Shown here piece after piece: positions 1-64,000 of a stretch of 64,000 nucleotides of DNA; the first letter of the stretch is position 1; each line of letters opens with the position of its first letter. The DNA comes from Alkalimarinus coralli (GTDB taxonomy: Bacteria; Pseudomonadota; Gammaproteobacteria; Pseudomonadales; Oleiphilaceae). Location of the stretch: contig NZ_CP096016.1 of NCBI RefSeq assembly GCF_023650515.1, positions 2,854,001 through 2,918,000 of the forward strand. Reading direction: 5' to 3'. The notes under the pieces are model-generated. The model was not told where the DNA came from. It did not search any database and saw only the letters and a program-made list of their open reading frames with translations. The position numbers and the translations under genes are program-made.

Positions 1-2
1 AT

Positions 3-245
3 AAAGAGTTTGAAAACAGGCTTATTGAAGCAGGGTTCCAGAAACTGAATCATGTTAAATTCTCAAGGGACAATTCAGTGTCCAAGGGTATATCCGGTGA
101 TTTAGTTGGCATAGGTTTAGGCGCGACCAGCCTAATTGAAAACTCGTTTTCTCATAACGTCGACCAGCTTGATCAGTACTACCAGAAACTACAAAGTGGT
201 CAGCTGCCTTTTGGTTATGGAGGTTATATCCGCCCCAAGTACTAA
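3..245 (+). CDS. C-terminal fragment of a HemN-like radical SAM protein (partial)
   Basis: The frame is open from the left edge of the window and ends at TAA 243-245, leaving 80 visible residues. The segment DLVGIGLGATSLI followed by YYQKLQSGQLP resembles the region after the radical-SAM core of oxygen-independent coproporphyrinogen III oxidases and related HemN/HemW proteins. hemN lies next to the fnr/anr regulator in many pseudomonads, which fits the next gene. The protein stops about 30 residues after this motif, much sooner than true HemN, so it is either a shorter HemN-like enzyme or truncated. The N-terminal half with the CxxxCxxC cluster is outside the window, so activity cannot be judged. 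Confidence 0.45.
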   Translation, partial: KEFENRLIEAGFQKLNHVKFSRDNSVSKGISGDLVGIGLGATSLIENSFSHNVDQLDQYYQKLQSGQLPFGYGGYIRPKY

Positions 246-400
246 CCCTTATTAGACTAAAGTATTAGTTCCTGCAATTTGCCTCCTTATCCTTCTATAT
301 CTAGTAAGTTTATATGCTAGAATTGCCTCATCTATGTTCCAAAAAGCATAAAAATTGATTATCCTGATGGAATAAAAGCTATTAACCGAGTAAAGCGAAG

Positions 401-1162
401 ATGAGTGAGAAAATAGCAGCTATTGATCCGCAACCAGCAACAGGTATCCATCAGTCCTGCTTACAGTGCAGTCTGAGCAACCTGTGCATTCCAATTGCAG
501 TTAACAAAGATGACATTGATCGCCTTGAAGACCTCATAAAACAAGGGAAGACGATCAACCGGGGAGATCATATTTTCAAGGAGCACTCCCCCTTTAAATC
601 TTTATTTGCAGTTCGTAGCGGCGCAATTAAAACCTACTCAGTTACCGAAGATGGTGAAGAACAGGTAACCGGTTTTTACCTCCCTGGAGAGATAATTGGT
701 CTCGATAGCACCAATACAGATTCGTACAGCTGTTCAGCAAAAGCACTTGAACGCGCCAGCGTCTGCGAAATTCCTTTCGGCCAACTCGAAACACTGGCTG
801 CTAAAATCCCAACACTCCAGCACCACTTTTTTTCGCTGATGAGCAAAGAGATTCAGGGCAGTCGGCAACTCACCATGCTGCTTAGTAAAAACACCGCTGA
901 AGAGAGAATAGCCTCCCTGTTACTAAGCCTTTCCAGCCGATTCAAGCTACGCAAGCTGTCCGGCACACAGTTCCGACTCCCTATGCCCCGAAATGATATT
1001 GGCAACTATTTGGGACTTGCTGTAGAAACAGTAAGCCGGGTATTTACCCGTTTCCAAAAAAGTGGGCTTATTTCAGTTCAGGGGCGAGAGGTCATTCTTG
1101 AAGATATGGATGCACTTGTAGATATCGTTAAAAATCACGGCAAGTGTATGAAAGGCGAATAA
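401..1162 (+). CDS. fnr: FNR/ANR-type oxygen-sensing transcription regulator
   Basis: A 253-residue CRP/FNR-superfamily regulator that senses oxygen through a 4Fe-4S cluster and switches genes for anaerobic life. The ligand cysteines fall at C20, C23, C29 and C122, the same numbers as in E. coli FNR. A cyclic-nucleotide-like beta-roll follows (about 50-140), then the dimer helix and a helix-turn-helix with GNYLGLAVETVSR at about 205-217. The Glu and Arg of ETVSR are the residues that read the TTGAT half-site in this family. It sits after a HemN-like gene and before ompW. FNR-type boxes are seen at 1340-1353 and 56994-57007. No convincing FNR box was seen in front of the gene itself. Confidence 0.95.
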   Translation: MSEKIAAIDPQPATGIHQSCLQCSLSNLCIPIAVNKDDIDRLEDLIKQGKTINRGDHIFKEHSPFKSLFAVRSGAIKTYSVTEDGEEQVTGFYLPGEIIGLDSTNTDSYSCSAKALERASVCEIPFGQLETLAAKIPTLQHHFFSLMSKEIQGSRQLTMLLSKNTAEERIASLLLSLSSRFKLRKLSGTQFRLPMPRNDIGNYLGLAVETVSRVFTRFQKSGLISVQGREVILEDMDALVDIVKNHGKCMKGE

Positions 1163-1182
1163 ATTCACACCTCCCCTCCCCG

Positions 1183-1210
1183 AAAAAGAGGCTTAATGCC
1201 TCTTTTTTTA
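1183..1210 (+). terminator. Rho-independent terminator after fnr
   Basis: AAAGAGGC and GCCTCTTT pair around a TTAAT loop and are followed directly by a T run. It lies about 20 bases after the fnr stop codon. Confidence 0.85.
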
Positions 1211-1339
1211 TATCTACTTATTAGTTACTCAAAACAACACAACAAAAAAATACCTCCTTATAGGTATCTTTAGTTAACTTGATTTATCTCATTTTATTTT
1301 CATTTCTCACACTTGCCACCAATAGCCGATATTATTTTA

Positions 1340-1380
1340 TTGCGATATGTCAATTTAACAAAATTCACCATAGCTACACT
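1340..1380 (+). promoter_or_regulatory. Candidate FNR box and -10 element of ompW
   Basis: TTGCG-ATAT-GTCAA at 1340-1353 matches 7 of 10 defined positions of the FNR consensus TTGAT-N4-ATCAA and keeps the outer TTG/CAA symmetry. TACACT at 1375-1380 can serve as a -10 element and would place the transcription start near 1387. The box would then be centred about 40.5 bases upstream, the position of a class II FNR activation site. ompW is known to respond to oxygen in enterobacteria. The assignment here is inference. Confidence 0.4.
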
Positions 1381-1427
1381 GCGCCCATCACAACTTAATC
1401 ACTTCGAAACTCAATCAGGGTAGCTAT

Positions 1428-2165
1428 ATGTTAAAAAATGCATTAACTTCATCTCTTGTTGCTGGTTCACTATTAATTAGCCAATCTGCTTTTGCTTATG
1501 AAGCAGGAGATATTTTCATTAAAGGCGGTATCGCAACTGTCGATCCCCAAGAATCCAGCTCAGACATTGTTATAAATACCCCGGCTCTGGGCCCTGCCAC
1601 TGGTGCAAAAGTAGGCCTGAATTCTGATACCCAATTAGGATTAGTATTCAGCTATATGGCGACCGACAGAATCGGTATTGAGCTACTTGCTGCAACACCA
1701 TTCAAGCACGACATTTCTGGCGCTGGCGCAATCTCAGGCGTTGGAAAACTGGGTGACACCAAGCACCTTCCACCAACGCTCAGTGTGCAGTATTACCTGG
1801 CAGAGCCAGACGCAAAGTTCCAACCTTATGTTGGAGCCGGTATCAACTACACTATTTTCTTTGACGAAGGAACTACAGATACACTAACAAACTCAATTGG
1901 TGCATTGGCAGGCCTGACTGGTACGCCAGGTGTGGTAGCCACAAGCACCAAGCTTGATATTGATGACTCAATTGGCGCTTCGCTACAAGCGGGTTTTAAC
2001 TATGAAATCACAGAAAATGCCGGGCTAACCGCAGCTGTTTGGTGGATCAACATCGATGCCGATGCTGAAATTACCGCGCAAACCAATGTGGGAACAGTAA
2101 AAGCAAATGTTGATGTTGAAGTAGACCCTTACGTTTACATGCTAGGCGCATACTATAAGTTTTAA
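1428..2165 (+). CDS. ompW: OmpW-family outer membrane protein
   Basis: A 245-residue outer-membrane beta-barrel of the OmpW/AlkL family, small eight-stranded barrels thought to pass hydrophobic compounds. Residues 1-23 form a signal peptide ending in SAFA before YEAGD. The body shows alternating barrel strands, including LSVQYYL and FQPYVGAGINYT, and ends YMLGAYYKF with the terminal Phe typical of BAM substrates. The family average is nearer 210-220 residues; here the extra length is mostly in a loop around residues 150-180. AGGG shortly before the ATG supports the start. It is transcribed alone, between terminators, behind a candidate FNR box. Confidence 0.88.
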   Translation: MLKNALTSSLVAGSLLISQSAFAYEAGDIFIKGGIATVDPQESSSDIVINTPALGPATGAKVGLNSDTQLGLVFSYMATDRIGIELLAATPFKHDISGAGAISGVGKLGDTKHLPPTLSVQYYLAEPDAKFQPYVGAGINYTIFFDEGTTDTLTNSIGALAGLTGTPGVVATSTKLDIDDSIGASLQAGFNYEITENAGLTAAVWWINIDADAEITAQTNVGTVKANVDVEVDPYVYMLGAYYKF

Positions 2166-2201
2166 GCCTACAGTAAGTTTTAAGCCAAACACCAATAAGA
2201 G

Positions 2202-2233
2202 AACCTGGCCTTTAACAAGGTCAGGTTTTTTAT
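2202..2233 (+). terminator. Rho-independent terminator after ompW
   Basis: AACCTGGCCTT and AAGGTCAGGTT pair around TAAC, with one mismatch, and a T run follows. Confidence 0.85.
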
Positions 2234-2268
2234 TTAGAGATATTGGTTAAGGTCTACCCTTAAAGTCT

Positions 2269-2667
2269 TCAATCTTCAGACTCTATAACACGAAGAGCAA
2301 ACAACCCACCCAGAAACGCAAAGAAAGCCCCCAGTACAACCATAACAACCGCCATCAATGTAATGCTACTATTTTCTGCCGAGGAAGTTACCGAAGCAAC
2401 GCCCGCTAAGAAGCCAACAGCTGCGGCGTGCCACGCTTGCTTTTGATTTGCAATCGTACCTGTTAAAAGCCCTCCAAATGCCATCGTCAGGCAATAAACC
2501 AGCATTGCAAAGATAAACCAAATTTCTTGTTTATAGGTTGAGAAAAATACATAGTCACTCGCTGCCATGCCTATGTATGACGCTAGCAGCACATAAATAG
2601 CCTGGCCGAACAGCCCCACCAAGATCGTCACTACCAACCCGATAATAAGCGCTTTCCAACTGATCAT
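2269..2667 (-). CDS. Small inner-membrane protein of unknown function
   Basis: 132 residues with four predicted membrane helices, at about 5-30, 48-70, 78-95 and 103-127, and almost no soluble part apart from the C-terminal ESED. CAGGAT lies about 9 bases before the ATG. I do not recognise a family. It is convergent with ompW and lies about 100 bases downstream of alr on the same strand, so it could be read through from the alr transcript. No catalytic motif is visible. A role in transport or in the envelope is possible but unsupported. Confidence 0.6.
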   Translation of the reverse strand: MISWKALIIGLVVTILVGLFGQAIYVLLASYIGMAASDYVFFSTYKQEIWFIFAMLVYCLTMAFGGLLTGTIANQKQAWHAAAVGFLAGVASVTSSAENSSITLMAVVMVVLGAFFAFLGGLFALRVIESED

Positions 2668-2765
2668 TGAATTTATCCTGAAAATGGGAATTATTGTAAA
2701 GCTGAAGTGTATATTAGCGAGTGCTGGAAGGAATTGACTTACTACAGATCACTCAAGTTAAGATG

Positions 2766-3860
2766 TCACTCTTCGGAATATAACCTTGGCACTCTTGATG
2801 TAACACCCGTTAGCAGCTCATAGCCAATCGTTCCGGCAGACATAGCAACCTCGTCGACTGAAACGTTCTTGCCCCAAAGCTCGACGGCATCCCCCACTTT
2901 GGCATCGGGGTGATAAGTAAGGTCAACCGTCAGCATATCCATTGAAACACGACCTATTAGCGGTACAACGCGGTCCCCCACCCATACAGGCGTACCTGTT
3001 TCGGCATGACGCGGGTAGCCATCACCATACCCCACCGCAATGGTACCCACTTTGGTTTCGCGACTCGCACGCCACGTCCCACCGTAGCCCACGCAATCCC
3101 CTGCATTCACTTCATGTATCGCCATAATACGTGACTCAAGCGACATGACTGCGGCTAACCCAAGGGCTTCTGAGGATAAGTGCGGCATAGGTGAAGAACC
3201 ATACAGTATGATTCCGGGCCTGACGCAATCAAAATGTGCAGACTTATGGGCGAGCAACGCTGCGGAATTGGCAGCAGTCAACAATAACCCCTCAGACATT
3301 GAGCCCAGATTATTAACCACCGAACTAAACAGCGCCAGTTGTCGCTCTGTTTCTGTAGTCTCTAACTCATCGGCGCTAGAGAAATGGGTCATAAGCCCTA
3401 CAAGCTTAACCAACGGGGTCTGCTTAAGCCTGTAGACCAACTCGCGCGCCAAGGCGGGCTTGAACCCCAACCTGTTCATGCCGGTATTCAACTTGAGCCA
3501 GACAGCGACAGGTTGATTAACCTCTGTAAGCGCGTTTAGTTGCTCAAGCTGATATTCAGAGTGAATAATCAACTGCAGTTTGTGCTCCGCAGCTAATAAC
3601 ACCTCTTCAATCGAAAAGGCCCCCTCCAGCACTACCACAGGGTTATCAATTCCGTTTTTCCTCATTGCTATTGCCTCATCGACACAGGCGACAGCTAGAG
3701 GCGCATCAGGGATTGCTCGTGCGATTTGACAGATACCATGACCATAACCGTTGGCTTTAATAACCGCAACACATAACGCGTCTCCGGCCAGCGTTGAAGC
3801 CAGCTGGTAATTTGCTTTAAAAGCGTTAAGGTCTATCTTGGCAAAGGTGGGTCGGGTCAT
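2766..3860 (-). CDS. alr: Alanine racemase
   Basis: A 364-residue PLP enzyme interconverting L- and D-alanine for peptidoglycan synthesis in the cytoplasm. The PLP lysine is K35 in AVIKANGYGHG, the family signature. The second catalytic residue is the Tyr in CVGYGGTW, and AVGYGDGYPR follows in the C-terminal barrel. The length is normal for the family. Its ATG overlaps the dnaB stop as TAATG, so translation is coupled to dnaB. The dnaB-alr pair is a conserved arrangement in pseudomonads and relatives. Whether this is the biosynthetic (Alr) or catabolic (DadX) form cannot be told from sequence, but the dnaB context favours Alr. Confidence 0.95.
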   Translation of the reverse strand: MTRPTFAKIDLNAFKANYQLASTLAGDALCVAVIKANGYGHGICQIARAIPDAPLAVACVDEAIAMRKNGIDNPVVVLEGAFSIEEVLLAAEHKLQLIIHSEYQLEQLNALTEVNQPVAVWLKLNTGMNRLGFKPALARELVYRLKQTPLVKLVGLMTHFSSADELETTETERQLALFSSVVNNLGSMSEGLLLTAANSAALLAHKSAHFDCVRPGIILYGSSPMPHLSSEALGLAAVMSLESRIMAIHEVNAGDCVGYGGTWRASRETKVGTIAVGYGDGYPRHAETGTPVWVGDRVVPLIGRVSMDMLTVDLTYHPDAKVGDAVELWGKNVSVDEVAMSAGTIGYELLTGVTSRVPRLYSEE

Positions 3861-5239
3861 TAGAACTCGCCATCGTAATCAGTGTGGGCAAGATCCTCAA
3901 ACTTGGTAAACTGCCCCTGAAAGGCGAGTTTGATGGTTCCTGTAGGCCCGTTTCGTTGCTTACCGATAATAATCTCGGCAATCCCCTTATCAGGGCTATC
4001 TTCGTTATAGTAGTCATCACGATAGATAAACATAATAATATCGGCATCCTGCTCAATTGCGCCTGACTCTCGCAAATCCGAGTTGATAGGACGCTTATTG
4101 GGTCGCTGCTCCAAACTTCGGTTAAGCTGAGACAGTGCCACAACCGGGCATTTCAACTCTTTAGCCAGCGCTTTAAGCGAGCGAGAGATCTCAGATATTT
4201 CAGAGGTTCGCCCCTCGGTATTCCCAGGAACCTGCATAAGTTGCAGGTAATCGATCATGATCAGGCCAAACTCTCTTTTTGTTTCACGGGCAATCCTCCG
4301 CGCCCTTGAACGTACCTCAGTCGGGCTCAAGCCAGCAGTGTCATCAATATAGAGCGGTTTGTCTTTTAGCAAGCTAACCGCTGACGTCAAACGAGGCCAA
4401 TCATCCTCCTCCAACTTACCACTTCTTACACGCCCTTGATGGATACGCCCCATAGACGACAACATACGCATAACAATCGCATCTGATGGCATCTCCATAC
4501 TGAATACCAGTACAGGTTTACCCGCTCCAAACAAGGCATTTTCAACCAGGTTCATCGCAAAGGCCGTCTTACCCATAGACGGCCTTGCAGCCACGATAAC
4601 CAGATCTGATGGCTGTAGCCCGCCAGTATTGGCGTCTAGATCTCTAAACCCGGTCGTCGTTCCCGTCAGCGGATCATCGGTATTGAACAACTCATCGATG
4701 CGCTCAAGTGTTTGTGTCAGAATTGGGTTAACATTTTGAGGCCCCCCCTCAGATGCTCTAGACTCTGATATCTGAAAGACTTTACGCTCTGCTTCATCTA
4801 ACAATTCGGAACTCGTTCGTCCCTGAGTGTTAAATGCAGAGTCGGTTATTTCTCCAGAGGCTGAGATCAGTTTTCTGAGAATAGCCCGCTCACTAACAAT
4901 TTCAGCGTAGGCTCTTATATTTGATGCACTGGGCGTATTCTTAGCCAAATCACCCAAATAAGAGAGTCCGCCAGCATTGGTTAGTTCTCCGAGCTTTTCC
5001 AGCGCCTCAGACAGCGTAACAACATCAAGTGGCTGTCCTTCGCCAGCCAGCCTTGCAACAACCCTGAAAATAAGACGGTGTTCATGTCGATAAAAGTCGT
5101 CCTCAACCACCTTATCAGCCACTACATCCCATTTACTGTTATCAAGCATAAGACCGCCTAAAACAGACTGCTCAGCTTCGATTGAGTGAGGGGGGACTTT
5201 AAGCTGACTCAGCTCTGTATCAGAATTCATATTATTCAT
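3860..5239 (-). CDS. dnaB: Replicative DNA helicase DnaB
   Basis: A 459-residue hexameric 5'-3' helicase that unwinds DNA at the replication fork and loads with DnaC/DciA-type partners. The N-terminal DnaB domain (about 15-120, with SIEAEQSVLGGLM) is followed by a linker. The RecA-like ATPase domain has Walker A ARPSMGKTAFAMN at about 217-229 and Walker B FGLIMIDYLQLM. ALSQLNRSLEQRPNKRP and the DADIIMFIYRDDYY segment are DnaB hallmarks. No intein or insertion is present. It is co-directional with rplI upstream and overlaps alr downstream. A large hairpin between rplI and dnaB suggests that dnaB-alr has its own promoter. Confidence 0.97.
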   Translation of the reverse strand: MNNMNSDTELSQLKVPPHSIEAEQSVLGGLMLDNSKWDVVADKVVEDDFYRHEHRLIFRVVARLAGEGQPLDVVTLSEALEKLGELTNAGGLSYLGDLAKNTPSASNIRAYAEIVSERAILRKLISASGEITDSAFNTQGRTSSELLDEAERKVFQISESRASEGGPQNVNPILTQTLERIDELFNTDDPLTGTTTGFRDLDANTGGLQPSDLVIVAARPSMGKTAFAMNLVENALFGAGKPVLVFSMEMPSDAIVMRMLSSMGRIHQGRVRSGKLEEDDWPRLTSAVSLLKDKPLYIDDTAGLSPTEVRSRARRIARETKREFGLIMIDYLQLMQVPGNTEGRTSEISEISRSLKALAKELKCPVVALSQLNRSLEQRPNKRPINSDLRESGAIEQDADIIMFIYRDDYYNEDSPDKGIAEIIIGKQRNGPTGTIKLAFQGQFTKFEDLAHTDYDGEF

Positions 5240-5360
5240 GATTTACCGCAACAACTTCCTGGAGCATAGATAGGGAGAACATTTAAGCGTGACAAAACAC
5301 ATCAGGCTATTTTAATGCGTCAGTAAGAGAATTAAAAACAAAAACATACCGCTGAAACAA

Positions 5361-5414
5361 ATACGGCCCAAGGGTTCGCTAAAGCTTATCACTTTAACAA
5401 CCCTTGGGCCGTAT
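5361..5414 (-). terminator. 16-bp perfect inverted repeat between rplI and dnaB
   Basis: ATACGGCCCAAGGGTT at 5361-5376 is matched exactly by its reverse complement at 5399-5414, enclosing a 22-base loop. On the minus strand it lies about 90 bases after the rplI stop and is followed by a moderately T-rich stretch. A terminator for the ribosomal-protein operon is the simplest reading, although a classical uninterrupted T tract is missing. Confidence 0.5.
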
Positions 5415-5431
5415 TCGCAATTCATCAACCT

Positions 5432-5483
5432 GTTCCCGGATAACCTTAAAGATATAAGTTATCTCTATGGCAAGCCCGGGAAC
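5432..5483 (-). terminator. Second nested hairpin just after rplI
   Basis: GTTCCCGG at 5432-5439 pairs with CCGGGAAC at 5476-5483, and an inner GATAAC/GTTATC pair sits between them. It starts about 18 bases after the rplI stop on the minus strand. No T run follows, so it may be a transcript-end stabiliser or part of a compound terminator with the next hairpin. Confidence 0.35.
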
Positions 5484-5500
5484 GTTGTAGCTAGTAAGTA

Positions 5501-5947
5501 TTACTCAGCAACAACTGTCAAGCTAACGACTGCATCCACATCGCTGTGAAGGTGAACAGTAATTTCATACTCACCCACTGCACGAAGTGGTCCTTCTGGA
5601 AGGCGAACTTCGCTCTTGTTCACTTCAACTCCAGCCGCTGTGATTGCATCTGCAATATCACGAACGCCAATTGAACCGAACAACTTACCTTCATCACCCG
5701 CTTTAGAAACGATAGTGACTTCTTTTGAATTTACTTGTTCTGCACGTGCTTGTGCAGCAGCTAGCTTCTCTGCTGCTGCTTTTTCAAGTTCAGCACGACG
5801 AACATCAAACTCTGCAACATTTGCTGCAGTCGCAGGAACTGCCTTACCGTAAGGGATAAGGTAGTTACGACCGTAACCTGATTTTACGCCAACCTTGTCA
5901 CCAAGGCCGCCGAGTTTACCGACTTTCTCGAGCAGGATAACTTCCAT
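5501..5947 (-). CDS. rplI: 50S ribosomal protein L9
   Basis: 148 residues. The protein binds 23S rRNA near the L1 stalk. The N-terminal domain begins [19 protein letters not shown] and continues with [17 protein letters not shown], the L9 signature. A charged central helix (about 45-75) connects to the C-terminal domain. Last gene of the rpsF-rpsR-DUF2232-rplI operon, 41 bases after the membrane-protein gene. Confidence 0.97.
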
Positions 5948-5988
5948 CTCGCAAACCTCTTTAAACCGTCTGTGATAGCCAACTAGTT

Positions 5989-6855
5989 CTACTGGTCGAT
6001 TTCGCTGTTGTTAATTCGACCTCTAAAGTCAAACCAACTGTCCAGTATCGCCATAAAAATAATCAGCAAAAACAAGCTAGGCCCTAATAATAATGCGCTC
6101 ATATAAAACACAAATAACCAGTGCCCGCCCAAATTCCGTTTAGCCACACTACCATGAACCAATGCAATGCCAGCCAGTGTCAGCGGTACCAAAATAATCA
6201 GCACCAACAGAACAATATTTAAACTTATCGCCGGACCAAAAAGCGTTAAACCAACAGCACTCAGTGAAAACACTGGTGATAGCTTAAAGCCATGAAACTC
6301 CTGACGAAAACCTCCCGGGTTGTAGAGCGAAGACTGCCAGCTTCTCGCCAACATCACTGCCCCTAATGCTATTGCCAGATATGTCGTCGCCAAACTACCG
6401 ACCATTAGAGAAGTGAACGCGGGTTCTAACTCCCCACTGAGCTGTTTAACCATCTCAGGGTCGATCTGCCTATAAACGTCTTTGGCCATATCGATTAATT
6501 GCTGTACGACTTCCGGCAGCATAACAGGCAATAAAAGCCCCGTTGTAAATGCAACCAGCACACCTGCAATTAACATCTTTTCCCAGGAAACAGTCTGCCT
6601 TAGAGCGACAGCCATAACCCAAGAAAGAATTAACACTAACACTATTCCCGGATCGCCGAGCTTAATCCACCATGCTATTGCAGGTAATGAAGCCCAAACC
6701 AAAATATTTGTTCCTTGTCCCACTCCTTTACGCAAAGTAACCAGAGTTAGAACAGCCGCACTTAACCAAAACATCAATGGCAGCGCTGCGGCAATCACCG
6801 CCACGATTACGGCCTGTTTCGGGCCGCGCATCAAATATTCCGCTAATGCACGCAT
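5989..6855 (-). CDS. DUF2232 family membrane protein of the S6-S18-L9 operon
   Basis: 288 residues with about eight membrane segments, beginning [20 protein letters not shown] and ending in a short polar tail. Pseudomonads have a membrane protein at exactly this place, between rpsR and rplI, of the DUF2232 (YybS-like) family, and both position and topology agree. The biochemical function is unknown. The gene is 24 bases downstream of rpsR and must share its transcript. The family assignment is from gene order plus general character, not from a search. Confidence 0.75.
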
Positions 6856-6879
6856 ACAGGGTAATCGCTACTTTTTAAC

Positions 6880-7110
6880 TTACTCGTGGTGGTTATCTGT
6901 AAAAGGTAACAGAGCCACGTAACGTGCACGCTTGATAGCTGTTGCCAACTGACGCTGATAACGAGCTTTAGTACCAGTAATACGGCTAGGAACGATTTTA
7001 CCGGTTTCAGATACGTAACCTTTTAAAGTTTCGATATCTTTGTAATCTATTTCTTTAACCCCTTCAGCAGTGAAGCGGCAAAACTTACGACGACGAAAAA
7101 AACGAGCCAT
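6880..7110 (-). CDS. rpsR: 30S ribosomal protein S18
   Basis: 76 residues, full length. [20 protein letters not shown] at the start and [20 protein letters not shown] in the middle are the S18 core, and a basic RNA-binding helix follows. S18 binds the 30S platform as a heterodimer with S6, whose gene is next upstream. A single Cys (C11) lies in the N-terminal tail, as in many S18 proteins. Confidence 0.98.
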
Positions 7111-7170
7111 TGTAATTTCTCCAAATTAAGAATTTTAACTAATATTTAACCAATCAATGCAAAAGGAAGA

Positions 7171-7611
7171 TTACTCTTCGCCTTCTGCCTGGCCTTCAGT
7201 ATCAGTAGCATCGGCAGCTTCAGGAGCAGTCTGTTCAGCAGCTTCAGGAGCAGGACGACGATCTTCACGATCATATCGACGCTCTTCGCGACCTTCAGAT
7301 GCTTTAATTAGAGAAACTTCAGTGATCGCTTCTTTACGACGGATGATCATGTCACGAATGATCGCATCGTTGAAACGGAAGTTGTGGGATAACTCATCCA
7401 ACGCTTCACTTGTGCATTCGATGTTCATAAGAACATAGTGCGCCTTGTGAATTTTGTTAATAGGATAAGCCATGTGGCGACGGCCCCAATCTTCCAAGCG
7501 ATGAACTTCACCACCAGCATCAGCGATGATGCCTGTGTAACGCTCAACCATTGCTGGAACTTGCTCGCTTTGATCCGGGTGCACCAGAATTACGATTTCG
7601 TAATGACGCAT
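7171..7611 (-). CDS. rpsF: 30S ribosomal protein S6
   Basis: 146 residues. The ferredoxin-like S6 fold covers about residues 1-100 ([18 protein letters not shown], then the [19 protein letters not shown] segment). After about residue 105 comes a long Arg/Glu-rich tail that becomes strongly acidic and alanine-rich. In E. coli, S6 carries a C-terminal glutamate tail added by RimK; here the encoded protein already ends in EGEE. First gene of the S6-S18-DUF2232-L9 operon. No priB gene lies between S6 and S18, as in pseudomonads and unlike Enterobacteriaceae. Confidence 0.96.
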
Positions 7612-7690
7612 TGTATCTCCCTACGGGTTATAAGCCTCCCATAAGCGGTAAATCACTTTGAGAAGCAAGGAGTTGAATTGATGTGTTTTA
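7612..7690 (-). promoter_or_regulatory. Possible S6:S18-binding leader of rpsF
   Basis: The minus-strand leader carries TTACCGCTTATGGGAGGC close to the ribosome-binding site, with an exposed CCG and a short pairing segment. Many bacteria have an rpsF leader in which the S6:S18 pair binds a CCG-containing hairpin to repress translation. The match here is by eye only and the fold was not computed. Confidence 0.25.
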
Positions 7691-7792
7691 AGAACCGCGC
7701 ATTTTAGTGTTTAAGCAGGGGGGTTGCAAGCAGAATTTGAACAAAAAACAGACGATACAGGTAAGGTCTCACTCACCTGTAGCATGTTGGTA

Positions 7793-8539
7793 CTATTTTA
7801 AGCTATTCCTTTGTCTCACCGCCTCAAACAGGCATACCCCGGTTGCCACTGAAACATTTAAACTACTCACCGATCCGGCCATGGGAATTTTCACCAAATC
7901 ATCACAATGCTCTTTGGTCAAACGGCGAAGCCCTTTCCCTTCTGCCCCCATAATCAGGGCAACCGCACCGTTAAAGTCGTTTTCATAAATCGTTTTATCG
8001 GTCTCTCCGGCAGCCCCCACTAACCAAACACCATACTGTTTTAACCACCGCAACGTGCGTGCAAGGTTAGTGACTTTTATATACGGCACATTCTCAGCGG
8101 CACCGCAGGCGACTTTCCGGGCAACACCGTTTAGCGGTGCAGACTTATCTTTAGGTGCAATAACAGCCTGCACACCCGCCGCATCCGCAGAACGCAAGCA
8201 AGCCCCCAGATTATGAGGGTCAGTCACACCATCCAACACTAACAAAAACGGTTTTTCATTGAGGGATTGCAGCAACGCTTCCAAATCCCCCTCTTCCAGC
8301 TCAGCTGCTGTGTCGCACTCAGCAACAACGCCTTGATGGCTACCATTTACTATTTTGTCGAGCTGGTGGCGATCAACACTTGCTATGCTCACACCACGTT
8401 TTCTAGCACTGACAAGCAGGCTTTCAAGCCTTTTATCTTTTCGCCCTTTTAAAATCAGCAAGCGTTTGATTTTCTCGGGCTCTTTTTCAAGCAGCGCATT
8501 CACTGCATGCAGACCAAAAACATTTTGAAGCTCAGACAT
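7793..8539 (-). CDS. rlmB: 23S rRNA (guanosine-2'-O-)-methyltransferase RlmB
   Basis: SpoU/TrmH-family methyltransferase, 248 residues from the chosen start, that methylates G2251 in the 23S peptidyl-transferase region. An N-terminal substrate-binding domain (FGLHAVNALLEKEPEKIK) precedes the knotted SAM-binding domain. All three SpoU motifs are present: VTDPHNLGACLRSADAAG, IMGAEGKGLRRLT, and IPMAGSVSSLNVSVA. The start at 8539 (MSELQNVFG) matches the family length and has AGAGG upstream. An in-frame ATG at 8566 lies inside a palindromic repeat and is unlikely. The gene sits between rnr and rpsF, as in pseudomonads. Confidence 0.94.
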   Translation of the reverse strand: MSELQNVFGLHAVNALLEKEPEKIKRLLILKGRKDKRLESLLVSARKRGVSIASVDRHQLDKIVNGSHQGVVAECDTAAELEEGDLEALLQSLNEKPFLLVLDGVTDPHNLGACLRSADAAGVQAVIAPKDKSAPLNGVARKVACGAAENVPYIKVTNLARTLRWLKQYGVWLVGAAGETDKTIYENDFNGAVALIMGAEGKGLRRLTKEHCDDLVKIPMAGSVSSLNVSVATGVCLFEAVRQRNSLK

Positions 8540-8561
8540 TATTAAGGAACCTCTTATTAAT

Positions 8562-8631
8562 GTCATTCCCGCGAAGGCGGGAATCTATAACATACCGAAG
8601 ACATTGGATCCCCGCCTTCGCGAGGATGACG
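8562..8631. repeat. Intergenic palindromic (REP-like) repeat pair
   Basis: GTCATTCCCGCGAAGGCGGG at 8562-8581 and its near reverse complement, CCCCGCCTTCGCGAGGATGAC at 8610-8630 with one or two changes, face each other across about 28 bases. Each arm also contains a small hairpin (CCCGC-GAAG-GCGGG). This is the style of the dispersed palindromes common between gammaproteobacterial genes. It lies between rnr and rlmB and can fold into one long stem in the shared transcript. Confidence 0.75.
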
Positions 8632-8691
8632 GAAAGTGAGTAGGTCAGGGTTTCCTTTATCATTGCCATTTTACAATTATATTAATGTTCA

Positions 8692-11178
8692 CTACTTCTG
8701 AACCTTTCTCTTACGGGGCTGTGCGCTCCCTGCCTTTGCGGTTCGTGGCGTCGATTTTTTAGCTGAAGCGCTCTTTTTGCCTTTCTTCTTTGTTATTTTT
8801 TTCTTTTTACCCTTCCCCTTCTCTGGCATTTTATCCAGCAAGGCCTTCCGTTTACTCTTTGGGCCAGACTTGGCTTTTCCTTTTTCAGCGGTTGGCCCGC
8901 GTCTACCCGCAGGTGCGCCCGCCCTACTTTTTCCATTTCTGCGACGGGGCTGACCCAGAATCTCAAAGTCAATCTTTCGATCATCAAGGTCTATCCTGAC
9001 GACCTGAACACTAACGGTATCGCCCAGGCGATAACTGGCACCAGTGCGCTCTCCTACCAGTCGATGCTTCGCCTGATCGAAGTGATAGTAATCACTCTTT
9101 AACGAAGAAACATGCACCAACCCGTCGATATACAGGTCTTTGAGTTCAACAAAAAAGCCAAACGATGTCACGCCTGAGATAATACCTTCAAACGTTTCAC
9201 CCAAGTGCTGCTGCAAGAACTCACATTTGAGCCAGCTCACCACATCACGAGTCGCTTCGTCTGCTCGTCGCTCTGTCATTGAGCAATGCTCGCCCAACTG
9301 CAACATCTGCGGCAAGTCATAGTGATATGGGTTTTCACTTGGCTTAATCACGTCAGTTCGTAGCACCTGAGGGCAAGGCACTTCGCTATGAATCAGCGAT
9401 TTAATGGCACGGTGTACCGTAAGGTCAGGATAACGCCTGATAGGCGACGTGAAATGAGCATAGTGAGGGTAACCCAGTCCAAAGTGGCCTTCCTCTTCGG
9501 GGCTGTAAACAGCCTGGCTCAAAGAGCGCAGCATTACCGTTTGGATCACACTAAAATCCGGGCGCTCTTTTATCTGCCCAAGTAGTGTCTGATAATCTGA
9601 AGGTTTTGGCTTATCTCGATCACCTTGTAACTGCAAGCCAAGCTCGCCTAAAAACTCTCTCAAATTTTCAAGTTTTTCAGCGCCGGGGCCTTCATGCACA
9701 CGGTATAGCGTGTGCATTTTGTTCTTCTTAAGAAAACGAGCCGTCGCAACGTTAGCTGACAACATACACTCTTCAATAATCTTGTGTGCTTCATTACGCT
9801 GTGTTGGCACAATTTGCTCAATCTTACGTCCTTCACCAAATAGTATTCGGGTTTCGACTGTTTCAAAATCAATCGCACCACGCGCATCCCGCGCCCACCT
9901 CAAGGCATGGTAAAGGTCAAAAAGGTGATGCAAATGAGGCAGGATATTCGAATAACGTTCGCATAACTGCTGACCTTCTTCGCTCTCAGGGTGCTCCAGC
10001 ATCGAACTCACCTTGGTGTAGGTCAGTCGCGCATGAGAGTGCATAACGCCTTCGTAAAATTTGTAGCCGCTTAACGCACCATTGGCACTAATGGTCATTT
10101 CACAAACCATACAGAGCCGATCTACTTCCGGGTTTAATGAGCACAGGCCGTTTGACAAGACTTCAGGGAGCATTGGAACAACATGGTCAGGGAAATATAC
10201 CGAGTTCCCTCTGTTATACGCTTCCTGGTCAAGAGGTTGCCCCCTCTTAACGTAGTGAGCCACATCGGCTATCGCCACGTACAGTCGCCAGCCACCCGAT
10301 TTTTTAGGTTCACAATAGACCGCATCATCGAAGTCTCGAGCATCTTCGCCATCAATCGTCACCAGAGGAAGATGACGAATATCGATTCGGTGTTGCTTAT
10401 CGGCTTCTGCCACTTCGCCTGAAAAAGCCTTTACCGCCTGAGTAACTTCAGCAGGCCAAACAAAGGGAATACTATGGGAACGAATGGCAACATCAATCTC
10501 CATTCCCGGTGCCATGTGATCGCCCATGACCTCAACCACTTTACCGACGGCACTGGTGCGCACAGTCGGATGCTGAGTAATTTCTACCACAACATACTGG
10601 CCATGCTTGGCGTCCATACAGGCATCAAGCGGAATCATGACATCGTTCGCTATTTTGGTATTCTCCGGGGTCACAAACGCAATGCCACTTTCAAGGCAAA
10701 GACGTCCGACCACCTGCGCTGTATTTCGCTCCAGCACCTCAACAATAATAGCCATTCGCCGTCCGCGCTGATCAACATCATCAACACGTACCAGCACTTG
10801 GTCACCATGAACCACTGAGCGCATTTGTCTGGCCGTTAGGAACAGATCATCTGTGCCGTCTTCGGGTATGACAAAGCCAAAGCCATCTTTATGCCCCTGC
10901 ACCCGGCCTTTAATTAAACTAATGCTGCTAGTCGGCACATACTGCCCACGCCGGTTACATATAAGTTGCCCATCACGGCTCATGGCGATCAGGCGTCGCC
11001 TAATCGCCTCGATAGAATCTTCATCTTTCAAATTTAGCGCCTTGCACAACTCTGGGTGAGTCGCCGGTGCTTTTGTTTTTTCCAAATGCGCTAGAATAAA
11101 CTCTCGGCTAGGCACTGGATTATCGTACTTCTCCGCCTCTCTCTGGGCATAAGGATCACGTACTTTTTTCTTTGACAT
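8692..11178 (-). CDS. rnr: Ribonuclease R
   Basis: An 828-residue processive 3'-5' exoribonuclease of the RNB family that degrades structured RNA. An N-terminal winged-helix region (about 20-80) and cold-shock domains come first. The RNB domain has the catalytic aspartates in DGEDARDFDDAVYCE at about 276-290 and later HFTSPIRRYPDLTVHRAI. A C-terminal S1 domain (FEGIISGVTSFGFFVELKD) is followed by a lysine-rich tail of about 90 residues (repeated KKK and KGK), as in E. coli RNase R. The tail and S1 domain distinguish it from RNase II. It is upstream of rlmB on the same strand with a palindromic repeat between, and the two are probably cotranscribed. Confidence 0.96.
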   Translation of the reverse strand: MSKKKVRDPYAQREAEKYDNPVPSREFILAHLEKTKAPATHPELCKALNLKDEDSIEAIRRRLIAMSRDGQLICNRRGQYVPTSSISLIKGRVQGHKDGFGFVIPEDGTDDLFLTARQMRSVVHGDQVLVRVDDVDQRGRRMAIIVEVLERNTAQVVGRLCLESGIAFVTPENTKIANDVMIPLDACMDAKHGQYVVVEITQHPTVRTSAVGKVVEVMGDHMAPGMEIDVAIRSHSIPFVWPAEVTQAVKAFSGEVAEADKQHRIDIRHLPLVTIDGEDARDFDDAVYCEPKKSGGWRLYVAIADVAHYVKRGQPLDQEAYNRGNSVYFPDHVVPMLPEVLSNGLCSLNPEVDRLCMVCEMTISANGALSGYKFYEGVMHSHARLTYTKVSSMLEHPESEEGQQLCERYSNILPHLHHLFDLYHALRWARDARGAIDFETVETRILFGEGRKIEQIVPTQRNEAHKIIEECMLSANVATARFLKKNKMHTLYRVHEGPGAEKLENLREFLGELGLQLQGDRDKPKPSDYQTLLGQIKERPDFSVIQTVMLRSLSQAVYSPEEEGHFGLGYPHYAHFTSPIRRYPDLTVHRAIKSLIHSEVPCPQVLRTDVIKPSENPYHYDLPQMLQLGEHCSMTERRADEATRDVVSWLKCEFLQQHLGETFEGIISGVTSFGFFVELKDLYIDGLVHVSSLKSDYYHFDQAKHRLVGERTGASYRLGDTVSVQVVRIDLDDRKIDFEILGQPRRRNGKSRAGAPAGRRGPTAEKGKAKSGPKSKRKALLDKMPEKGKGKKKKITKKKGKKSASAKKSTPRTAKAGSAQPRKRKVQK

Positions 11179-11316
11179 TCAATTTCCTGCAGCTCTGCTG
11201 CGTTGTTATAAACTCTGGTTTCAAAAATATCTGGGGGTTCATTTAGCAATTGCACTCATTATAGCGGCAAAGCCCCACACAAGCTCAACTATTGATAACG
11301 ATCCCCCAAAAATTCG

Positions 11317-11345
11317 TTGACAAAAAAATAGGGGCTGGTTAAAGT
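11317..11345 (+). promoter_or_regulatory. Sigma-70 promoter of tRNA-Leu
   Basis: TTGACA at 11317-11322 and TAAAGT at 11340-11345 are separated by exactly 17 bases. The start point would be near 11352, about 68 bases before the mature tRNA. The GC-rich bases after the -10 (TCGCC) resemble a stringent-control discriminator, as expected for stable RNA. Confidence 0.8.
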
Positions 11346-11419
11346 TCGCCTCACATTTGGGGCTACCAACCCCCACAGATCAATACACATCTATTGTTAC
11401 GATCATATGTATACCCTCT

Positions 11420-11506
11420 GCCGAGGTGGTGAAATTGGTAGACACGCTAGCTTCAGGTGCTAGTGCTCTTCGGGGCGTGCCGGTTCAAGTCCGGCTCTCG
11501 GCACCA
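11420..11506 (+). tRNA. tRNA-Leu (anticodon CAG)
   Basis: An 87-nt class II tRNA. GCCGAGG pairs with TCTCGGC (one G-U) as the acceptor stem and the CCA end is encoded (11504-11506). The anticodon arm is CTAGC-TTCAGGT-GCTAG with CAG at 11454-11456, reading CUG. A long variable arm (TGCTCTTCGGGGCG) and a GGTTCAAGTCC T-loop complete the leucine pattern. A strong promoter lies upstream. Pseudomonads also have a tRNA-Leu next to rnr. Confidence 0.96.
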
Positions 11507-11635
11507 TTTGATTCTTTTATTCTGTCAAACCTCTCTATCTTATCTCTCACAACACCAAACCCAGCACAATATCATTTACAATCATTCGCTATGATAAAGC
11601 TTACGACTTGATAAACCAGTCTCAAAGGCCCTCAA

Positions 11636-12763
11636 TTGAAAGCAAAAACAGTATTGATACTCGGTGGCTACGGAAACTTTGGCAAGCGTATCGCCGAAAA
11701 TCTGAAGGATGTCGCAGATGCCAAGCTACTTATAGCAGGCAGAAGCTTAGACAAGGCGACTCAGCTTGCAGAGCAGTTGCAGCAAGAGTCAAGAGCAACC
11801 ATAAAACCCATTGCGTTAGACATCAACAAAGAAGACTTTGAAGAGCGACTAAAAGCGATAGCCCCTCACATAGTTATCCATACTGGCGGCCCGTTCCAGG
11901 GGCAAGACTACCGAGTTCCTCAATCGTGCATCAATATCGGCGCACACTATATTGATCTGGCTGATGACCGCCGATTTGTATGTGATATCAAGACACTTGA
12001 CGCCAGTGCTAAACGCAAAGGTGTGTTATTGGTAAGTGGTGCCAGCTCAGTGCCAGGGTTATCCTCCACCGTTGTTGAGCACTATCAACACCTCTTCTCT
12101 AGTATCAATTCAATTGATATTGCCATTGCGCCAGGAAACAAAGCTGAACGAGGCGAGGCAACCGTTAAAGCTATTCTTTCTTATACTGGCCGTCCTTTTA
12201 AAGTTTTTTCTAAAGGCCGTTGGGGAAATGTCTATGGTTGGATGAACCCAAGAAAAGTTGATTTTGGCGACAATGTGGGCCAGCGCTGGCTTGCCAATGT
12301 CGATGTACCTGAATTGGAACTTTTTCCAGAGCGTTATTCGGTTAAGGATTTTGTTCGCTTTCAAGCCGGGCTTGAGCTGTGGAGTTTGCATCTGCCGATG
12401 GTCGCAATGGCGTATTTAGCCAAAATAAAGCTCGTTAAAAGCTGGGCTCCTCTTTCAAAGCTTATCGTTAGAATGAGCGAACTGTTTCTTCCTTTCGGAA
12501 CAGATAAAGGGGCAATGCATATTCATATCAAAGGGGTTGATAGTGCAGGAAAAGCAAAGCACGTAATATGGTCTCTTTACGCCCATGACGGCGTTGGTCC
12601 ATATATCCCCACGATGTCAGCGACTATTATCGCTAGGAAGCTGCTTAAAGAACAACCGAGCCTGATGGGGGCAACACCCTGCTTAGGCCTATACGAACTA
12701 GACGAGTTCGCCAGCGTAGCAAAAGAAAAAGAGATATATTTCAAGGAGCAAATAATTGGATAG
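11636..12763 (+). CDS. Saccharopine dehydrogenase-family NAD(P)-binding oxidoreductase
   Basis: 375 residues from a TTG start. The N-terminus VLILGGYGNFGKRIAENL is a Rossmann nucleotide-binding loop, as in the saccharopine dehydrogenase NADP domain (about 1-130). LVSGASSVPGLSS follows. The C-terminal half is not assignable to a reaction. Proteins of this superfamily act on varied substrates or lipids, so saccharopine itself need not be involved. It overlaps the next gene by 8 bases, and a third membrane gene follows 3 bases later, so the three form one operon. The weak TTG start suggests modest expression. Confidence 0.8.
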   Translation: MKAKTVLILGGYGNFGKRIAENLKDVADAKLLIAGRSLDKATQLAEQLQQESRATIKPIALDINKEDFEERLKAIAPHIVIHTGGPFQGQDYRVPQSCINIGAHYIDLADDRRFVCDIKTLDASAKRKGVLLVSGASSVPGLSSTVVEHYQHLFSSINSIDIAIAPGNKAERGEATVKAILSYTGRPFKVFSKGRWGNVYGWMNPRKVDFGDNVGQRWLANVDVPELELFPERYSVKDFVRFQAGLELWSLHLPMVAMAYLAKIKLVKSWAPLSKLIVRMSELFLPFGTDKGAMHIHIKGVDSAGKAKHVIWSLYAHDGVGPYIPTMSATIIARKLLKEQPSLMGATPCLGLYELDEFASVAKEKEIYFKEQIIG

Positions 12764-13229
12764 TTACCTGCTATTAAAACTACTGCATATCTTGGGAGCC
12801 GTGATCGTTACCGGAACAGGAGCAGGTATCGCCTTCTTTATGTTTATGGCCAACAGGTCAAACAATGCTCAAGCAATACATATTACCGCCAAGCATGTGA
12901 TCTTAGGCGACTGGTTGTTTACTGCGCCAGCTGTAATCACTCAGCTTATTACGGGGGCTTTGCTTATGAGAGAACTAAATTACTCTATTCACTCAGAGTG
13001 GTTCTACTCCGTAGCGGCTCTATTTGTTTTTATTGGGTTATGTTGGTTGCCCGTCTTACGGATTCAATATCGATTACATGCGCTGGCAACAGACTCTATA
13101 GATGAAAACGAAGTAACACCCGAGTTCAAACGTCTAATGCGCATTTGGACGCTGCTTGGAATTCCGGCATTTACAGCGATTATCGTCATATTCTGGCTTA
13201 TGGTATTTAAGCCCTTTCCAGTTATTTAA
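12756..13229 (+). CDS. DUF2269-like integral membrane protein
   Basis: 157 residues with four membrane helices (about 5-28, 48-72, 82-102 and 128-152). The opening LLLKLLHILGAVIVTGTGAG, with an in-membrane His and a glycine-rich turn, resembles the DUF2269 family. Translation starts at TTG 12756 with AAGGAG seven bases upstream, inside the end of the preceding gene, so the two are coupled. DUF2269 proteins often accompany a saccharopine-dehydrogenase-like reductase and a DoxX-like protein, as here. The joint function is unknown. Confidence 0.7.
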   Translation: MDSYLLLKLLHILGAVIVTGTGAGIAFFMFMANRSNNAQAIHITAKHVILGDWLFTAPAVITQLITGALLMRELNYSIHSEWFYSVAALFVFIGLCWLPVLRIQYRLHALATDSIDENEVTPEFKRLMRIWTLLGIPAFTAIIVIFWLMVFKPFPVI

Positions 13230-13232
13230 GCT

Positions 13233-13616
13233 ATGCAGAAAGCACAAACGCCATTACACAAAATAGCCATTTACTCTCTGTCTTTCTTATGGATTTTCAC
13301 AGGCCTTACTTCCATCTTTTTTGATAAAGCGTTCGGTTACCAAACTCTCGCTAACTCAGGAATCACCGGAGAGCTGGCTGACTTGCTTATATACGCTGGA
13401 GGTAGCTTAGATATTCTTATAGGGGCATGGCTTCTTACTTCAAAATGGACTCGTGCCTGCTGTATCGCACAAATATGTGTTATTTCAATTTATACGATAC
13501 TACTATCAATATTAGACCCTTCTTTTTGGCTACATCCATTTGGGCCATTGACCAAAAACTTACCAATAGTAGTATTAATACTGATGATCTACAGCAGTTC
13601 GGCCACTAAAAACTAA
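13233..13616 (+). CDS. DoxX-like small membrane protein
   Basis: 127 residues with four membrane helices. IYSLSFLWIFTGLTSIFFDK at the start and LIYAGGSLDILIGAWLL in the middle match the general DoxX-like pattern, a helix-glycine-aspartate membrane bundle. It starts three bases after the preceding gene. Known DoxX-like proteins are linked to redox or membrane-stress complexes, but no cofactor site is visible here. The assignment to family is from topology, short motifs and neighbours. Confidence 0.6.
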   Translation: MQKAQTPLHKIAIYSLSFLWIFTGLTSIFFDKAFGYQTLANSGITGELADLLIYAGGSLDILIGAWLLTSKWTRACCIAQICVISIYTILLSILDPSFWLHPFGPLTKNLPIVVLILMIYSSSATKN

Positions 13617-13646
13617 TCCACCAACCCCATCACTTCCTACTACCAC

Positions 13647-14999
13647 CTACTTCCTCCCTAATGTAACCCCCTCTATCGCTTCTAGGTTGTACCAGTCAAT
13701 TTTTCGAGTGACGGTCATCAATACTGTCAGCACAAGGAACACCAATATAGACCCCATCAGCAAGGCGAAGTCTTCGGCCTGAACAATCACGTAGAGAAGA
13801 CCATAGAGCACAACAATCATCAGCGAGAACAACAGCGCAGATTTAAAACTCTTGAGCATCACTTTTGCGTAGAAGAGTATTAGCCCTGAACAGCAGGTAA
13901 CAGCGATGCCATAAGCCCAGTGAAAGGCGATGTGCTCAGCCAGAGAAATTAGCAGCAGGTAAAACACTGCGATGGCTAACCCGACAAAAGCATATTGAAT
14001 AGGATGAATACGAATCTTTTTGATGTGCTCAAAAATAAAGAATGTAATAAAGCTCAAACCGATAAACAGCATGGCATATTTCACCGAACGTTCTGATTGC
14101 AGGTACACATCAACCGGCTCAATAAAGTTGACTCCCGAACCGGAAGCCTGCAATTCGTGGCAGTTCAATGACTCGATACAACGCGTTAGCAAATCAGCAG
14201 CGTTGCTGGAATATTGGGACGTCAGCCAACGAGCGGTAAAGCCTGATGAAGAAATGTTTCTATCGACCGGTAGTGCAGTTCCGGTAAATTCCGGGTGTGG
14301 CCAGTCTGATTTCATCTCGGTTCGGGAGTCATCTGCTAACTGGATAAACGATAGCCCGCCCATTCCTCTAAGCGATAGCTCAAGTGAGAGGTTAATATCC
14401 TGCACATTGTCAATGAGTGACTCCAGCTCACCATGGAGCCCTCCGACCAAAGCGCTGAGTTTAGTGCCAGGCGTCAGTAATGTTTGTTCATCGTCAATCG
14501 TGAGCGAAGGTGCGCCGCTGATCCCGCGCACATCAGAAACATGGATGGATAGATAAGGAACGCCGAAGCCTTCAAATCGAGGGGTATTTTTGATTCGGTT
14601 TAGAAATTTATTGATTTTTTCAGCAGAAAACAGTCCTTTAAGACGAATATCACTGTTATATACAGGTACTTCATAGATCCCTTTGAACACGCTTTTATTG
14701 GCGACATCTACCTTGTTTTCCATACGGTCAGGCAACAGTAGCGCCTGTTTCTCGGACGCCTTTATTGATTCTTCGGTATAAAAGCCAGACTTGGAACCGG
14801 AAGCCAACTGATAAGGCACAACCAATATAGGGGTGACCAATGACTGGGCACCGGTCCAACTGCGCGCAACAGCGGCCCGAGCTTCTTCCAGATATCCCTG
14901 CCGTTCGTAGATTTTTATCTGCACCATGGTTGTCGGAATTAACACCAACAGACCGATGACAAAAATGATGGCTATTTTTATCGCCAACTGTTTTTGCAT
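13647..14999 (-). CDS. creD: CreD-like inner membrane protein
   Basis: 450 residues, the same length as E. coli CreD. An N-terminal helix (about 5-25) precedes VQIKIYERQGYLEEARAAVA and SWTGAQSLVTPILVVPY, the recognisable CreD start. A large periplasmic part (about 40-300) follows, then five or six C-terminal membrane helices. CreD is an inner-membrane protein induced by the CreBC two-component system and linked to envelope stress and beta-lactam response. No creBC genes are adjacent, so it is orphaned in this window. It is transcribed alone. Confidence 0.85.
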   Translation of the reverse strand: MQKQLAIKIAIIFVIGLLVLIPTTMVQIKIYERQGYLEEARAAVARSWTGAQSLVTPILVVPYQLASGSKSGFYTEESIKASEKQALLLPDRMENKVDVANKSVFKGIYEVPVYNSDIRLKGLFSAEKINKFLNRIKNTPRFEGFGVPYLSIHVSDVRGISGAPSLTIDDEQTLLTPGTKLSALVGGLHGELESLIDNVQDINLSLELSLRGMGGLSFIQLADDSRTEMKSDWPHPEFTGTALPVDRNISSSGFTARWLTSQYSSNAADLLTRCIESLNCHELQASGSGVNFIEPVDVYLQSERSVKYAMLFIGLSFITFFIFEHIKKIRIHPIQYAFVGLAIAVFYLLLISLAEHIAFHWAYGIAVTCCSGLILFYAKVMLKSFKSALLFSLMIVVLYGLLYVIVQAEDFALLMGSILVFLVLTVLMTVTRKIDWYNLEAIEGVTLGRK

Positions 15000-15115
15000 A
15001 TTTCGCCTCTATTTAATTAAGTGATGACCACAAAATTAGCAGCGAATATTGGCAATATATGAGGTGAATTGTGATGAATTATGACAACAGGAAGACTCAG
15101 ACTTTAAACAAGAAG

Positions 15116-16156
15116 TTAATATCTAATTTCAACCTCTACCGTCACTGGTGCATGATCTGAGCACTCAGCATCTGTTTCATGATGAGGGTTGATAAGGTGA
15201 GCATCGTTGACACGGTAATCGGAAACACAAGCAAGGCTGCGGTCATAATCAGCCTTAAAGTCTTTTGACAGTAATATATAATCGAGCACACTGCCACGAT
15301 TTGCAAAATAGTGCGTTGCTTTCCGCTGAGCCGGTTTTATTCTGTCCTGCAACTCGAACGCATCAAATAACGAAAAACGCTGAATGGCTCGCTGGTCTCC
15401 AATAGCCATACCCGAGACATACTTGCCATCCAACCGGTCTATATTCTGCCCGCCCACCAGTGACTGCAAAACGGGTGACTCCATGGTGTCGTTCAGGTCG
15501 CCCAACACCATAACCGGTCTTTCCCGAAGCCTCATTTGTGCAATAATATCCTGATAGATGAGCGTTGCTTCTGTGCCTCTTTGAATGGTGGACGCCCAGC
15601 TCCCGTGAACCTGCGCCGAAACACTTTCGCTGATGCTGCTGAAGGCATCTTCATCCCCGGTTAACTGAGGCTCCAACCGGGAACGTTTGGACTTTAAGTG
15701 CGCAACATACACCAACACACTGCCAAAACCCTCAATCTGAATTTCAGCCCTGATAGGCGGGCGGCTGAATTTAAAGTCCGGTTGCAGTTTCAATGCATCA
15801 ATAATCGAAGAATCAACATCAACAGCATTAGCTGAAATAACCGGAAAACGCGAGGCTAACGCGACAACAGGCTTATCGTATACGTGATGGCTCTCTATTC
15901 CAGGCTCAGACACGGTAACAAAATGCGGCAAATCATGTTGACGGGTGAGCTTCTCTAAAGCTTGAGGGCTAAAAACCTCTTGAAAGCCAATAATATCAGG
16001 CGCCAGGCTCGATAACTGCTCACCAATCCATCGCTCCTTTTTCTCCCATTTGGGTTGAGTGTATATGTTTTCAGACTCGTAAAAAGCATTAGGAGGGAGG
16101 AGGTAATTAAACAGGTTAAACGTGCAAACCTTAAAATGGGTGGTGTAAGCGTTCAA
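15116..16156 (-). CDS. Endonuclease/exonuclease/phosphatase-family protein
   Basis: 346 residues, no signal peptide. The metal-site residues of this fold can be followed in order: Asn in TFNLFNYL (about 14), Glu in IIGFQEVF (about 60), the GDLND block (about 218-222) and the terminal SDHAPVTVEVE. The family includes nucleases, inositol phosphatases and sphingomyelinases, and nothing in the sequence picks one. It is transcribed divergently from the MocA-like gene and is not obviously tied to either neighbour. Confidence 0.8.
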   Translation of the reverse strand: MNAYTTHFKVCTFNLFNYLLPPNAFYESENIYTQPKWEKKERWIGEQLSSLAPDIIGFQEVFSPQALEKLTRQHDLPHFVTVSEPGIESHHVYDKPVVALASRFPVISANAVDVDSSIIDALKLQPDFKFSRPPIRAEIQIEGFGSVLVYVAHLKSKRSRLEPQLTGDEDAFSSISESVSAQVHGSWASTIQRGTEATLIYQDIIAQMRLRERPVMVLGDLNDTMESPVLQSLVGGQNIDRLDGKYVSGMAIGDQRAIQRFSLFDAFELQDRIKPAQRKATHYFANRGSVLDYILLSKDFKADYDRSLACVSDYRVNDAHLINPHHETDAECSDHAPVTVEVEIRY

Positions 16157-16305
16157 AAATAGCCCAATATCTGATAGTTATTTCGATTTATCGATTTGAA
16201 CAAAATCATTCAATAAAGTCCATTTTGTCAGAACTTCATGCCACTATAATAGACGTGAAGATAATGCTTTTAACGTTGGTTGATCAATACCTAAGTGGGA
16301 GTTTT

Positions 16306-16881
16306 ATGCACCATCAAACCGGAGTCTATGTTCTATTAGCCGCAGGGTTTTCGCGCCGCTTTGGCAGCCCTAAACTATTGCATGAGCTGCCAAGTGGTAA
16401 CACAATCATAGCAACATCCATAAGCGCCTTAGCTAAATCCGGTTGCGGTTTTATTGTCGTTATTCGAGACGATGATGCGGAACTATACAAACACCTCAGT
16501 ACGCTGAATATTGAGCTTATGAAGGTCAGCCATGCTATACAGGGGCTAGCCAGTGTTATTGCAGAAGTTGCCTCAAACCTGAAACCACGAGAGTATCACT
16601 GGATCGGCATTTGTTTGGGTGACATGCCCTATATTAAACCAGAAACCTATGTGCAGCTGTCGCGACACGCGTCGCGCTCAGGCATTGTTCGCCCGTTCTT
16701 TAACGGCAAACCGGGCCACCCGGTGCTGTTTGGCCAGAGATACTTTACAGCACTAACAGCATTAACAGGTGACGATGGAGCAAAGTCTGTCATTAAAGCC
16801 TCTGCTGACGCATTGCAGAAAATAAACGTGACAGATGAAATGGTGCTATATGATATCGATAGGCCAGAACAAGTACGCTAA
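16306..16881 (+). CDS. mocA: MocA-like molybdenum cofactor cytidylyltransferase
   Basis: 191 residues from ATG 16306, which has GTGGGAG five bases upstream. A longer frame from a TTG at 16225 is less likely. The start VLLAAGFSRRFGSPKLLHEL is the MobA/MocA nucleotidyltransferase signature. LGDMPYI and GKPGHPVLF match the metal and substrate loops. MocA attaches CMP to molybdopterin to make the cytosine-dinucleotide cofactor used by xanthine-dehydrogenase-family hydroxylases. The gene runs head-on into the XdhC-like gene with no gap, next to hydroxylase subunits, which fits that role better than MobA. Confidence 0.8.
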   Translation: MHHQTGVYVLLAAGFSRRFGSPKLLHELPSGNTIIATSISALAKSGCGFIVVIRDDDAELYKHLSTLNIELMKVSHAIQGLASVIAEVASNLKPREYHWIGICLGDMPYIKPETYVQLSRHASRSGIVRPFFNGKPGHPVLFGQRYFTALTALTGDDGAKSVIKASADALQKINVTDEMVLYDIDRPEQVR

Positions 16882-17964
16882 CTACTCAACATCTGCCGCC
16901 AGTTTATTGCGGTCACCGTTCAAAAACCTGTGCCGCTCGGCAATGACTTGCGCCATAATCGAAATGGCAATTTCTGCTGGTGTTTTGCTGCCAATGTTCA
17001 CTCCGACAGGTGCATGAAGCTTTTCTATTTCAGAGGACGAGCAGTCTAGCTCGGCCAGTCGGTTAAGACGGTCTTTGGTCGTTTTCAGTGAGCCCATCGC
17101 ACCAATATAAAATGCATTTGTTTTCAACGCTTCCATCAGCGCCATATCATCCACTCTTGGGTCATGGGCCAAAGCCAATATGGCACAGTATGGGTCAGAA
17201 AACCGCGCTTTCACCAAGTCATCCGGCAGGCACTGGATAACCTCAACCCCCTCGCATTGCCAACCTTGTAAAAACGTTGGTCGAGGGTCACAAAGAGTCA
17301 CCGAAAAGTCGACTGTGCCAGCGATCTTTGCCACATGATATGAAACCTCACCGGCACCCAATAAAAGCATTTTAAACGTTGGCCCAAATCGCGTGGCCAC
17401 ATAGTCAGGCGAGGTCATTACTGCGGGCCCTGCAACCGCGCCCGGCTCCGTTATTATATTTGCCCCCTCGCCTTTGAGTGAGACCTGCCGACGAACGCTC
17501 TGCCTGTTGTTCAGTACATTACAGATGATTCTAACGTGCTGAATAGTCTCAGCGGTTGGTACCAGATGCTCAACCAGAACCGTTAACTGGCCACCACAAG
17601 GTAGCGAATACTGAGTTCGGTCATCGTCGGTTATCGCATACTGGTATAGGTAAGGCGCAACATCAGTCTCATTTTCTTGTGAAGCGGATGACAATTTGCG
17701 AATCAGTGCTTCTTCTATGCAGCCGCCTGACAGTGACCCGACAATGCCATAGTCTGGATGAAAAGCTAAAATAGACCCCGCAGGCCGGGGCGACGAGCCC
17801 CAGGTACTCACAATGGTGCACAACCAGGCCGACTCGCCATCACCCAACCATTGGCATAGCGAATCAATAACCCGCTGCTCGGTGCTACTGCCCGCCTGCC
17901 GCTCAGCACTACTGCCCGCCAGCTGTTCGGTACGGTGACCAGTAGATTGCACGGGGTTGTTCAC
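16882..17964 (-). CDS. XdhC/CoxI-family molybdenum hydroxylase maturation factor
   Basis: 360 residues. The XdhC_CoxI domain (about 35-110) contains TIVSTWGSSPRPAGSILAF and GSLSGGCIEEALI. The XdhC_C Rossmann domain (about 200-340) contains LLLGAGEVSYHVAKIA and AILALAHDPRVDDMAL. Such proteins bind molybdenum cofactor, help sulfurate it and insert it into the hydroxylase. The first 30 residues are an odd polar extension repeating TEQ/AGSS units. Its start codon overlaps the stop of the large-subunit gene at one base, so it is translationally coupled to the enzyme it matures. Confidence 0.87.
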   Translation of the reverse strand: MNNPVQSTGHRTEQLAGSSAERQAGSSTEQRVIDSLCQWLGDGESAWLCTIVSTWGSSPRPAGSILAFHPDYGIVGSLSGGCIEEALIRKLSSASQENETDVAPYLYQYAITDDDRTQYSLPCGGQLTVLVEHLVPTAETIQHVRIICNVLNNRQSVRRQVSLKGEGANIITEPGAVAGPAVMTSPDYVATRFGPTFKMLLLGAGEVSYHVAKIAGTVDFSVTLCDPRPTFLQGWQCEGVEVIQCLPDDLVKARFSDPYCAILALAHDPRVDDMALMEALKTNAFYIGAMGSLKTTKDRLNRLAELDCSSSEIEKLHAPVGVNIGSKTPAEIAISIMAQVIAERHRFLNGDRNKLAADVE

Positions 17965-20189
17965 TATGCCGGTCGTAATGGGAGTGACCTCAATCGTTGG
18001 CCTGTAGCGGCAAATATTGCATTAGCAACCGCAGGCGCTAATGGCGGTACCCCTGGCTCCCCGACCCCACTTGGGCTTTCATTGCTATCAACAATATGCA
18101 CATCTATCTCTGGCGTTTCATTCATTCGCAGCAACGGGTAATCATCAAAGTTTGATTGCGCAACCCGCCCGTTCTTAACACTTATTTCACCGTAAAGAGC
18201 CGCAGTCAATGCGAAGATAATGCCTCCTTCCATTTGCGCTTTCACAATATCAGGGTTGACCACAATACCGCAGTCAATCGCACAAATAATCCGGTGAACC
18301 TTAATCTCTCCATTGTTAACGGAAAGCTCTACCACTTGGGCTGCATAACTCTTAAAGCTTTCGTGTACCGCAATACCTCGATAATGCCCTTCTGGAAGAG
18401 GTTCGCCCCACCCTGACTGCTCAGCAGCCAACTCCAACACCTTCAGTTGACGCGGATGCCCCTGTAACAGGCTGCGCCTGAACGCGTATGGGTCAGTTGC
18501 CGTTTCATGAGCTAGCTCGTCAATAAAACTTTCAACATAAAATGCATTTTGGGAGTGTCCGACTGAGCGCCAGAACGAAACAGGGACACCAATATCGGCA
18601 TGAGTATGACGTACCTGGATATTGGCGATGTTGTAAGGCATTTCTACAGCGCCTTCTATGGCGGTTTTATCCTCCGGCACCGCAATGCCCTGCATCGCCA
18701 ACCCAATAGAGCCGAGGGTGCCGTACATAAACTTGGGTGCCCATGGATATTGCGCCGGAGCCGCATCACGGATATACCAATCAAGAAGGTTTGGCGCGAC
18801 AATCTGGTGATCCCACCCTGTCACATCACCGGATGAATTAAATGTGGCCTTTAGCTTGTGGTAAGTCGCTGGTCGATACCAATCATGTTGAGTATCTTCT
18901 TCCCTTGACCACATTAGTTTAATCGGGCGTTTCGCCTGATAGGCGACCGCCGCTGCCTCTTCAATAAAGTCCTGAGTCAGACGTCGACCAAAGCCACCAC
19001 CAATGGCTGTAACGTTCACATCAACATCACTCGGAGAAAGATCAGTGACACGCGCCACGGCAATACGGGCCAGATCTGGTGCCTGAGTGGGCGCCCAAAC
19101 AACCGCGTTATCATCACGAATGTCAACCACACAATTCATGGGTTCCAGCGTTGCATGTGCTAAAAAGGGCGTCTGGTACTCGGCTTCAAAAACCTTTTCA
19201 GCATCATTTTCTGCCTCTTCAAAATCACCATCATCGCGAACCCGCTCGCCTTCTTCTTCGATCGCCGCCTGCTTAAACGTGCGGAACATCTCGTCTGAAG
19301 ACAGCGTAGAAAGCGGGCCTTCATCCCACTCGATATCAAGTATGCTTTGCGCTTTTCTGGCCTGCCAGTATTGCTCTGCGACCACGGCGACCCCGTTATA
19401 GATTTCAAACACGCCAACAACGCCGTTGGACGCCAGCGCTTTTGTGGCATCAAACTGTTTGACCTTGCCACCCAACACGGGGCAACGGCTAACCACAGCG
19501 TAGGCCATGCCTTCCACTTCAGTATCAATGCCGTATGCCGTTTGACCATTAACCTTGCCAGTTATATCAAGTCGTTTATTCTGCTTACCGATAAAACGAA
19601 ACTCGGAGGCCGGTTTCAGGGTTGGGTTTGAAGGTATCGATTGGGAGGCGGCCAGTGGCGCTAGTTCTCCGTAGCTTAAAGCATTGCCACGTCCAAGCAG
19701 TACGACCTGGCCATCTTTTGCTTGGCACTGATCGACCGGCACCTTATAAACCTCGGCTGCCGCCGCGACGAGCATCTCCCTAGCTGTTGCGCCTGCTTCT
19801 CTTATTTGCCCCCAACTTGAAGAGAGGCTGTTACTGCCCCCCGTCATCTGCAAACCATAGTCCGGGTTTCTGTACACGTTGGCAACCGGCGCATATTTAA
19901 CGGAAACAGTCGCGGGTTCTACATCCAGCTCTTCTGCTAATAGCGTTGTTAGCCCCGTGGTTGTCCCCTGCCCCATTTCTACCCTATCCAGGGTAAAGAT
20001 AACCTCTGAATCAGGTGTAATCTCCAGCCAGGCATTGGCTTTCCAACGGTTATCATCAGTAAGCCCTTTGGCACCAAACGTTGCACAACCTGGCAAAAAG
20101 GTACTTAATGAAAAACCGCCTGTTGCTGTTGCCGTTGCCTTGATGAATTGACGTCGAGAGACATTAACGCCATGAGTTTGATCAGTCAT
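17964..20189 (-). CDS. Molybdopterin-binding large subunit of a periplasmic aldehyde/isoquinoline-type oxidoreductase
   Basis: 741 residues, in the isoquinoline 1-oxidoreductase beta / aldehyde dehydrogenase large-subunit family. A twin-arginine signal, SRRQFIKATATATGG at about 11-25, sends the folded enzyme to the periplasm, and LPGC at about 32-35 could also be a lipobox. The molybdopterin domains show ITPDSEVIFTLDRVEMGQGT near the N-terminus, GGGFGRR in the middle, and late DCGIVVNPDIVKAQMEGG. It pairs with the 2Fe-2S subunit 15 bases upstream. The substrate cannot be read from sequence. Electrons would leave through the iron-sulfur subunit, probably to a cytochrome not seen here. Confidence 0.88.
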   Translation of the reverse strand: MTDQTHGVNVSRRQFIKATATATGGFSLSTFLPGCATFGAKGLTDDNRWKANAWLEITPDSEVIFTLDRVEMGQGTTTGLTTLLAEELDVEPATVSVKYAPVANVYRNPDYGLQMTGGSNSLSSSWGQIREAGATAREMLVAAAAEVYKVPVDQCQAKDGQVVLLGRGNALSYGELAPLAASQSIPSNPTLKPASEFRFIGKQNKRLDITGKVNGQTAYGIDTEVEGMAYAVVSRCPVLGGKVKQFDATKALASNGVVGVFEIYNGVAVVAEQYWQARKAQSILDIEWDEGPLSTLSSDEMFRTFKQAAIEEEGERVRDDGDFEEAENDAEKVFEAEYQTPFLAHATLEPMNCVVDIRDDNAVVWAPTQAPDLARIAVARVTDLSPSDVDVNVTAIGGGFGRRLTQDFIEEAAAVAYQAKRPIKLMWSREEDTQHDWYRPATYHKLKATFNSSGDVTGWDHQIVAPNLLDWYIRDAAPAQYPWAPKFMYGTLGSIGLAMQGIAVPEDKTAIEGAVEMPYNIANIQVRHTHADIGVPVSFWRSVGHSQNAFYVESFIDELAHETATDPYAFRRSLLQGHPRQLKVLELAAEQSGWGEPLPEGHYRGIAVHESFKSYAAQVVELSVNNGEIKVHRIICAIDCGIVVNPDIVKAQMEGGIIFALTAALYGEISVKNGRVAQSNFDDYPLLRMNETPEIDVHIVDSNESPSGVGEPGVPPLAPAVANAIFAATGQRLRSLPLRPA

Positions 20190-20204
20190 TATAAGTCTCC
20201 CTGA

Positions 20205-20666
20205 TTAGCTGTTTTTGAGGTTATCAGCAGCATGATGTATTGCCGCTTTAATTCTTGGGTAAGTCCCGCATCGACAGGCATTTCCAGACATCGCCTCATC
20301 AATATCAGCATCACTGGGGCTGGGTTTATTAGCTAAGAGCGCGCTGGCAGACATCAGCTGGCCAGATTGGCAGTAGCCACACTGTGGCACATTAAACTCA
20401 AGCCAGCTCTTTTGTAGCTGATGAGGGGAGTCATCAGAGCCGATGCCCTCAATAGTGGTGATATTTTGCCCTTCAACCGCACTGACAGGCGTGATACAAG
20501 AGCGGATAGCGACGCCATTCATGTGCACCGTACAGGCACCGCAAAGCCCTTTGCCGCAGCCAAATTTTGTACCTTTGAGTTTTAGCTCATCTCTGATAAC
20601 CCACAACAGGGGGGTATCTGGTTCAAACTCAACCGCCTGATCTACACCATTGACCGAAATTTTCAT
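20205..20666 (-). CDS. 2Fe-2S subunit of the molybdenum hydroxylase
   Basis: 153 residues with two iron-sulfur clusters. The plant-type ferredoxin cluster uses C37, C42, C45 and C57 ([16 protein letters not shown] and RSC). The helical [2Fe-2S] domain has [12 protein letters not shown] and [15 protein letters not shown]. There is no FAD subunit in the locus, as in the IorAB two-subunit type. First gene of the three-gene hydroxylase operon. It has no signal peptide, so it must be co-exported with the Tat-bearing large subunit. Confidence 0.93.
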
Positions 20667-20973
20667 TGTCTGCCTCTGACAAATTAGTTCTGTTGTTTGT
20701 ATTCACGACATTTACATTGCTGCTAGCTGTATACTAAAAGCATCATAAGTGACCACCGGCCATTTGTACAAGTGCTTTATCAATTCCGTTTTAAAATCCC
20801 GCGCTGTAATTCCAGATTACCTGCCACATCACCGACTGCCACACCAAGTAATAAATCATACCAAGGCTATATCTTATTTCTGCATGAGCAAGGCCTTCAT
20901 TAAAGCCAAGTGTTCTGGAATCTTTAGTCATATCATCACTCCAACCATAGTACACCCCGATAAGGAGGTTGAT
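20667..20973. other. Divergent intergenic region between hydroxylase operon and secreted protein
   Basis: 307 bases that hold the promoters of two divergent units. No protein-coding pattern with a ribosome site was seen. AAGGAGGT at 20962-20969 is the strong ribosome site of the next gene. No clear operator palindrome was found. Confidence 0.5.
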
Positions 20974-21441
20974 ATGTTTAAGCGATGCCTTCTATTCTGC
21001 GCTCTCTGTGGTTTATTCATTACATCACAAGGGGTTGCCGATTTGAGATTGCTCTCTGATGCTGAACTCTCTCAAACAACCGCTCAAAATGGCCTGATAT
21101 CAAATAGCCTTGGCTCCGTCCCCTTCTCGCAAAGCATCTATATCGAAAGGGCGAGGCTTGAAAACCTTTACTTGGTCAATAAAAACCTGACTGAGAGAAA
21201 CCTATATTTTATTGATACAAGTAATTCAACATTCGTAGATAATCAGCGGCTGGCGGAACAGATAGAGATGTCATTAGTCATGTTTTCTACCCAGTTAGCA
21301 TCTACCGTTACGCTGTCCAGCCTGTTTCCACTACTTGGCTTCCCTATTGGTGTAGGCGCTGCCATTGCACCGGACGCATTTGATATTGAAGTAAGAGATG
21401 TCACTATCGACATCAACATGAATATTGAGCTTCGAGAGTAA
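20974..21441 (+). CDS. Secreted protein of unknown function with an N-terminal LSDAELSQTTAQ motif
   Basis: 155 residues from ATG 20974, chosen because AAGGAGGT lies five bases upstream and because a signal peptide (MFKRCLLFCALCGLFITSQG) begins there. The longer upstream frame has no such support. Just after the signal comes RLLSDAELSQTTAQNGL, a motif found at the start of several secreted proteins of marine gammaproteobacteria (possibly DUF6160). A second protein in this window, at 54147, has a related motif. The rest contains a hydrophobic Gly/Pro/Ala segment (about 107-127) and then alternating Asp/Ile strands. No function is known. Confidence 0.6.
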   Translation: MFKRCLLFCALCGLFITSQGVADLRLLSDAELSQTTAQNGLISNSLGSVPFSQSIYIERARLENLYLVNKNLTERNLYFIDTSNSTFVDNQRLAEQIEMSLVMFSTQLASTVTLSSLFPLLGFPIGVGAAIAPDAFDIEVRDVTIDINMNIELRE

Positions 21442-21478
21442 GCAATAGATAGGTCAGCAAGTAGCAGGTAAGTCAGTA

Positions 21479-21742
21479 TCAATCATTAAGCAGAGCGTGC
21501 CCTTCGGGTAACTGCTTATGCAGCCAGATCGCAAGCTTATGTTTAATATTGGGCTCGTTTTCCTGTTCTTTCGGAAGCGCTTGTATTTGCTTGTCATGTA
21601 CTAAAAGGCGGTAGATGTACTCTGATTTCTTTTTCGATGAGTCGGTTGGCTCAAATTGACAAACACCTCTTTTTTCAACATAGATTGACCCGATGCGGAT
21701 CGCTTCCTTAACCAGTTGCGCTTCATTCTTCAGCTTTTTCAT
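21479..21742 (-). CDS. DUF5062-like small protein
   Basis: 87 residues from ATG 21742 (MKKLKNEAQLVKEAIRIGSI), with AGGA seven bases upstream. It is a soluble, charged, mostly helical protein resembling the DUF5062 family described from vibrios. An in-frame ATG at 21805 overlaps the stop of the preceding phosphodiesterase gene as ATGA and would add 21 residues, so the true start may be that coupled one. The gene follows the EAL protein on the same strand and is probably cotranscribed. The function is unknown. Confidence 0.6.
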   Translation of the reverse strand: MKKLKNEAQLVKEAIRIGSIYVEKRGVCQFEPTDSSKKKSEYIYRLLVHDKQIQALPKEQENEPNIKHKLAIWLHKQLPEGHALLND

Positions 21743-21801
21743 GATCATATCCTGTATTTTATTTGGCCAAACATTACACATTGGCTCGATAATGCTCACT
21801 C

Positions 21802-24465
21802 TCATTTAGCTGTATCAGAGACCACACCACCAGCCCAACTCTGATGACTGGTCGCATCTGTTAACCAAGCCAACAGCTCGCTAAAAGGCAGTGGCCGGGC
21901 AAGGTAATACCCCTGCAAGTAGTCACACCCCATGGCTTTTAAATTATCGCAACTGGTTAGCGTCTCAACGCCCTCTGCAACCACCTCATAGCCAAGGTCG
22001 TGACACATATTAACCGTGGTTTTTACAATAATAGAGCCGTCTTTATCTTGATCCATTTCCATCACAAACGAGCGATCAATCTTGATTTCATGCACTGGCA
22101 GTTTCTTGATATAGGCTAGCGAAGAGTGCCCTGTACCAAAGTCATCAATAGACAGCTTGACTCCAATGTGGTTCAGCGTCGTCAATACCAGTAGCGCGTT
22201 TTCGGGGTCTTGCATCATCGCCGTTTCGGTCACCTCTAATACCAGCAGGTGGGCATCAACAGCGTATTTTTTAAGCAGTGATTTAACCAATCGCGGAAAT
22301 TTCTTCTCCCTCAGATTAACCGCTGAGATGTTGACGGCCACTGCAATCTGGAGCCCCTGCTGATTTAACTCAGAAACCCTTTCCAGCGCCTTGTCTAACA
22401 CCCATTCAGTCACCAGATTAATGGTGCCTGTTTTCTCCGCAATAGGGATAAATTCATCGGGGGGGATAAAGCCATGCAACGGGTGATTCCAGCGCAGCAG
22501 TGCTTCAATACCGGTCACACTGTTCTCTCTGCAACAAACCTGTGGCTGGAAGTAAAGATCAAGAAGATCATTATTAACGGCGTTTCTTAAATCGCCCATC
22601 AACGTTAGACGGCGAGCGTTGTAGGGGTTAATCTCTTCAGAGTACTGGGTGATACGGTCACTGGCATTAACACCCACATCTATCGCAATCATGCCATTAC
22701 TTAGCAGCGTATCAGCATCGCGGCCATGCTGAGGGTAATAGGCAATACCCACTGACGCCCCGACATCAATGGCCAACCCATCGTACTCAATGGGCGTCGA
22801 AAGCATTTCAACCAAACCATTGGCTGTTCGAATAATATTCTCGTTTTTTCGTCGATCAATAAGCATCGCAACAGAAACCCCTTCAACAACCGCAACCCCT
22901 AGAAGCGTTTGCTCACTTAGCTCTACTTCAATCAGGCCAGGGATCTGCTGCACTCTGTTATTAATTTTCAGGCACACTTTTTTAAGTAACTGATCCGCTC
23001 TTAAGTGCCCCAGGGTTTTGTTTATTTCGTTAAACCGGTCAAAGTGAACCAATACAAGCGCAATCCCCTTTTCTTCAAACACGCCATTTTTCAGCAGCTC
23101 AGTAAAGCGGTTTTCCAAAAATGTTCTGTTTGGCAGCCCTGTTAATGAATGATGGGTTGCATCGTATACCATCGTCTCTTCAATATGACGCCGTTGCCTA
23201 ACTTCCAACAACATCTTCTGCTGTGCTTTCCAGCGGTCTTGTCGTTCACGGTTAAGGCGATCCGCCAAGGCAAACGATAACAATACCGCTTCCAAGGCCG
23301 AACCAAATTGAAGCCCGTTTTCGGTAAAGAAGTTGTAGGGGATAACACCAAATTTATTAAGCGCCAGTACCGTTGTTGAAACAACCATGCACATCCAGGC
23401 AATGGTAAAAAAGCGCGCAATTTTATGCCCCTTAAACCAAAGATAGGGACCAATAAAAATACACCCCAAGCTAACAACCGCAACCATAAATACAGCTGAT
23501 GTTGTCGCCATTCTATACGGCAGCACAAACGCAGCGAGCATATTTAACGCGCCCAGCGCCGTGGTCACTTTGAAAAAAACGTCCATCTTCGGGGCGTAAT
23601 AGGCCAGCGACAAAAAACTGCGACTAAATAGCGAAGCAAACATCACACAACCAGGCACCCCCAAGAGTACCGCCATCTCGTGAGCCGTGGGGGACGATGG
23701 CCAAAAGTACTGAAACGTAACGCCATGCATGCTTGCCTGAGTGAGCAAAAACGAAAAAACAAACATGACGTAATATAGATAAGGGGCTTCTTTCAGTGAG
23801 AAAAACAAAAATAGGTTAAACAGAATCATGACCGACAATACGCCATAAAAAACACTTTTGCGTACAAGCTCTGACTGATCAATCAAAAAGAACTGTTGCG
23901 GCTCCCAAACGGAAAGCGGCAGCTGAACCGCCCCCTCGCTCTTTACCCGCAAGTAAATTTCATTTCGCTCACCCGCACCAACATTAATTGGGAAAACAAA
24001 GTTCCTGTGTAGTAGCGGTCGTTGGTAAAACGAGAACTTATCCCCTGTTAACTGACGGTCAATCACCTGACCATCTTCAACACGAAAGAACTCAAGCTGA
24101 TCGATCAGTGGGTAATCGACAACCAACAATCGCGATAACGGTTCACCGGTAGAACTATTGTGAGTTGAGAGGCGGAACCAGTAGGTGCTGCGAGAGTAGC
24201 CAAAATTGGGTGTTTCAGCCCTGTTTTCTGTCCAGGATGAGGGGGGCGTTTTCAGGACTGAGCCAATGTTTAATTCACTGGTTGGGTCTTCCAAATATTC
24301 AAGGTATAGACCAAGCCCCTGTTCTAAGTTGCTTTGACCAAGCTCAAAGGTTTTGCTCAGGCGTACCTGCTCCTCTGCGCTAACAGTCGAGGTTAATACG
24401 CCACAAAACACTAATAGAAAAGTCAGTGCTTTAAAACGAATAAAATCCACAAAACCCTCTGTCAT
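21802..24465 (-). CDS. 7TM sensor protein with degenerate GGDEF and intact EAL domain (c-di-GMP phosphodiesterase)
   Basis: 887 residues. A signal segment and a periplasmic 7TMR-DISM extracellular domain (about 35-180, with YSRSTYWFRLS) precede seven membrane helices (about 205-400) and a coiled-coil linker. The GGDEF domain (about 435-600) keeps HHSLTGLPNRTFLENRF but has VEGVSVAML where GGDEF should be, so it cannot make c-di-GMP. The EAL domain (about 620-870) has EALLRWNHP, ETAMM, DDFGTGHSSLAYIKKLP and AEGVE, the metal and catalytic set, so hydrolysis of c-di-GMP is expected. The periplasmic domain may sense a carbohydrate or similar ligand. Confidence 0.9.
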   Translation of the reverse strand: MTEGFVDFIRFKALTFLLVFCGVLTSTVSAEEQVRLSKTFELGQSNLEQGLGLYLEYLEDPTSELNIGSVLKTPPSSWTENRAETPNFGYSRSTYWFRLSTHNSSTGEPLSRLLVVDYPLIDQLEFFRVEDGQVIDRQLTGDKFSFYQRPLLHRNFVFPINVGAGERNEIYLRVKSEGAVQLPLSVWEPQQFFLIDQSELVRKSVFYGVLSVMILFNLFLFFSLKEAPYLYYVMFVFSFLLTQASMHGVTFQYFWPSSPTAHEMAVLLGVPGCVMFASLFSRSFLSLAYYAPKMDVFFKVTTALGALNMLAAFVLPYRMATTSAVFMVAVVSLGCIFIGPYLWFKGHKIARFFTIAWMCMVVSTTVLALNKFGVIPYNFFTENGLQFGSALEAVLLSFALADRLNRERQDRWKAQQKMLLEVRQRRHIEETMVYDATHHSLTGLPNRTFLENRFTELLKNGVFEEKGIALVLVHFDRFNEINKTLGHLRADQLLKKVCLKINNRVQQIPGLIEVELSEQTLLGVAVVEGVSVAMLIDRRKNENIIRTANGLVEMLSTPIEYDGLAIDVGASVGIAYYPQHGRDADTLLSNGMIAIDVGVNASDRITQYSEEINPYNARRLTLMGDLRNAVNNDLLDLYFQPQVCCRENSVTGIEALLRWNHPLHGFIPPDEFIPIAEKTGTINLVTEWVLDKALERVSELNQQGLQIAVAVNISAVNLREKKFPRLVKSLLKKYAVDAHLLVLEVTETAMMQDPENALLVLTTLNHIGVKLSIDDFGTGHSSLAYIKKLPVHEIKIDRSFVMEMDQDKDGSIIVKTTVNMCHDLGYEVVAEGVETLTSCDNLKAMGCDYLQGYYLARPLPFSELLAWLTDATSHQSWAGGVVSDTAK

Positions 24466-24686
24466 TGGTTTCTATACCAAAGGACACGTTTAATTGTCCA
24501 CCTGCACGTACGCGCGCTTTAGAACCCAATTTATAATTGAAGTATTCTATAATTAAAGCTGCTAGTCAGGCGGATTACCATTTTTTTCTGTAACGGCAGG
24601 TATCAGCAGCAGGTGGGGAGATTAATCAGGCGCTTCAAGGTCTCGCCAGGAGGCAAACCTGCTAGCAGGGATCATTCGACTGTGCT

Positions 24687-26114
24687 TCAACCGACTTCAA
24701 TCACTTCGAAGTGGCGCTTGGGGGTAAGAAGAAACCGCACCATCACTCTGTAAGCATCGGCATCAAACAGTCGACTGGCGCTTTGCCGCAGTTGCACATG
24801 ATCACTCACGTTAAATTCATCCAGCTCTTGATCATTGTTTACCGTGCCCAGATGAACCCAGGCATAGATTAGATGAATCGCTTCCTTACCACTAAAATCA
24901 TTACGTTCCTTAACCGCAATAGCTCCGGCATAAGGCCACTTTTTAAGCTGCAAAGAGTGCATCGCGATCTGCATACGCAAGTTGTAGCGGGTTACGTCTT
25001 CTTCAGCCAGACAAGCGCCTTTGCATCGCCCTAACTTGTATTGAAAGCATGGCCCTTTCCCTCTATCGAGCCCTAATAACTTGGCACAGAGTTCATTGGC
25101 ACCATTGATACCCTGAATCGCCTTTTCAGCAATTTTATGAGATTTGAAAAGACCGTAATACTGATCCAAACAGCTGGGGTCGACGTCTTGAACCAGCTTA
25201 AGCGAAAAGTAGCCATATTTATCAGCCTCCAAAGTGTAGGAGAAAGGGCTGCTTACTGACCGAGACCGTTTGTTGTGCAGCGGCTTTAAGGTCTTAATCT
25301 GTTGTAGTTCGAGTAACAGGGCACCTAGCTCACCGGCTGTTTCTGTCCATTCAATCCGTCTCACGCTCTGAGACATAACGACACCTTTCGCAGTGCTATG
25401 GTCAGACATGAAGTGAGACATCACACGCTGGTAGATATTATTGGCCTTTCCCACATAAAGCAGCACGTCATTCTCGCCATAGAATCGATAAACACCATAA
25501 GTTTGAGGCAGTTCATCAAGTACATCGGCAGGCAAGTATGAGGGTAAGCTGGGACGTTTTAGTATTTTCCCGATGACATCTTCGACCAGATCACTGCCCA
25601 GCTCTTCTATCGAATGACGAAAGAATGCCAGCATTGAATCAACATCCCCCATTGCACGATGCCGGGGCCCGGCTGGCAGATTATGCCTGGCGATGAGTGC
25701 GTCCATGTTGTGTTTGGTATATTGCGGATAGAGCTGCCTGGAGAGCTTTACGGTGCAAAGGACTTTAGCCGAAAAAGGGACACTAAGTCGGCGAAACTCG
25801 CTCTTTACAAAGCTGTAGTCAAACCGCGCATTATGAGCAACAAACACCGCTCCTTCCAGTTTACTTTTAAAGACCTCTGAAATATCGGCAAATAGAGGTG
25901 CGTCCTGCACCATGCTATTCGATATGCCGGTATAGTCTTCAATGAAAGGAGGTATGGTTTTTTCAGGGTTAACCAGCGACTCCCACTCGTCAACAACGTC
26001 TCCGTCGACCACCGTTTTTAGGCCAATTTCAATAATCCGATCCACTGGGGCGCTGCCACCAGTGGTCTCAAGATCAATAAAAACAAACGGTTGGCTTAAC
26101 AATCCCGCCATCAT
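24687..26114 (-). CDS. Exonuclease (DnaQ-like) fused to GIY-YIG nuclease domain
   Basis: 475 residues. The N-terminal DEDDh exonuclease domain (about 8-175) shows FVFIDLETTGGSAPVDRIIE, HNARFDYSFVKSEF and HRAMGDVDSMLAF, the catalytic acidic residues and His. A UvrC-type GIY-YIG domain (about 205-290) follows with YGVYRFYGENDVLLYVGKA. The C-terminal part resembles UvrC/Cho, with a Cys cluster in GPCFQYKLGRCKGAC. This fusion is a known bacterial architecture, annotated as a DNA polymerase III epsilon-like exonuclease with a Cho-like nuclease, and is presumed to act in DNA repair. No helix-hairpin-helix region of full UvrC is present. Confidence 0.88.
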   Translation of the reverse strand: MMAGLLSQPFVFIDLETTGGSAPVDRIIEIGLKTVVDGDVVDEWESLVNPEKTIPPFIEDYTGISNSMVQDAPLFADISEVFKSKLEGAVFVAHNARFDYSFVKSEFRRLSVPFSAKVLCTVKLSRQLYPQYTKHNMDALIARHNLPAGPRHRAMGDVDSMLAFFRHSIEELGSDLVEDVIGKILKRPSLPSYLPADVLDELPQTYGVYRFYGENDVLLYVGKANNIYQRVMSHFMSDHSTAKGVVMSQSVRRIEWTETAGELGALLLELQQIKTLKPLHNKRSRSVSSPFSYTLEADKYGYFSLKLVQDVDPSCLDQYYGLFKSHKIAEKAIQGINGANELCAKLLGLDRGKGPCFQYKLGRCKGACLAEEDVTRYNLRMQIAMHSLQLKKWPYAGAIAVKERNDFSGKEAIHLIYAWVHLGTVNNDQELDEFNVSDHVQLRQSASRLFDADAYRVMVRFLLTPKRHFEVIEVG

Positions 26115-26139
26115 TTAAGCCCTGCCAAGTCGACGTGTG

Positions 26140-26610
26140 TCAGTTCTTTTTAGGTTTATTCTCTTTGTAGAACTCATTCCAGCATGCCTTGTCATCGCCA
26201 CATTTTTTACGGGCATGCTTCATCTTGCTGCTATATTTCTCACGCAATTCGTCCCGGCATGCCTCATCATCCCCGCAATGTTCGGCAATTCGTTGCTCGC
26301 GCTTTGCTCTGCGCTGCATATACTTTGCTCGCATATTCTGCCTGCACGCCTCATCCGCGCCACACTTTTCCTGAACATGCTGCTTGTATTTCGCCATGCG
26401 CTCGATGTATTCAGCGCGCTTCTTCTCAGCACAGGCCGTATCTCCTGCACAGGTTTTCTTCACCCATTGCTCAATACGGCTATCCAGTTGCTCGGTGCTC
26501 TGTCCTTTTCCTTGATGACCTTTACCATATTGCTTGTGTGCGTCTGATGCGGCTGTTCCAGAGAAAAAACAGAGCACCCAAAAGGCCAGCAGAATATTTA
26601 CTATTTTCAT
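26140..26610 (-). CDS. Secreted Lys-rich protein with four C-x5-C repeats
   Basis: 156 residues from ATG 26610, which opens the signal peptide MKIVNILLAFWVLCFFSGTA. A longer frame from 26640 adds only ten polar residues. The mature part holds four repeats of the form C-[AG]-x-D-x-A-C at 54-60, 83-89, 112-118 and 137-143, each followed by charged Arg/Lys/Glu helix and spaced 29, 29 and 25 residues. The regular pairs could be disulfides in the periplasm or bind metal. I do not recognise a named family. It is downstream of a cell-envelope-unrelated gene and transcribed alone. Confidence 0.7.
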   Translation of the reverse strand: MKIVNILLAFWVLCFFSGTAASDAHKQYGKGHQGKGQSTEQLDSRIEQWVKKTCAGDTACAEKKRAEYIERMAKYKQHVQEKCGADEACRQNMRAKYMQRRAKREQRIAEHCGDDEACRDELREKYSSKMKHARKKCGDDKACWNEFYKENKPKKN

Positions 26611-26926
26611 ATATCGATCTCTTTGATTTTTATTACGCATTTAAAATAACCACACTATAGGATATTACTTAGCGTCAGTTTTATCTATCAATACCCAGCG
26701 CCTTTTTTCGCTCAACATGACCGTAATAATTGCACTCATTCGGCCCTTGATTCAGCCCATGTCAAAGCACCAAAAACGATCAAATTAAATACAAATAGTT
26801 CAAATAAAATACAAACCGATTAAATACCGCACAATAAAAAGTGTGACCCACGTACCAATTTTAGCTAATTTGCTCTGATATTGTTGTTTTGCACCTAACT
26901 ATAAAAACAAAAAAGAGGAACACAGA

Positions 26927-27709
26927 GTGAAAAAAATAATAAAGCATTTCTGTAAGCATGTAACAAACTACCGATTCACACCTCCCGCAAAACTGGCCAT
27001 AACATTGCTCATCGCAGCCAGCCTAACAGGCTGCGGCGGAGCAGGTAGTCTTGCCAGCAACCCGCGGGTATCTGATGCAGATAACGACCAAGTCGTCTTT
27101 CTAGGCGACTCAATATTTGCATTATCAGGTGATCTACAAGATTATCTGGAGTCTTATGCAGGTGAGACTTTTCGGAGATATACCTTGTCAGGCGCTGAGT
27201 TAACGGGCGGTGTCATTGCGACTCCCATAGACCAGCAGTATCAGATAGCCAAAAATGATAACGGCAACATTGATACCATCGTCATGGACGGAGGCGGTAA
27301 CGACATACTGATTCCAGCCATTCTTTTTGATCCATACAATTGCAAAACCGACTGGTGGCAATGGGGGCGACTCAGTTCAAGCTGCAAGAACTTTATTGAC
27401 GACCTTTATGTTGATGGCGTGAACCTGTTGAATGCCATGAATGCAGACGGCGTCGATAACATTATTTACCTCGGATATTACTACACCAAAAACGGGCTAT
27501 TGTTTTTAGACAGCATGGAAGAAGCCGTAGATTATGGTGATATGAGGCTGTCTCAAGCATGTCGATATTCAACGGCAAACTGCACGTTTGTTGACCCTCG
27601 TTCGACCATTCGGGACAGCGACATCATCATTGATGGCATTCACCCGAATAGCTCAGGCTCTTACAAACTGGCGAATAAAATATGGCCGGTGCTGCAACCT
27701 CTGCTATAG
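26927..27709 (+). CDS. SGNH/GDSL-type hydrolase lipoprotein
   Basis: 260 residues from GTG 26927, with AGAGGA upstream. The signal ends in lipobox LTGC (C36), so the protein is lipid-anchored. The SGNH blocks are visible: VVFLGDSIFA with Ser62 (block I), MDGGGNDIL (block III Asn) and DGIHPN near the C-terminus (Asp-x-x-His). The fold covers esterases, lipases and acetyl-hydrolases, and the substrate is unknown. The next gene encodes a lipase-chaperone-like protein, which is suggestive, but SGNH enzymes do not normally need such a foldase. Confidence 0.8.
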   Translation: MKKIIKHFCKHVTNYRFTPPAKLAITLLIAASLTGCGGAGSLASNPRVSDADNDQVVFLGDSIFALSGDLQDYLESYAGETFRRYTLSGAELTGGVIATPIDQQYQIAKNDNGNIDTIVMDGGGNDILIPAILFDPYNCKTDWWQWGRLSSSCKNFIDDLYVDGVNLLNAMNADGVDNIIYLGYYYTKNGLLFLDSMEEAVDYGDMRLSQACRYSTANCTFVDPRSTIRDSDIIIDGIHPNSSGSYKLANKIWPVLQPLL

Positions 27710-27862
27710 CAGCGCAACCGGTACGTATTCATGAGTGCGGCTTAACGCGCAAGACTTAAAACGTACGATTTAAGCGGCACAAGAACTGAATAGTTAGGAT
27801 GCCCACCCTGCCCGACCCCGGGCAGGAATTGGATTGGCCCATTAGAAGAATAGAAAGACACC

Positions 27863-28921
27863 ATGACTCGACCAACCAAACTTATCATTGTTGCTACGAC
27901 AACCGTTATGCTGGGCGTTATTCCATGGTACTTATACAGCGGCGTGGAGCCACGTGCGAGTATCGATAACCCCTTGCCACTGAAAACAGCAGCCAAGCAG
28001 GCCTTAACCGCTGAGCCAGTCACTGAAACTGGCACGAGAAGTGAAGAACCTTCAAACCAAGCCATTGACTCCTTTAACGCGCAATTGGCACAAGAACTGG
28101 TCACAAAATATGGCGATAAAATAGACCACTTAGCCGTTCAGGCAAATCTGTTCAAAGTGCGCGATTTCGTGATCAACCGATACCCGGAAGATGGGCAATC
28201 ACGATTTAACGAAATCATCTATCTCGCCTTCCCCAATTACGCAGAGTCCATTATTCAAATCATCACACTTATGGATCAGTACACCCAGTGGTTAGCCCAA
28301 AACTACACCCAGTTAAATGATATGAGCCCACTCGAACGGGACGGTCATTTATGGAAAAAAAGAAGAGCGTTATTTGGAAACGATGCAGATATTATATGGT
28401 CAGATGAACGCCAGCTAATGGCTCAGAAACAACGAGCGGTTCAGGAAGAAATACATCGACTCGGCGCAGAAACCAGCCTGAGCAGCGACGAAAAGCTCTA
28501 CCAGTTACAAACAACGCTATCTGAAAACTACGGCGATGCCGCTCAGGGACTTGTGATTGATCCGGGGATGGTCGCCGCAGTATTTTTTAATTTTGACTCT
28601 GTTCAGCAAACGCTCCAAAACCTCTCGCCTCAAGCGCGGCAGGCAGAAATAAACAGAGCCCGAAAACAGTTGGGTTACAGTGAAGAGCAGATAGAACAAG
28701 CGCAAAAGAAAGATGAAGTCCGCAATCAACGCTGGGAAAACGGGTTAGCCTACATGGCAGAACGGCAGCAGCTGGTTGATACACTCGAAGGCACTGCTCT
28801 TGAAACAGCCCTTTCATCGCTCAGGGAAGCATACTTCAAACGAGAAGCCTATACGATCGAGCAAGAAGAGATATCGGGTTTCTATCGCTACGCGAGACCT
28901 AGAATTTATGGTCGAAATTAG
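27863..28921 (+). CDS. Lipase-chaperone (LifO)-like protein
   Basis: 352 residues with an N-terminal membrane anchor (about 5-24), a Pro/Thr/Glu-rich linker, and a long helical region from about 80. LWKKRRALFGNDADIIWSDE resembles the conserved R-x1-2-FG-x-A segment of lipase-specific foldases, and SLREAYFKREAYTIEQEE is the characteristic late helical pattern. Such proteins sit in the inner membrane and fold a secreted triacylglycerol lipase in the periplasm. No alpha/beta-hydrolase lipase is adjacent. The only neighbour is the SGNH lipoprotein 153 bases upstream. The assignment is from motifs and architecture. Confidence 0.6.
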   Translation: MTRPTKLIIVATTTVMLGVIPWYLYSGVEPRASIDNPLPLKTAAKQALTAEPVTETGTRSEEPSNQAIDSFNAQLAQELVTKYGDKIDHLAVQANLFKVRDFVINRYPEDGQSRFNEIIYLAFPNYAESIIQIITLMDQYTQWLAQNYTQLNDMSPLERDGHLWKKRRALFGNDADIIWSDERQLMAQKQRAVQEEIHRLGAETSLSSDEKLYQLQTTLSENYGDAAQGLVIDPGMVAAVFFNFDSVQQTLQNLSPQARQAEINRARKQLGYSEEQIEQAQKKDEVRNQRWENGLAYMAERQQLVDTLEGTALETALSSLREAYFKREAYTIEQEEISGFYRYARPRIYGRN

Positions 28922-29035
28922 ACTATTTACGCGATGTTTGGCTAAGGACTAATATTCTTAACATCAACTGCTATCCTTAGAGGTAAAGGAGCCATGAGAT
29001 AACGCTCATAGGCATAGATAGAATGGAGCTACCTC

Positions 29036-29827
29036 ATTAACACAATAAACGCAGATAAACGCTCACTGCTTGCTCAGCTGCTGCTAACACTACTGCTGTG
29101 CCCAGGCATGAGCATTGCGCAAACGGTTAACATCTCCGCTGGCGAGTATCGCCCATGGTTATCTAAAGACTTACCTGGGGGCGGCTTTATCGCGCAAGTG
29201 ATATCTGAAAGTTTTGAGCATTCCGGCTACCAGACAAAAATCAAATTTCTTCCCTGGAAACGAGGCTACGATCAAGCTAAGGCTGGCAACTATGCCGCCA
29301 GCGCCTACTGGTATCCGTCAAAAAAAAGAGAAGAACATTTTATATATAGTGATGCCATTAACAAAGAAACCACCCACTTTTTCTATAACAAAGATAAGCC
29401 TTTAAAGCAGTGGAATAAGCTGGCTGATCTAGGCGACTTTAAAATCGGTGCAACCGATGGCTATACCTACACCGATGAGTTTTGGAAGGCCGCTCAACTG
29501 GGCATCATTAATGTTGAGTTGGCGAATCGCGACGAACTCAATATGGCCAAACTTATCAGAGGGCGAATTGACCTGTTCCCGGTGGAAAAGCACTTGGGGT
29601 TTGCCCTCGCCACCACCCACTTTCAGCCTCACATGGCTTATCTGATTGATTTCCACCCAAAACCGCTACTAAAAACGACCGGGCACCTACTTTTTTCTAG
29701 AGCACACCCCGAAACAACCATACTGGTTAAAGCATTTAATCGTGGCCTTAAGGAATTAAAAGAAAGTGGCCGCTACGAGGAGCTGCTCAGAACGATGGTC
29801 ATGGAACGCTCGCAACGATTTAAATGA
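29036..29827 (+). CDS. Family 3 solute-binding protein, probable ATT start
   Basis: 263 residues from ATT 29036. The mature part (ISAGEYRPWLSKDLPGGGFIAQVI) has the type II periplasmic binding fold of amino-acid-like solute receptors (SBP_bac_3). The first ATG (29108) would give a protein with no signal peptide. Upstream in the same frame are a hydrophobic stretch, LLAQLLLTLLLCPGMSIAQ, which is a clean signal peptide, and GGAG seven bases before an ATT codon. No ATG, GTG or TTG lies in that frame back to a stop at 29015. So either ATT is used, or the start was damaged. It is 39 bases before the LolA-like gene and probably heads that operon. Confidence 0.65.
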   Translation: MNTINADKRSLLAQLLLTLLLCPGMSIAQTVNISAGEYRPWLSKDLPGGGFIAQVISESFEHSGYQTKIKFLPWKRGYDQAKAGNYAASAYWYPSKKREEHFIYSDAINKETTHFFYNKDKPLKQWNKLADLGDFKIGATDGYTYTDEFWKAAQLGIINVELANRDELNMAKLIRGRIDLFPVEKHLGFALATTHFQPHMAYLIDFHPKPLLKTTGHLLFSRAHPETTILVKAFNRGLKELKESGRYEELLRTMVMERSQRFK

Positions 29828-29866
29828 CCTCCCGGTAATGAGCATACAGAAGTAAATGAGTTCAAT

Positions 29867-30613
29867 ATGCTAAAACATGCACACTTATACTGCGCACTCA
29901 TCTTAATAACACTGCTATCAACGTGTGCTCAAGCCAACGATGAAGCCGTCAAACTGCTTAAAAAAATAGATGAGCTTTACCGTTCAGAGAGTTCAATATC
30001 GACCATAAAAATGCAGATCGTCACTCCAAACTGGGAGCGAACGCTTGAGATGAAAGGTTGGACAGTCGGCATGGACGATACCTTTATACGCATTTTATCT
30101 CCCAAAAAAGACCAGGGTGTATCAACACTTAAGAAAGGTCGTGAGATGTGGAACTACTTCCCTAAAATTAATAAGGTAATCAAAGTTCCACCATCTATGA
30201 TGATGGGGTCTTGGATGGGGTCTGATTTTACCAACGACGATTTGGTGCGCGAAGTCTCGCTCGTTAAAGAGTATCACGTTGATAAAGAAGACCAGGAAGA
30301 CAAATATCTGCTCAGGTTAGTTCCGAAGGAGAGCACCGTAACGGTTTGGGCCCGTATTGAAATACTGGTAGCAAAAGAAACCCTGCTACCTGTCGAGCAG
30401 CGCTATTTTAATGAAAAAGGAGATAACGTTCGCAGTATGTATTTCAGTGACATTAAGGAATTTTCCGGTAAACGGCTGCCATCAAAAATGAGTATGGTTC
30501 CGCATCACAAAAAAAACCATAAAACAGTCATTGAGTATGTTGAACTGGAGTTTGATACAGGTATCGATGATGATATTTTCACCCTCCGAAACCTGAAAAA
30601 GCGTTACCGATAA
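29867..30613 (+). CDS. LolA-like outer-membrane lipoprotein-sorting protein
   Basis: 248 residues with a signal peptide ending near CAQA (about 24). The mature protein has the half-barrel pattern of the LolA/LolB-like superfamily: TIKMQIVTPNWERTLEMKG, MWNYFPKINKVIKVPPSMMM and VEQRYFNEKGDNVRSMYFSD. The Met-rich hydrophobic segment SMMMGSWMGS is typical of the non-canonical LolA-like proteins paired with FtsX permeases. It probably carries a lipid or hydrophobic ligand across the periplasm. Its stop overlaps the next permease start as TAATG, so the genes are coupled. Confidence 0.78.
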   Translation: MLKHAHLYCALILITLLSTCAQANDEAVKLLKKIDELYRSESSISTIKMQIVTPNWERTLEMKGWTVGMDDTFIRILSPKKDQGVSTLKKGREMWNYFPKINKVIKVPPSMMMGSWMGSDFTNDDLVREVSLVKEYHVDKEDQEDKYLLRLVPKESTVTVWARIEILVAKETLLPVEQRYFNEKGDNVRSMYFSDIKEFSGKRLPSKMSMVPHHKKNHKTVIEYVELEFDTGIDDDIFTLRNLKKRYR

Positions 30614-31857
30614 TGCTAACGGCCAAGCTTGCATTGCGTAACATTCTGCGGAATCGCCGCAGGAGTATTCTGACCATACTCAGCATGGGCGGTGGGTATC
30701 TTTTACTCTCGTTTATGTTGGCCATGACCGAAGGCAGCTACAACCATATTATTGACGTGTTCACCCGTGATCACACAGGCCATATTCAGATTCATCAAGG
30801 CAACTATCTTGAGCGCCCGTCGCTCTACAAAACAATCGACCATGCTGCCCCACTCATCACTCAACTCAAAAAAGACAATCAAGTGACTGGCATTACCCCC
30901 CGAATTTATGGCCCATCCCTCGCTTATGGAAAAGATAAAACATTTCCGGCCAATGTTATTGGCATAGACCCAATAGCAGAGGCCAGCACCACCTACTTAA
31001 AGAACAAGGTACAGCAAGGGCATTACCTGTCAAACGGCATGACCAGCCATGGTTATTACCCCGCCATGGTAGGTCAGGCACTGGCTAAAAACCTGCATTT
31101 AACCATCGGGGATGAACTCGTCCTTATCTCTCAGGGGATCGACGGTTCCATCGCTAATGATATTTATGAAATCACCGGCATCGTTGGAACCCAAGACTCT
31201 TACGAGCGAATGAACGTCTATTTAAGCCTCAGTGCCATGCAGCAATTTTTAAGTATGGGCGATCAAGTGCATGAGCTGGCGATCAGTTTAACTCATCAAA
31301 CCTATGCCGCACCGTTTGCCAACCAGCTCCAGCAGTGGTTTAAGCTACAAGAACATGAACCTTACCGCGCCCTTACAGCCGCCCCTTGGCAAGTCGTTGA
31401 GTCTACATTTTTCAATAGCATGCAGGCCGACAAAAAAGGCAACTACATTTCAATGGGCATTCTGATTTTTATCGTCTCTATTGGTGTGTTAAACACCGTT
31501 CTCATGGGCATTCTGGAGCGAACCCGTGAATTTGGCGTGTTAAAAGCCATAGGCACCAGACCGGCAGCGGTATTCAGGCTTATCATGCTTGAGTCACTCA
31601 TACTGGCGGCTGCCAGCTGCATATTCGGATTAATCTTCGCCTTACCGGCAAACTACTGGCTAACCGTTGTCGGTATCACCCTGCCTGAACCTATCGATAT
31701 GGGCGGAATTCTGTTTGAAACCATGTTGGGCGAGATCACCATGTTCAGTATGGGCGTGCCCGCTTTGGTCGTGATAGGGAGCACTCTACTCGTAAGCTTA
31801 GTTCCGGGAATCAGAGCATCACGCATATCGCCACTCAAAGCGCTACAGGCGGCTTAA
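30613..31857 (+). CDS. FtsX/MacB-type ABC permease (first subunit)
   Basis: 414 residues, with one helix at about 18-40, a large periplasmic domain, and three helices at about 275-300, 320-350 and 375-400. AKLALRNILRNRRRSILTIL is the usual FtsX-family cytoplasmic start, and ERTREFGVLKAIGTRP is the coupling segment that contacts the ATPase. This is the permease type of LolCDE and MacB systems, which act on substrates in or at the inner membrane rather than moving them across it. A paralogous permease follows two bases later. Confidence 0.85.
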   Translation: MLTAKLALRNILRNRRRSILTILSMGGGYLLLSFMLAMTEGSYNHIIDVFTRDHTGHIQIHQGNYLERPSLYKTIDHAAPLITQLKKDNQVTGITPRIYGPSLAYGKDKTFPANVIGIDPIAEASTTYLKNKVQQGHYLSNGMTSHGYYPAMVGQALAKNLHLTIGDELVLISQGIDGSIANDIYEITGIVGTQDSYERMNVYLSLSAMQQFLSMGDQVHELAISLTHQTYAAPFANQLQQWFKLQEHEPYRALTAAPWQVVESTFFNSMQADKKGNYISMGILIFIVSIGVLNTVLMGILERTREFGVLKAIGTRPAAVFRLIMLESLILAAASCIFGLIFALPANYWLTVVGITLPEPIDMGGILFETMLGEITMFSMGVPALVVIGSTLLVSLVPGIRASRISPLKALQAA

Positions 31858-31858
31858 T

Positions 31859-33106
31859 ATGAACTTGGTTGCCCGCTTAGCCAAACGAAATATATTTAGA
31901 AACACTCGCCGTACCCTACTGACCGTGCTCCTTATTGCCTGCGGGTTGGCTGCACTGTTATTTACTGATGCCTTTATCAGGGGGATGGCCGCATCAATGA
32001 TTAAAATCAGTACTGAGACATTTTTGGGCGATGCGCAAATCCACCAACGCGAGTTCCGCGAAGCCAATGATATCGATGTCTATATTCAGAATATCCCCTC
32101 CCTTTATCTGCAGCTGGACAATATGCCTCCCATCAAGGCCTACGCCCCTCGTACCATAACAGGCGGCATGATTTCATCATCTGAAAACGTTTCAGCAGCG
32201 GTTATTTACGGCATTGATGCAGCAAAAGAAGCTCAGGTCAGCAAACTCAAACAGGCAATAATCAAGGGTCAGTACCTAAGCGGCACCAGCGATGACCACA
32301 AAAACAGTAGTACCAGTCACGAAATATTAATTGGCGACGATCTAGCAGACCTGTTGGAAGTCGATCTTGGTGACCGAATCGTCGTGACGCTTTCGCAAGC
32401 CCATGGCGGTGAGCTATCTCAGGAGCTATTCAGATTATCCGGCATATTCCACTTCAATGACCGCCATATGGACAAGGGCATGGCGTTTATAAATCTGGCG
32501 CAGGGGCAGTCAATGTTAGCGATTAACGGCATTCATGAAGTAGCGATTCGCCTACAGGATGTGTCACTGGCCGATGATGAAAGCCTGGCACTATGGGAGA
32601 CTCTTAATAACAAAGACTTAGAAACGCTCAGTTGGCGGGAGCTAGTGCCTCAGTTGAGCAGCATGTTAGACATGAGCAGCTACAGTACACTCATTGTGTC
32701 TATCATCATGTTCATCCTGGTTGCCCTCGGGCTGATCAACTCAATGTTTATGTCTATTTACGAGCGCCATAACGAGTTCGGCATCTTATTAGCGATAGGC
32801 ACCCGACCACAACAGCTTTTCTGGCAGATACTATTGGAAGGCCTGCTGATCGGCTTACTCAGCCTGATAGTCGGTTTGATTTCAGGGGCATTACTAAGCT
32901 ACTGGAAATCGGTCAGCGGCATCGACTATTCAGGAACCGAAATGTCAGGCATATCGCTGAATGAGCCCATCTACCTCATCATCAATTATCTGGCATTTGC
33001 TAAAATTTCACTGTCTATTTTGGCCATCACTGTATTGTCATGTATTTACCCGGCACTCCACGCGGCGCGGTTACAACCATCATTTGCTATGCGAAAAGCA
33101 CTTTAA
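31859..33106 (+). CDS. FtsX/MacB-type ABC permease (second subunit)
   Basis: 415 residues with the same layout as the gene before it. ARLAKRNIFRNTRRTLLTVL opens the protein and ERHNEFGILLAIGTRPQQLF is the coupling segment. The two permeases differ greatly in their periplasmic domains, so they probably form a heterodimer like LolC/LolE. It starts two bases after the preceding stop and ends nine bases before the ATPase gene. Confidence 0.85.
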   Translation: MNLVARLAKRNIFRNTRRTLLTVLLIACGLAALLFTDAFIRGMAASMIKISTETFLGDAQIHQREFREANDIDVYIQNIPSLYLQLDNMPPIKAYAPRTITGGMISSSENVSAAVIYGIDAAKEAQVSKLKQAIIKGQYLSGTSDDHKNSSTSHEILIGDDLADLLEVDLGDRIVVTLSQAHGGELSQELFRLSGIFHFNDRHMDKGMAFINLAQGQSMLAINGIHEVAIRLQDVSLADDESLALWETLNNKDLETLSWRELVPQLSSMLDMSSYSTLIVSIIMFILVALGLINSMFMSIYERHNEFGILLAIGTRPQQLFWQILLEGLLIGLLSLIVGLISGALLSYWKSVSGIDYSGTEMSGISLNEPIYLIINYLAFAKISLSILAITVLSCIYPALHAARLQPSFAMRKAL

Positions 33107-33115
33107 GGAACCTAA

Positions 33116-33826
33116 ATGAGCGCTTCTGCTACCAACACTCAAACGGTTATTGAAACCAGAAATTTGTGTCGCCACTTTGGAAAAGGTGAAACACTGGTCA
33201 AAGCGCTCGACGACGTAAACATAACCATTGAACCCGGCGAATTCACGGCGATAATAGGCCCATCCGGCTCTGGAAAATCCACTCTCCTGCAGTTGATTGG
33301 GGGGCTGGATAAACCCTCTTCCGGTGAAGTGATCCTTGACAATAAAGATATTAGCCACATGTCGGGCACTGAGTTATCCGACTTCAGACGAGACCATATC
33401 GGCTTTATTTTTCAGGCCTACAACCTCATCCCGGTGTTGTCTGCGGAAGAAAATATTGAATATATTATGCTCCTTCAAGGATTACCCGCCGCAACGCGTA
33501 AACGTCGCGTCAGCGCCATATTAAAAGCCGTCGGCCTGGAAGGAAAAGGCAATCGCAGGCCTGCACAGCTCTCGGGAGGTCAACAGCAACGCGTCGCAGT
33601 TGCCCGGGCAATGGTCTCCCAACCCAGCCTTATTCTGGCAGACGAACCTACCGCTAATCTTGACTCTCATACCGGCGCTTCGCTTCTGGATATGATGAAA
33701 ACGCTGAATGAAACAGAGAAGATGACGTTTCTGTTCTCTACTCACGACCCCAAAATAATGGAGCGAGCCCGCCGTATTATCAGACTTGAAGATGGTTGTA
33801 TTGTTGATGATGAACGACGCGATTAA
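33116..33826 (+). CDS. LolD/MacB-like ABC ATPase
   Basis: 236 residues. Walker A is GPSGSGKST at about 50-58, the Q-loop is FIFQAYNLIPVLSAEEN, the signature is LSGGQQQRVAVARA, Walker B is LILADEPT and the switch His is in FSTHDPKI. It is of the short LolD/FtsE class. Powers the two permeases just upstream. Its stop overlaps the start of the next gene at one base. Confidence 0.93.
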   Translation: MSASATNTQTVIETRNLCRHFGKGETLVKALDDVNITIEPGEFTAIIGPSGSGKSTLLQLIGGLDKPSSGEVILDNKDISHMSGTELSDFRRDHIGFIFQAYNLIPVLSAEENIEYIMLLQGLPAATRKRRVSAILKAVGLEGKGNRRPAQLSGGQQQRVAVARAMVSQPSLILADEPTANLDSHTGASLLDMMKTLNETEKMTFLFSTHDPKIMERARRIIRLEDGCIVDDERRD

Positions 33827-35103
33827 TGGCGGTGAAGATGAGCTTACAACACGCATCTCATTTATCAGACCACAGACAACACAAAGGCCTGGCACTTGCG
33901 GCAATCTTCTTATTGGTGAATTCAACTGCACTCAATGCCACCGATTTTTTCTACAGCGGATATCTGAAATCCTACGCGTTATGGCAAGATACCATAGACA
34001 TAGAACAGGCACCCAGCAACCTAAGCAGTCAATTCCAGTCACAAAATGCGATGCGATTGATGGGCAGTGCGTACACAGAAACCAGTGGCAATGTAGAAGT
34101 ACACTATGAACTACAACCCGTCTATTACTCTGAACCTCAGATAACGAACTCCAGTGGCATCAGCTCCACGTTATCTCTGGGCTCAAACCGGTATCGATAT
34201 AAAGATCTAGATGTAAAACTTAAAGACGACAGTGACTATATTATCGTCTGGCAAAACCTAGATAGGTTTAACTACCAATACGGTAATGAATATGGCGATA
34301 CAACCATTGGGCGTCAGGTCATTTCGTTCGGCTCTGCCCGCTTTATCAACCCGACGGATATATTTATCCCGTTCACTATTTCAACACTTAACCAGGAGTA
34401 CCGTGTCGGTATCGATGCCATTCGTTATCAAGCAGACTTGGGGGATTTTGCCTTGCTAGACACCGGCCTGATCATTGGGGAGAATGCGGAAAGTGAAAAT
34501 AGCGCGCTATTCTTACGTGGAAAGAATTCAGTCGAGGGTAACGACATCGAAGGCATGTTTATTAAGCTCGACAATGCCTGGCTGATTGGCGGAGGGGTAG
34601 AACGCGCACTGGGTGACTATGGCTTTTGGTTTGAAACGGCCTATATGCATCTGGGTAACAACTCAGCGGATAGCTATTGGCGATCATCAATCGGTACAGA
34701 CTATGCGGTTGATGATAATGTCATCGTCATGCTTGAGTACCACTACAACGGTGCCGGCAGCAATGACCCGTCCAATTACGTTGAATTGCTCTCAGCAGAG
34801 CCTTATCAAAAAGCAGGTATATTCCTTCTCGGCCAGCACTATCTGATACCTGCTATTTCATGGATCGCCACACCACTCGTGTCTGTTAACGCCAACGGCT
34901 TTTTCAACTTAAGTGATCAATCCGTTTTTATTAACCTGAGCAGCGAAGTGAGCTGGAGCGACAATCTATACTCTGACTTCGGCACATATATTAGCTATGG
35001 GGACAATCTGGAATACGATGCATTAACCCAACGCCCCCAATTTGGCTCTGAGTTTGGGGCCTACCCACTTAGCCTCTATGCCAGCCTTCGGTATTATTTT
35101 TGA
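33826..35103 (+). CDS. Outer-membrane beta-barrel protein of the ABC operon
   Basis: 425 residues. A signal peptide (hydrophobic KGLALAAIFLLVNSTALNA at about 20-38) is followed by TDFFYSGYLKSY and many alternating aromatic strands such as FWFETAYMHLG and VMLEYHYNGAG. It ends YASLRYYF with the terminal Phe of barrel proteins. Its start overlaps the ATPase stop, so it is made with the ABC system. With the LolA-like protein it would complete an inner-membrane, periplasm and outer-membrane path. I do not recognise the barrel family. No ligand is suggested. Confidence 0.75.
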   Translation: MAVKMSLQHASHLSDHRQHKGLALAAIFLLVNSTALNATDFFYSGYLKSYALWQDTIDIEQAPSNLSSQFQSQNAMRLMGSAYTETSGNVEVHYELQPVYYSEPQITNSSGISSTLSLGSNRYRYKDLDVKLKDDSDYIIVWQNLDRFNYQYGNEYGDTTIGRQVISFGSARFINPTDIFIPFTISTLNQEYRVGIDAIRYQADLGDFALLDTGLIIGENAESENSALFLRGKNSVEGNDIEGMFIKLDNAWLIGGGVERALGDYGFWFETAYMHLGNNSADSYWRSSIGTDYAVDDNVIVMLEYHYNGAGSNDPSNYVELLSAEPYQKAGIFLLGQHYLIPAISWIATPLVSVNANGFFNLSDQSVFINLSSEVSWSDNLYSDFGTYISYGDNLEYDALTQRPQFGSEFGAYPLSLYASLRYYF

Positions 35104-35279
35104 GGGCCTACGGTAAACACTAAACCATGTCGCGTAACATAACCGGAACAGAGTTGCCTTTCTAAAACCTCCGACCAAAATAAAAACCCATAACTCGTTG
35201 ATAATACAAGCTATTAGTACTATGGCGTGCAACTTGCTCAGTTCTAGTACTACTTATATTTAGACTAAACAGTGACCTC

Positions 35280-35921
35280 ATGTCTATGCAAATAAACAAC
35301 CCAACCCTACTTACGCCCACGACAAATAACGACAGCACTAAAGTTCAATCCACCGCTAATGTTGAGAATAAGGGCTCAACGGATGAAAAGGCGGCAAATA
35401 AAGAGAGCGATATAAAGCTTTCAAGCCGAGCTCATAAGATTCAGATGCTTAACGAAGAGTTTTTCCCAGGCGGCCCGGCAAGTGTGGCGATAACACCAGG
35501 CTTTATCCAACGCCTTCATGAGTATGGTTTTATCTCTGACACAGAGTTAGAAAAGTTAGATGTCGCAAAGTCAGAAGAGCAGAAACCTTCCGGCACGTTA
35601 GGCGAACTATCGAAAAAAATTGACAGCCTGAGTGATCGTTTAACAAGCGAATCCCCCGATGACAGTCTGATAGGTATCCTGACCCGAGCAGACGCAATCA
35701 TTAATAACCTGGATGGTTCAAAACCGTCGCCTTTAACAGGCGACATAAAAACGGTGAGTGCTGAATTGAATGCCTATATGGGGAGTAGCGATGCAGACAA
35801 GTTAGCAGACGCAGAGAAAAAAATGATGGATGAGTTAAGCCTGACACTAAAAATCGCAGACAAGCTAAACCCGAATAATGCATCCTCTCAAAAGCTAAAC
35901 AGCTACTTGTCGTTTATGTAG
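35280..35921 (+). CDS. Soluble protein of unknown function
   Basis: 213 residues with no signal or membrane segment. The first 45 residues are polar and low in complexity (Asn, Thr, Ser, Lys), followed by SSRAHKIQMLNEEFFPGGPA and TPGFIQRLHEYGFISDTELE, which look like a helical domain conserved enough to be real. The C-terminal part is helical with many Asp/Ser/Leu. No clear ribosome site precedes the ATG. A terminator follows directly. I do not recognise the family. The flexible start and small helical body would suit an adaptor or regulatory protein, but that is inference. Confidence 0.5.
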   Translation: MSMQINNPTLLTPTTNNDSTKVQSTANVENKGSTDEKAANKESDIKLSSRAHKIQMLNEEFFPGGPASVAITPGFIQRLHEYGFISDTELEKLDVAKSEEQKPSGTLGELSKKIDSLSDRLTSESPDDSLIGILTRADAIINNLDGSKPSPLTGDIKTVSAELNAYMGSSDADKLADAEKKMMDELSLTLKIADKLNPNNASSQKLNSYLSFM

Positions 35922-35934
35922 TTTTATCTTTCAT

Positions 35935-35965
35935 CACCAGAGGAAGCTAATTTCCTCTGGTGTTT
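35935..35965 (+). terminator. Strong hairpin terminator
   Basis: CACCAGAGGAA and TTCCTCTGGTG pair perfectly over 11 bases, with a TTTATTC tail. It lies 14 bases after the stop of the unknown soluble protein. Confidence 0.75.
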
Positions 35966-36160
35966 ATTCGTTTGTCGTTATCACTTAAAACACTGCGACT
36001 ATGGCTCGGACGGATGCTCATTCCACGTTACTGCCATAATTGCAATCTTTAGCAAGCCCCCATCCTATAGAACATCATTTATTCCAATAAACTACTTCTC
36101 AAGTAAGCACTCTCCCGCTACGAGCTTAATATTACTCATCTGCTTATTAACGTTCATTTT

Positions 36161-36235
36161 ATCGGGCGCGGGGCACCCTCATACTTCTTTGTAGCCACAC
36201 ATTTCCAAGGTCTTTGTAGGTGCCCCGCGCCCGAT
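36161..36235. repeat. 17-bp perfect GC-rich inverted repeat
   Basis: ATCGGGCGCGGGGCACC at 36161-36177 is exactly complementary to GGTGCCCCGCGCCCGAT at 36219-36235, with a 41-base spacer that is itself not GC-rich. The arms stand out sharply from the AT-rich surroundings. No T run follows and no target duplication was found. It could be a dispersed repeat or a very stable RNA hairpin. Confidence 0.7.
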
Positions 36236-36238
36236 TCT

Positions 36239-36293
36239 ATCTTCCGCGACAATCTTCGCGCCGATAAACAAGACACCCATATTAACAGTTGTT
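36239..36293 (+). repeat. 55-bp patch built from two pieces of the thioesterase locus
   Basis: Bases 36239-36264 match 39701-39726 (inside the thioesterase gene) at 24 of 26 positions. Bases 36260-36293 match 40056-40089 (upstream of that gene) at all 34 positions. The two matches overlap at GCCGA, which occurs at both source junctions. So this patch looks like a copy in which about 330 bases were lost by recombination at a five-base microhomology. Confidence 0.7.
36284..36293. promoter_or_regulatory. Candidate upstream activator box 1
   Basis: AACAGTTGTT differs by one base from the perfect palindrome at 36407. It lies about 290 bases upstream of the predicted sigma-54 start. It falls in the patch shared with 40056-40089, which tempers the claim. 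Confidence 0.25.
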
Positions 36294-36406
36294 GATTTTT
36301 ATAGCTTGAGTGTCTGTTAGTGGTTCTTTGTTTTAGTCTAACCGTTTATTAAAACGATTCCGTATTTCACGGTATTAGGCGGAACCAGAAAAGTTTTACC
36401 TCGCCT

Positions 36407-36416
36407 AACAGCTGTT
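36407..36416. promoter_or_regulatory. Candidate upstream activator box 2
   Basis: AACAGCTGTT is a perfect 10-base palindrome about 165 bases upstream of the predicted sigma-54 start, a usual distance for an enhancer-binding protein. It is 123 bases from box 1. The following bases (CATTT) recur next to a partial copy at 36530-36542. Confidence 0.3.
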
Positions 36417-36549
36417 CATTTTTAGTTGTTTAATACGCAACATTTTTCGCAGAGTCAATGCGACATAAAATAACTAAAAACCAATCACTATAATTTTAAA
36501 CGCTTAACTATCAACACGTTAAAACGAATTAACTGTTCATTTGAAACGG

Positions 36550-36566
36550 TTGGCACGCCCTCTGCA
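36550..36566 (+). promoter_or_regulatory. Sigma-54 (RpoN) promoter
   Basis: TTGGCACGCCCTCTGCA matches the -24/-12 consensus TTGGCACG-N4-TTGCA except for one base (C for T before TGCA). The GG and GC dinucleotides have the required 12-base spacing. The start would be near 36577, giving an 80-base leader before the peptide gene at 36656. RpoN promoters need an activating ATPase bound upstream, and palindromic boxes are present at suitable distances. Confidence 0.72.
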
Positions 36567-36655
36567 ATACCTTAAGTACGAACCAACAAAGTAATACAAA
36601 AGGTTCTACTACTTAAACTCAAAACACTTAAAAGCACGACTCAGAGGATACGACT

Positions 36656-36922
36656 ATGACAACGTTAGCCCTTAACACTTCGAATATCACAAACCTGAAC
36701 ATTGCAGACCTTGCCACGAGCAACGAATTAGACAGCAAAGCCCTTAAAGCTATCGCAGGGGGTTATAGCTACTGGACAGGCTGGTCAACCCAGTACAAAT
36801 TCCGCGGCACCACCTTTTTAGGGTATGTATACAAAAACGGTAAGCTTCGCTCCAAGATTCGTAAGCACCACAGCCGCAAGTGGAGCAAGACTAACTACTT
36901 CTCTACTGACCATATTGTATAA
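36656..36922 (+). CDS. Small peptide with double-glycine-type leader (bacteriocin-like precursor)
   Basis: 88 residues. The N-terminal part is polar and Asn/Thr/Leu-rich, and ends in ELDSKALKAIAGG (residues 24-36). This is the double-glycine leader pattern cut by C39-type peptidases during export of bacteriocins and some RiPPs. The predicted core (37-88) starts YSYWTGWS, is rich in Tyr and Trp, then strongly basic (KLRSKIRKHHSRKWSK). It has no Cys, so lanthionine chemistry is unlikely. GAGGA lies close before the ATG. It sits behind a sigma-54 promoter and before a terminator, so it is monocistronic. No peptidase-ABC exporter, immunity or modification gene is adjacent. It could instead be a signalling peptide. 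Confidence 0.6.
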   Translation: MTTLALNTSNITNLNIADLATSNELDSKALKAIAGGYSYWTGWSTQYKFRGTTFLGYVYKNGKLRSKIRKHHSRKWSKTNYFSTDHIV

Positions 36923-36947
36923 GTTAAGGGTTATTCTTCATCAAACA

Positions 36948-36977
36948 ACAAAGGCGTGACTATTGAGTCGCGCCTTT
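36948..36977 (+). terminator. Terminator after the leader-peptide gene
   Basis: AAAGGCGTGACT and AGTCGCGCCTTT pair around ATTG with one G-U, followed by a T run. It shows that the peptide gene forms a transcript of its own. Confidence 0.85.
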
Positions 36978-37123
36978 TTGTTGCCAAGCCAATATCACTG
37001 CCTAACTTATACCAATACTTCTTAATTTTTGTGCAGAATGATGCGTAAGCGATCAATAAACCCCATCTAACATCAGCTCAGATGTTCAATTACGCTCAAA
37101 CCTCACCAATGATGGGGTAAACC

Positions 37124-37438
37124 ATGAGCAAACCAGCATTAACAGAGAAACAAACTTACTGGCTCAATCACATCCAACAATGTGAGCAGCAGAAACTAAC
37201 AGCTCCGGTCTACTGTGATCAACATGACTTAAAAGTATCACAGTTTCATAGCTATAAACACGAGCTTCGACGCAAGGGCGTTATTCGAACAGAGCCGTCA
37301 TCAGCTGCTTTTGCAAAAGCCACCGTCACGCTTCCGCAAAAGTCTGTCCCTCGCAAGCAACCACCCCCCGTTTTTTCTTGCTCTGTTGTCTGGGGCAAGT
37401 TCAGATTACAAATGACGATGGGTAGCCCGCTGTTATGA
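37124..37438 (+). CDS. tnpA: IS66 accessory protein TnpA
   Basis: 104 residues. ALTEKQTYWLNHIQQCEQQK and APVYCDQHDLKVSQFHSYKH are the usual start of the IS66 orf1 product, a small putative DNA-binding protein needed for transposition. It is the first gene of the element. Its stop overlaps the tnpB start by four bases (ATGA), giving coupled translation. Confidence 0.88.
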   Translation: MSKPALTEKQTYWLNHIQQCEQQKLTAPVYCDQHDLKVSQFHSYKHELRRKGVIRTEPSSAAFAKATVTLPQKSVPRKQPPPVFSCSVVWGKFRLQMTMGSPLL

Positions 37439-37794
37439 TGAGACCTGATAACTCGTCGGTTACCGTCTATCTGCATAGAGAGCCAGTGGACTTCCGTAAA
37501 TCAATCAATGGGTTGGCAGTTTTGGTGGAGGCTGAGATGAACCTGAACCCATTCGAGGAAGCCCTATTTGTGTTCTGCAATCGTCAGCGAGATAAAATTA
37601 AGATACTGTACTGGGAGCGTAATGGATTCTGTCTCTGGTACAAGCGCTTGGATAAAGAGCGATTTAAGTGGCCTAAAAAACTGGGGGAAGATGTTATTAA
37701 CCTGACAGGCCAGGAGCTAAATTGGCTGCTGGACGGCTTTGATCTTTGGAACAATAGACCTCACCAAACCCTGAATTATCAGTCGGTTATCTAA
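37435..37794 (+). CDS. tnpB: IS66 accessory protein TnpB
   Basis: 119 residues. VYLHREPVDFRKSINGLAVL and ALFVFCNRQRDKIKILYWER are the IS66 Orf2 (TnpB) core, and ERNGFCLWYKRLDKERFKWP completes it. It is required for IS66 transposition, with unknown biochemistry. The last residues (WNNRPHQTLNYQSVI) are slightly longer than usual. Six bases separate it from the next reading frame. Confidence 0.92.
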   Translation: MMRPDNSSVTVYLHREPVDFRKSINGLAVLVEAEMNLNPFEEALFVFCNRQRDKIKILYWERNGFCLWYKRLDKERFKWPKKLGEDVINLTGQELNWLLDGFDLWNNRPHQTLNYQSVI

Positions 37795-37818
37795 GCGATT
37801 TTGGGTATAATACCAGGC

Positions 37819-39393
37819 ATGAAAATCACCCCGGACAACCTACCTGACGACGTTGAAAGCCTTAAGGCTTTAGTACAAGAGCAACAAGTGCTGTTGGATA
37901 AAAAGCAGGCTCGTGTGGAGCATCTAGAGGAGCAGTGGCGTCTGTTCCTACATCGTAAATTTGCCTCGCAAAGCGAGAAAGCGCCGGGTCAGGGTGAACT
38001 CTTTGATGAGGCTGAAGCAGCCGCAGAAGATCCTATTATTGAACTCGATGCGGAAGCTACCCCAAGTTCTGAAACTAAAACTAAAGCCAAGACTCGTGGC
38101 CGTAAACCATTACCGTCTGAACTGCCTCGCGTTAAAGTAATCTATGATCTTCCTGAATCTGAGCTTCAATGTCCTTGTGGCTGTCAACTCACGGAAATGG
38201 GTGAAGAAACATCGGAACAGCTTGATATCATTCCTGCCAAAATCCGCGTACTGCAGCATATTCAGAAAAAGTATGCCTGCAAGGCCTGCGAGGGGAATAT
38301 CAAAATAGCCACCAAGCCAGCTCAACCAATCCCAAAGAGCAACGCCAGTGCGGGATTGTTGGCTCATGTTGCGGTCTCAAAGTATCAGGATGCGTTACCG
38401 CTTTACAGACAAGAAGGCATGTTCAATCGTGTAGGCATTCACCTTCCTCGGCAGACACTAGCGAACTGGATGACCCGTGTCAGTGAGTTACTGCAACCAC
38501 TGATCAATCTAATGCGTGACCGATTGCTTGAGAGCCCCGTCATTCATTGCGATGAAACGGTGGTTAAGGTTCTTAAAGAACCGGACAAACCTGCCAGTAG
38601 TCAATCCTATATGTGGGTCCAGGTTGCGGGGCCACCACAACAACGTATTGTCCTGTTTGATTATGATCAGAGTCGTTCCGGTCAGGTACCTCTGCGCCTG
38701 TTGTCCGGCTATCAAGGCTACCTGCATACCGATGGTTATGAGGGCTATAATGCCGTCGCGTCACAACCAGGTATTACCCAGCTCTGCTGTATGGCGCATG
38801 CTAGGCGCAAGTTTATGGAAGCAAAAAAAGCGCAACCTAAAAATAAAGTCAAGACCAGAGGAAAAGCTGATGTTGCCATCGACATGATCGGTAAACTGTA
38901 TGGACTTGAACGGGCTTATAAAAGTGCGAAACCGGAAACCCGCTATCAAATGCGACAGGAAAAAGCGAAACCGGTAATAGACAAGCTTCGAAAATGGTTA
39001 GACAAAACTGTCTCGACGGTGCCACCGACCACTTTACTGGGAAAGGCCCTGCATTATATGGATAAATACTGGTCGCGCTTGACCATATATTTAGACGATG
39101 GCCAACTACAGATCGATAACAATGTTGCGGAAAATGCTATTCGCCCGTTCGTAGTGGGGCGTAAAAACTGGTTGTTTAGTGATACCCCGAAAGGAGCCCA
39201 TACCAGCGCCCGAATTTATAGTGTTATCGAAACAGCCAAAGCGAATGGACTGGAGCCTTATGCTTATCTCAAGCAGCTGTTTACCCAGTTACCGTTAGTC
39301 GCAAACGTCAATGACGTGGAGGCACTGCTGCCATGGAATCAGGACCTAACGACTTTGCTCATGAACGAAACGTTACCGCAAGGTGTGAATTAA
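37819..39393 (+). CDS. tnpC: IS66 transposase TnpC
   Basis: 524 residues from ATG 37819. An N-terminal coiled-coil and zinc-binding region (CPCGCQLTEMG, CKACEG) precedes the DDE domain. The catalytic segments are VIHCDETVVKVL, LHTDGYEGYNAV and DNNVAENAIRPFVVGRKNWL, and SVIETAKANGLEPYAYL closes the family signature. The frame is intact. It ends 11 bases before the right inverted repeat ends. Confidence 0.95.
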   Translation: MKITPDNLPDDVESLKALVQEQQVLLDKKQARVEHLEEQWRLFLHRKFASQSEKAPGQGELFDEAEAAAEDPIIELDAEATPSSETKTKAKTRGRKPLPSELPRVKVIYDLPESELQCPCGCQLTEMGEETSEQLDIIPAKIRVLQHIQKKYACKACEGNIKIATKPAQPIPKSNASAGLLAHVAVSKYQDALPLYRQEGMFNRVGIHLPRQTLANWMTRVSELLQPLINLMRDRLLESPVIHCDETVVKVLKEPDKPASSQSYMWVQVAGPPQQRIVLFDYDQSRSGQVPLRLLSGYQGYLHTDGYEGYNAVASQPGITQLCCMAHARRKFMEAKKAQPKNKVKTRGKADVAIDMIGKLYGLERAYKSAKPETRYQMRQEKAKPVIDKLRKWLDKTVSTVPPTTLLGKALHYMDKYWSRLTIYLDDGQLQIDNNVAENAIRPFVVGRKNWLFSDTPKGAHTSARIYSVIETAKANGLEPYAYLKQLFTQLPLVANVNDVEALLPWNQDLTTLLMNETLPQGVN

Positions 39394-39433
39394 TTACCGC
39401 TTACAATGATGCAGACCTGAGATGAGAAAATAA

Positions 39434-39994
39434 TCAGGAGTTTCGGTACTTTTGAAACTCGGCGTCAATTTCTTCTTCAGTCATCGTATCGTAGTTTCCA
39501 ATCCATGTGTCATGAACCTCTTTGAGCCTTTTGTCGTGCTCTTTTCTAAGCTCTTTGCGTAGCTTTGCTGCTATATAACGACCCTTTTGGCGATCCCCTT
39601 GGAAATCTAACGGCGGTACTGTGCAGGGTTTTCCCGTCTCATCAACAGCGACCATCGTGAAATAGCAGCTATTTGTGTGTCTTTTCTCGTGTGTATGAAT
39701 ATCTTCCGCGACAACCTTCACGCCGACCTCCATAGACGTGTTGCCGACATAGTTAACCGAACTATAAAACGTCACGACCTCGCCTATTTTAATCGCCTGT
39801 TTAAAGACAACCTGATCGACTGACAGGGTGACTGCATATTTACCGCTGTAGCGTGCTGCACAGGTATAAGCCACTTGATCCAATAATTTTAAAAGGTTAC
39901 CGCCGTGTACATTACCTGAGAAGTTAGCCATATCTGGCGTCATTAGCATGGTAAAAATGACGGGCTCGTTTGAACCAAATTGTGTATCGGCCAT
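39434..39994 (-). CDS. Acyl-CoA thioesterase (hot-dog fold)
   Basis: 186 residues from ATG 39994 (MADTQFGSNEPVIF); a TTG at 40018 would add eight residues but has less support. The hot-dog helix NVHGGNLLKLLDQVAYTC holds the usual catalytic Asp (LLDQVA), and KYAVTLSVDQVVFKQAIKIG follows, as in the YciA/ACOT family that hydrolyses acyl-CoA. A charged C-terminal extension of about 40 residues is present. It lies between the IS66 element and the integron-like cassettes, on the same strand as the cassettes, but no attC-like site follows it. Confidence 0.85.
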   Translation of the reverse strand: MADTQFGSNEPVIFTMLMTPDMANFSGNVHGGNLLKLLDQVAYTCAARYSGKYAVTLSVDQVVFKQAIKIGEVVTFYSSVNYVGNTSMEVGVKVVAEDIHTHEKRHTNSCYFTMVAVDETGKPCTVPPLDFQGDRQKGRYIAAKLRKELRKEHDKRLKEVHDTWIGNYDTMTEEEIDAEFQKYRNS

Positions 39995-40055
39995 AGTTTC
40001 ACTCTTGTTAAACTTCAAGGGGGGGGTTAAAAGGCCGATAGTTTAACTGAAGACT

Positions 40056-40089
40056 GCCGATAAACAAGACACCCATATTAACAGTTGTT
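40056..40089 (+). repeat. 34-base repeat, second copy of 36260-36293
   Basis: GCCGATAAACAAGACACCCA and the next 14 bases are identical to 36260-36293, 3.8 kb away, on the same strand. It lies just upstream of the thioesterase gene. An ACTGCCGAT arm overlapping its start pairs with ATCGGCAGT at 40118-40126. Confidence 0.9.
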
Positions 40090-40227
40090 CTTCTGAACCG
40101 ACTACGTAGATGAAAAAATCGGCAGTGGTGAACCAAACGAAAAATAGGGAAAATTTAAATTTTCGAGTCCCTATCCTTGCGGGCCTTCAGGCATTTGTGC
40201 CCTTGACAAGCACCGGTCATATAGATG

Positions 40228-41184
40228 TTAAATATTTTTTGCACGCTCTACTTGTTCCAAGTAAGTTTCTAGCATAAACGTACCATACGTAACCATGCTG
40301 TTTACCAACATCCTTACATGCCTTGCCGACAAGGCGTACCTTTTTACCCCGTGACCATGAGCTGAACTATAGCCCGTTCTGAGCGCCCCGATACCAACTA
40401 TTACATTGTGAATCCCTCCGAGCACCCTTTTAATTTCGGCGTTATCATAGTCTTCTGGAGACAGGTTAAGCACCTTAGAAGTAGTGCTCAGTAGATTAGA
40501 AATATTCTGCTTTTTTGGGATCTGCTCACCTTCTAGTTCAAGTATGCATTTGCAAATGCTTTCAAGTGTTGAGGAAGAACTTGCAATTGCCTGATCTGGG
40601 TCCGAATCAATAGATTTTATTGCTCTATCAAAATCAGAGATGACTGAATATAGATCATTGCCTTTGATCATTTCGATAAGTGTTTTAGAACATACAGTCC
40701 CTTGTTTATCGAGCTTTAGGTCGCAAATTATTTGCGATATAACATTCGAGTTAACCTGCTTCAGGAGGTCTTGAACATAGACTCTCTTACTCGGAACAAT
40801 TGATACATCGTCAGTTTGAATTCCAAATGCAGACAAATAGGCATTTATCTCAGATGTGACCATCATATCTTGAAGGTGATAAGCTATATCATTTATTGCT
40901 GAAACTCTCTCGCTGGGGGTTAGGCTTGCTTTAAGCGAAGTACCTAGTTCGTACTCAAGTACGTTCACTAAGTAAGATGCCTGACCAGTTATATTATCTA
41001 TGTTTTTTAAGGAAGCATCTATCTCAAAGCCAATCGAGTCAAGTCCGTCTTTACGAAGTAGAAACTTCAACCTCTCTAAGATTGAAGAAAATTGAGAGTC
41101 GATTAGATGCTGATATTTTGAATCTTCAAAATACCAATTGAGATCAATATCCAGATTTTTCAAATCTTTAAGAATCTTTTCCAT
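40228..41184 (-). CDS. Abortive-infection-family protein (Abi C-terminal domain)
   Basis: 318 residues, soluble. The C-terminal region (about 225-312) with RVLGGIHNVIVGIGALRTGY, SSAHGHG and LSARHVRMLVNSMVTYG resembles the Abi_C domain of abortive-infection phage-defence proteins, which has a conserved R-x-G...HG motif. The N-terminal half is helical with no recognisable enzyme motif. It begins 33 bases after the attC-like site at 41217-41320, a normal cassette leader length. Its own downstream attC was not found, so the cassette edge may be lost. The base composition is lower in GC than the neighbouring housekeeping genes. Confidence 0.68.
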   Translation of the reverse strand: MEKILKDLKNLDIDLNWYFEDSKYQHLIDSQFSSILERLKFLLRKDGLDSIGFEIDASLKNIDNITGQASYLVNVLEYELGTSLKASLTPSERVSAINDIAYHLQDMMVTSEINAYLSAFGIQTDDVSIVPSKRVYVQDLLKQVNSNVISQIICDLKLDKQGTVCSKTLIEMIKGNDLYSVISDFDRAIKSIDSDPDQAIASSSSTLESICKCILELEGEQIPKKQNISNLLSTTSKVLNLSPEDYDNAEIKRVLGGIHNVIVGIGALRTGYSSAHGHGVKRYALSARHVRMLVNSMVTYGTFMLETYLEQVERAKNI

Positions 41185-41216
41185 AAGTCTGGCTCATACT
41201 CTCAAGCTCGTTGGCC

Positions 41217-41320
41217 ATTTAACGTCCGGCTCAACGGTGGAGTATTTTGGCCCACCTTATTGCGGGTCTTTTGCAATAAAAGAGCAAAAATACGGAATCC
41301 GTTGCAGCTGCTGGTTAGAA
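41217..41320 (-). repeat. attC-like integron recombination site 1
   Basis: An imperfect palindrome of 104 bases. On the minus strand it starts with TCTAAC and ends in GTTAAAT, which fits the GTTRRRY core exactly. Inside, GCTGCAACGG pairs with CCGTTGAGC leaving one extra G, the extrahelical base that orients attC folding, and GTATTTT/AAAATAC continues the stem. It lies 8 bases after the stop of the small zinc-ribbon gene and 33 bases before the Abi gene, exactly where a cassette junction should be. Confidence 0.78.
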
Positions 41321-41327
41321 GTCACTG

Positions 41328-41615
41328 TTATTTTTTGAGTTCGTGAAGGCAGTTCCAGCACTTATCTTTTGGCCAGTACCACTCATGTATAAACAAGCCT
41401 CTTATTATTTGTTTTTTGCCGCAATACTTACACTTAAGTGTTACTACATAGTATAAGAGGTAAATCATGTAAGCCATGAACAACCAGTAGTGCCAACCTG
41501 CATCGTCAAAAGCAGCTTCAATTGATGTTGACGGTACACTCAATAATTTATGAGTTGCACCAAGTATGACAAGTACTGCGATAAGAAATAATAACTTTTT
41601 CTTTTGATAACTCAC
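41328..41615 (-). CDS. Small membrane protein with C4 zinc ribbon (cassette gene)
   Basis: 95 residues. A signal-like helix (about 6-24) and a second helix (about 43-60) are followed by a cytoplasmic or periplasmic tail with CKYCGKK and CWNC, two CxxC pairs 21 residues apart that could bind zinc. No family was recognised. Its stop lies 8 bases before attC-like site 1, and attC-like site 2 is about 195 bases upstream, so it is the sole gene of its cassette. Confidence 0.6.
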   Translation of the reverse strand: MSYQKKKLLFLIAVLVILGATHKLLSVPSTSIEAAFDDAGWHYWLFMAYMIYLLYYVVTLKCKYCGKKQIIRGLFIHEWYWPKDKCWNCLHELKK

Positions 41616-41704
41616 TGTAATTCCTTGTGATGATGAAAACTTCTAACGAGCTTGTAGAAAAACCTGCCCGGCTTTCAATGAAGCGCGCGTACGTTAATTT
41701 AAAA

Positions 41705-41738
41705 TGAAAAGTAGAGGTAAAACCTATCTACTTTTCAC
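41705..41738. repeat. Hairpin in the leader of the zinc-ribbon cassette
   Basis: TGAAAAGTAGA at 41705-41715 and TCTACTTTTCA at 41728-41738 are perfect complements around GGTAAAACCTAT. It lies between attC-like site 2 and the small membrane gene. It may be a terminator, a regulatory hairpin or a repeat; no choice can be made. Confidence 0.5.
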
Positions 41739-41810
41739 GTAACCGCGCCATTTTTTGTCTATTTTATGTTCAATATCACTTGAACAAAATCCAATTTAGT
41801 TATTCTACAG

Positions 41811-41907
41811 CCTCAACGCCCTGCTAAACGGCGGAGTACAAGTGGCGACTTTTTTGGAACAAAAAAGGTGCGACTTGTACGGAGTCCGTTTGAGCTGTTG
41901 GTTAAGG
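41811..41907 (-). repeat. attC-like integron recombination site 2
   Basis: 97 bases. The minus strand begins CCTTAAC and ends GTTGAGG. AGCTCAAACGG pairs with CCGTTTAGCA leaving one extra base, as in site 1, and ACTTGTAC/GTACAAGT extends the stem, with a small loop at the centre. The BrnA stop codon TAA lies inside the first core box, the usual place for a cassette gene to end. The boxes match the core consensus less well than in site 1. Confidence 0.72.
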
Positions 41908-42126
41908 TCTTTTGTTCCAGGTTAAATTGAGAGTTCGATGTTGAGCAACACAATCTCTTAGATATAGATTGATAAGGCTCTGATATGGAACGCCATTTTC
42001 TTCTGACATATCTTTAAAATATGCCACGACATCTTCGCTTAACCTAATAGTCACAGGCTTTTTAAGCTTTGAAGCGTAAGGGTTTTTACGCGACTTCATT
42101 TTTGAAAGGTCGTATTCTGCTTTCAT
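41902..42126 (-). CDS. brnA: BrnA-like antitoxin
   Basis: 74 residues from ATG 42126, chosen for GAAGGTGG upstream; an ATG at 42141 would overlap the toxin gene. KPVTIRLSEDVVAYFKDMSEENGVP is a ribbon-helix-helix DNA-binding domain, with GVPYQSLINLYLRDCV as its dimer helix. BrnA binds and neutralises the BrnT ribonuclease and represses the operon. The preceding toxin stop is one base away. The stop is embedded in attC-like site 2, marking the end of an integron cassette. Confidence 0.88.
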   Translation of the reverse strand: MKAEYDLSKMKSRKNPYASKLKKPVTIRLSEDVVAYFKDMSEENGVPYQSLINLYLRDCVAQHRTLNLTWNKRP

Positions 42127-42127
42127 G

Positions 42128-42412
42128 TTAGCCACCTTCATAATATTTACGTTCTGATTTAGTAGCTTTCCTTGCGGATATTATTCGAATGGTTTCACCG
42201 TCTTCGCGTTCACAATGACAAACCAGAAGAACATTTGCCTCATTGCTTGTACCAAGCATTAAAAAGCGGTCTTCTTCAAGCTGTGAGCTTTCGTCATCGT
42301 AAAACTGGATGGCGTACTCATCAAAGAAAACAGATTTAGCTTCTTCGAAGTTTATGCCATGTTTTTTAATATTGAATTTAGCCTTGGCTTCATCCCATTC
42401 GAACTTAATCAT
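42128..42412 (-). CDS. brnT: BrnT-like toxin (RNase)
   Basis: 94 residues. FEWDEAKAKFNIKKHGINFE opens the protein, DRFLMLGTSNEANVLLVCHC and IIRIISARKATKSERKYYE follow: the BrnT core with RelE-like RNase fold and the R-x-I-S-A-R-x-A catalytic strand. It is the upstream gene of a toxin-first pair, which is the known BrnTA order. Its ATG overlaps the inverted repeat that appears to be the operator. Confidence 0.9.
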   Translation of the reverse strand: MIKFEWDEAKAKFNIKKHGINFEEAKSVFFDEYAIQFYDDESSQLEEDRFLMLGTSNEANVLLVCHCEREDGETIRIISARKATKSERKYYEGG

Positions 42413-42446
42413 ATGTACATTGTATGTACATATGGCGAGATGTCAA
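42410..42446 (-). promoter_or_regulatory. Promoter and autoregulatory operator of brnTA
   Basis: On the minus strand TTGACA (42441-42446) and TACAAT (42419-42424) are 16 bases apart, a near-consensus sigma-70 promoter. A perfect 10-base inverted repeat CATATGTACA/TGTACATATG (42410-42419 and 42425-42434) covers the -10 and the brnT start codon. BrnA-type antitoxins repress their own promoter, and this is the obvious site. The start point would fall on or next to the ATG, so the message may be nearly leaderless. Confidence 0.7.
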
Positions 42447-42766
42447 TTTTTAGTCTTAACAGTGTCTTATCCAGCTACTGTAATTTACCGTATTAGACAG
42501 CTGCTGTATTACATATTCAACTACTACCATAATTCGCACTAACTCAAAGAGGGTTTGTATAACCCAGGTTCTGCAACTCGGAGCAAATAAACCTTTATTA
42601 AACAGCAATATAGCCATATTTACTTAACGCCATATTAAGCGTTCTTTTTACCAACAATGAAGATGGCTACTACGACATTCTGTGGGATGAGCTGCGTAAC
42701 ACAGCTCTTCTTCGTGTAGCAGGATATGTTTAGCTTAACTAAACTGCCAAAACAGCGTATTACAAA
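42447..42766. other. Gene-free stretch upstream of brnTA
   Basis: 320 bases between the cassette promoter and the next gene. It contains a small hairpin GGGTTTGTATAACCC near 42552, an AACGC/GCGTT pair followed by CTTTTT near 42628-42649, and a 39-codon open remnant (42614-42733). No third attC-like site was recognised, so the left edge of the cassette array cannot be placed. Confidence 0.5.
42614..42733 (+). pseudogene. Possible C-terminal gene remnant
   Basis: A 39-codon frame bounded by stops reads TNNEDGYYDILWDELRNTAL and then LRVAGYV before TAG. The composition looks like real protein, but no start codon or ribosome site belongs to it. It may be the end of a gene lost next to the cassette array. 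I do not recognise the family. Confidence 0.3.
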
Positions 42767-43648
42767 CTACCAGATAATTTCAGGCCCTGCTGGCACAATC
42801 CCCGTTGGGTTGATCTGTTTATGGGAGAAGTAATAGTGAAGTTTCATGTAGCCCAGATCGATTGTCTCCCTGATGCGAGGCAAGCGAACTAGCCTTAACA
42901 TATACTCATACAAATGAACTAACGAACAAAGGGCTCTCTTGTTGGCCTTAAAATGAAGCGCATACACGGCTTCAAAACGCACCAATGTTGGTAATAAAAA
43001 GAGGTCGGATAGCGTGATTTCATCTCCGTGCAAATAAGATGATTGACCCAACCGGTCATTAAGCTGTTCTAATGCCGTAAACAGCTCATCGCTCGCGATA
43101 TTGTACGCATCCTGTTCGGAAGCAAAACCAACATGATATACCTTTCGATTAACCTGCTGGTGCAGCCAATCATTTAGCGTTGATATTTCAGCGGCCAAAT
43201 GCGCAGGTACTAGCTCAACCGGATTCTTTGCCAACGGTAGCCATTTTGTAGCAAGCGCCATTGCCATAAATGATGAGTCATCCCCTACAATAACGTTCTT
43301 ATGTTTATCCCAGAGAACAGGCACGGTAACCCTTCCCGAGTAGTGCGGATTTGATTTTAGATATAGGTCTACCAAACCCTGAGTTCCGTTTACGGTATCA
43401 GGGTGTTCATCGTCAAATACCCAGCCATCTGAGCCGCGTTTTGAGGCAACAGTAGAAACTGAGACCGTATGCTCCAACCCTAAATAATTAATGACCAAAT
43501 AGGGTCGATGGGCGAACGGGCAAGCCAGAGACATATACAAGTGATATCGACCCGCTTCAGGTGTGTTCGGAAATTCAAAGCGGTCTGGTTTCGATATCTG
43601 GTTTATATCACCGTCGGGATACCATATCCCATTGTCTAATATCGCCAT
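42767..43648 (-). CDS. Glutathionyl-hydroquinone reductase-like glutathione transferase
   Basis: 293 residues from ATG 43648, with GGGAG seven bases before. LYMSLACPFAHRPYLVINYL holds the catalytic Cys of the Xi-class (YqjG/ECM4) enzymes, where most glutathione transferases have Ser or Tyr. VPVLWDKHKNVIVGDDSS is the glutathione-binding loop, and the C-terminal helical domain includes TLSDLFLLPTLVRFEAVYAL. The enzyme reductively removes glutathione from glutathionyl-hydroquinones. It is divergent from a LysR regulator 200 bases away, which is the likely controller. Confidence 0.87.
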   Translation of the reverse strand: MAILDNGIWYPDGDINQISKPDRFEFPNTPEAGRYHLYMSLACPFAHRPYLVINYLGLEHTVSVSTVASKRGSDGWVFDDEHPDTVNGTQGLVDLYLKSNPHYSGRVTVPVLWDKHKNVIVGDDSSFMAMALATKWLPLAKNPVELVPAHLAAEISTLNDWLHQQVNRKVYHVGFASEQDAYNIASDELFTALEQLNDRLGQSSYLHGDEITLSDLFLLPTLVRFEAVYALHFKANKRALCSLVHLYEYMLRLVRLPRIRETIDLGYMKLHYYFSHKQINPTGIVPAGPEIIW

Positions 43649-43801
43649 ACTATGCTCCCGCAAATACCTGCTAAATAGTTAAAGCATTGATCAAAGCACC
43701 CAAGCCGTTTTTCATGAACTCTCATACGGTCAGAAACCAAGCTGCTCCTGTTTGACTGAATAGCAATATAGCCACACCATCAAAGTGAATAAACATCATT
43801 C

Positions 43802-43822
43802 TGGTGATATGATAATTTACCA
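43802..43822. promoter_or_regulatory. Possible LysR-type box between the divergent genes
   Basis: TGGT at 43802-43805 and ACCA at 43819-43822 frame an AT-rich 13-base centre, fitting a loose inverted repeat with a T-N11-A core. Placement between a LysR gene and its divergent target is standard. The match is weak and by eye. Confidence 0.25.
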
Positions 43823-43848
43823 ACAGTAAACACGTGGGCATTTCAAAA

Positions 43849-44739
43849 ATGGACAAACTAAGGGCAATTACAGTATTTAGGCGCGTTATAGAGTTAGGGA
43901 GTTTTAAAGCAGCCGCCGAAGATTTAGATTTGTCCAAAGCGGCTATAAGCAAAAATATCAATGAACTGGAGGACTACCTTAAAAGCCCATTAATCAACCG
44001 CACAACCAGAAAAATGCACATTACGGAACATGGGCAGACCTACTACAACCACGTATGCGCTATTTTGGATGACTTATCACATGCGGACTTATCCATCATT
44101 GAGTCTTCTAATCACCTGAGGGGCACAATTAAGGTTAGCGTCCCGATGTCTGTCGGGCTGCTTGAGATAAACCCTGCTGTCTGCGCGTTTATGCGCCTTA
44201 ATCCTGAAATATCTATCGAAGTGATCATGAGTGATCAATATGTAGATCTCGTTGAAAAAGGCATAGATATCGCCATTCGAGGAGGTGGAGAGCTAAAAAG
44301 CTCCAGCTTTAAGTCCCGCAAGCTACTGGAGTTAAATCGTATCCTTTGTGCTTCGCCTGAGTATATTGAGCGTGCCAAACCACTCACGGCCCCAAGCGAT
44401 CTGATTTACCACAACTGCCTGACCTATACCTTGTCTTCATCTCCCCGGCACTGGGTGTTTCACAATAATGGTCAGACACATGCCGTTGACCTGCCGCCTG
44501 GCTCTTACGCCGTAAACAATGGCTTGGCGGTAAAGCAAGCGGCTCTCGCAGGGTTAGGAGTCATGCTTATGCCAGAACTGTTTATAGATAAGGAGCTAAA
44601 GTCGGGGCAGCTCACAAAACTATTACCCTGCTGGGAGGCCGATAAACACGCGCTTTATGCCATTTACCCCTATCACAAAGAACAGTCTCAGAAGGTACGC
44701 TCCTTTATCGATTTTTTGATTGATTATTTCAGAAAGTGA
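43849..44739 (+). CDS. LysR-family transcription regulator
   Basis: 296 residues from ATG 43849. The winged helix-turn-helix at 1-60 (MDKLRAITVFRRVIELGSFK, AAAEDLDLSKAAISKNINEL) is followed by the periplasmic-binding-like effector domain (about 90-290). A GTG 15 bases upstream is a possible alternative start. The family is the subgroup with the short MDKL start. Its likely target is the divergent glutathionyl-hydroquinone-reductase-like gene. The inducer is unknown. Confidence 0.92.
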   Translation: MDKLRAITVFRRVIELGSFKAAAEDLDLSKAAISKNINELEDYLKSPLINRTTRKMHITEHGQTYYNHVCAILDDLSHADLSIIESSNHLRGTIKVSVPMSVGLLEINPAVCAFMRLNPEISIEVIMSDQYVDLVEKGIDIAIRGGGELKSSSFKSRKLLELNRILCASPEYIERAKPLTAPSDLIYHNCLTYTLSSSPRHWVFHNNGQTHAVDLPPGSYAVNNGLAVKQAALAGLGVMLMPELFIDKELKSGQLTKLLPCWEADKHALYAIYPYHKEQSQKVRSFIDFLIDYFRK

Positions 44740-45010
44740 TTGCTAGCAAGCACCAGATAAGCGACTTAATATTTACTATCACTTAGCCTGACTGCTGATA
44801 AAACCATCTCTCGTTACTGGACGAATTCCCCCCCCTTTGCACCGCAAACAGTTAACCTAAAGTAAAATCATCACAACAAAAACCCGGCTAAGTTTACCCA
44901 TAGTAAATAGCTAATTCACTGAAATGCTGTTTTTCCACTATGTCGCCTGTCTTAGACTTGGCCTTGTAAGCAGTTGCACCACGTTGATTGCCAAATGAGG
45001 AGAACACGTT

Positions 45011-45808
45011 ATGACTAAGTGGTTAAACTTGGCACTGTATGCAGTGCTATTAGCATTATCAGCAACACACAGCCATGCCAGCCCCGAAGAGGACGCGGGT
45101 AAGCTAACCCTTTCGTATAGCGACGGAAGGGCCGTAACAACAGGCGTCACCGAAGTGAATAAAGTACTACGTTCGGTAGGGGTTCGAGTCAGTACTGTAC
45201 CACTGCCTGAAGTTGCCACACCGATACTTGAAGCGTCTAAAGTTAGGGCCATTACCCCCGATGAAAGCGCTCAACTCATCTCGATGTTTTCTTTACATCG
45301 AGGGCAGTTGCTAGAGCAAATAAGTCTGGCTGGTCGCAAACCTGAAGCTCACCGAGGCGGCTTTTTATCGACCTCTGAAGTAGGTGTAGCCCCCTACCCC
45401 AAGGTTTATGACATGCAGGCGATGACACCTGAAGTGAAAGCCTTTCTTCAAGACAAATTTGGCAAGTTACATGTCAATAGCGCCGATAATGGTGTAGGTA
45501 TTGATGAAGTCATGACGATTGTTTCTGGTGGATCATGGACGTGGTTTTTCTTATTGGAGGATAACGTTATTGGTAAGTTAACGTTGGGGCACGTTGATGT
45601 TGGCGGCCAGGCTTGGCGTATAAGTTACCCGGGGTTAGTGCCACATGGAGGATATTTAGACGCCGATTATGGTTTAGTCGTCGCTTATGCCCACGGGCCT
45701 GAACACTTTGTGATGCGCTATGAAGAGCCCAGCGTTAATGGCGCTGAGCTTTTGGGAACAAACTCTTGGATAGATTTTACCGGTAAAACACCCAAACTAC
45801 TGGATTAA
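45011..45808 (+). CDS. Secreted protein of unknown function
   Basis: 265 residues. A signal peptide (MTKWLNLALYAVLLALSATH, cut near SHA-SPEED) is followed by a soluble domain with PEAHRGGFLSTSEVGVAPYP, SADNGVGIDEVMTIVSGGSW and a C-terminal beta-rich part ending in WIDFTGKTPKLLD. The His- and Gly-rich strands late in the protein could form a cupin-like barrel, but no metal motif is clear. AATGAGGAG lies just before the ATG. No family was recognised. It is a single gene closed by a terminator. Confidence 0.55.
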   Translation: MTKWLNLALYAVLLALSATHSHASPEEDAGKLTLSYSDGRAVTTGVTEVNKVLRSVGVRVSTVPLPEVATPILEASKVRAITPDESAQLISMFSLHRGQLLEQISLAGRKPEAHRGGFLSTSEVGVAPYPKVYDMQAMTPEVKAFLQDKFGKLHVNSADNGVGIDEVMTIVSGGSWTWFFLLEDNVIGKLTLGHVDVGGQAWRISYPGLVPHGGYLDADYGLVVAYAHGPEHFVMRYEEPSVNGAELLGTNSWIDFTGKTPKLLD

Positions 45809-45855
45809 TTTATTCTCTGTATTGGAATATTTTAAGCGTTACTTACACAGTAAAC

Positions 45856-45890
45856 AAAAAGGCGCAGCCATTTGGTTGCGCCTTTTTATT
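45856..45890. terminator. Terminator shared by the secreted gene and aceF
   Basis: AAAAGGCGCAGCC and GGTTGCGCCTTTTT pair around ATTT with one G-U, and a T run stands on each side. Converging genes end on both sides, so it can act in both directions. Confidence 0.85.
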
Positions 45891-45959
45891 AGTTTGGCAT
45901 CGCTGCAATGCCCATACAACGCCTTTAAACACATTTACAACAGCCGTTATAAAGCCGTG

Positions 45960-47642
45960 CTATAACAGCAACTGCCTCAGGTCTCCGAGCAACACCCCCA
46001 GCAGCGAGGTAAACCGGGCAGCATCTGCACCATTTACCGCTCGATGGTCATAAGAGAGTGATAACGGGAGCATCAACCGAGGGATGAATTCACGTCCATC
46101 CCATACCGGTTTCATCGATGCTTTCGACACCCCCAAGATCGCCACCTCTGGTGTATTGACGATCGGTGTAAACGCGGTACCACCCACGCTACCCAAGCTC
46201 GAAATGGTAAAGCAACCGCCCTGCATCTCTGCCGGTTTTAGCTTTTTATCTTTTGCCTTGCCCGCCAGCTCGATGCACTCTTCCGCCAACTCCCACAGAC
46301 TCTTTTTATCAACATCTCGAATCACCGGCACCACAAGCCCCGCCGGTGTATCGACCGCCATGCCGATATTGACATAGCGCTTCTGAATCAGCTCATGAGA
46401 ATCCATATCAATCGACACATTGAACTGCGGATAACGGTTCATTGCATAGGCACAGGCTTTTAGAATAAACGGTAGCGGTGTCAGTTTGGTACCTTTGGCT
46501 TCTGCCACCGATTTCTGTGACTTTCTGAATGCCTCCATATCGGTGATATCAGCCTCATCGAACTGGGTCACATGAGGTACATTCAACCAACTGGTGTGCA
46601 TGTTCTCTGCGGTCAGCTTATGAATGCGGCTTAATGGCGAGCGCTCAACAGGTCCAAATTGGCTAAAGTCAGGCAGTGTGACGGTCGGTATACCATGTCC
46701 AACCGAACCGGCTGTAACCGGGCCTTGCTTCAGCCGGGCTTTAACAAATGACTGAACATCCTCTTTTAAAATGCGCCCTTTAGGCCCACTACCCTGCACT
46801 TGAGTCAGCTCAACGCCAAACTCTCTAGCCACTTTACGAACGGCTGGCCCGGCATGAACCTTATGATCAATACCCGGCTCTACAGCAGGGCTTGGCTCTT
46901 TTCGAAGCTCTGCATTTGAGTTGCTCGCTGCCGCTTTAGGTGCACTCTTTTTAGCTGCTGCCGCTTTAGACTCTGCTGCGGGTGGCTCTGTCGATGGAGT
47001 TGATTGCGCTGAGGCCTGTGTGACTTGGCCTGCCTCGGTAGCGAGTTCGGCAATCGGGTCACCTGTCCCAACGGTGTCCCCTTCTTTAACCAGCAGTTTT
47101 TCGATGATTCCGGCGAATGGTGATGGTATTTCCATTGTAGCCTTGTCTGATTCCAACACTATCAACGTGTCTTCTTCGGCCACGTTGTCACCGGCCTTCA
47201 CGGATACTTCCACTACCGTGACTTTGTCTGAACCTCCGGTATCGGGCACAGTCACGGTTTCAGTTTTTGCTTCCGACGCTTCCCCCGAAGAGGCGTCAGG
47301 TGACTCGGTTTCTCCCTCTACACTTTCTGCCTCTGCTTTGGTCTCTGCTTTCGCTTCTTCTGCGGCGTCATTGTCCGGTGCAGATTCAGTCTGGTTTGAT
47401 GAATCTGCCGATTCAATCAACAAAATCACATCGCCTTCAGAGACTTTATCTCCCACTGCCAGTTTCATTTCCAGCACGTCTCCCGCTTCTGGCGCAGGAA
47501 TTTCCATCGTGGCTTTATCTGATTCCAGTACGATAAGCACATCATCGACAGCTATCGTGTCACCCGGGGCGACACATAATTCAATTACCTCGACATCGGT
47601 ACTGCCACCAATGTCGGGAACCTTGATATCACTCTTACTCAT
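45960..47642 (-). CDS. aceF: Pyruvate dehydrogenase E2, dihydrolipoyl acetyltransferase
   Basis: 560 residues. Two lipoyl domains carry the lipoyl lysines near K43 and K167, both in LESDKATMEIP, joined by Glu/Ala/Ser-rich linkers. The E1/E3-binding domain (AVRKVAREFGVELTQVQGSG) is near 270-300. The catalytic domain ends with SLSYDHRAVNGADAARFTSL, holding the active-site His and Asp. It is the core of the pyruvate dehydrogenase complex making acetyl-CoA. It follows aceE by 31 bases. The E3 (lpd) gene is not in the window. Confidence 0.96.
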   Translation of the reverse strand: MSKSDIKVPDIGGSTDVEVIELCVAPGDTIAVDDVLIVLESDKATMEIPAPEAGDVLEMKLAVGDKVSEGDVILLIESADSSNQTESAPDNDAAEEAKAETKAEAESVEGETESPDASSGEASEAKTETVTVPDTGGSDKVTVVEVSVKAGDNVAEEDTLIVLESDKATMEIPSPFAGIIEKLLVKEGDTVGTGDPIAELATEAGQVTQASAQSTPSTEPPAAESKAAAAKKSAPKAAASNSNAELRKEPSPAVEPGIDHKVHAGPAVRKVAREFGVELTQVQGSGPKGRILKEDVQSFVKARLKQGPVTAGSVGHGIPTVTLPDFSQFGPVERSPLSRIHKLTAENMHTSWLNVPHVTQFDEADITDMEAFRKSQKSVAEAKGTKLTPLPFILKACAYAMNRYPQFNVSIDMDSHELIQKRYVNIGMAVDTPAGLVVPVIRDVDKKSLWELAEECIELAGKAKDKKLKPAEMQGGCFTISSLGSVGGTAFTPIVNTPEVAILGVSKASMKPVWDGREFIPRLMLPLSLSYDHRAVNGADAARFTSLLGVLLGDLRQLLL

Positions 47643-47673
47643 CTCAAGCTCCTCAATATAGGGTCAGTACTCA

Positions 47674-50340
47674 TTAGCGTGTTGCCGGGTTAGGCAGGTT
47701 TCGATCGATGTTATATTTTCTCATCGCCTCAATCACATGCTTCTGTTCAATCTCGCCGCGTTTAGACAGCGCTTCCAGAGCAGCGACGACAACAAAGAAC
47801 CGATCCACTTCAAAGAAGTGCCGCAGTTTTTCGCGCGTATCACTGCGCCCGAAACCATCAGTCCCCAACACGGTGTAGTCGGTCGGCACCATCGCCCTGA
47901 TTTGTTCGCCGTACAGTTTGATATAGTCACTGGAAGCAATCACTGGGCCTTTCCTGTCCTTCAAACAGCTTGCAACATAGCTCTCTTTTGCTTTCTCTTC
48001 CGGGTGTAGCATGTTCCATCTGCGAATATGCTGCCCTTCTCTAGCCAGCTCATTAAAACTGGTAACACTCCATATATCCGATGAGACGCCAAAATCATCT
48101 GCGAGTAGTTGCGCAGCGGCTCTCACTTCATTCAAAATGGTGCCACTACCAAGCAGCTGAACATGCGGTTTCTTGCCTCGTCCTTTAGCGTTTACCTTAA
48201 CTTCATCTAACAGGTACATCCCTTTGATGATGCCTTCTTCTGCACCTTCAGGCATCGCAGGCTGTTCATAGTTCTCATTCATAATGGTGATGTAGTAATA
48301 AACGCTTTCGTTCTCGGCATACATCCGCCTCATCCCATCTTGAATAATCACCGCTAACTCATGGGCATAAGCCGGGTCATAAGCGACACAGTTGGGTATT
48401 GTTCCAGCCAATATATGGCTGTGGCCATCCTGATGCTGCAAACCTTCACCGTTCAAGGTTGTGCGCCCCGCCGTGCCGCCCATTAGAAAGCCTCGGGCAC
48501 GCATATCACCAGCAGCCCAACAGAGGTCGCCGACCCGCTGATAACCAAACATTGAGTAAAAGGTGTAGAACGGAATGAGCGGATAGTCACTGGTGCTATA
48601 GGCGGTTGCGCAGGCAATCCAGGCGGCCATTGCACCGGCTTCGTTAATGCCTTCTTCAAGTATTTGCCCGTTCGCATCCTCCCGGTAGTACATCATCTGT
48701 TCACGGTCATGAGGGACGTACTTCTGACCTTCTGATGTATAGATGCCAAGCTGGCGGAACATCCCTTCCATACCAAATGTTCGCGCTTCGTCAGGAACAA
48801 TAGGCACAATGCGTTTCCCAATCCGCTTATCTTTTGTGAGTGTCGAGAGTATTCGGACAAACGCCATGGTGGTGGAAATCTCACGGCCATTGGAACCTTT
48901 TAACTGTCCTTCAAAAACATCCAGGTCGGGAATCGTAAGTGGTCGGCTATCTTTCCGTCTTTTAGGATAAAACCCGCCCAGACTTTCACGCCGTTTGCGC
49001 ATATAGAGCATTTCTGGGCTGTCAGCAGGTGGGCGGTAATAAGGAATATCTTTCAACTCATCATCGCTTAGAGGAATGCCAAAGCGATCTCGGAATGATT
49101 TCAGCGTATCCATGTCGAGCTTTTTCAGCGAGTGTGTCGCGTTCTGCGCTTCCCCCGCGCTGCCGAACCCATACCCCTTGATGGTATGAGTCAGAATCAC
49201 TGTCGGCTGGCCTTTGGTTTTTACCGCTTCATGGTACGCCGCGTAAACTTTATAGGGGTCATGCCCTCCCCGGTTTAACTGGGATATATCATCGTCGGTC
49301 AAGTGTTCAACCAGCTTGGCCAGTTCAGGGTAACGGCCGAAAAAGTTTTTACGCGTATAGGCGGGGCCGTTACTTTTGAAGTTCTGCAAGTCGCCATCAA
49401 CACATTCGTCCATCACCTTTTGCATCACGCCATCGGTATCATTTTCAAACAACGTGTCCCAATGTCGTCCCCAAACTACCTTGATGACGTTCCAGCCTGC
49501 GCCACGAAATACACCTTCAAGCTCCTGAATAATTTTTCCGTTACCTCGAACAGGGCCATCCAAACGTTGCAGGTTGCAGTTCACGACAAAAATCAGGTTA
49601 TCAAGCTTCTCTCGACCGGCCAGCGAAATAGCGCCTAATGATTCTGGCTCATCGGTCTCACCATCACCAATAAAGCACCAGACTTTGCGATCCGAGTTAT
49701 CCACCAGTTCTCGGTTATGCATGTACTTCATCGTGTGAGCCTGATAAATCGCCTGCAATGGCCCAAGCCCCATCGAAACCGTTGGGAACTGCCAATAGTC
49801 GGGCATCAACCAAGGGTGCGGATATGAAGAGAGCCCGTTGCCGTCGACTTCATTCCGGTAATTATCCATCTGCTCATCTGATATTCGTCCTTCCAGAAAT
49901 GAACGTGCATAGATTCCCGGTGCAGAGTGCCCTTGGATATAAACCAGATCTGAGTCTCTGGACTCATTACCGGCATTGAAAAAATAGTTAAAGCCAACAT
50001 CGTACATAGTGGCGATAGAAGAGAATGTTGATATATGCCCGCCTAGCTCTCCTGGGCGCTTATTGGCCCTCAGCACCATCGCCAGAGCATTCCAGCGAAT
50101 CAGCGAGCGGATACGGCGTTCCATAAACAGGTCGCCTGGCATTCTTGCTTCTTTTGTCGCGGGGATGGTGTTACGGAACGGGGTGGTAATTGAATAAGGT
50201 AATTGGGCGCCATCTCGTGTGGCTCTTTCAGAAAGGCGTGTCAGCAAATAGTTGGCTCGATCAACGCCCTCATTGTCGATAACCGATTCCAGCGATTCCA
50301 ACCACTCCCGGGTTTCTATCGGATCTGCATCCTCGTGCAT
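47674..50340 (-). CDS. aceE: Pyruvate dehydrogenase E1 component
   Basis: 888 residues, the homodimeric proteobacterial type. The thiamine-diphosphate site is GDGETDEPESLGAISLAG...NCNLQRLDGP at about 230-260. AFYTFYSMFGYQR and the HSHILAGTIPNC segment follow in the second half. It decarboxylates pyruvate and acetylates the E2 lipoyl group. Forms an operon with aceF. A 16-base palindrome about 85 bases upstream may bind a regulator. Confidence 0.97.
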   Translation of the reverse strand: MHEDADPIETREWLESLESVIDNEGVDRANYLLTRLSERATRDGAQLPYSITTPFRNTIPATKEARMPGDLFMERRIRSLIRWNALAMVLRANKRPGELGGHISTFSSIATMYDVGFNYFFNAGNESRDSDLVYIQGHSAPGIYARSFLEGRISDEQMDNYRNEVDGNGLSSYPHPWLMPDYWQFPTVSMGLGPLQAIYQAHTMKYMHNRELVDNSDRKVWCFIGDGETDEPESLGAISLAGREKLDNLIFVVNCNLQRLDGPVRGNGKIIQELEGVFRGAGWNVIKVVWGRHWDTLFENDTDGVMQKVMDECVDGDLQNFKSNGPAYTRKNFFGRYPELAKLVEHLTDDDISQLNRGGHDPYKVYAAYHEAVKTKGQPTVILTHTIKGYGFGSAGEAQNATHSLKKLDMDTLKSFRDRFGIPLSDDELKDIPYYRPPADSPEMLYMRKRRESLGGFYPKRRKDSRPLTIPDLDVFEGQLKGSNGREISTTMAFVRILSTLTKDKRIGKRIVPIVPDEARTFGMEGMFRQLGIYTSEGQKYVPHDREQMMYYREDANGQILEEGINEAGAMAAWIACATAYSTSDYPLIPFYTFYSMFGYQRVGDLCWAAGDMRARGFLMGGTAGRTTLNGEGLQHQDGHSHILAGTIPNCVAYDPAYAHELAVIIQDGMRRMYAENESVYYYITIMNENYEQPAMPEGAEEGIIKGMYLLDEVKVNAKGRGKKPHVQLLGSGTILNEVRAAAQLLADDFGVSSDIWSVTSFNELAREGQHIRRWNMLHPEEKAKESYVASCLKDRKGPVIASSDYIKLYGEQIRAMVPTDYTVLGTDGFGRSDTREKLRHFFEVDRFFVVVAALEALSKRGEIEQKHVIEAMRKYNIDRNLPNPATR

Positions 50341-51056
50341 CAGGTACTCCTACTGAATATCATAACGTAAATACGTAAGTGTCTGACGCACACATCGGTC
50401 ATCAACAAACACGAACACTGTAAATACGGCCGTATTTGCTAATAAAAACATCGTACGTCTAACACGCTTAAGTGTAATGAGTAGCCGAAACGATACTGAT
50501 ATCCAGCGCGCTCGCGCACGCATTCATCACAACCAATAGAAGTGTTGATTCGCCTACTATCACTGTTTGTCCCTTGGCAACCAGTCAGATCTGGCCAGGT
50601 CACTTAGTGCGAGTCTGTTATTTTTTATGGGTGACTCGTCACAACGTTTTGTGCTTTTCATGGCGACCTGGTCAATAGGCCGCCTGTGTGCAACTTGCCT
50701 GTGGGTCAACGTTTTAATAAGTCGTTTCTTAAAACAGAACCCAATAAAGCGTGCCGCATTGCTGAAAAGCAGTGTTCAATAAGCTTTCGTTATTAATAGT
50801 GTAGGCCGATTACAGTTTTTTGCTTAATGAAATAAGCTGACAGAAAAGAACGCCTTGATAAAGAAGGTATCAACGCTCAAAATCGTGCTTCTGTTTACTA
50901 TCAAATCGGCAGCGATATAGTACAAAAAATAGCCCTTTACCGCCCTTAGACCAAAGTATGGCTATCTGATTATGATGATATTTTCTTACAATTTGCTATA
51001 CAGTAAGACCATAGAACGGCGTTATAAGTGAAGCAAAAACAAGGTTAATTAAAACA
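50341..51056. other. Long divergent control region between aceE and lutA
   Basis: 716 bases between two divergent operons for pyruvate and lactate use. It contains the palindrome at 50422-50437. A 71-codon plus-strand frame (50567-50782) has no ribosome site and I do not call it a gene. TATACA at 50997-51002 may be part of the lut promoter, without a good -35. Confidence 0.5.
50422..50437. promoter_or_regulatory. 16-base perfect palindrome upstream of aceE
   Basis: AAATACGGCCGTATTT is its own reverse complement. It lies 82 bases upstream of aceE and could be the operator of a pyruvate or lactate regulator. A related sequence, AAATACGTAA, occurs near 50370. The regulator is not identified. 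Confidence 0.4.
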
Positions 51057-51812
51057 ATGAGCAAACCGAAACGCGTCTATTTTTTTGGCACCTGCCTTAT
51101 CGACCTTTTTTACCCGGAGGCAGGCATCTCGGCCATTGAGTTGATCGAGCGAGAAGGCATCATTGTAGACTTTCCTCAGCAACAGACCTGTTGTGGCCAG
51201 CCGCCCTTTAACTCTGGCTACAATAAAGAAGCAATATCCGTCGCGTCAAAGCAGGTCGAGCTATTGAGTGAAAACATTCCTGTCGTCGTCCCTTCCGCTT
51301 CTTGCGCCGGAATGATGAAACACCACTACCCTAAATTATTTGCCAACCATCACCTCAGTGAAAAGGCATTGGCGCTGTCTTCCAGAGTCTACGAACTCAC
51401 TGAGTTTCTCGTTAGAGTATTGAATATTTCATTAACAGATTATGGCTCGCCAATAAAAGTAGCCATGCATACCTCATGCAGCGCACGCCGTGAAATGGAG
51501 GTCACAGAAGATGGTTTATCTCTGCTAAGGCAGCTTAAAAATGTCGATGTTTGCGAGCCAGCCAGAGCCAACGAATGCTGTGGTTTTGGGGGTACCTTTT
51601 CTGTTAAACAACCTGAAATATCTGCAGCCATGGCAGAAGACAAGTGTCAGGCAATTAAAGATACCGGGGCATCTCGATTCATCAGTGGCGACTGCGGTTG
51701 CATAATGAATATCAATGGAGTGATGGATAACACAAACAGAAATATGCATGGCGAGCACCTTGCGAGCTTTTTGTTGAGCAGAAGCGCACCCGGATTGGAT
51801 AAAAGCTCATAA
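51057..51812 (+). CDS. lutA: LutA-like lactate utilisation Fe-S protein
   Basis: 251 residues with two CCG motifs, CCGQPPFNSGY (about 43) and CCGFGGTFSVK (about 176). Each belongs to a CCG domain that binds a 4Fe-4S or Fe-S/heme type centre in LutA/YkgE and GlcF-like proteins. It is part of the LutABC complex that oxidises L-lactate to pyruvate. lutB follows about 50 bases later. The divergent pyruvate dehydrogenase operon upstream is the natural consumer of the product. Confidence 0.92.
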   Translation: MSKPKRVYFFGTCLIDLFYPEAGISAIELIEREGIIVDFPQQQTCCGQPPFNSGYNKEAISVASKQVELLSENIPVVVPSASCAGMMKHHYPKLFANHHLSEKALALSSRVYELTEFLVRVLNISLTDYGSPIKVAMHTSCSARREMEVTEDGLSLLRQLKNVDVCEPARANECCGFGGTFSVKQPEISAAMAEDKCQAIKDTGASRFISGDCGCIMNINGVMDNTNRNMHGEHLASFLLSRSAPGLDKSS

Positions 51813-51861
51813 ACCATTAACCACATTGACGATACCCACTATCGCTATTGGGACTAGGCAA

Positions 51862-53304
51862 ATGCAAAATCAGTTTAGAAAACAAGCCATCGACGCATTA
51901 GCCGACCAACAACTGCGGGATAATTTTCGTGGTGCGATGGACTTTCTTCGAGATAAACGGCAATCGGTTTTTCCCGAGCAGGACGAGCTCGCAGAACTAC
52001 GAACTCTCGGCCACCAGATCAAAGCCAACACACTTGCTCAACTCCCTGACCTGCTTGAACAACTGGAAGCGACTTGCAGCCAAAACGGCATTCAGGTTCA
52101 CTGGGCTGAAACCGCCAAGCAAGGCTGCGAAATTATTGAAAGGCTGATATCTAAACACGGCGGCAAGCTGGCGGTAAAGGGCAAGTCGATGGTCAGTGAA
52201 GAGGTTGGCCTCAACCACCACCTTGAAAACCACGGTATCGAGTGTGTTGAGTCAGACATGGGGGAATACATTGTCCAGCTTGCCAACGAAACACCCTCTC
52301 ATATCATCATGCCGGCAATCCATAAGAGCAAAGAACAAATTGCACACCTCTTTGAAGATAAAATAGCTGATGTCGACTACACCGACAACGTAGACGAACT
52401 CATCGGCACGGGTCGGCGAATTCTAAGAGAAAAATTCTATAAAGCCGACATTGGCATATCCGGGGTCAATTTTGCGGTGGCTGAAACAGGTACGCTCTGT
52501 TTAGTTGAAAACGAAGGCAATGGCCGCATGTGCACGACGGTTCCTGCTGTTCATATTGCGATTACCGGTATCGAAAAAGTGGTCGCTAAGCTGGCCGACA
52601 TCCCCCCTTTGCTGAGTCTCCTCACTCGCTCTGCAACAGGCCAGAACATTTCAACCTACTTTAATATGATCAGCTCGCCCAGAAAAACAGGCGAGAAAGA
52701 CGGCCCGGAAGAGGTGCATCTGGTGCTGCTTGATAACGGCAGAAGCCGCATGTACCAAGATGAGTTGTTACAGCAAACACTTCGCTGCATCCGTTGCGGG
52801 GCTTGCATGAACCACTGCCCGGTATACAGCCGGATTGGTGGCCATGCTTACGGGACGGTATATCCGGGGCCTATTGGTCAGGTTGTAATGCCGCAGATTG
52901 AAGGGCTGGAGAAACATGGAGAAATGACAGAAGGCTGTTCACTGAATGGTGCCTGCGGCGAGGTTTGCCCCGTTGAAATTCCGTTACCTGACCTTATCCG
53001 CGAACTGCGGCAGCAAAAGTCTGCACTGCCCAGCGAGCAAAGAACTACGAAAGGCGCTGGATCACAACGAAAAGTCAAAGAAGCAATTGCCTGGAAGCTG
53101 TGGGAATCGCTCAACCGTAGCCCCCTGCTCTACAGCGCATTTACGTTTTTCGCTTCCCGCTTTCGTCGTTTTAGCCCCCGTTCTATAGGACCTTGGACTC
53201 GTTTTCGATCAGCGCCTATTCCAGCCGCCAGAACACTCCACGAACGGATAAAAAAACGAAATCAGCAAAGCCAGCAAAACAGAGCTAGTGGAGGCGAGTT
53301 ATGA
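51862..53304 (+). CDS. lutB: LutB-like lactate utilisation Fe-S protein
   Basis: 480 residues from ATG 51862, close to the family length; an upstream TTG at 51826 would add 12. The C-terminal ferredoxin part holds CIRCGACMNHCPVYSRIGGH and CSLNGACGEVCPVEIPLPDL, two 4Fe-4S clusters. The first three-quarters (GISGVNFAVAETGTLCLVEN) is the LUD domain shared with LutC. It transfers electrons from lactate to the respiratory chain. Overlaps lutC by four bases (ATGA). Confidence 0.93.
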   Translation: MQNQFRKQAIDALADQQLRDNFRGAMDFLRDKRQSVFPEQDELAELRTLGHQIKANTLAQLPDLLEQLEATCSQNGIQVHWAETAKQGCEIIERLISKHGGKLAVKGKSMVSEEVGLNHHLENHGIECVESDMGEYIVQLANETPSHIIMPAIHKSKEQIAHLFEDKIADVDYTDNVDELIGTGRRILREKFYKADIGISGVNFAVAETGTLCLVENEGNGRMCTTVPAVHIAITGIEKVVAKLADIPPLLSLLTRSATGQNISTYFNMISSPRKTGEKDGPEEVHLVLLDNGRSRMYQDELLQQTLRCIRCGACMNHCPVYSRIGGHAYGTVYPGPIGQVVMPQIEGLEKHGEMTEGCSLNGACGEVCPVEIPLPDLIRELRQQKSALPSEQRTTKGAGSQRKVKEAIAWKLWESLNRSPLLYSAFTFFASRFRRFSPRSIGPWTRFRSAPIPAARTLHERIKKRNQQSQQNRASGGEL

Positions 53305-53975
53305 GTTCTTCAAAAGCCAACATACTCAATAGGCTTCGCCAGTCAACAAACTATACAGCTCAACCCCTATCATCTAATTGGCGCGCACCTCAGTATAATC
53401 ATGAAGAACGCTTTAGACGTTTTAAAGCGGCGCTGGAAGCTGCCCATGCAGAAGTGATAGAGAGTTCAGAAGATCAGTGGGTCGAACAACTCCTTAGCAT
53501 TGCAAACTCAAAAAACTTATCAACATGGCTCTATAATCCCAGCTCAAAAAGTGGCTTTACATTCCAGCAGGCGGCTAACAATAATAGCCCCAGCAGCATA
53601 AGTTTAGTGCCATACGATCAACCAATAGAACAGCTTAAAGACACGCTTTTTCACCATATCGACGCTTCATTGACAGAGGTACAAGCAGGCATAGCCGAGA
53701 CCGGAACGCTTGTAATGCTGCCTGACTCAGCAGAGCCAAGGCTGATGTCCCTTGTGCCTCCCGTTCACGTTGCACTTTTCCGTGAATCTGTATTACTGGA
53801 CAGTTTTTCCGAATTAATAGAGGGACAAGACTGGTCAACCAAAGGAATGCCCACCAATGCTTTATTAATATCAGGCCCATCCAAAACGGCGGATATTCAG
53901 CAAACCCTCGCATACGGAGCCCACGGCCCCAAAGAGTTAGTGGTGCTGGTTATTAGGGATAACGGCGCAAGGTAG
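53301..53975 (+). CDS. lutC: LutC-like lactate utilisation protein
   Basis: 224 residues, a LUD-domain protein (AGIAETGTLVMLPDSAEPRL, LVPPVHVALF) that completes LutABC. It starts MSSSKANILNRLRQSTNY, normal for the family. It overlaps the lutB stop by four bases and ends the operon. No lactate permease or D-lactate dehydrogenase is in the window. Confidence 0.9.
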   Translation: MSSSKANILNRLRQSTNYTAQPLSSNWRAPQYNHEERFRRFKAALEAAHAEVIESSEDQWVEQLLSIANSKNLSTWLYNPSSKSGFTFQQAANNNSPSSISLVPYDQPIEQLKDTLFHHIDASLTEVQAGIAETGTLVMLPDSAEPRLMSLVPPVHVALFRESVLLDSFSELIEGQDWSTKGMPTNALLISGPSKTADIQQTLAYGAHGPKELVVLVIRDNGAR

Positions 53976-54146
53976 AGAGTTAAGCGCTCAAAAAATGAGC
54001 ACTTGTTCTCATTTACTGCTTTCTGTAACCTACAGAAACAGGTTAGCTGCTAAGATAAATGACCATCATAAAAAATAGTCCTCTGCAATTCGATACAGCC
54101 CGTCTGCAGTTCGATAAAGCATGAGGAAATATAAAGTGTGAGTTGT

Positions 54147-54707
54147 ATGAAAAAATCAAGCTTAAGCGCTGCTCTTTCATGTGCTGCATTGTTAACAATA
54201 TGCCAAAGCAATATAGCTTACAGTGTCGAACCAATGAGCGAGTCGGATATGGGTAACATATCTGCCGAGAGTGGCAATGTCCTTAATATTATGGGGTCAC
54301 CTGCATCGGGTGGTGCAGGCAACGTTCAGCCTGGTGATAAACAACTCGAAGCGGCAAATGATCAAGCAATGGCTTCTGTTAACTATATTGAAGCCGATCA
54401 GATACTTGAACCTCGTGCAGACTCATCACTTACCCCATCATCAATAAACGCTAAAGATAGCATTTCGACATTCAAGATTAGCGAGCGGGGAAGCGCTGGA
54501 AACGGCCAGACCATACTCTATTATGATGAGAGCGCGAATAGCACAAGCTCCTCATATTCGAACAACACCCTCACGATTAATCAAAATGTTCAGGTTCAGC
54601 AAGTCCAGATAAATCAGGTGCGACATTCAGCCATGGATGCCCCAAGAGGGGATTATTCGTTTGGAGCAATACAGGTTAACAGTGCGGTCTCTATTTCAGA
54701 GCGCTAA
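54147..54707 (+). CDS. Secreted low-complexity protein with MSESDMGNISAESG motif
   Basis: 186 residues from ATG 54147 (a GTG at 54138 is possible). A signal peptide of about 26 residues ends near AYS. The mature start MSESDMGNISAESGN resembles the LSDAELSQTTAQNG motif in the protein at 20974. The remainder is Ser/Asn/Gln-rich, with LTINQNVQVQQVQINQVRHS. Unknown function; possibly surface or filament-like. Its 3' end overlaps the convergent membrane gene by 17 bases. Confidence 0.55.
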   Translation: MKKSSLSAALSCAALLTICQSNIAYSVEPMSESDMGNISAESGNVLNIMGSPASGGAGNVQPGDKQLEAANDQAMASVNYIEADQILEPRADSSLTPSSINAKDSISTFKISERGSAGNGQTILYYDESANSTSSSYSNNTLTINQNVQVQQVQINQVRHSAMDAPRGDYSFGAIQVNSAVSISER

Positions 54708-56034
54708 CGGCTAACGGCTTATGCTCAGCGCTCCAAACCATGACTGCCACTCTTGCAGTGATAAAAAACAGCAACGAAAATTCCACACAAACAGATAGAC
54801 CTGCAAGCAAGGTTAACTCTGGCACAATGATCATCATGATCAACAGTCCTAAACTCATCAAATGAAGCCGGAAAAAGTATCGCGAGTGCTTAATTTTGAG
54901 TATCGCCCTCATGTGAGGCAGTGCCTTAATCGCTTCAAAATTGCCTGCGCAGAAGCGCTGCATATGAAGGTACGATAAAAACGGTATAATTTTTTGCAGC
55001 ATGCCTCCAAGAACAGAAACAATCACGCCAAAGATCAATATTACCCCGCGAACAAGCCAAGACTTATCTCCCCAGTGATCAAATAACCCAAACCCGGAAA
55101 GACACTGCATGACAATAAACAGCGCCAGAGAGATGATCGCGGTTTTCCAAAACAATACCGTAATATCTTCAATCTTTCGTTTGCGCTTGCCGAGTAGCCG
55201 CCACAAGCAACCGGCGTAAACAGCAAAACACGCCAGTAACCCGCCCATGGCAATAGCCGCTAACATCCCGCCAGGATAGAAAAAAGCCACAGCACTGGTG
55301 ATGAGGATATTTGTGAATGTAAGAACAGGCATCCAGCTTTGGAGGCGTTGACTAAACGACGGCGTAACATGAAACATAGGTACAACCTGGAAGCTAACGC
55401 CCATTATCAACAGGCCCACCCACCCGGCTAATGCCCAGAGCAGATGAAAATCTGTCCACCGGCGATCAAAACCCACCACATCAGGATAACCGTTCATTAA
55501 TAGAAGGCCGCCACCAATAGTTATCGTGATCAGCAAAGAGACGATAGCCAATCTCATTGAAAGCAGTGTCGGCGAACGTCTCTGGGCCTTTCCTATCGCA
55601 ATCAAACCACAACAAGATAGCAGCAATAATGCAAACACAATAAAAAGTGCCGCCCCCGCATACAACCATGTATAGCGATTAAGCATAGCGGCAAGAAACA
55701 ATAAAACGCCCAATACCAGAGAGCTATAGACAATGGCAGGCACCACCTTTCCGCCCGGCAGAAGACGCCCTCCCACCACAGTGGTAATCTGAAACAGTGC
55801 TCCCACCATCACCATCGTAATGGTGCCAAGCGTGATCAAGTGAAGGGTAAAAATAACCTCTTTCAACCACCGGCTCTGCCACAGCACCTCATTTCCGTCC
55901 CATAGCAGCTGAGCACCTAAAATAACCAGAGCAATGCCCCCCGCTACGGCAAATAACGGTGCGGTTAGGAAAAAACGATAGGGAATCGTCCAGTAAGGAA
56001 CAAAGTCAAAATTGAGTGATGCATCTCGTTTCAT
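54691..56034 (-). CDS. Multispanning heme-oxidase-like membrane protein of the hemerythrin operon
   Basis: 447 residues with about 12 membrane helices and hardly any soluble part. In-membrane histidines stand in EVIFTLHLITLGTITMV, DFHLLWALAGWVGLL and VVPMFHVTP, the sort of spacing seen in heme-copper oxidase subunit I and NO-response membrane proteins. No copper-site signature is clear, so the family is uncertain; NnrS was considered but its motif is not seen. It is the last gene after hemerythrin and DUF2249, so a role in nitric oxide or low-oxygen metabolism is likely. Confidence 0.6.
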   Translation of the reverse strand: MKRDASLNFDFVPYWTIPYRFFLTAPLFAVAGGIALVILGAQLLWDGNEVLWQSRWLKEVIFTLHLITLGTITMVMVGALFQITTVVGGRLLPGGKVVPAIVYSSLVLGVLLFLAAMLNRYTWLYAGAALFIVFALLLLSCCGLIAIGKAQRRSPTLLSMRLAIVSLLITITIGGGLLLMNGYPDVVGFDRRWTDFHLLWALAGWVGLLIMGVSFQVVPMFHVTPSFSQRLQSWMPVLTFTNILITSAVAFFYPGGMLAAIAMGGLLACFAVYAGCLWRLLGKRKRKIEDITVLFWKTAIISLALFIVMQCLSGFGLFDHWGDKSWLVRGVILIFGVIVSVLGGMLQKIIPFLSYLHMQRFCAGNFEAIKALPHMRAILKIKHSRYFFRLHLMSLGLLIMMIIVPELTLLAGLSVCVEFSLLFFITARVAVMVWSAEHKPLAVSALK

Positions 56035-56095
56035 AAGGTATTGGCCAGAAATAGCATTAACAACAAGGAGTCTACGCCAAAAAAGAAGCGTTCGA

Positions 56096-56371
56096 TTAAG
56101 AATAGAGCTGCGCTGCCTGACTGTTGTTTTTATGCCAGAATAGAATCTTCACAATACCATCAGGGAGGTGGATCGTTTTGTGGTCAAACCCCATTTCGGC
56201 AGCTGTTTGATATAAAGGATAGGGTTCTTTCCGGTGCACCATATTCAATATGGACTCATGGGGCAGAGCGGCGAGAAGCTCTACCGCCATCCTGTAGGGC
56301 TCAGGAGGTTCTAACTCACTTACGTCCAAATGGATCGTATTCACGCACGCTCTCCCAATATAAATGGGCAC
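56096..56371 (-). CDS. DUF2249-like small protein
   Basis: 91 residues, soluble. IHLDVSELEPPEPYRMAVEL, a central LAALPHESILNMVHRKEPYP and LYQTAAEMGFDHKTIHLPDG resemble the DUF2249 (TusA-like) family, which is found next to denitrification and NO-response genes. There is no catalytic Cys pair. It lies between hemerythrin and the multispanning membrane gene, in the same operon. Confidence 0.68.
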   Translation of the reverse strand: MPIYIGRACVNTIHLDVSELEPPEPYRMAVELLAALPHESILNMVHRKEPYPLYQTAAEMGFDHKTIHLPDGIVKILFWHKNNSQAAQLYS

Positions 56372-56476
56372 TCCAAGCTGTTATCGATTTAAACATCAAA
56401 CCAGTTTGTTATAGCTATGAATTATGGTTATAGCCATGAACTCTTGTCGTACCCACTGACTAATGCATAGCTACGA

Positions 56477-56920
56477 TTAGCCAGCCAGCGCCTCAGTAAT
56501 CTGCTTTTCGGTAGCCTCTTTGGGCAGGGTATCATTCAGCATTGGGTACAGAACCTGCTCTTCTTTCATATTGTGCTGCTGCATAAAAATCATCAGCGAT
56601 TCACACTGCCCTAGTGCTTCATCGGCATCTTTGCTCTCAATTGAGGCAGTGATCGACTTGAACATTTCCCTCATTTGCAAATGCTCACCTCGCATCACCA
56701 TGGTTGGCCCCCCTTGCATACCGGTAGCCGACTCAAAAGCAGGGAAGAGGGTTTGCTCTTCCAGCGTAAAGTGTTGCTCAACCCGGTCACAAAACTCATG
56801 CCATAACGTGAGGCCTTGCTCAAAGTCTGCTGAGTTGATCGCCTCTTCTGCATTGGCATAAATTTCATCACAACTACGGTGATCATGGGTCATTAATTCT
56901 GATATAGAAGACATATCCAT
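56477..56920 (-). CDS. Hemerythrin-like HHE-domain protein
   Basis: 147 residues, a four-helix di-iron protein. The ligands can be followed in MTHDHRSCDEI (about 12-16), HEFCDRVEQHFTLEEQTLFP (about 41-60), GEHLQMREMF (about 80) and QQHNMKEEQVLYPML (about 115-129): His and carboxylate residues in the family pattern. Such proteins bind oxygen or nitric oxide or repair iron-sulfur clusters. An FNR-type box lies about 75 bases upstream. Probably heads the operon with DUF2249 and the membrane protein. Confidence 0.9.
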   Translation of the reverse strand: MDMSSISELMTHDHRSCDEIYANAEEAINSADFEQGLTLWHEFCDRVEQHFTLEEQTLFPAFESATGMQGGPTMVMRGEHLQMREMFKSITASIESKDADEALGQCESLMIFMQQHNMKEEQVLYPMLNDTLPKEATEKQITEALAG

Positions 56921-56993
56921 TAAGTCTCTTTTATTGTTTTACGACATATAAAACTAGTGGGACAGAGTATCGAAAACTGCGGCCAAAACCTAA

Positions 56994-57007
56994 ATGATGT
57001 ACGTCAA
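56994..57007 (-). promoter_or_regulatory. FNR/DNR-type box upstream of the hemerythrin operon
   Basis: On the minus strand TTGAC-GTAC-ATCAT matches 8 of 10 defined positions of TTGAT-N4-ATCAA. A possible -10, TACTCT, lies at 56964-56969, placing the start near 56957 and the box centre about 43 bases upstream, near the class II position. FNR, or an NO-sensing DNR/NNR relative, would switch on this operon. Confidence 0.6.
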
Positions 57008-57437
57008 CTCGCTACAGAAAGAAATGTTAAAATCTGTTTTCTGACATCCCCGTGAGCTATAAAAAACCTGGCAGACTAACTGGACAAGCAGCAATACCGT
57101 TATAAAACTCATCAGAAGGTGGCATATAAGGGTAATCCCCTATTTTGTCTTTTTGTCAAACGACTAGAATACGCATATTGATTTTACTTCACTACTTCCC
57201 TGTCATCTGAGAAGAGCTTTAGGCACTAGGTTATCGCAACTTAAGTGCCTTTTTTTATGCCCAAAGCACACTCAAACCGCTGCCTGGTCAAAAACAGACG
57301 TTTTCCAGCCAGATATTCGCCGTTCTGCAATAATAAACGTTTAGAATAAGGCATAATAGGCCATCACACATTCCTTAAAAAGTTACCTCAACCAATCGGT
57401 AGCTTGACGGCCCAACCAACAATTAAAGGATATCAGC
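57008..57437. other. Intergenic region with an orphan terminator
   Basis: 430 bases between the hemerythrin promoter and the lipoprotein gene. No gene is visible. It holds the isolated terminator at 57221-57256, which does not follow any coding gene. Confidence 0.5.
57221..57256 (+). terminator. Orphan terminator, possible small RNA end
   Basis: AGGCACT at 57221-57227 and AGTGCCT at 57244-57250 pair and a seven-T run follows. The nearest upstream gene on this strand ends over 2 kb away. TAGAAT at 57165-57170 could be the -10 of a short transcript of about 80 bases, but its -35 is weak. Confidence 0.5.
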
Positions 57438-57965
57438 ATGAAGTTTGTCATTAGCATTCTGTTTTCACTAGTAACGTTATACGGTTGCTCATCGGTAAAA
57501 ATCATTGATGCAAACCCTGACAATCCTGCCGTGATATTAAAGTCTGAAATGTCAGGCTTGAGCCCTTCACAAACCAATACTCAGGGTAATTGGCAGTCCA
57601 CACTTGAGTATGTTAACAACAAACTCAAGTACGGCGAGAAGGTCTTTTACAGCACCACATTCAAAAAATTTGTTCATGCGAGATTCTCAAACGAGTACAA
57701 ACTCTTTGATATGAAGAACCTTGATATCGACAATGCAACACTTCGCCGCCATGGATCTGGTAATAGAAAGAAAGACAGCAATAATGCAGTGACTATCCCG
57801 GCAAAAGATCAGACTGTTGGGTTTGAGACTATCTTTGCTTCAGGAAAACGTAGCAAGGCCTCTCAGTTGGTATTCAAGGTGGACAGTGCAAGTGACGCTA
57901 TCAAAGTGAAACAGGCATTCGAGTTAATGTCGCAACCAGACTCCCCGTCTGGTGAGCAAGACTAA
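57438..57965 (+). CDS. Putative lipoprotein of unknown function
   Basis: 175 residues. The signal peptide ends in LYGC (about 14-17), a lipobox, so it is probably lipid-anchored. AAAGGA lies before the ATG. The mature part is soluble and basic, with YVNNKLKYGEKVFYSTTFKK and VTIPAKDQTVGFETIFASGK, and no recognised domain. Its 3' side is followed by a MITE-like palindrome. Confidence 0.6.
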   Translation: MKFVISILFSLVTLYGCSSVKIIDANPDNPAVILKSEMSGLSPSQTNTQGNWQSTLEYVNNKLKYGEKVFYSTTFKKFVHARFSNEYKLFDMKNLDIDNATLRRHGSGNRKKDSNNAVTIPAKDQTVGFETIFASGKRSKASQLVFKVDSASDAIKVKQAFELMSQPDSPSGEQD

Positions 57966-58001
57966 ACCCTGTGATTGAAATATTTTAAGCCGAACAGTGT
58001 A

Positions 58002-58151
58002 TAAGCGAGACCTTTGCACGACTACTGCGCTTACAAATACAGCGTTAAAAAATGACTCAAAATGCTCATATATTACATATATACTGCGCTTTTTCGTCAT
58101 TTTTTGCCTTGTCTTTGCTTCGCTCATAACGTCGTGCAAAGGTCTCTAAGC
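58002..58151. mobile_element. 140-base MITE-like palindrome with 5-base direct repeats
   Basis: GAGACCTTTGCACGAC at 58007-58022 and its exact reverse complement at 58131-58146 frame a non-coding core. A second nested pair, AAAAAATGAC at 58046-58055 and GTCATTTTTT at 58096-58105, makes the whole block palindromic. TAAGC flanks both ends (58002-58006 and 58147-58151), as a target duplication would. There is no transposase, which fits a non-autonomous element. Confidence 0.65.
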
Positions 58152-58491
58152 ATATATACCTATTGCACTTTGTTTTTTCTGCCTTTAGCAGAAAATGCAT
58201 GTTCGATTCCATAGCCAGCCACAGATAACTCCATGAAAAAAAGGCCATCTTCAGCGTACAGGAGTAATCTAACTTGCAATATAGTGAGGCTGACTTAAGC
58301 TTGCTTAAATATCCGTTACAAATTTCGGGCTTTTCATCATTCTGCAATGTTTGTAAGATTGGTGCCCAAGACTCCAAGGAGTTAGAAAGCGCGTTTAAAA
58401 TGACAGTGAACCGGACGTTCAAGAAAAAGAATTACCAATAAGGGTGATCCACACCTATAACGCAATCATTTGAATAATCAGGATCATAATA
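58152..58491. other. Gene-free stretch upstream of livK
   Basis: 340 bases. It holds a TTTTCTGC/GCAGAAAA hairpin at 58175-58195 and a plus-strand frame with stops (about 58268-58440, ending FKKKNYQ) that reads like decayed coding sequence but has no start. A livK promoter must lie here; none stands out. Confidence 0.4.
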
Positions 58492-59610
58492 ATGAAAAAA
58501 CTGAACAAGAAGCTTCTCGGTTTTAGTGCCTCACTAATGATGATGGGAGCGGCGACGCTATCTCAGGCAGAGACAGTAAAAATCGCACTCGCAGGCCCTG
58601 TCACAGGCCCTGTTGCGCAGTATGGCGACATGCAGATGATTGGCGCTCAAATGGCTATTGCCAAGATCAACGAAGCCGGCGGCGTAAACGGAAAGCAACT
58701 GGAAGGCATAATTTATGACGATGCCTGTGACCCAAAACAGGCAGTTCAAGTTGCCAACAAAATTGTAAACGATGGTGTTAGCTTTGTTGTAGGGCATCTA
58801 TGCTCAAGCTCAACTCAGCCTGCATCTGACATTTATGAAGATGAAGGCATTATGATGGTGACGGCTGCATCGACTAGCCCCGACATCACTGCTCGTGGCT
58901 ACAAAATGGTATTTCGTACCATAGGTCTTGATAGCCATCAGGGACCAACTGCCGGAAACTATATTGCTGACAAAGTGAAGCCAAGCAAAATGGCGATCAT
59001 TCACGATAAGCAGCAGTACGGTGAAGGTATTGCTAGCGCTGTAAAGAAAACAGTAGAAAGCAAAGGCGTTAATGTTGTCATGTATGAAGGTGTTACTGCA
59101 GGCGACAAAGACTTCTCATCTCTGATTGCAAAAATGCAAAAAGAAGGTGTTGATTTTGTTTATTACGGTGGTTACCACCCAGAGCTTGGCTTGATTCTTC
59201 GCCAGTCGGCAGAGAAGAAATTCAACGCTAAGTTCATGGGGCCTGAAGGTGTGGGTAACAAAGATCTGAGCGCTATTGCTGGCCCAGCATCTGAGCAACT
59301 GCTAGTAACACTGCCACCTAGTTTTGACCAGCGTCCTGAAAACGCTGACTTGGTTGAAGCGTTCAAAGCAAAAAACCAGGACGCCAGTGGTGCATTCGTT
59401 TTAACCGCTTACTCGGCTGTTCAGGTAATGACAGACGCGATGAAGAAAACGAACTCAACCGATACCGAGAAAATGCAGAAAGCGATGCGTGAAATGACCT
59501 TTAAAACACCGACTGGAGATATTCAGTTTGACGAAAAAGGTGACTTAAAGAGTTTTGATTTTGTTGTCTATCAGTGGCACGCAGACGGCAGCAAGACTCT
59601 CGCTAAGTAG
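58492..59610 (+). CDS. livK: Branched-chain amino acid-binding protein LivK/LivJ-like
   Basis: 372 residues. A signal peptide (about 1-26, ending LSQA) precedes ETVKIALAGPVTGPVAQYGD, the periplasmic receptor start. VVGHLCSSSTQPASDIYEDE and the FMGPEGVGNKDL stretch are ligand-site segments of LIV-type receptors. It captures leucine, isoleucine or valine, or a related compound, for the LivHMGF transporter. A terminator before livH lets the receptor be made in excess. Confidence 0.92.
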   Translation: MKKLNKKLLGFSASLMMMGAATLSQAETVKIALAGPVTGPVAQYGDMQMIGAQMAIAKINEAGGVNGKQLEGIIYDDACDPKQAVQVANKIVNDGVSFVVGHLCSSSTQPASDIYEDEGIMMVTAASTSPDITARGYKMVFRTIGLDSHQGPTAGNYIADKVKPSKMAIIHDKQQYGEGIASAVKKTVESKGVNVVMYEGVTAGDKDFSSLIAKMQKEGVDFVYYGGYHPELGLILRQSAEKKFNAKFMGPEGVGNKDLSAIAGPASEQLLVTLPPSFDQRPENADLVEAFKAKNQDASGAFVLTAYSAVQVMTDAMKKTNSTDTEKMQKAMREMTFKTPTGDIQFDEKGDLKSFDFVVYQWHADGSKTLAK

Positions 59611-59631
59611 TTTGTTATAGGAAGAAAACAG

Positions 59632-59667
59632 AAACACCCTCTTTGGTAAAAAGCGGGTGTTTTTTTA
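59632..59667 (+). terminator. Attenuating terminator between livK and livH
   Basis: AAACACCC and GGGTGTTT pair around a 15-base loop, followed by a T run. It probably limits transcription into the transporter genes, leaving the receptor mRNA more abundant. Confidence 0.8.
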
Positions 59668-59756
59668 TATCATTGACATCTTTAAACAAGGTTGTTTTGG
59701 GTGGCAATAATCCAGTGTACAGCGCCAAATAGTTTAACAGAGCCTGGAGCCCATTA

Positions 59757-60683
59757 ATGTTAGAAGCAACCCTCTATTTCATTCAGCAGTTGCTGAATGG
59801 CCTTACCATCGGCAGCACCTATGCGTTAATCGCGATAGGTTACACCATGGTATATGGCATTATCGGCATGATCAATTTTGCCCATGGCGAAATATATATG
59901 ATCGGCATGTATGTATCGTTCGTCGCCATCAGCGGTTTAATGATGCTCGGTGTCGAATACCTCCCACTTATTCTAATTATTACACTCGCAATATCCATGT
60001 TCGTATCCAGTTCCTACGGCTGGGCAATTGAGCGTGTGGCATATCGCCCAGTGAGAGGCGGCAATCGACTGATTGCACTGATCTCAGCAATTGGTATGTC
60101 TATATTCTTGCAAAACTATGTAAGAATCGCCCAAGGTTCAAGAGATATTGCCATGCCATCACTGATACAAGGTGGCTGGAGCTTTGGACCTCCAGAAGGT
60201 TTTCAGGCAACCCTATCCTACATGCAGCTTTTCATATTTATCGCTACCTTTATCACGATGGGAGGGCTTACACTCTTTATCGCCAAATCCCGCATGGGGC
60301 GTGCCTGTCGCGCAGTGTCTGAAGACATGAAGATGGCAGGATTATTAGGCATCAATACCAACCGTATAATCTCTCTTACATTTGTCATAGGTGCAGCACT
60401 CGCTGCCGTTGCCGGCCTTCTTCTCGGCTTGTACTACGGGGTAACTAATCCATACGTTGGCTTTATCGCAGGGCTTAAAGCCTTCACCGCGGCCGTACTC
60501 GGAGGAATCGGCAGCATTCCGGGCGCAATGCTAGGCGGACTGCTTCTAGGCGTTACCGAAAGTATGACTTCAGCTTACTTCAGCTCGGAATACAAAGATG
60601 TTGTTTCATTCGGGTTGTTGATACTTATTTTATTATTCCGTCCGACTGGCTTGCTCGGAAAACCAGAGGTGGAGAAGATTTAA
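59757..60683 (+). CDS. livH: LivH-type ABC permease
   Basis: 308 residues with about eight membrane helices. [20 protein letters not shown] at the start and [16 protein letters not shown] are LivH features, and the late [19 protein letters not shown] is the coupling region. It forms the membrane channel with LivM. The stop overlaps the livM start by one base (TAATG). Confidence 0.93.
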
Positions 60684-61951
60684 TGAAAGAGAAATTTATC
60701 CCTGCACTGATTGCAGGTGTCGTTACTTTAATTCTTGCTTTCCCGCTTTTGGGTTTAAATCTGGTTGCAGATGGCATTACGCTGGGTATTGAAGGTGCTG
60801 ATGCCAAAACAATCACCTCGATTCTAATTGCAGCTCTGGTCGTTTTCTTCTTTCAACTATGGAAAGAAAACATCACCGCAGTAGCCAAGAGCATTCCACT
60901 ACCAAGGAAAGCCTATGGTGCCCCCTCTGTCCTCTCTCAAGCACAAAGAGACAAGCGTGAAAAACTGTTTACGCTTATTGTTGTCGCTTTGGCACTAGTT
61001 TGGCCATTCTTCGCCTCTCGAGGCAACGTAGACTTAGCCACATTGGTACTCATTTATGTCATGCTGGGCTTAGGTCTTAATATCGTTGTTGGCCTGGCAG
61101 GCCTGCTCGACTTGGGGTACGTTGCATTCTATGCCGTTGGCGCTTATAGCTATGCCCTGCTCCACCAGTATTTTGGCCTTTCATTCTGGGTATGTCTGCC
61201 TCTTGCAGGGTTATTTGCCGCGACGTTCGGCTTTATCCTGGGCTTCCCCGTATTAAGGCTTCGGGGCGACTACCTGGCTATCGTGACACTTGGCTTTGGC
61301 GAGATTATTCGCATTCTGCTCAACAACTGGACCAATATTACCGGTGGCCCAAATGGAATAGGCAGCATTCCCAAGCCATCACTGTTTGGTCTTGAGTTTG
61401 GGCGCCGAGCGAAAGAAGAAGGTAACGTGCCGTTTCACGAATTTTTCGGCATCGATTACAACAGTGGCTATAAAGTCATATTCTTGTACTTGCTCGCCTT
61501 GCTACTCGTTTTACTAACCATATTCGTTATCAGACGCCTCATTCGTATGCCCGTAGGCAGAGCATGGGAAGCGCTTAGAGAAGACGAAATAGCATGCCGC
61601 TCACTAGGTCTTAACAGAACGGTTATCAAGCTTTCTGCATTTACCATTGGCGCATCATTTGCGGGCTTTGCCGGTGCATTCTTCTCTGCCAGACAAGGCT
61701 TTATAAGCCCCGAGTCATTTACATTTATTGAGTCCGCCATCATTCTCGCCATTGTTGTGTTAGGTGGCATGGGGTCTCAGCTTGGAATAATTCTGGCTGC
61801 AATTGCCATGACAGTACTACCGGAGCTTGCACGAGAGTTCCAAGAGTACCGAATGCTAATGTTTGGTTTAATGATGGTATTAATGATGATCTGGCGACCA
61901 CAGGGTTTGCTCCCAATGAAGCGTAGACATATGGAGCTGACCAATGGCTGA
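60683..61951 (+). CDS. livM: LivM-type ABC permease
   Basis: 422 residues. An N-terminal extension of about 110 residues with two or three helices precedes [20 protein letters not shown], the LivM core, and [20 protein letters not shown]. coli LivM has a similar extension. It overlaps livG by 8 bases. Confidence 0.92.
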
Positions 61952-62711
61952 TTTGATGTTAAACGTTAAAGACTTATCCATGCGCTTTGGCGGGCTATTG
62001 GCCGTTGATGGCGTATCGCTTGATGTAAAAGAGCGGGAAATTATCTCGGTTATTGGCCCGAACGGCGCAGGAAAAACAACCGTTTTTAACTGCATTAGCG
62101 GTTTCTACACGCCCACTGGTGGAAATATCAGCTACAAAGGGCAAGAGATCCACACGCTTGCAGATTACAAAATAAGCCGACTGGGAATGGTAAGAACATT
62201 TCAGCACGTGCGGCTATTTAGTCAAATGACGGTTATCGAAAACCTGCTGGTCGCTCAGCACCGGCATGTGAATACCAATTTGTTCTCAGGGCTGTTTAAA
62301 ACCCCTTCTTATCGCAAGAAAGAGCAAGAGTCGATAGACAGAGCGGTCTACTGGCTTAAGAAAGTAAACCTGCTGGACTTTGCCAACAGGGAAGCTGGGA
62401 ACCTGGCTTATGGCCAGCAGCGAAGACTTGAAATAGCGCGCTGCATGGTTACTGAACCTGGTTTGTTGATGCTTGATGAGCCAGCAGCAGGCCTTAACCC
62501 TAAAGAAACCAAAGAGCTTGATGAGTTAATTGTCAGCCTTAAAGAAGATTACAATGTTTCGATTTTGCTCATTGAACATGACATGAACCTTGTTATGGGC
62601 ATTTCTGATCGAATATTCGTAATAAATCAAGGTCGACCCCTTGCATCTGGCACACCTGACGAAATCAGAGCAAACCCAGACGTTATCAAAGCTTACTTGG
62701 GAGAGGTATAA
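61944..62711 (+). CDS. livG: LivG-type ABC ATPase
   Basis: 255 residues. Walker A is GPNGAGKTT, followed by [17 protein letters not shown]. The signature is [12 protein letters not shown], Walker B is [13 protein letters not shown] and the switch is [12 protein letters not shown]-terminal [16 protein letters not shown] is the LivG pattern. It directly precedes livF without a gap. Confidence 0.95.
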
Positions 62712-63413
62712 ATGCTGAAGTTACAAAACGTTCATACCCATTACGGTAAGATTGAAGCGTTAAAGGGCGTATCACTGGAGGTTAATGAAGGCGAAATCGT
62801 CTCTTTGATCGGTGCAAACGGTGCCGGGAAATCAACACTACTGATGACCGTATGTGGTGACCCAAGAGCGAGCTCGGGGCAGATTTTCTTTGAAGGAAAA
62901 GACATTACACATACCAACACCGCAGAGATAATGCGAAGCGGTTTGGCGATTGTTCCCGAGGGACGACGCGTGTTTTCAGGCCTAACCGTCCTTGAGAACC
63001 TTCATATGGGTGGTTTCTTTACCAACAAGCGCGACTTTGACGCCACACTAGAGCATGTTTTTAAGCTATTTCCGCGGCTACGAGAGCGCCAGAATCAGCG
63101 CAGTGGAACTATGTCAGGAGGGGAGCAGCAAATGCTGGCGATTGGTCGAGCATTGATGACCAAACCCCGCATGATCTTTCTGGATGAACCTTCATTAGGT
63201 TTGGCACCTATCATCATTAATCAGATATTCGAAATTATCGAGCAATTGAGAGATGAAGGCATGACCGTCTTTTTGGTGGAGCAAAATGCAAACCAGGCCT
63301 TGCGTTTGGCCGACAGAGGTTATGTGCTTGAGAACGGTGAAGTCGTGCTCCAGGATACAGGCGACAACCTACTCATCAATGAAGATGTTCGTAAGGCCTA
63401 TCTAGGCGGATAA
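62712..63413 (+). CDS. livF: LivF-type ABC ATPase
   Basis: 233 residues. Walker A is GANGAGKST, the signature MSGGEQQMLAIGRAL, Walker B MIFLDEPSLGLAP and the switch VFLVEQNANQAL. KAYLGG ends the protein, as usual for LivF. Works as heterodimer with LivG. The operon ends here. Confidence 0.95.
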   Translation: MLKLQNVHTHYGKIEALKGVSLEVNEGEIVSLIGANGAGKSTLLMTVCGDPRASSGQIFFEGKDITHTNTAEIMRSGLAIVPEGRRVFSGLTVLENLHMGGFFTNKRDFDATLEHVFKLFPRLRERQNQRSGTMSGGEQQMLAIGRALMTKPRMIFLDEPSLGLAPIIINQIFEIIEQLRDEGMTVFLVEQNANQALRLADRGYVLENGEVVLQDTGDNLLINEDVRKAYLGG

Positions 63414-63418
63414 ATTAT

Positions 63419-63455
63419 AGCTGGCCGGGCAATAAACCGCACGGCCAGCTCTTTA
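63419..63455. terminator. Hairpin after livF
   Basis: AGCTGGCCG at 63419-63427 pairs with CGGCCAGCT at 63442-63450, with CTTTAGCTTT after it. It separates livF from the convergent outer-membrane gene and may terminate both. Confidence 0.65.
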
Positions 63456-63520
63456 GCTTTCCCCTCTCCAACGATACCCCCAACAACGCCCCATCCAGGA
63501 CTTGGCACTGTTTTTTTGTG

Positions 63521-64000
63521 CTAGAAGTAGTAGCGATAACCTATCGAAACGTCATAGAAATCGTCATCGTCATGCCACTCCTGAGCGACTGACAGCCTTA
63601 TGGCATGATCTACCGCAATATTGAAGTTCTGACTAAACGAAGCTCTTACCCGGTAGTCATCATTGAGAAATTGATAGCCCTGCACATCCAGCTTTTGCGC
63701 ACCTATTGGCGAGTAATACAGCAAACCAGTCTCAGCACCAATAGCAGGCTCCAGAATAGAGTTATACTGCTTGTTATGCTCAACTCTTCCGGTTAAAAAA
63801 CCAAATACCTCAACATCATCTGTTATTTCATAACTATGCCCTGCCCCGCCATTTAATTGCAGCACTCCAACCTCATCACCCCGGCTATATAACCTTTCAT
63901 AGCCGACCTGAACCTTCCACGAGAGCGGTTTAAGAAATAGGTTGCGCTTTGACAACGACGTAATATCAACAATATCAAAACGGTTTAGTTTTAAACCATC
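63521..64000 (-). CDS. C-terminal part of a DUF4105-like outer-membrane protein (partial)
   Basis: The minus-strand frame is open to the right edge of the window and continues beyond it. About 159 residues are seen. RFDIVDITSLSKRNLFLKPL then SWKVQVGYERL, and a Gly/Tyr-rich barrel ending in YDVSIGYRYYF, resemble the C-terminal barrel of DUF4105 (Lnb-domain) proteins. The TTG-initiated shorter frame (63955) is not a true start. The N-terminal periplasmic domain is outside the window, so the function is unknown. Confidence 0.55.
   Translation of the reverse strand, partial: DGLKLNRFDIVDITSLSKRNLFLKPLSWKVQVGYERLYSRGDEVGVLQLNGGAGHSYEITDDVEVFGFLTGRVEHNKQYNSILEPAIGAETGLLYYSPIGAQKLDVQGYQFLNDDYRVRASFSQNFNIAVDHAIRLSVAQEWHDDDDFYDVSIGYRYYF

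Follow-up and report, generated by a model that had tools for sequence, protein, structure and literature searches.

The window analysed here is a stretch of 64,000 nucleotides of the Alkalimarinus coralli genome, and the locus under study within it consists of one short gene and its upstream region. The gene encodes an 88-residue peptide with a Gly-Gly (GG) motif at residues 35-36, as a preliminary description of this DNA, made from the letters alone, had proposed, and it is preceded by an RpoN (sigma-54) -24/-12 promoter, a pair of GTT-N11-AAC boxes and an IHF-type site. The elements of the locus, all on the forward strand, are the following.

36393..36409, + strand, upstream activating sequence (UAS) box 1, GTT-N11-AAC (GTTTTACCTCGCCTAAC), a probable site for an enhancer-binding protein (EBP) as judged by sequence
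36425..36441, + strand, UAS box 2, GTT-N11-AAC (GTTGTTTAATACGCAAC), 32 bp from box 1
36509..36521, + strand, IHF-type site TATCAACACGTTA (consensus WATCAANNNNTTR)
36550..36566, + strand, RpoN (sigma-54) -24/-12 promoter TTGGCACGCCCTCTGCA, of the form TGGCAC-N2-CCTCTGCA in 9/9 promoters
36572..36616, + strand, possible hairpin near the mRNA 5' end, conserved sequence with 12 predicted pairs
36656-36922, + strand, peptide ORF of 88 aa, GG at residues 35-36
36656..36763, + strand, leader, residues 1-36, ending in ELDSKALKAIAGG, 23 of 36 columns invariant in nine copies
36764..36919, + strand, predicted mature core of 52 residues, 46 of 52 columns invariant in nine copies
36920-36922, + strand, stop codon of the peptide gene
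36950..36980, + strand, probable terminator (inverted repeat and T run), read by eye

Values computed from the translation give the 52-residue core a mass of 6.4 kDa, a pI of 10.3 and an F/W/Y content of 23%, with Cys absent and YSYW as the predicted N-terminus, and its characterization as aromatic and basic is borne out. Pfam and NCBIfam gave the peptide no family above cut-off, and PADLOC gave none at E 1e-5; its leader scores 11.9 bits against PF10439 (Bacteriocin_IIc; cut-off 27.1) and the peptide 12.3 bits against TIGR04149 (rSAM-modified RiPP; cut-off 25). Sequence matches of the peptide in the PDB were antibody chains (best E 0.094) and were judged to be composition noise, and a structure model with a mean pLDDT of 45 was unusable. 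The sequence of the 5' hairpin is conserved and its structure is a prediction, with 0/12 pairs changed on both sides and no covariation. The probable terminator is not among the listings of the automatic terminator scan.

Neither a C39 exporter nor a recognisable immunity gene was seen in 32000-42000, in agreement with the preliminary description. The FtsX/MacB-type ABC pair at 31859-33826 does not belong to the C39 exporters. IS66-type genes (Orf2-like and transposase, by Pfam) follow immediately after the peptide gene at 37124-39393, and the gene at 40228-41184 on the reverse strand encodes an abortive-infection C-terminal domain (Abi_C 5e-16; PADLOC AbiJ 1.8e-17). Just upstream lie a 213-aa ORF (35280-35921) with no Pfam match and a sub-threshold FlgM-like match only, and an exact 16-bp inverted repeat, TCGGGCGCGGGGCACC, at 36162-36234 with a spacer of ~40 bp. 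The latter also occurs downstream of another copy of the peptide gene (L012) and may be a dispersed repeat.

Eight full-length copies of the peptide gene, 92-100% identical, are present in the 4.83-Mb genome. They lie in four regions, of which two are clusters of three; other ORFs invariably separate the copies, and the ORF lists place no C39 exporter beside any of the eight. A congener (G001) carries one full-length copy and one C-terminal fragment, and no copy was found in the other 56 relatives searched. The nine-sequence comparisons used throughout comprise the eight own-genome copies and the intact G001 copy. Homologues with a conserved GG leader, on which the preliminary description had staked its proposal, thus exist as these nine genes and as related peptides elsewhere. 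The mean dS is 0.65 and dN/dS 0.047 over 75 codons (core 0.032, leader 0.075), values by which the copies look old and selected rather than like a recent burst.

These figures bear on two alternative readings of the gene. The first is that the copies are a spreading cassette, in which recent duplication would account for the conservation and the promoter would be carried along passively, and the grouping of the copies and the IS66 element directly downstream of the window copy are what would be expected of it. We regard this as very improbable given a dS of 0.65 at a dN/dS near 0.05, the divergence of the sequence upstream of the -24 element except at the boxes and the IHF-type site, and the two positions that appear to be shared between species. 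The intact G001 copy lies near the same desaturase gene as own-genome copy L014, and the G001 fragment sits at the place of copy L013 with its promoter and N-terminal part missing; in the copy tree the intact G001 gene is nearest to L015, not L014. The second reading is that the peptide is an antimicrobial class II-type microcin directed against neighbours, with the same regulation and export as in the model preferred below. A GG leader, which resembles Bacteriocin_IIc weakly and below threshold, and a cationic aromatic core would suit it. Nevertheless, a microcin is rather unlikely: the cores are near-identical and under strong purifying selection instead of diversifying, no immunity gene was recognised by eye around the copies (with families scanned around the window copy), though an unlinked one may exist, and the Pfam and PADLOC results given above fall short of any assignment.

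The promoter element TTGGCACGCCCTCTGCA at 36550-36566 differs from the consensus YTGGCACGNNNNTTGCW at one position, and in this respect the site was correctly read in the preliminary description. When TGGCACNNNNTNTGCA is allowed up to one mismatch, the window holds one match, an exact one, and shuffled windows average 1.65 matches with at least one in 79/100; a single match in 64 kb is within chance, and the weight of the assignment therefore falls on conservation. Across the 4.83-Mb genome, the exact -24/-12 pattern has 10 matches (1 in the control, ~2 expected from base composition), and 8/10 of these stand in front of the eight peptide copies. An alignment of the upstream regions of homologues, as had been recommended, shows TGGCAC-N2-CCTCTGCA with GG-N10-GC spacing conserved in 9/9 promoters, that of the congener included. 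A sigma-70 scan of 35900-37200 returned four sites, all on the reverse strand and none on the forward strand. From 14 EBP-domain matches in the genome we infer that an rpoN gene is present. A full-promoter pattern with the GC one base off matched 5/8 of the own-genome promoters as well as that of the congener; its four other matches, one each in G000, G003, G004 and G009, were at control level and were dropped.

Counted from the GG of the -24 element, the two boxes begin at approximately -159 and -127. In 9/9 promoters the pair has no more than one mismatch over both boxes, which 0/4500 dinucleotide shuffles match at the same positions (0.3% of shuffles reach it anywhere in 200 bp), a test that is post hoc in that the motif was defined on the same nine promoters. 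Other genera provide the independent checks, and GTT-N11-AAC boxes were sighted independently in another genus of the family (G009) and, in exact form, in 6/11 Burkholderiales promoters. The sequence WATCAANNNNTTR, which we take to be the IHF consensus and on which the calling of TATCAACACGTTA as IHF-type is based, is found exactly at -43/-42 in 7/9 promoters and by eye with one mismatch in the remaining two, whereas it falls at that position in 0.02% of shuffles; it was not seen in the exporter promoter described below, in the G009 promoters or in the 11 Burkholderiales promoters examined. Between these conserved elements, alignment of the nine upstream regions shows diverged sequence. The GTT-N11-AAC boxes are probable activator-binding sites of an EBP, as suggested by their sequence and placement. 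The preliminary description was right that conserved boxes lie upstream, but the palindromes that it named are other sequences: AACAGCTGTT at 36407, which overlaps the right end of box 1, is exact in just 2/9 promoters, and AACAGTTGTT at 36284 is unshared, by eye, in the nine-promoter alignment. Both were rejected as activator sites. An early, poorly specified UAS pattern, with 94 forward and 99 reverse matches against 75 and 108 in the control, was also discarded.

How would the product of a gene with no adjacent exporter leave the cell? Pfam yields five C39 matches in the genome, and a distant C39-peptidase ABC transporter, of the kind that the preliminary description had envisaged, was located in an operon (L029; G000:C1 ~1,154,400-1,165,050) that also encodes an EBP and lies 1.7 Mb from the window gene. 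The operon comprises genes for an outer-membrane efflux protein (OEP), an FHA protein, an HlyD protein, a PpiC-like isomerase, the exporter and the EBP. The exporter, P0002 (1018 aa, in a frame of 1020 aa), carries two N-terminal cNMP-binding domains followed by C39 and ABC domains. The best family of the isomerase is TIGR04500 (PpiC-related putative peptide maturation protein), at 95.5 bits over residues 22-267, yet this is below the curated cut-off of 180 bits. The operon promoter combines an RpoN-type site, TGGCACTGCATTTGCT, and a single GTT-N11-AAC box, which is exact and lies at -148; any candidate for a second box there has at least two mismatches. Because the genome has 14 EBP-domain matches, the assignment of this particular EBP to the peptide promoters is based on synteny and on the shared boxes.

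The EBP (428 aa) consists of a sigma-54 AAA domain (Sigma54_activat 3.5e-71) and a lid, and its sequence contains GAFTGA, presumably the sigma-54 interaction loop motif of EBPs. No receiver, GAF or other sensor domain was detected in it by Pfam at E 0.01. Accordingly, the suggestion that an enhancer-binding ATPase senses a signal and triggers peptide release is borne out as to the presence of an EBP but not as to direct sensing through a Pfam-recognisable domain. The surroundings of the operon suggest another route. Upstream of it are genes for a pentapeptide-repeat channel, an autotransporter-type protein, a PP2C phosphatase and a second FHA protein, as well as a second GG-leader peptide with no sigma-54 site in the tested span, and downstream are those for a Ser/Thr kinase and a caspase-domain/Sel1 protein. 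An indirect path for a signal to the EBP may run by way of the FHA protein, the kinase and the phosphatase.

With the exporter and the EBP in one operon that has a box of its own, the layout would permit positive feedback, and the near invariance of the core among copies would also suit a pheromone, a signalling peptide acting back on the kinase/FHA/EBP circuit. Such a role is unlikely: for a pheromone, a length of 52 residues and a dose of eight genes are both on the large side, no receptor for it came to light, and Pfam shows no sensor domain in the EBP.

The genome also encodes other C39 proteins, in frames of 735 aa (ABC domain confirmed) and 742 aa. A CvaB-like C39-ABC exporter, separate from the EBP-linked one, is found with a GG-leader peptide of its own at L030:7665-7931 (reverse strand) and 9274-11451. 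Export of the window peptide by one of these (the CvaB-like exporter in L030, or that of L031) must be weighed against export by P0002. We consider it decidedly unlikely, because a GG peptide with a different kind of leader is encoded next to the CvaB-like exporter, because two congeners that have C39 frames of 731 or 749 aa and lack the EBP-linked exporter have no peptide copies, and because a window-type leader with a related core is found beside an EBP-linked exporter elsewhere.

In congeners G001 and G002, the genes that lie on either side of the operon's island in the own genome stand close together, and none of the operon genes was found in the 40 kb examined from each; the EBP-linked exporter was found in none of the four congeners at E 1e-200, and the three besides G001 have no peptide copy either. 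The intact G001 copy with its promoter, in a genome in which the island is absent, weakens any claim of strict co-occurrence. Read from the sequences, the fragment and the closed-up flanks fit a secondary loss of the system in G001, though the position of the intact G001 gene in the copy tree, nearest to L015, qualifies this.

The operon is sparsely distributed. Its exporter is present in 2/97 relatives at E 1e-200 and its EBP in 3/369 genomes of the class at E 1e-105, the own genome being included in both counts. The orthologous operon of G009 (EBP 55% and ABC 53% identical) and a gene for a GG-leader peptide whose core contains WWWLYQ, preceded by a sigma-54-type site, are divergently oriented, and both G009 promoters share a box pair upstream, one box exact and one with a mismatch. 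A scan of an 84,980-species collection with the isomerase alignment yielded 25 loci, including Burkholderia, Paraburkholderia, Caballeronia, Trinickia, Noviherbaspirillum, Herbaspirillum, Paucimonas, Thauera and several MAGs, and three more came from plasmid records (H1-H3, of four Burkholderiales plasmid matches).

Among 30 loci, the ABC exporter and the isomerase are each found in 29, the EBP in 27, and HlyD, FHA and OEP in 22 each, with all six in 19; the three EBP gaps are at contig ends. L128 and L140, whose contigs have the lengths of those of L116 and L111, were left out of these counts as duplicates, and the counts are not independent, as L122/L153 are from the same species and L134/L158 from the same genome. 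Five loci (L117, L119, L123, L136 and L137) contain the isomerase, ABC and EBP genes and show no OEP, FHA or HlyD match with ~10 kb of upstream sequence covered, which indicates that a shorter form of the locus exists. PP2C is present in 18/30 loci and the kinase in 12/30 (E 1e-8), and a caspase-domain match in 13/30 (E 1e-3; confirmed by Pfam in L116 and L134 only); since the loci were cut at 10-14 kb or end with their contigs, absences of such neighbours carry little weight. Upstream of the first operon gene, a sigma-54-type site occurs in 12 of 22 loci and is accompanied by a box in six of these, a count that took in scores of 9 or higher out of 12 up to 450 bp before the aligned start, with no control set.

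The leader pattern of the window peptide is shared with peptides beside orthologous exporters, and at several such loci in Beta- and Gammaproteobacteria GG-leader peptides stand behind a promoter of this type. In 33 stretches, the ATG was preceded at 45-135 nt by a sigma-54 site in 17/41 GG-leader ORFs and in 14/385 control ORFs (ORFs of 150 aa or more from these stretches), and by a sigma-54 site together with a box (at most one mismatch) in 12/41 and 9/385, respectively; the Fisher values of 2e-11 and 2e-8 overstate these differences, given the relatedness of the loci and a leader motif that was settled once some of them had been read. The 41 ORFs include the second own-genome peptide. For 24/41, the tested span contains no sigma-54 site; some of these are later members of tandem arrays, and others, the second own-genome peptide included, are not accounted for in that way. 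At 11 Burkholderiales peptide promoters the box is exact in six and has one mismatch in one more. The GG-leader peptides of Burkholderiales at L119, L120, L121, L130, L133, L139, L141 and L154 form families, in which many cores are Asn/Ser/Gln-rich (e.g. TTNFSAQQLIGQSNSIVNNTGN) and some of the peptides are arranged in tandem arrays.

A peptide with a related core is found in the MAG IP29b_bin.155 (L134 = G462 C17), where a sigma-54 site and exact boxes precede it. Its core reads FLGNVYLQGK where the window core reads FLGYVYKNGK, and the whole-peptide pairwise E is 2e-6 with the leader included. For the cores alone the score is 49 against 27.7 for shuffles (sd 5.7, p 0.005), a modest similarity; of four control cores three gave nothing and one, from L030, was borderline (p 0.05). 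The same contig carries isomerase, EBP, kinase, phosphatase and caspase-domain genes, and another contig of this MAG carries OEP, FHA, HlyD and ABC genes flanked at both ends by a copy of the C-terminal part of the L134 peptide at 67% identity. Searches for more distant homologues found none in the genome contigs, plasmids or viral contigs searched, and these searches reach close relatives only, as the genome-contig search also missed the L134 peptide. Partial matches in six genomes besides the own one, of 390 in the order (E 0.015-0.05, 15.9-16.7 bits), were dropped as chance because their frames showed no GG-leader peptide.

Taken as a whole, these comparisons lead us to propose, with a probability of roughly 0.7, that a single RpoN-controlled peptide-export system has eight substrates encoded in trans, and that the window gene encodes one of them. 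The EBP of the operon would bind the GTT-N11-AAC pair and contact sigma-54 across a bent spacer, which in this genus would be bent by IHF, and would thereby fire all eight peptide genes together with its own exporter operon. The input to the EBP is probably Thr-phosphorylation through the FHA/kinase/PP2C module, because the EBP has no sensor domain and a kinase, a PP2C phosphatase and FHA proteins are encoded around the operon. The C39 domain would then cut the leader after GG, and the HlyD/OEP channel would release the cationic, aromatic core of 52 residues. The many near-identical, constrained copies suggest a bulk product whose dose matters. On analogy with EbfG of Synechococcus, we tentatively suggest that the core is a cell-surface or matrix protein, at odds that we put a little short of even. 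With slightly better than even confidence, we further hypothesize that the loci represent an undescribed secretion and signalling system across Beta- and Gammaproteobacteria, in which kinase, PP2C and FHA control a sensorless EBP, which through RpoN and the GTT-N11-AAC pair commands a C39 exporter and trans-encoded leader peptides, often with a caspase-domain partner alongside.

The nearest studied parallel found is that of EbfG1-4 and PteB in Synechococcus elongatus PCC 7942, where, according to the portions of the reports consulted, four redundant GG proteins serve biofilm formation and the C39 transporter PteB is needed for their efficient secretion (PMC4997328; PMC9981879). There, EbfG4 is described on cells and in the biofilm matrix and EbfG1-3 as forming amyloid structures (PMC4997328; PMC9981879), and ebfG1-4 are described as cotranscribed, under a regulation that was called unknown in 2016 (PMC4997328). 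Both systems pair several similar GG-motif proteins with a C39 transporter in one genome. In contrast to the window system, the EbfG/PteB accounts, so far as consulted, mention no RpoN, EBP, FHA, kinase or dispersed copies, and the likeness is drawn from description. In the Fap system of Pseudomonas, the text consulted gives a C39-family peptidase, FapD, as needed in secreting an extracellular amyloid, and presents it as periplasmic, with canonical C39 recognition sequences lacking (PMC5557850). A C39 peptidase is thus common to Fap and the window system, and no RpoN link was seen for Fap in that text.

Among exporters of known structure, P0002 aligns with 4ry2 (an ABC-type bacteriocin transporter, which we take to be PCAT1) over residues 302-1010, with ComA (8hf4) over 309-1010 and with HlyB (7sgr) over 310-1013. 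Unlike these three, P0002 adds two cNMP domains, shares its operon with FHA, PpiC-like isomerase and EBP genes, and has its presumed substrates encoded elsewhere. Class II microcins (GG leader, CvaB-type exporter), of which L030 is such a locus, share the leader type and the C39-ABC/HlyD route, whereas the window gene lacks an adjacent exporter or recognised immunity gene and has RpoN/EBP-type promoters and near-identical copies. A limited check of open-licence PMC literature found no description of an RpoN/EBP-controlled C39 exporter with dispersed GG peptides. The parts are of known kinds, and within the same limited check it is their combination (RpoN/EBP-type control of C39 export, peptides in trans and a Ser/Thr phospho-signalling neighbourhood) that is without a description found.

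GG-leader peptides are usually sought beside their exporters. Peptides of the window type are orphan genes across the chromosome that are tied to their exporter only by a shared promoter code, in which GTT-N11-AAC boxes and a -24/-12 site are followed by a GG leader. This code offers a way to find such peptides, just as the marker genes of the operon offer a way to find such systems. If the model is true, Ser/Thr phospho-signalling and RpoN would be tied to peptide release, and the function of a Gram-negative GG peptide would become directly testable, with dose, regulator and exporter each removable in one genome.

Three further observations concern genes near these loci. At L168:7604-10435 in the own genome, beside the Ser/Thr kinase gene, lies a gene for a protein with Sel1 repeats and a caspase (C14) domain. 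An exact box pair and a weaker sigma-54-like sequence, TTGGCATAACAGCTGCA, at L168:11278-11435 on the reverse strand stand upstream of an ORF of 151 aa of unknown family that adjoins the caspase-domain gene; by this arrangement the ORF is possibly a further member of the regulon, and it is noted as a lead only. In the MAG contig, a further sigma-54-type site, preceded by a GTT-N11-AAC box, was seen by eye at L134:9584-9681, and the gene behind it, which runs off the contig, is perhaps another peptide gene.
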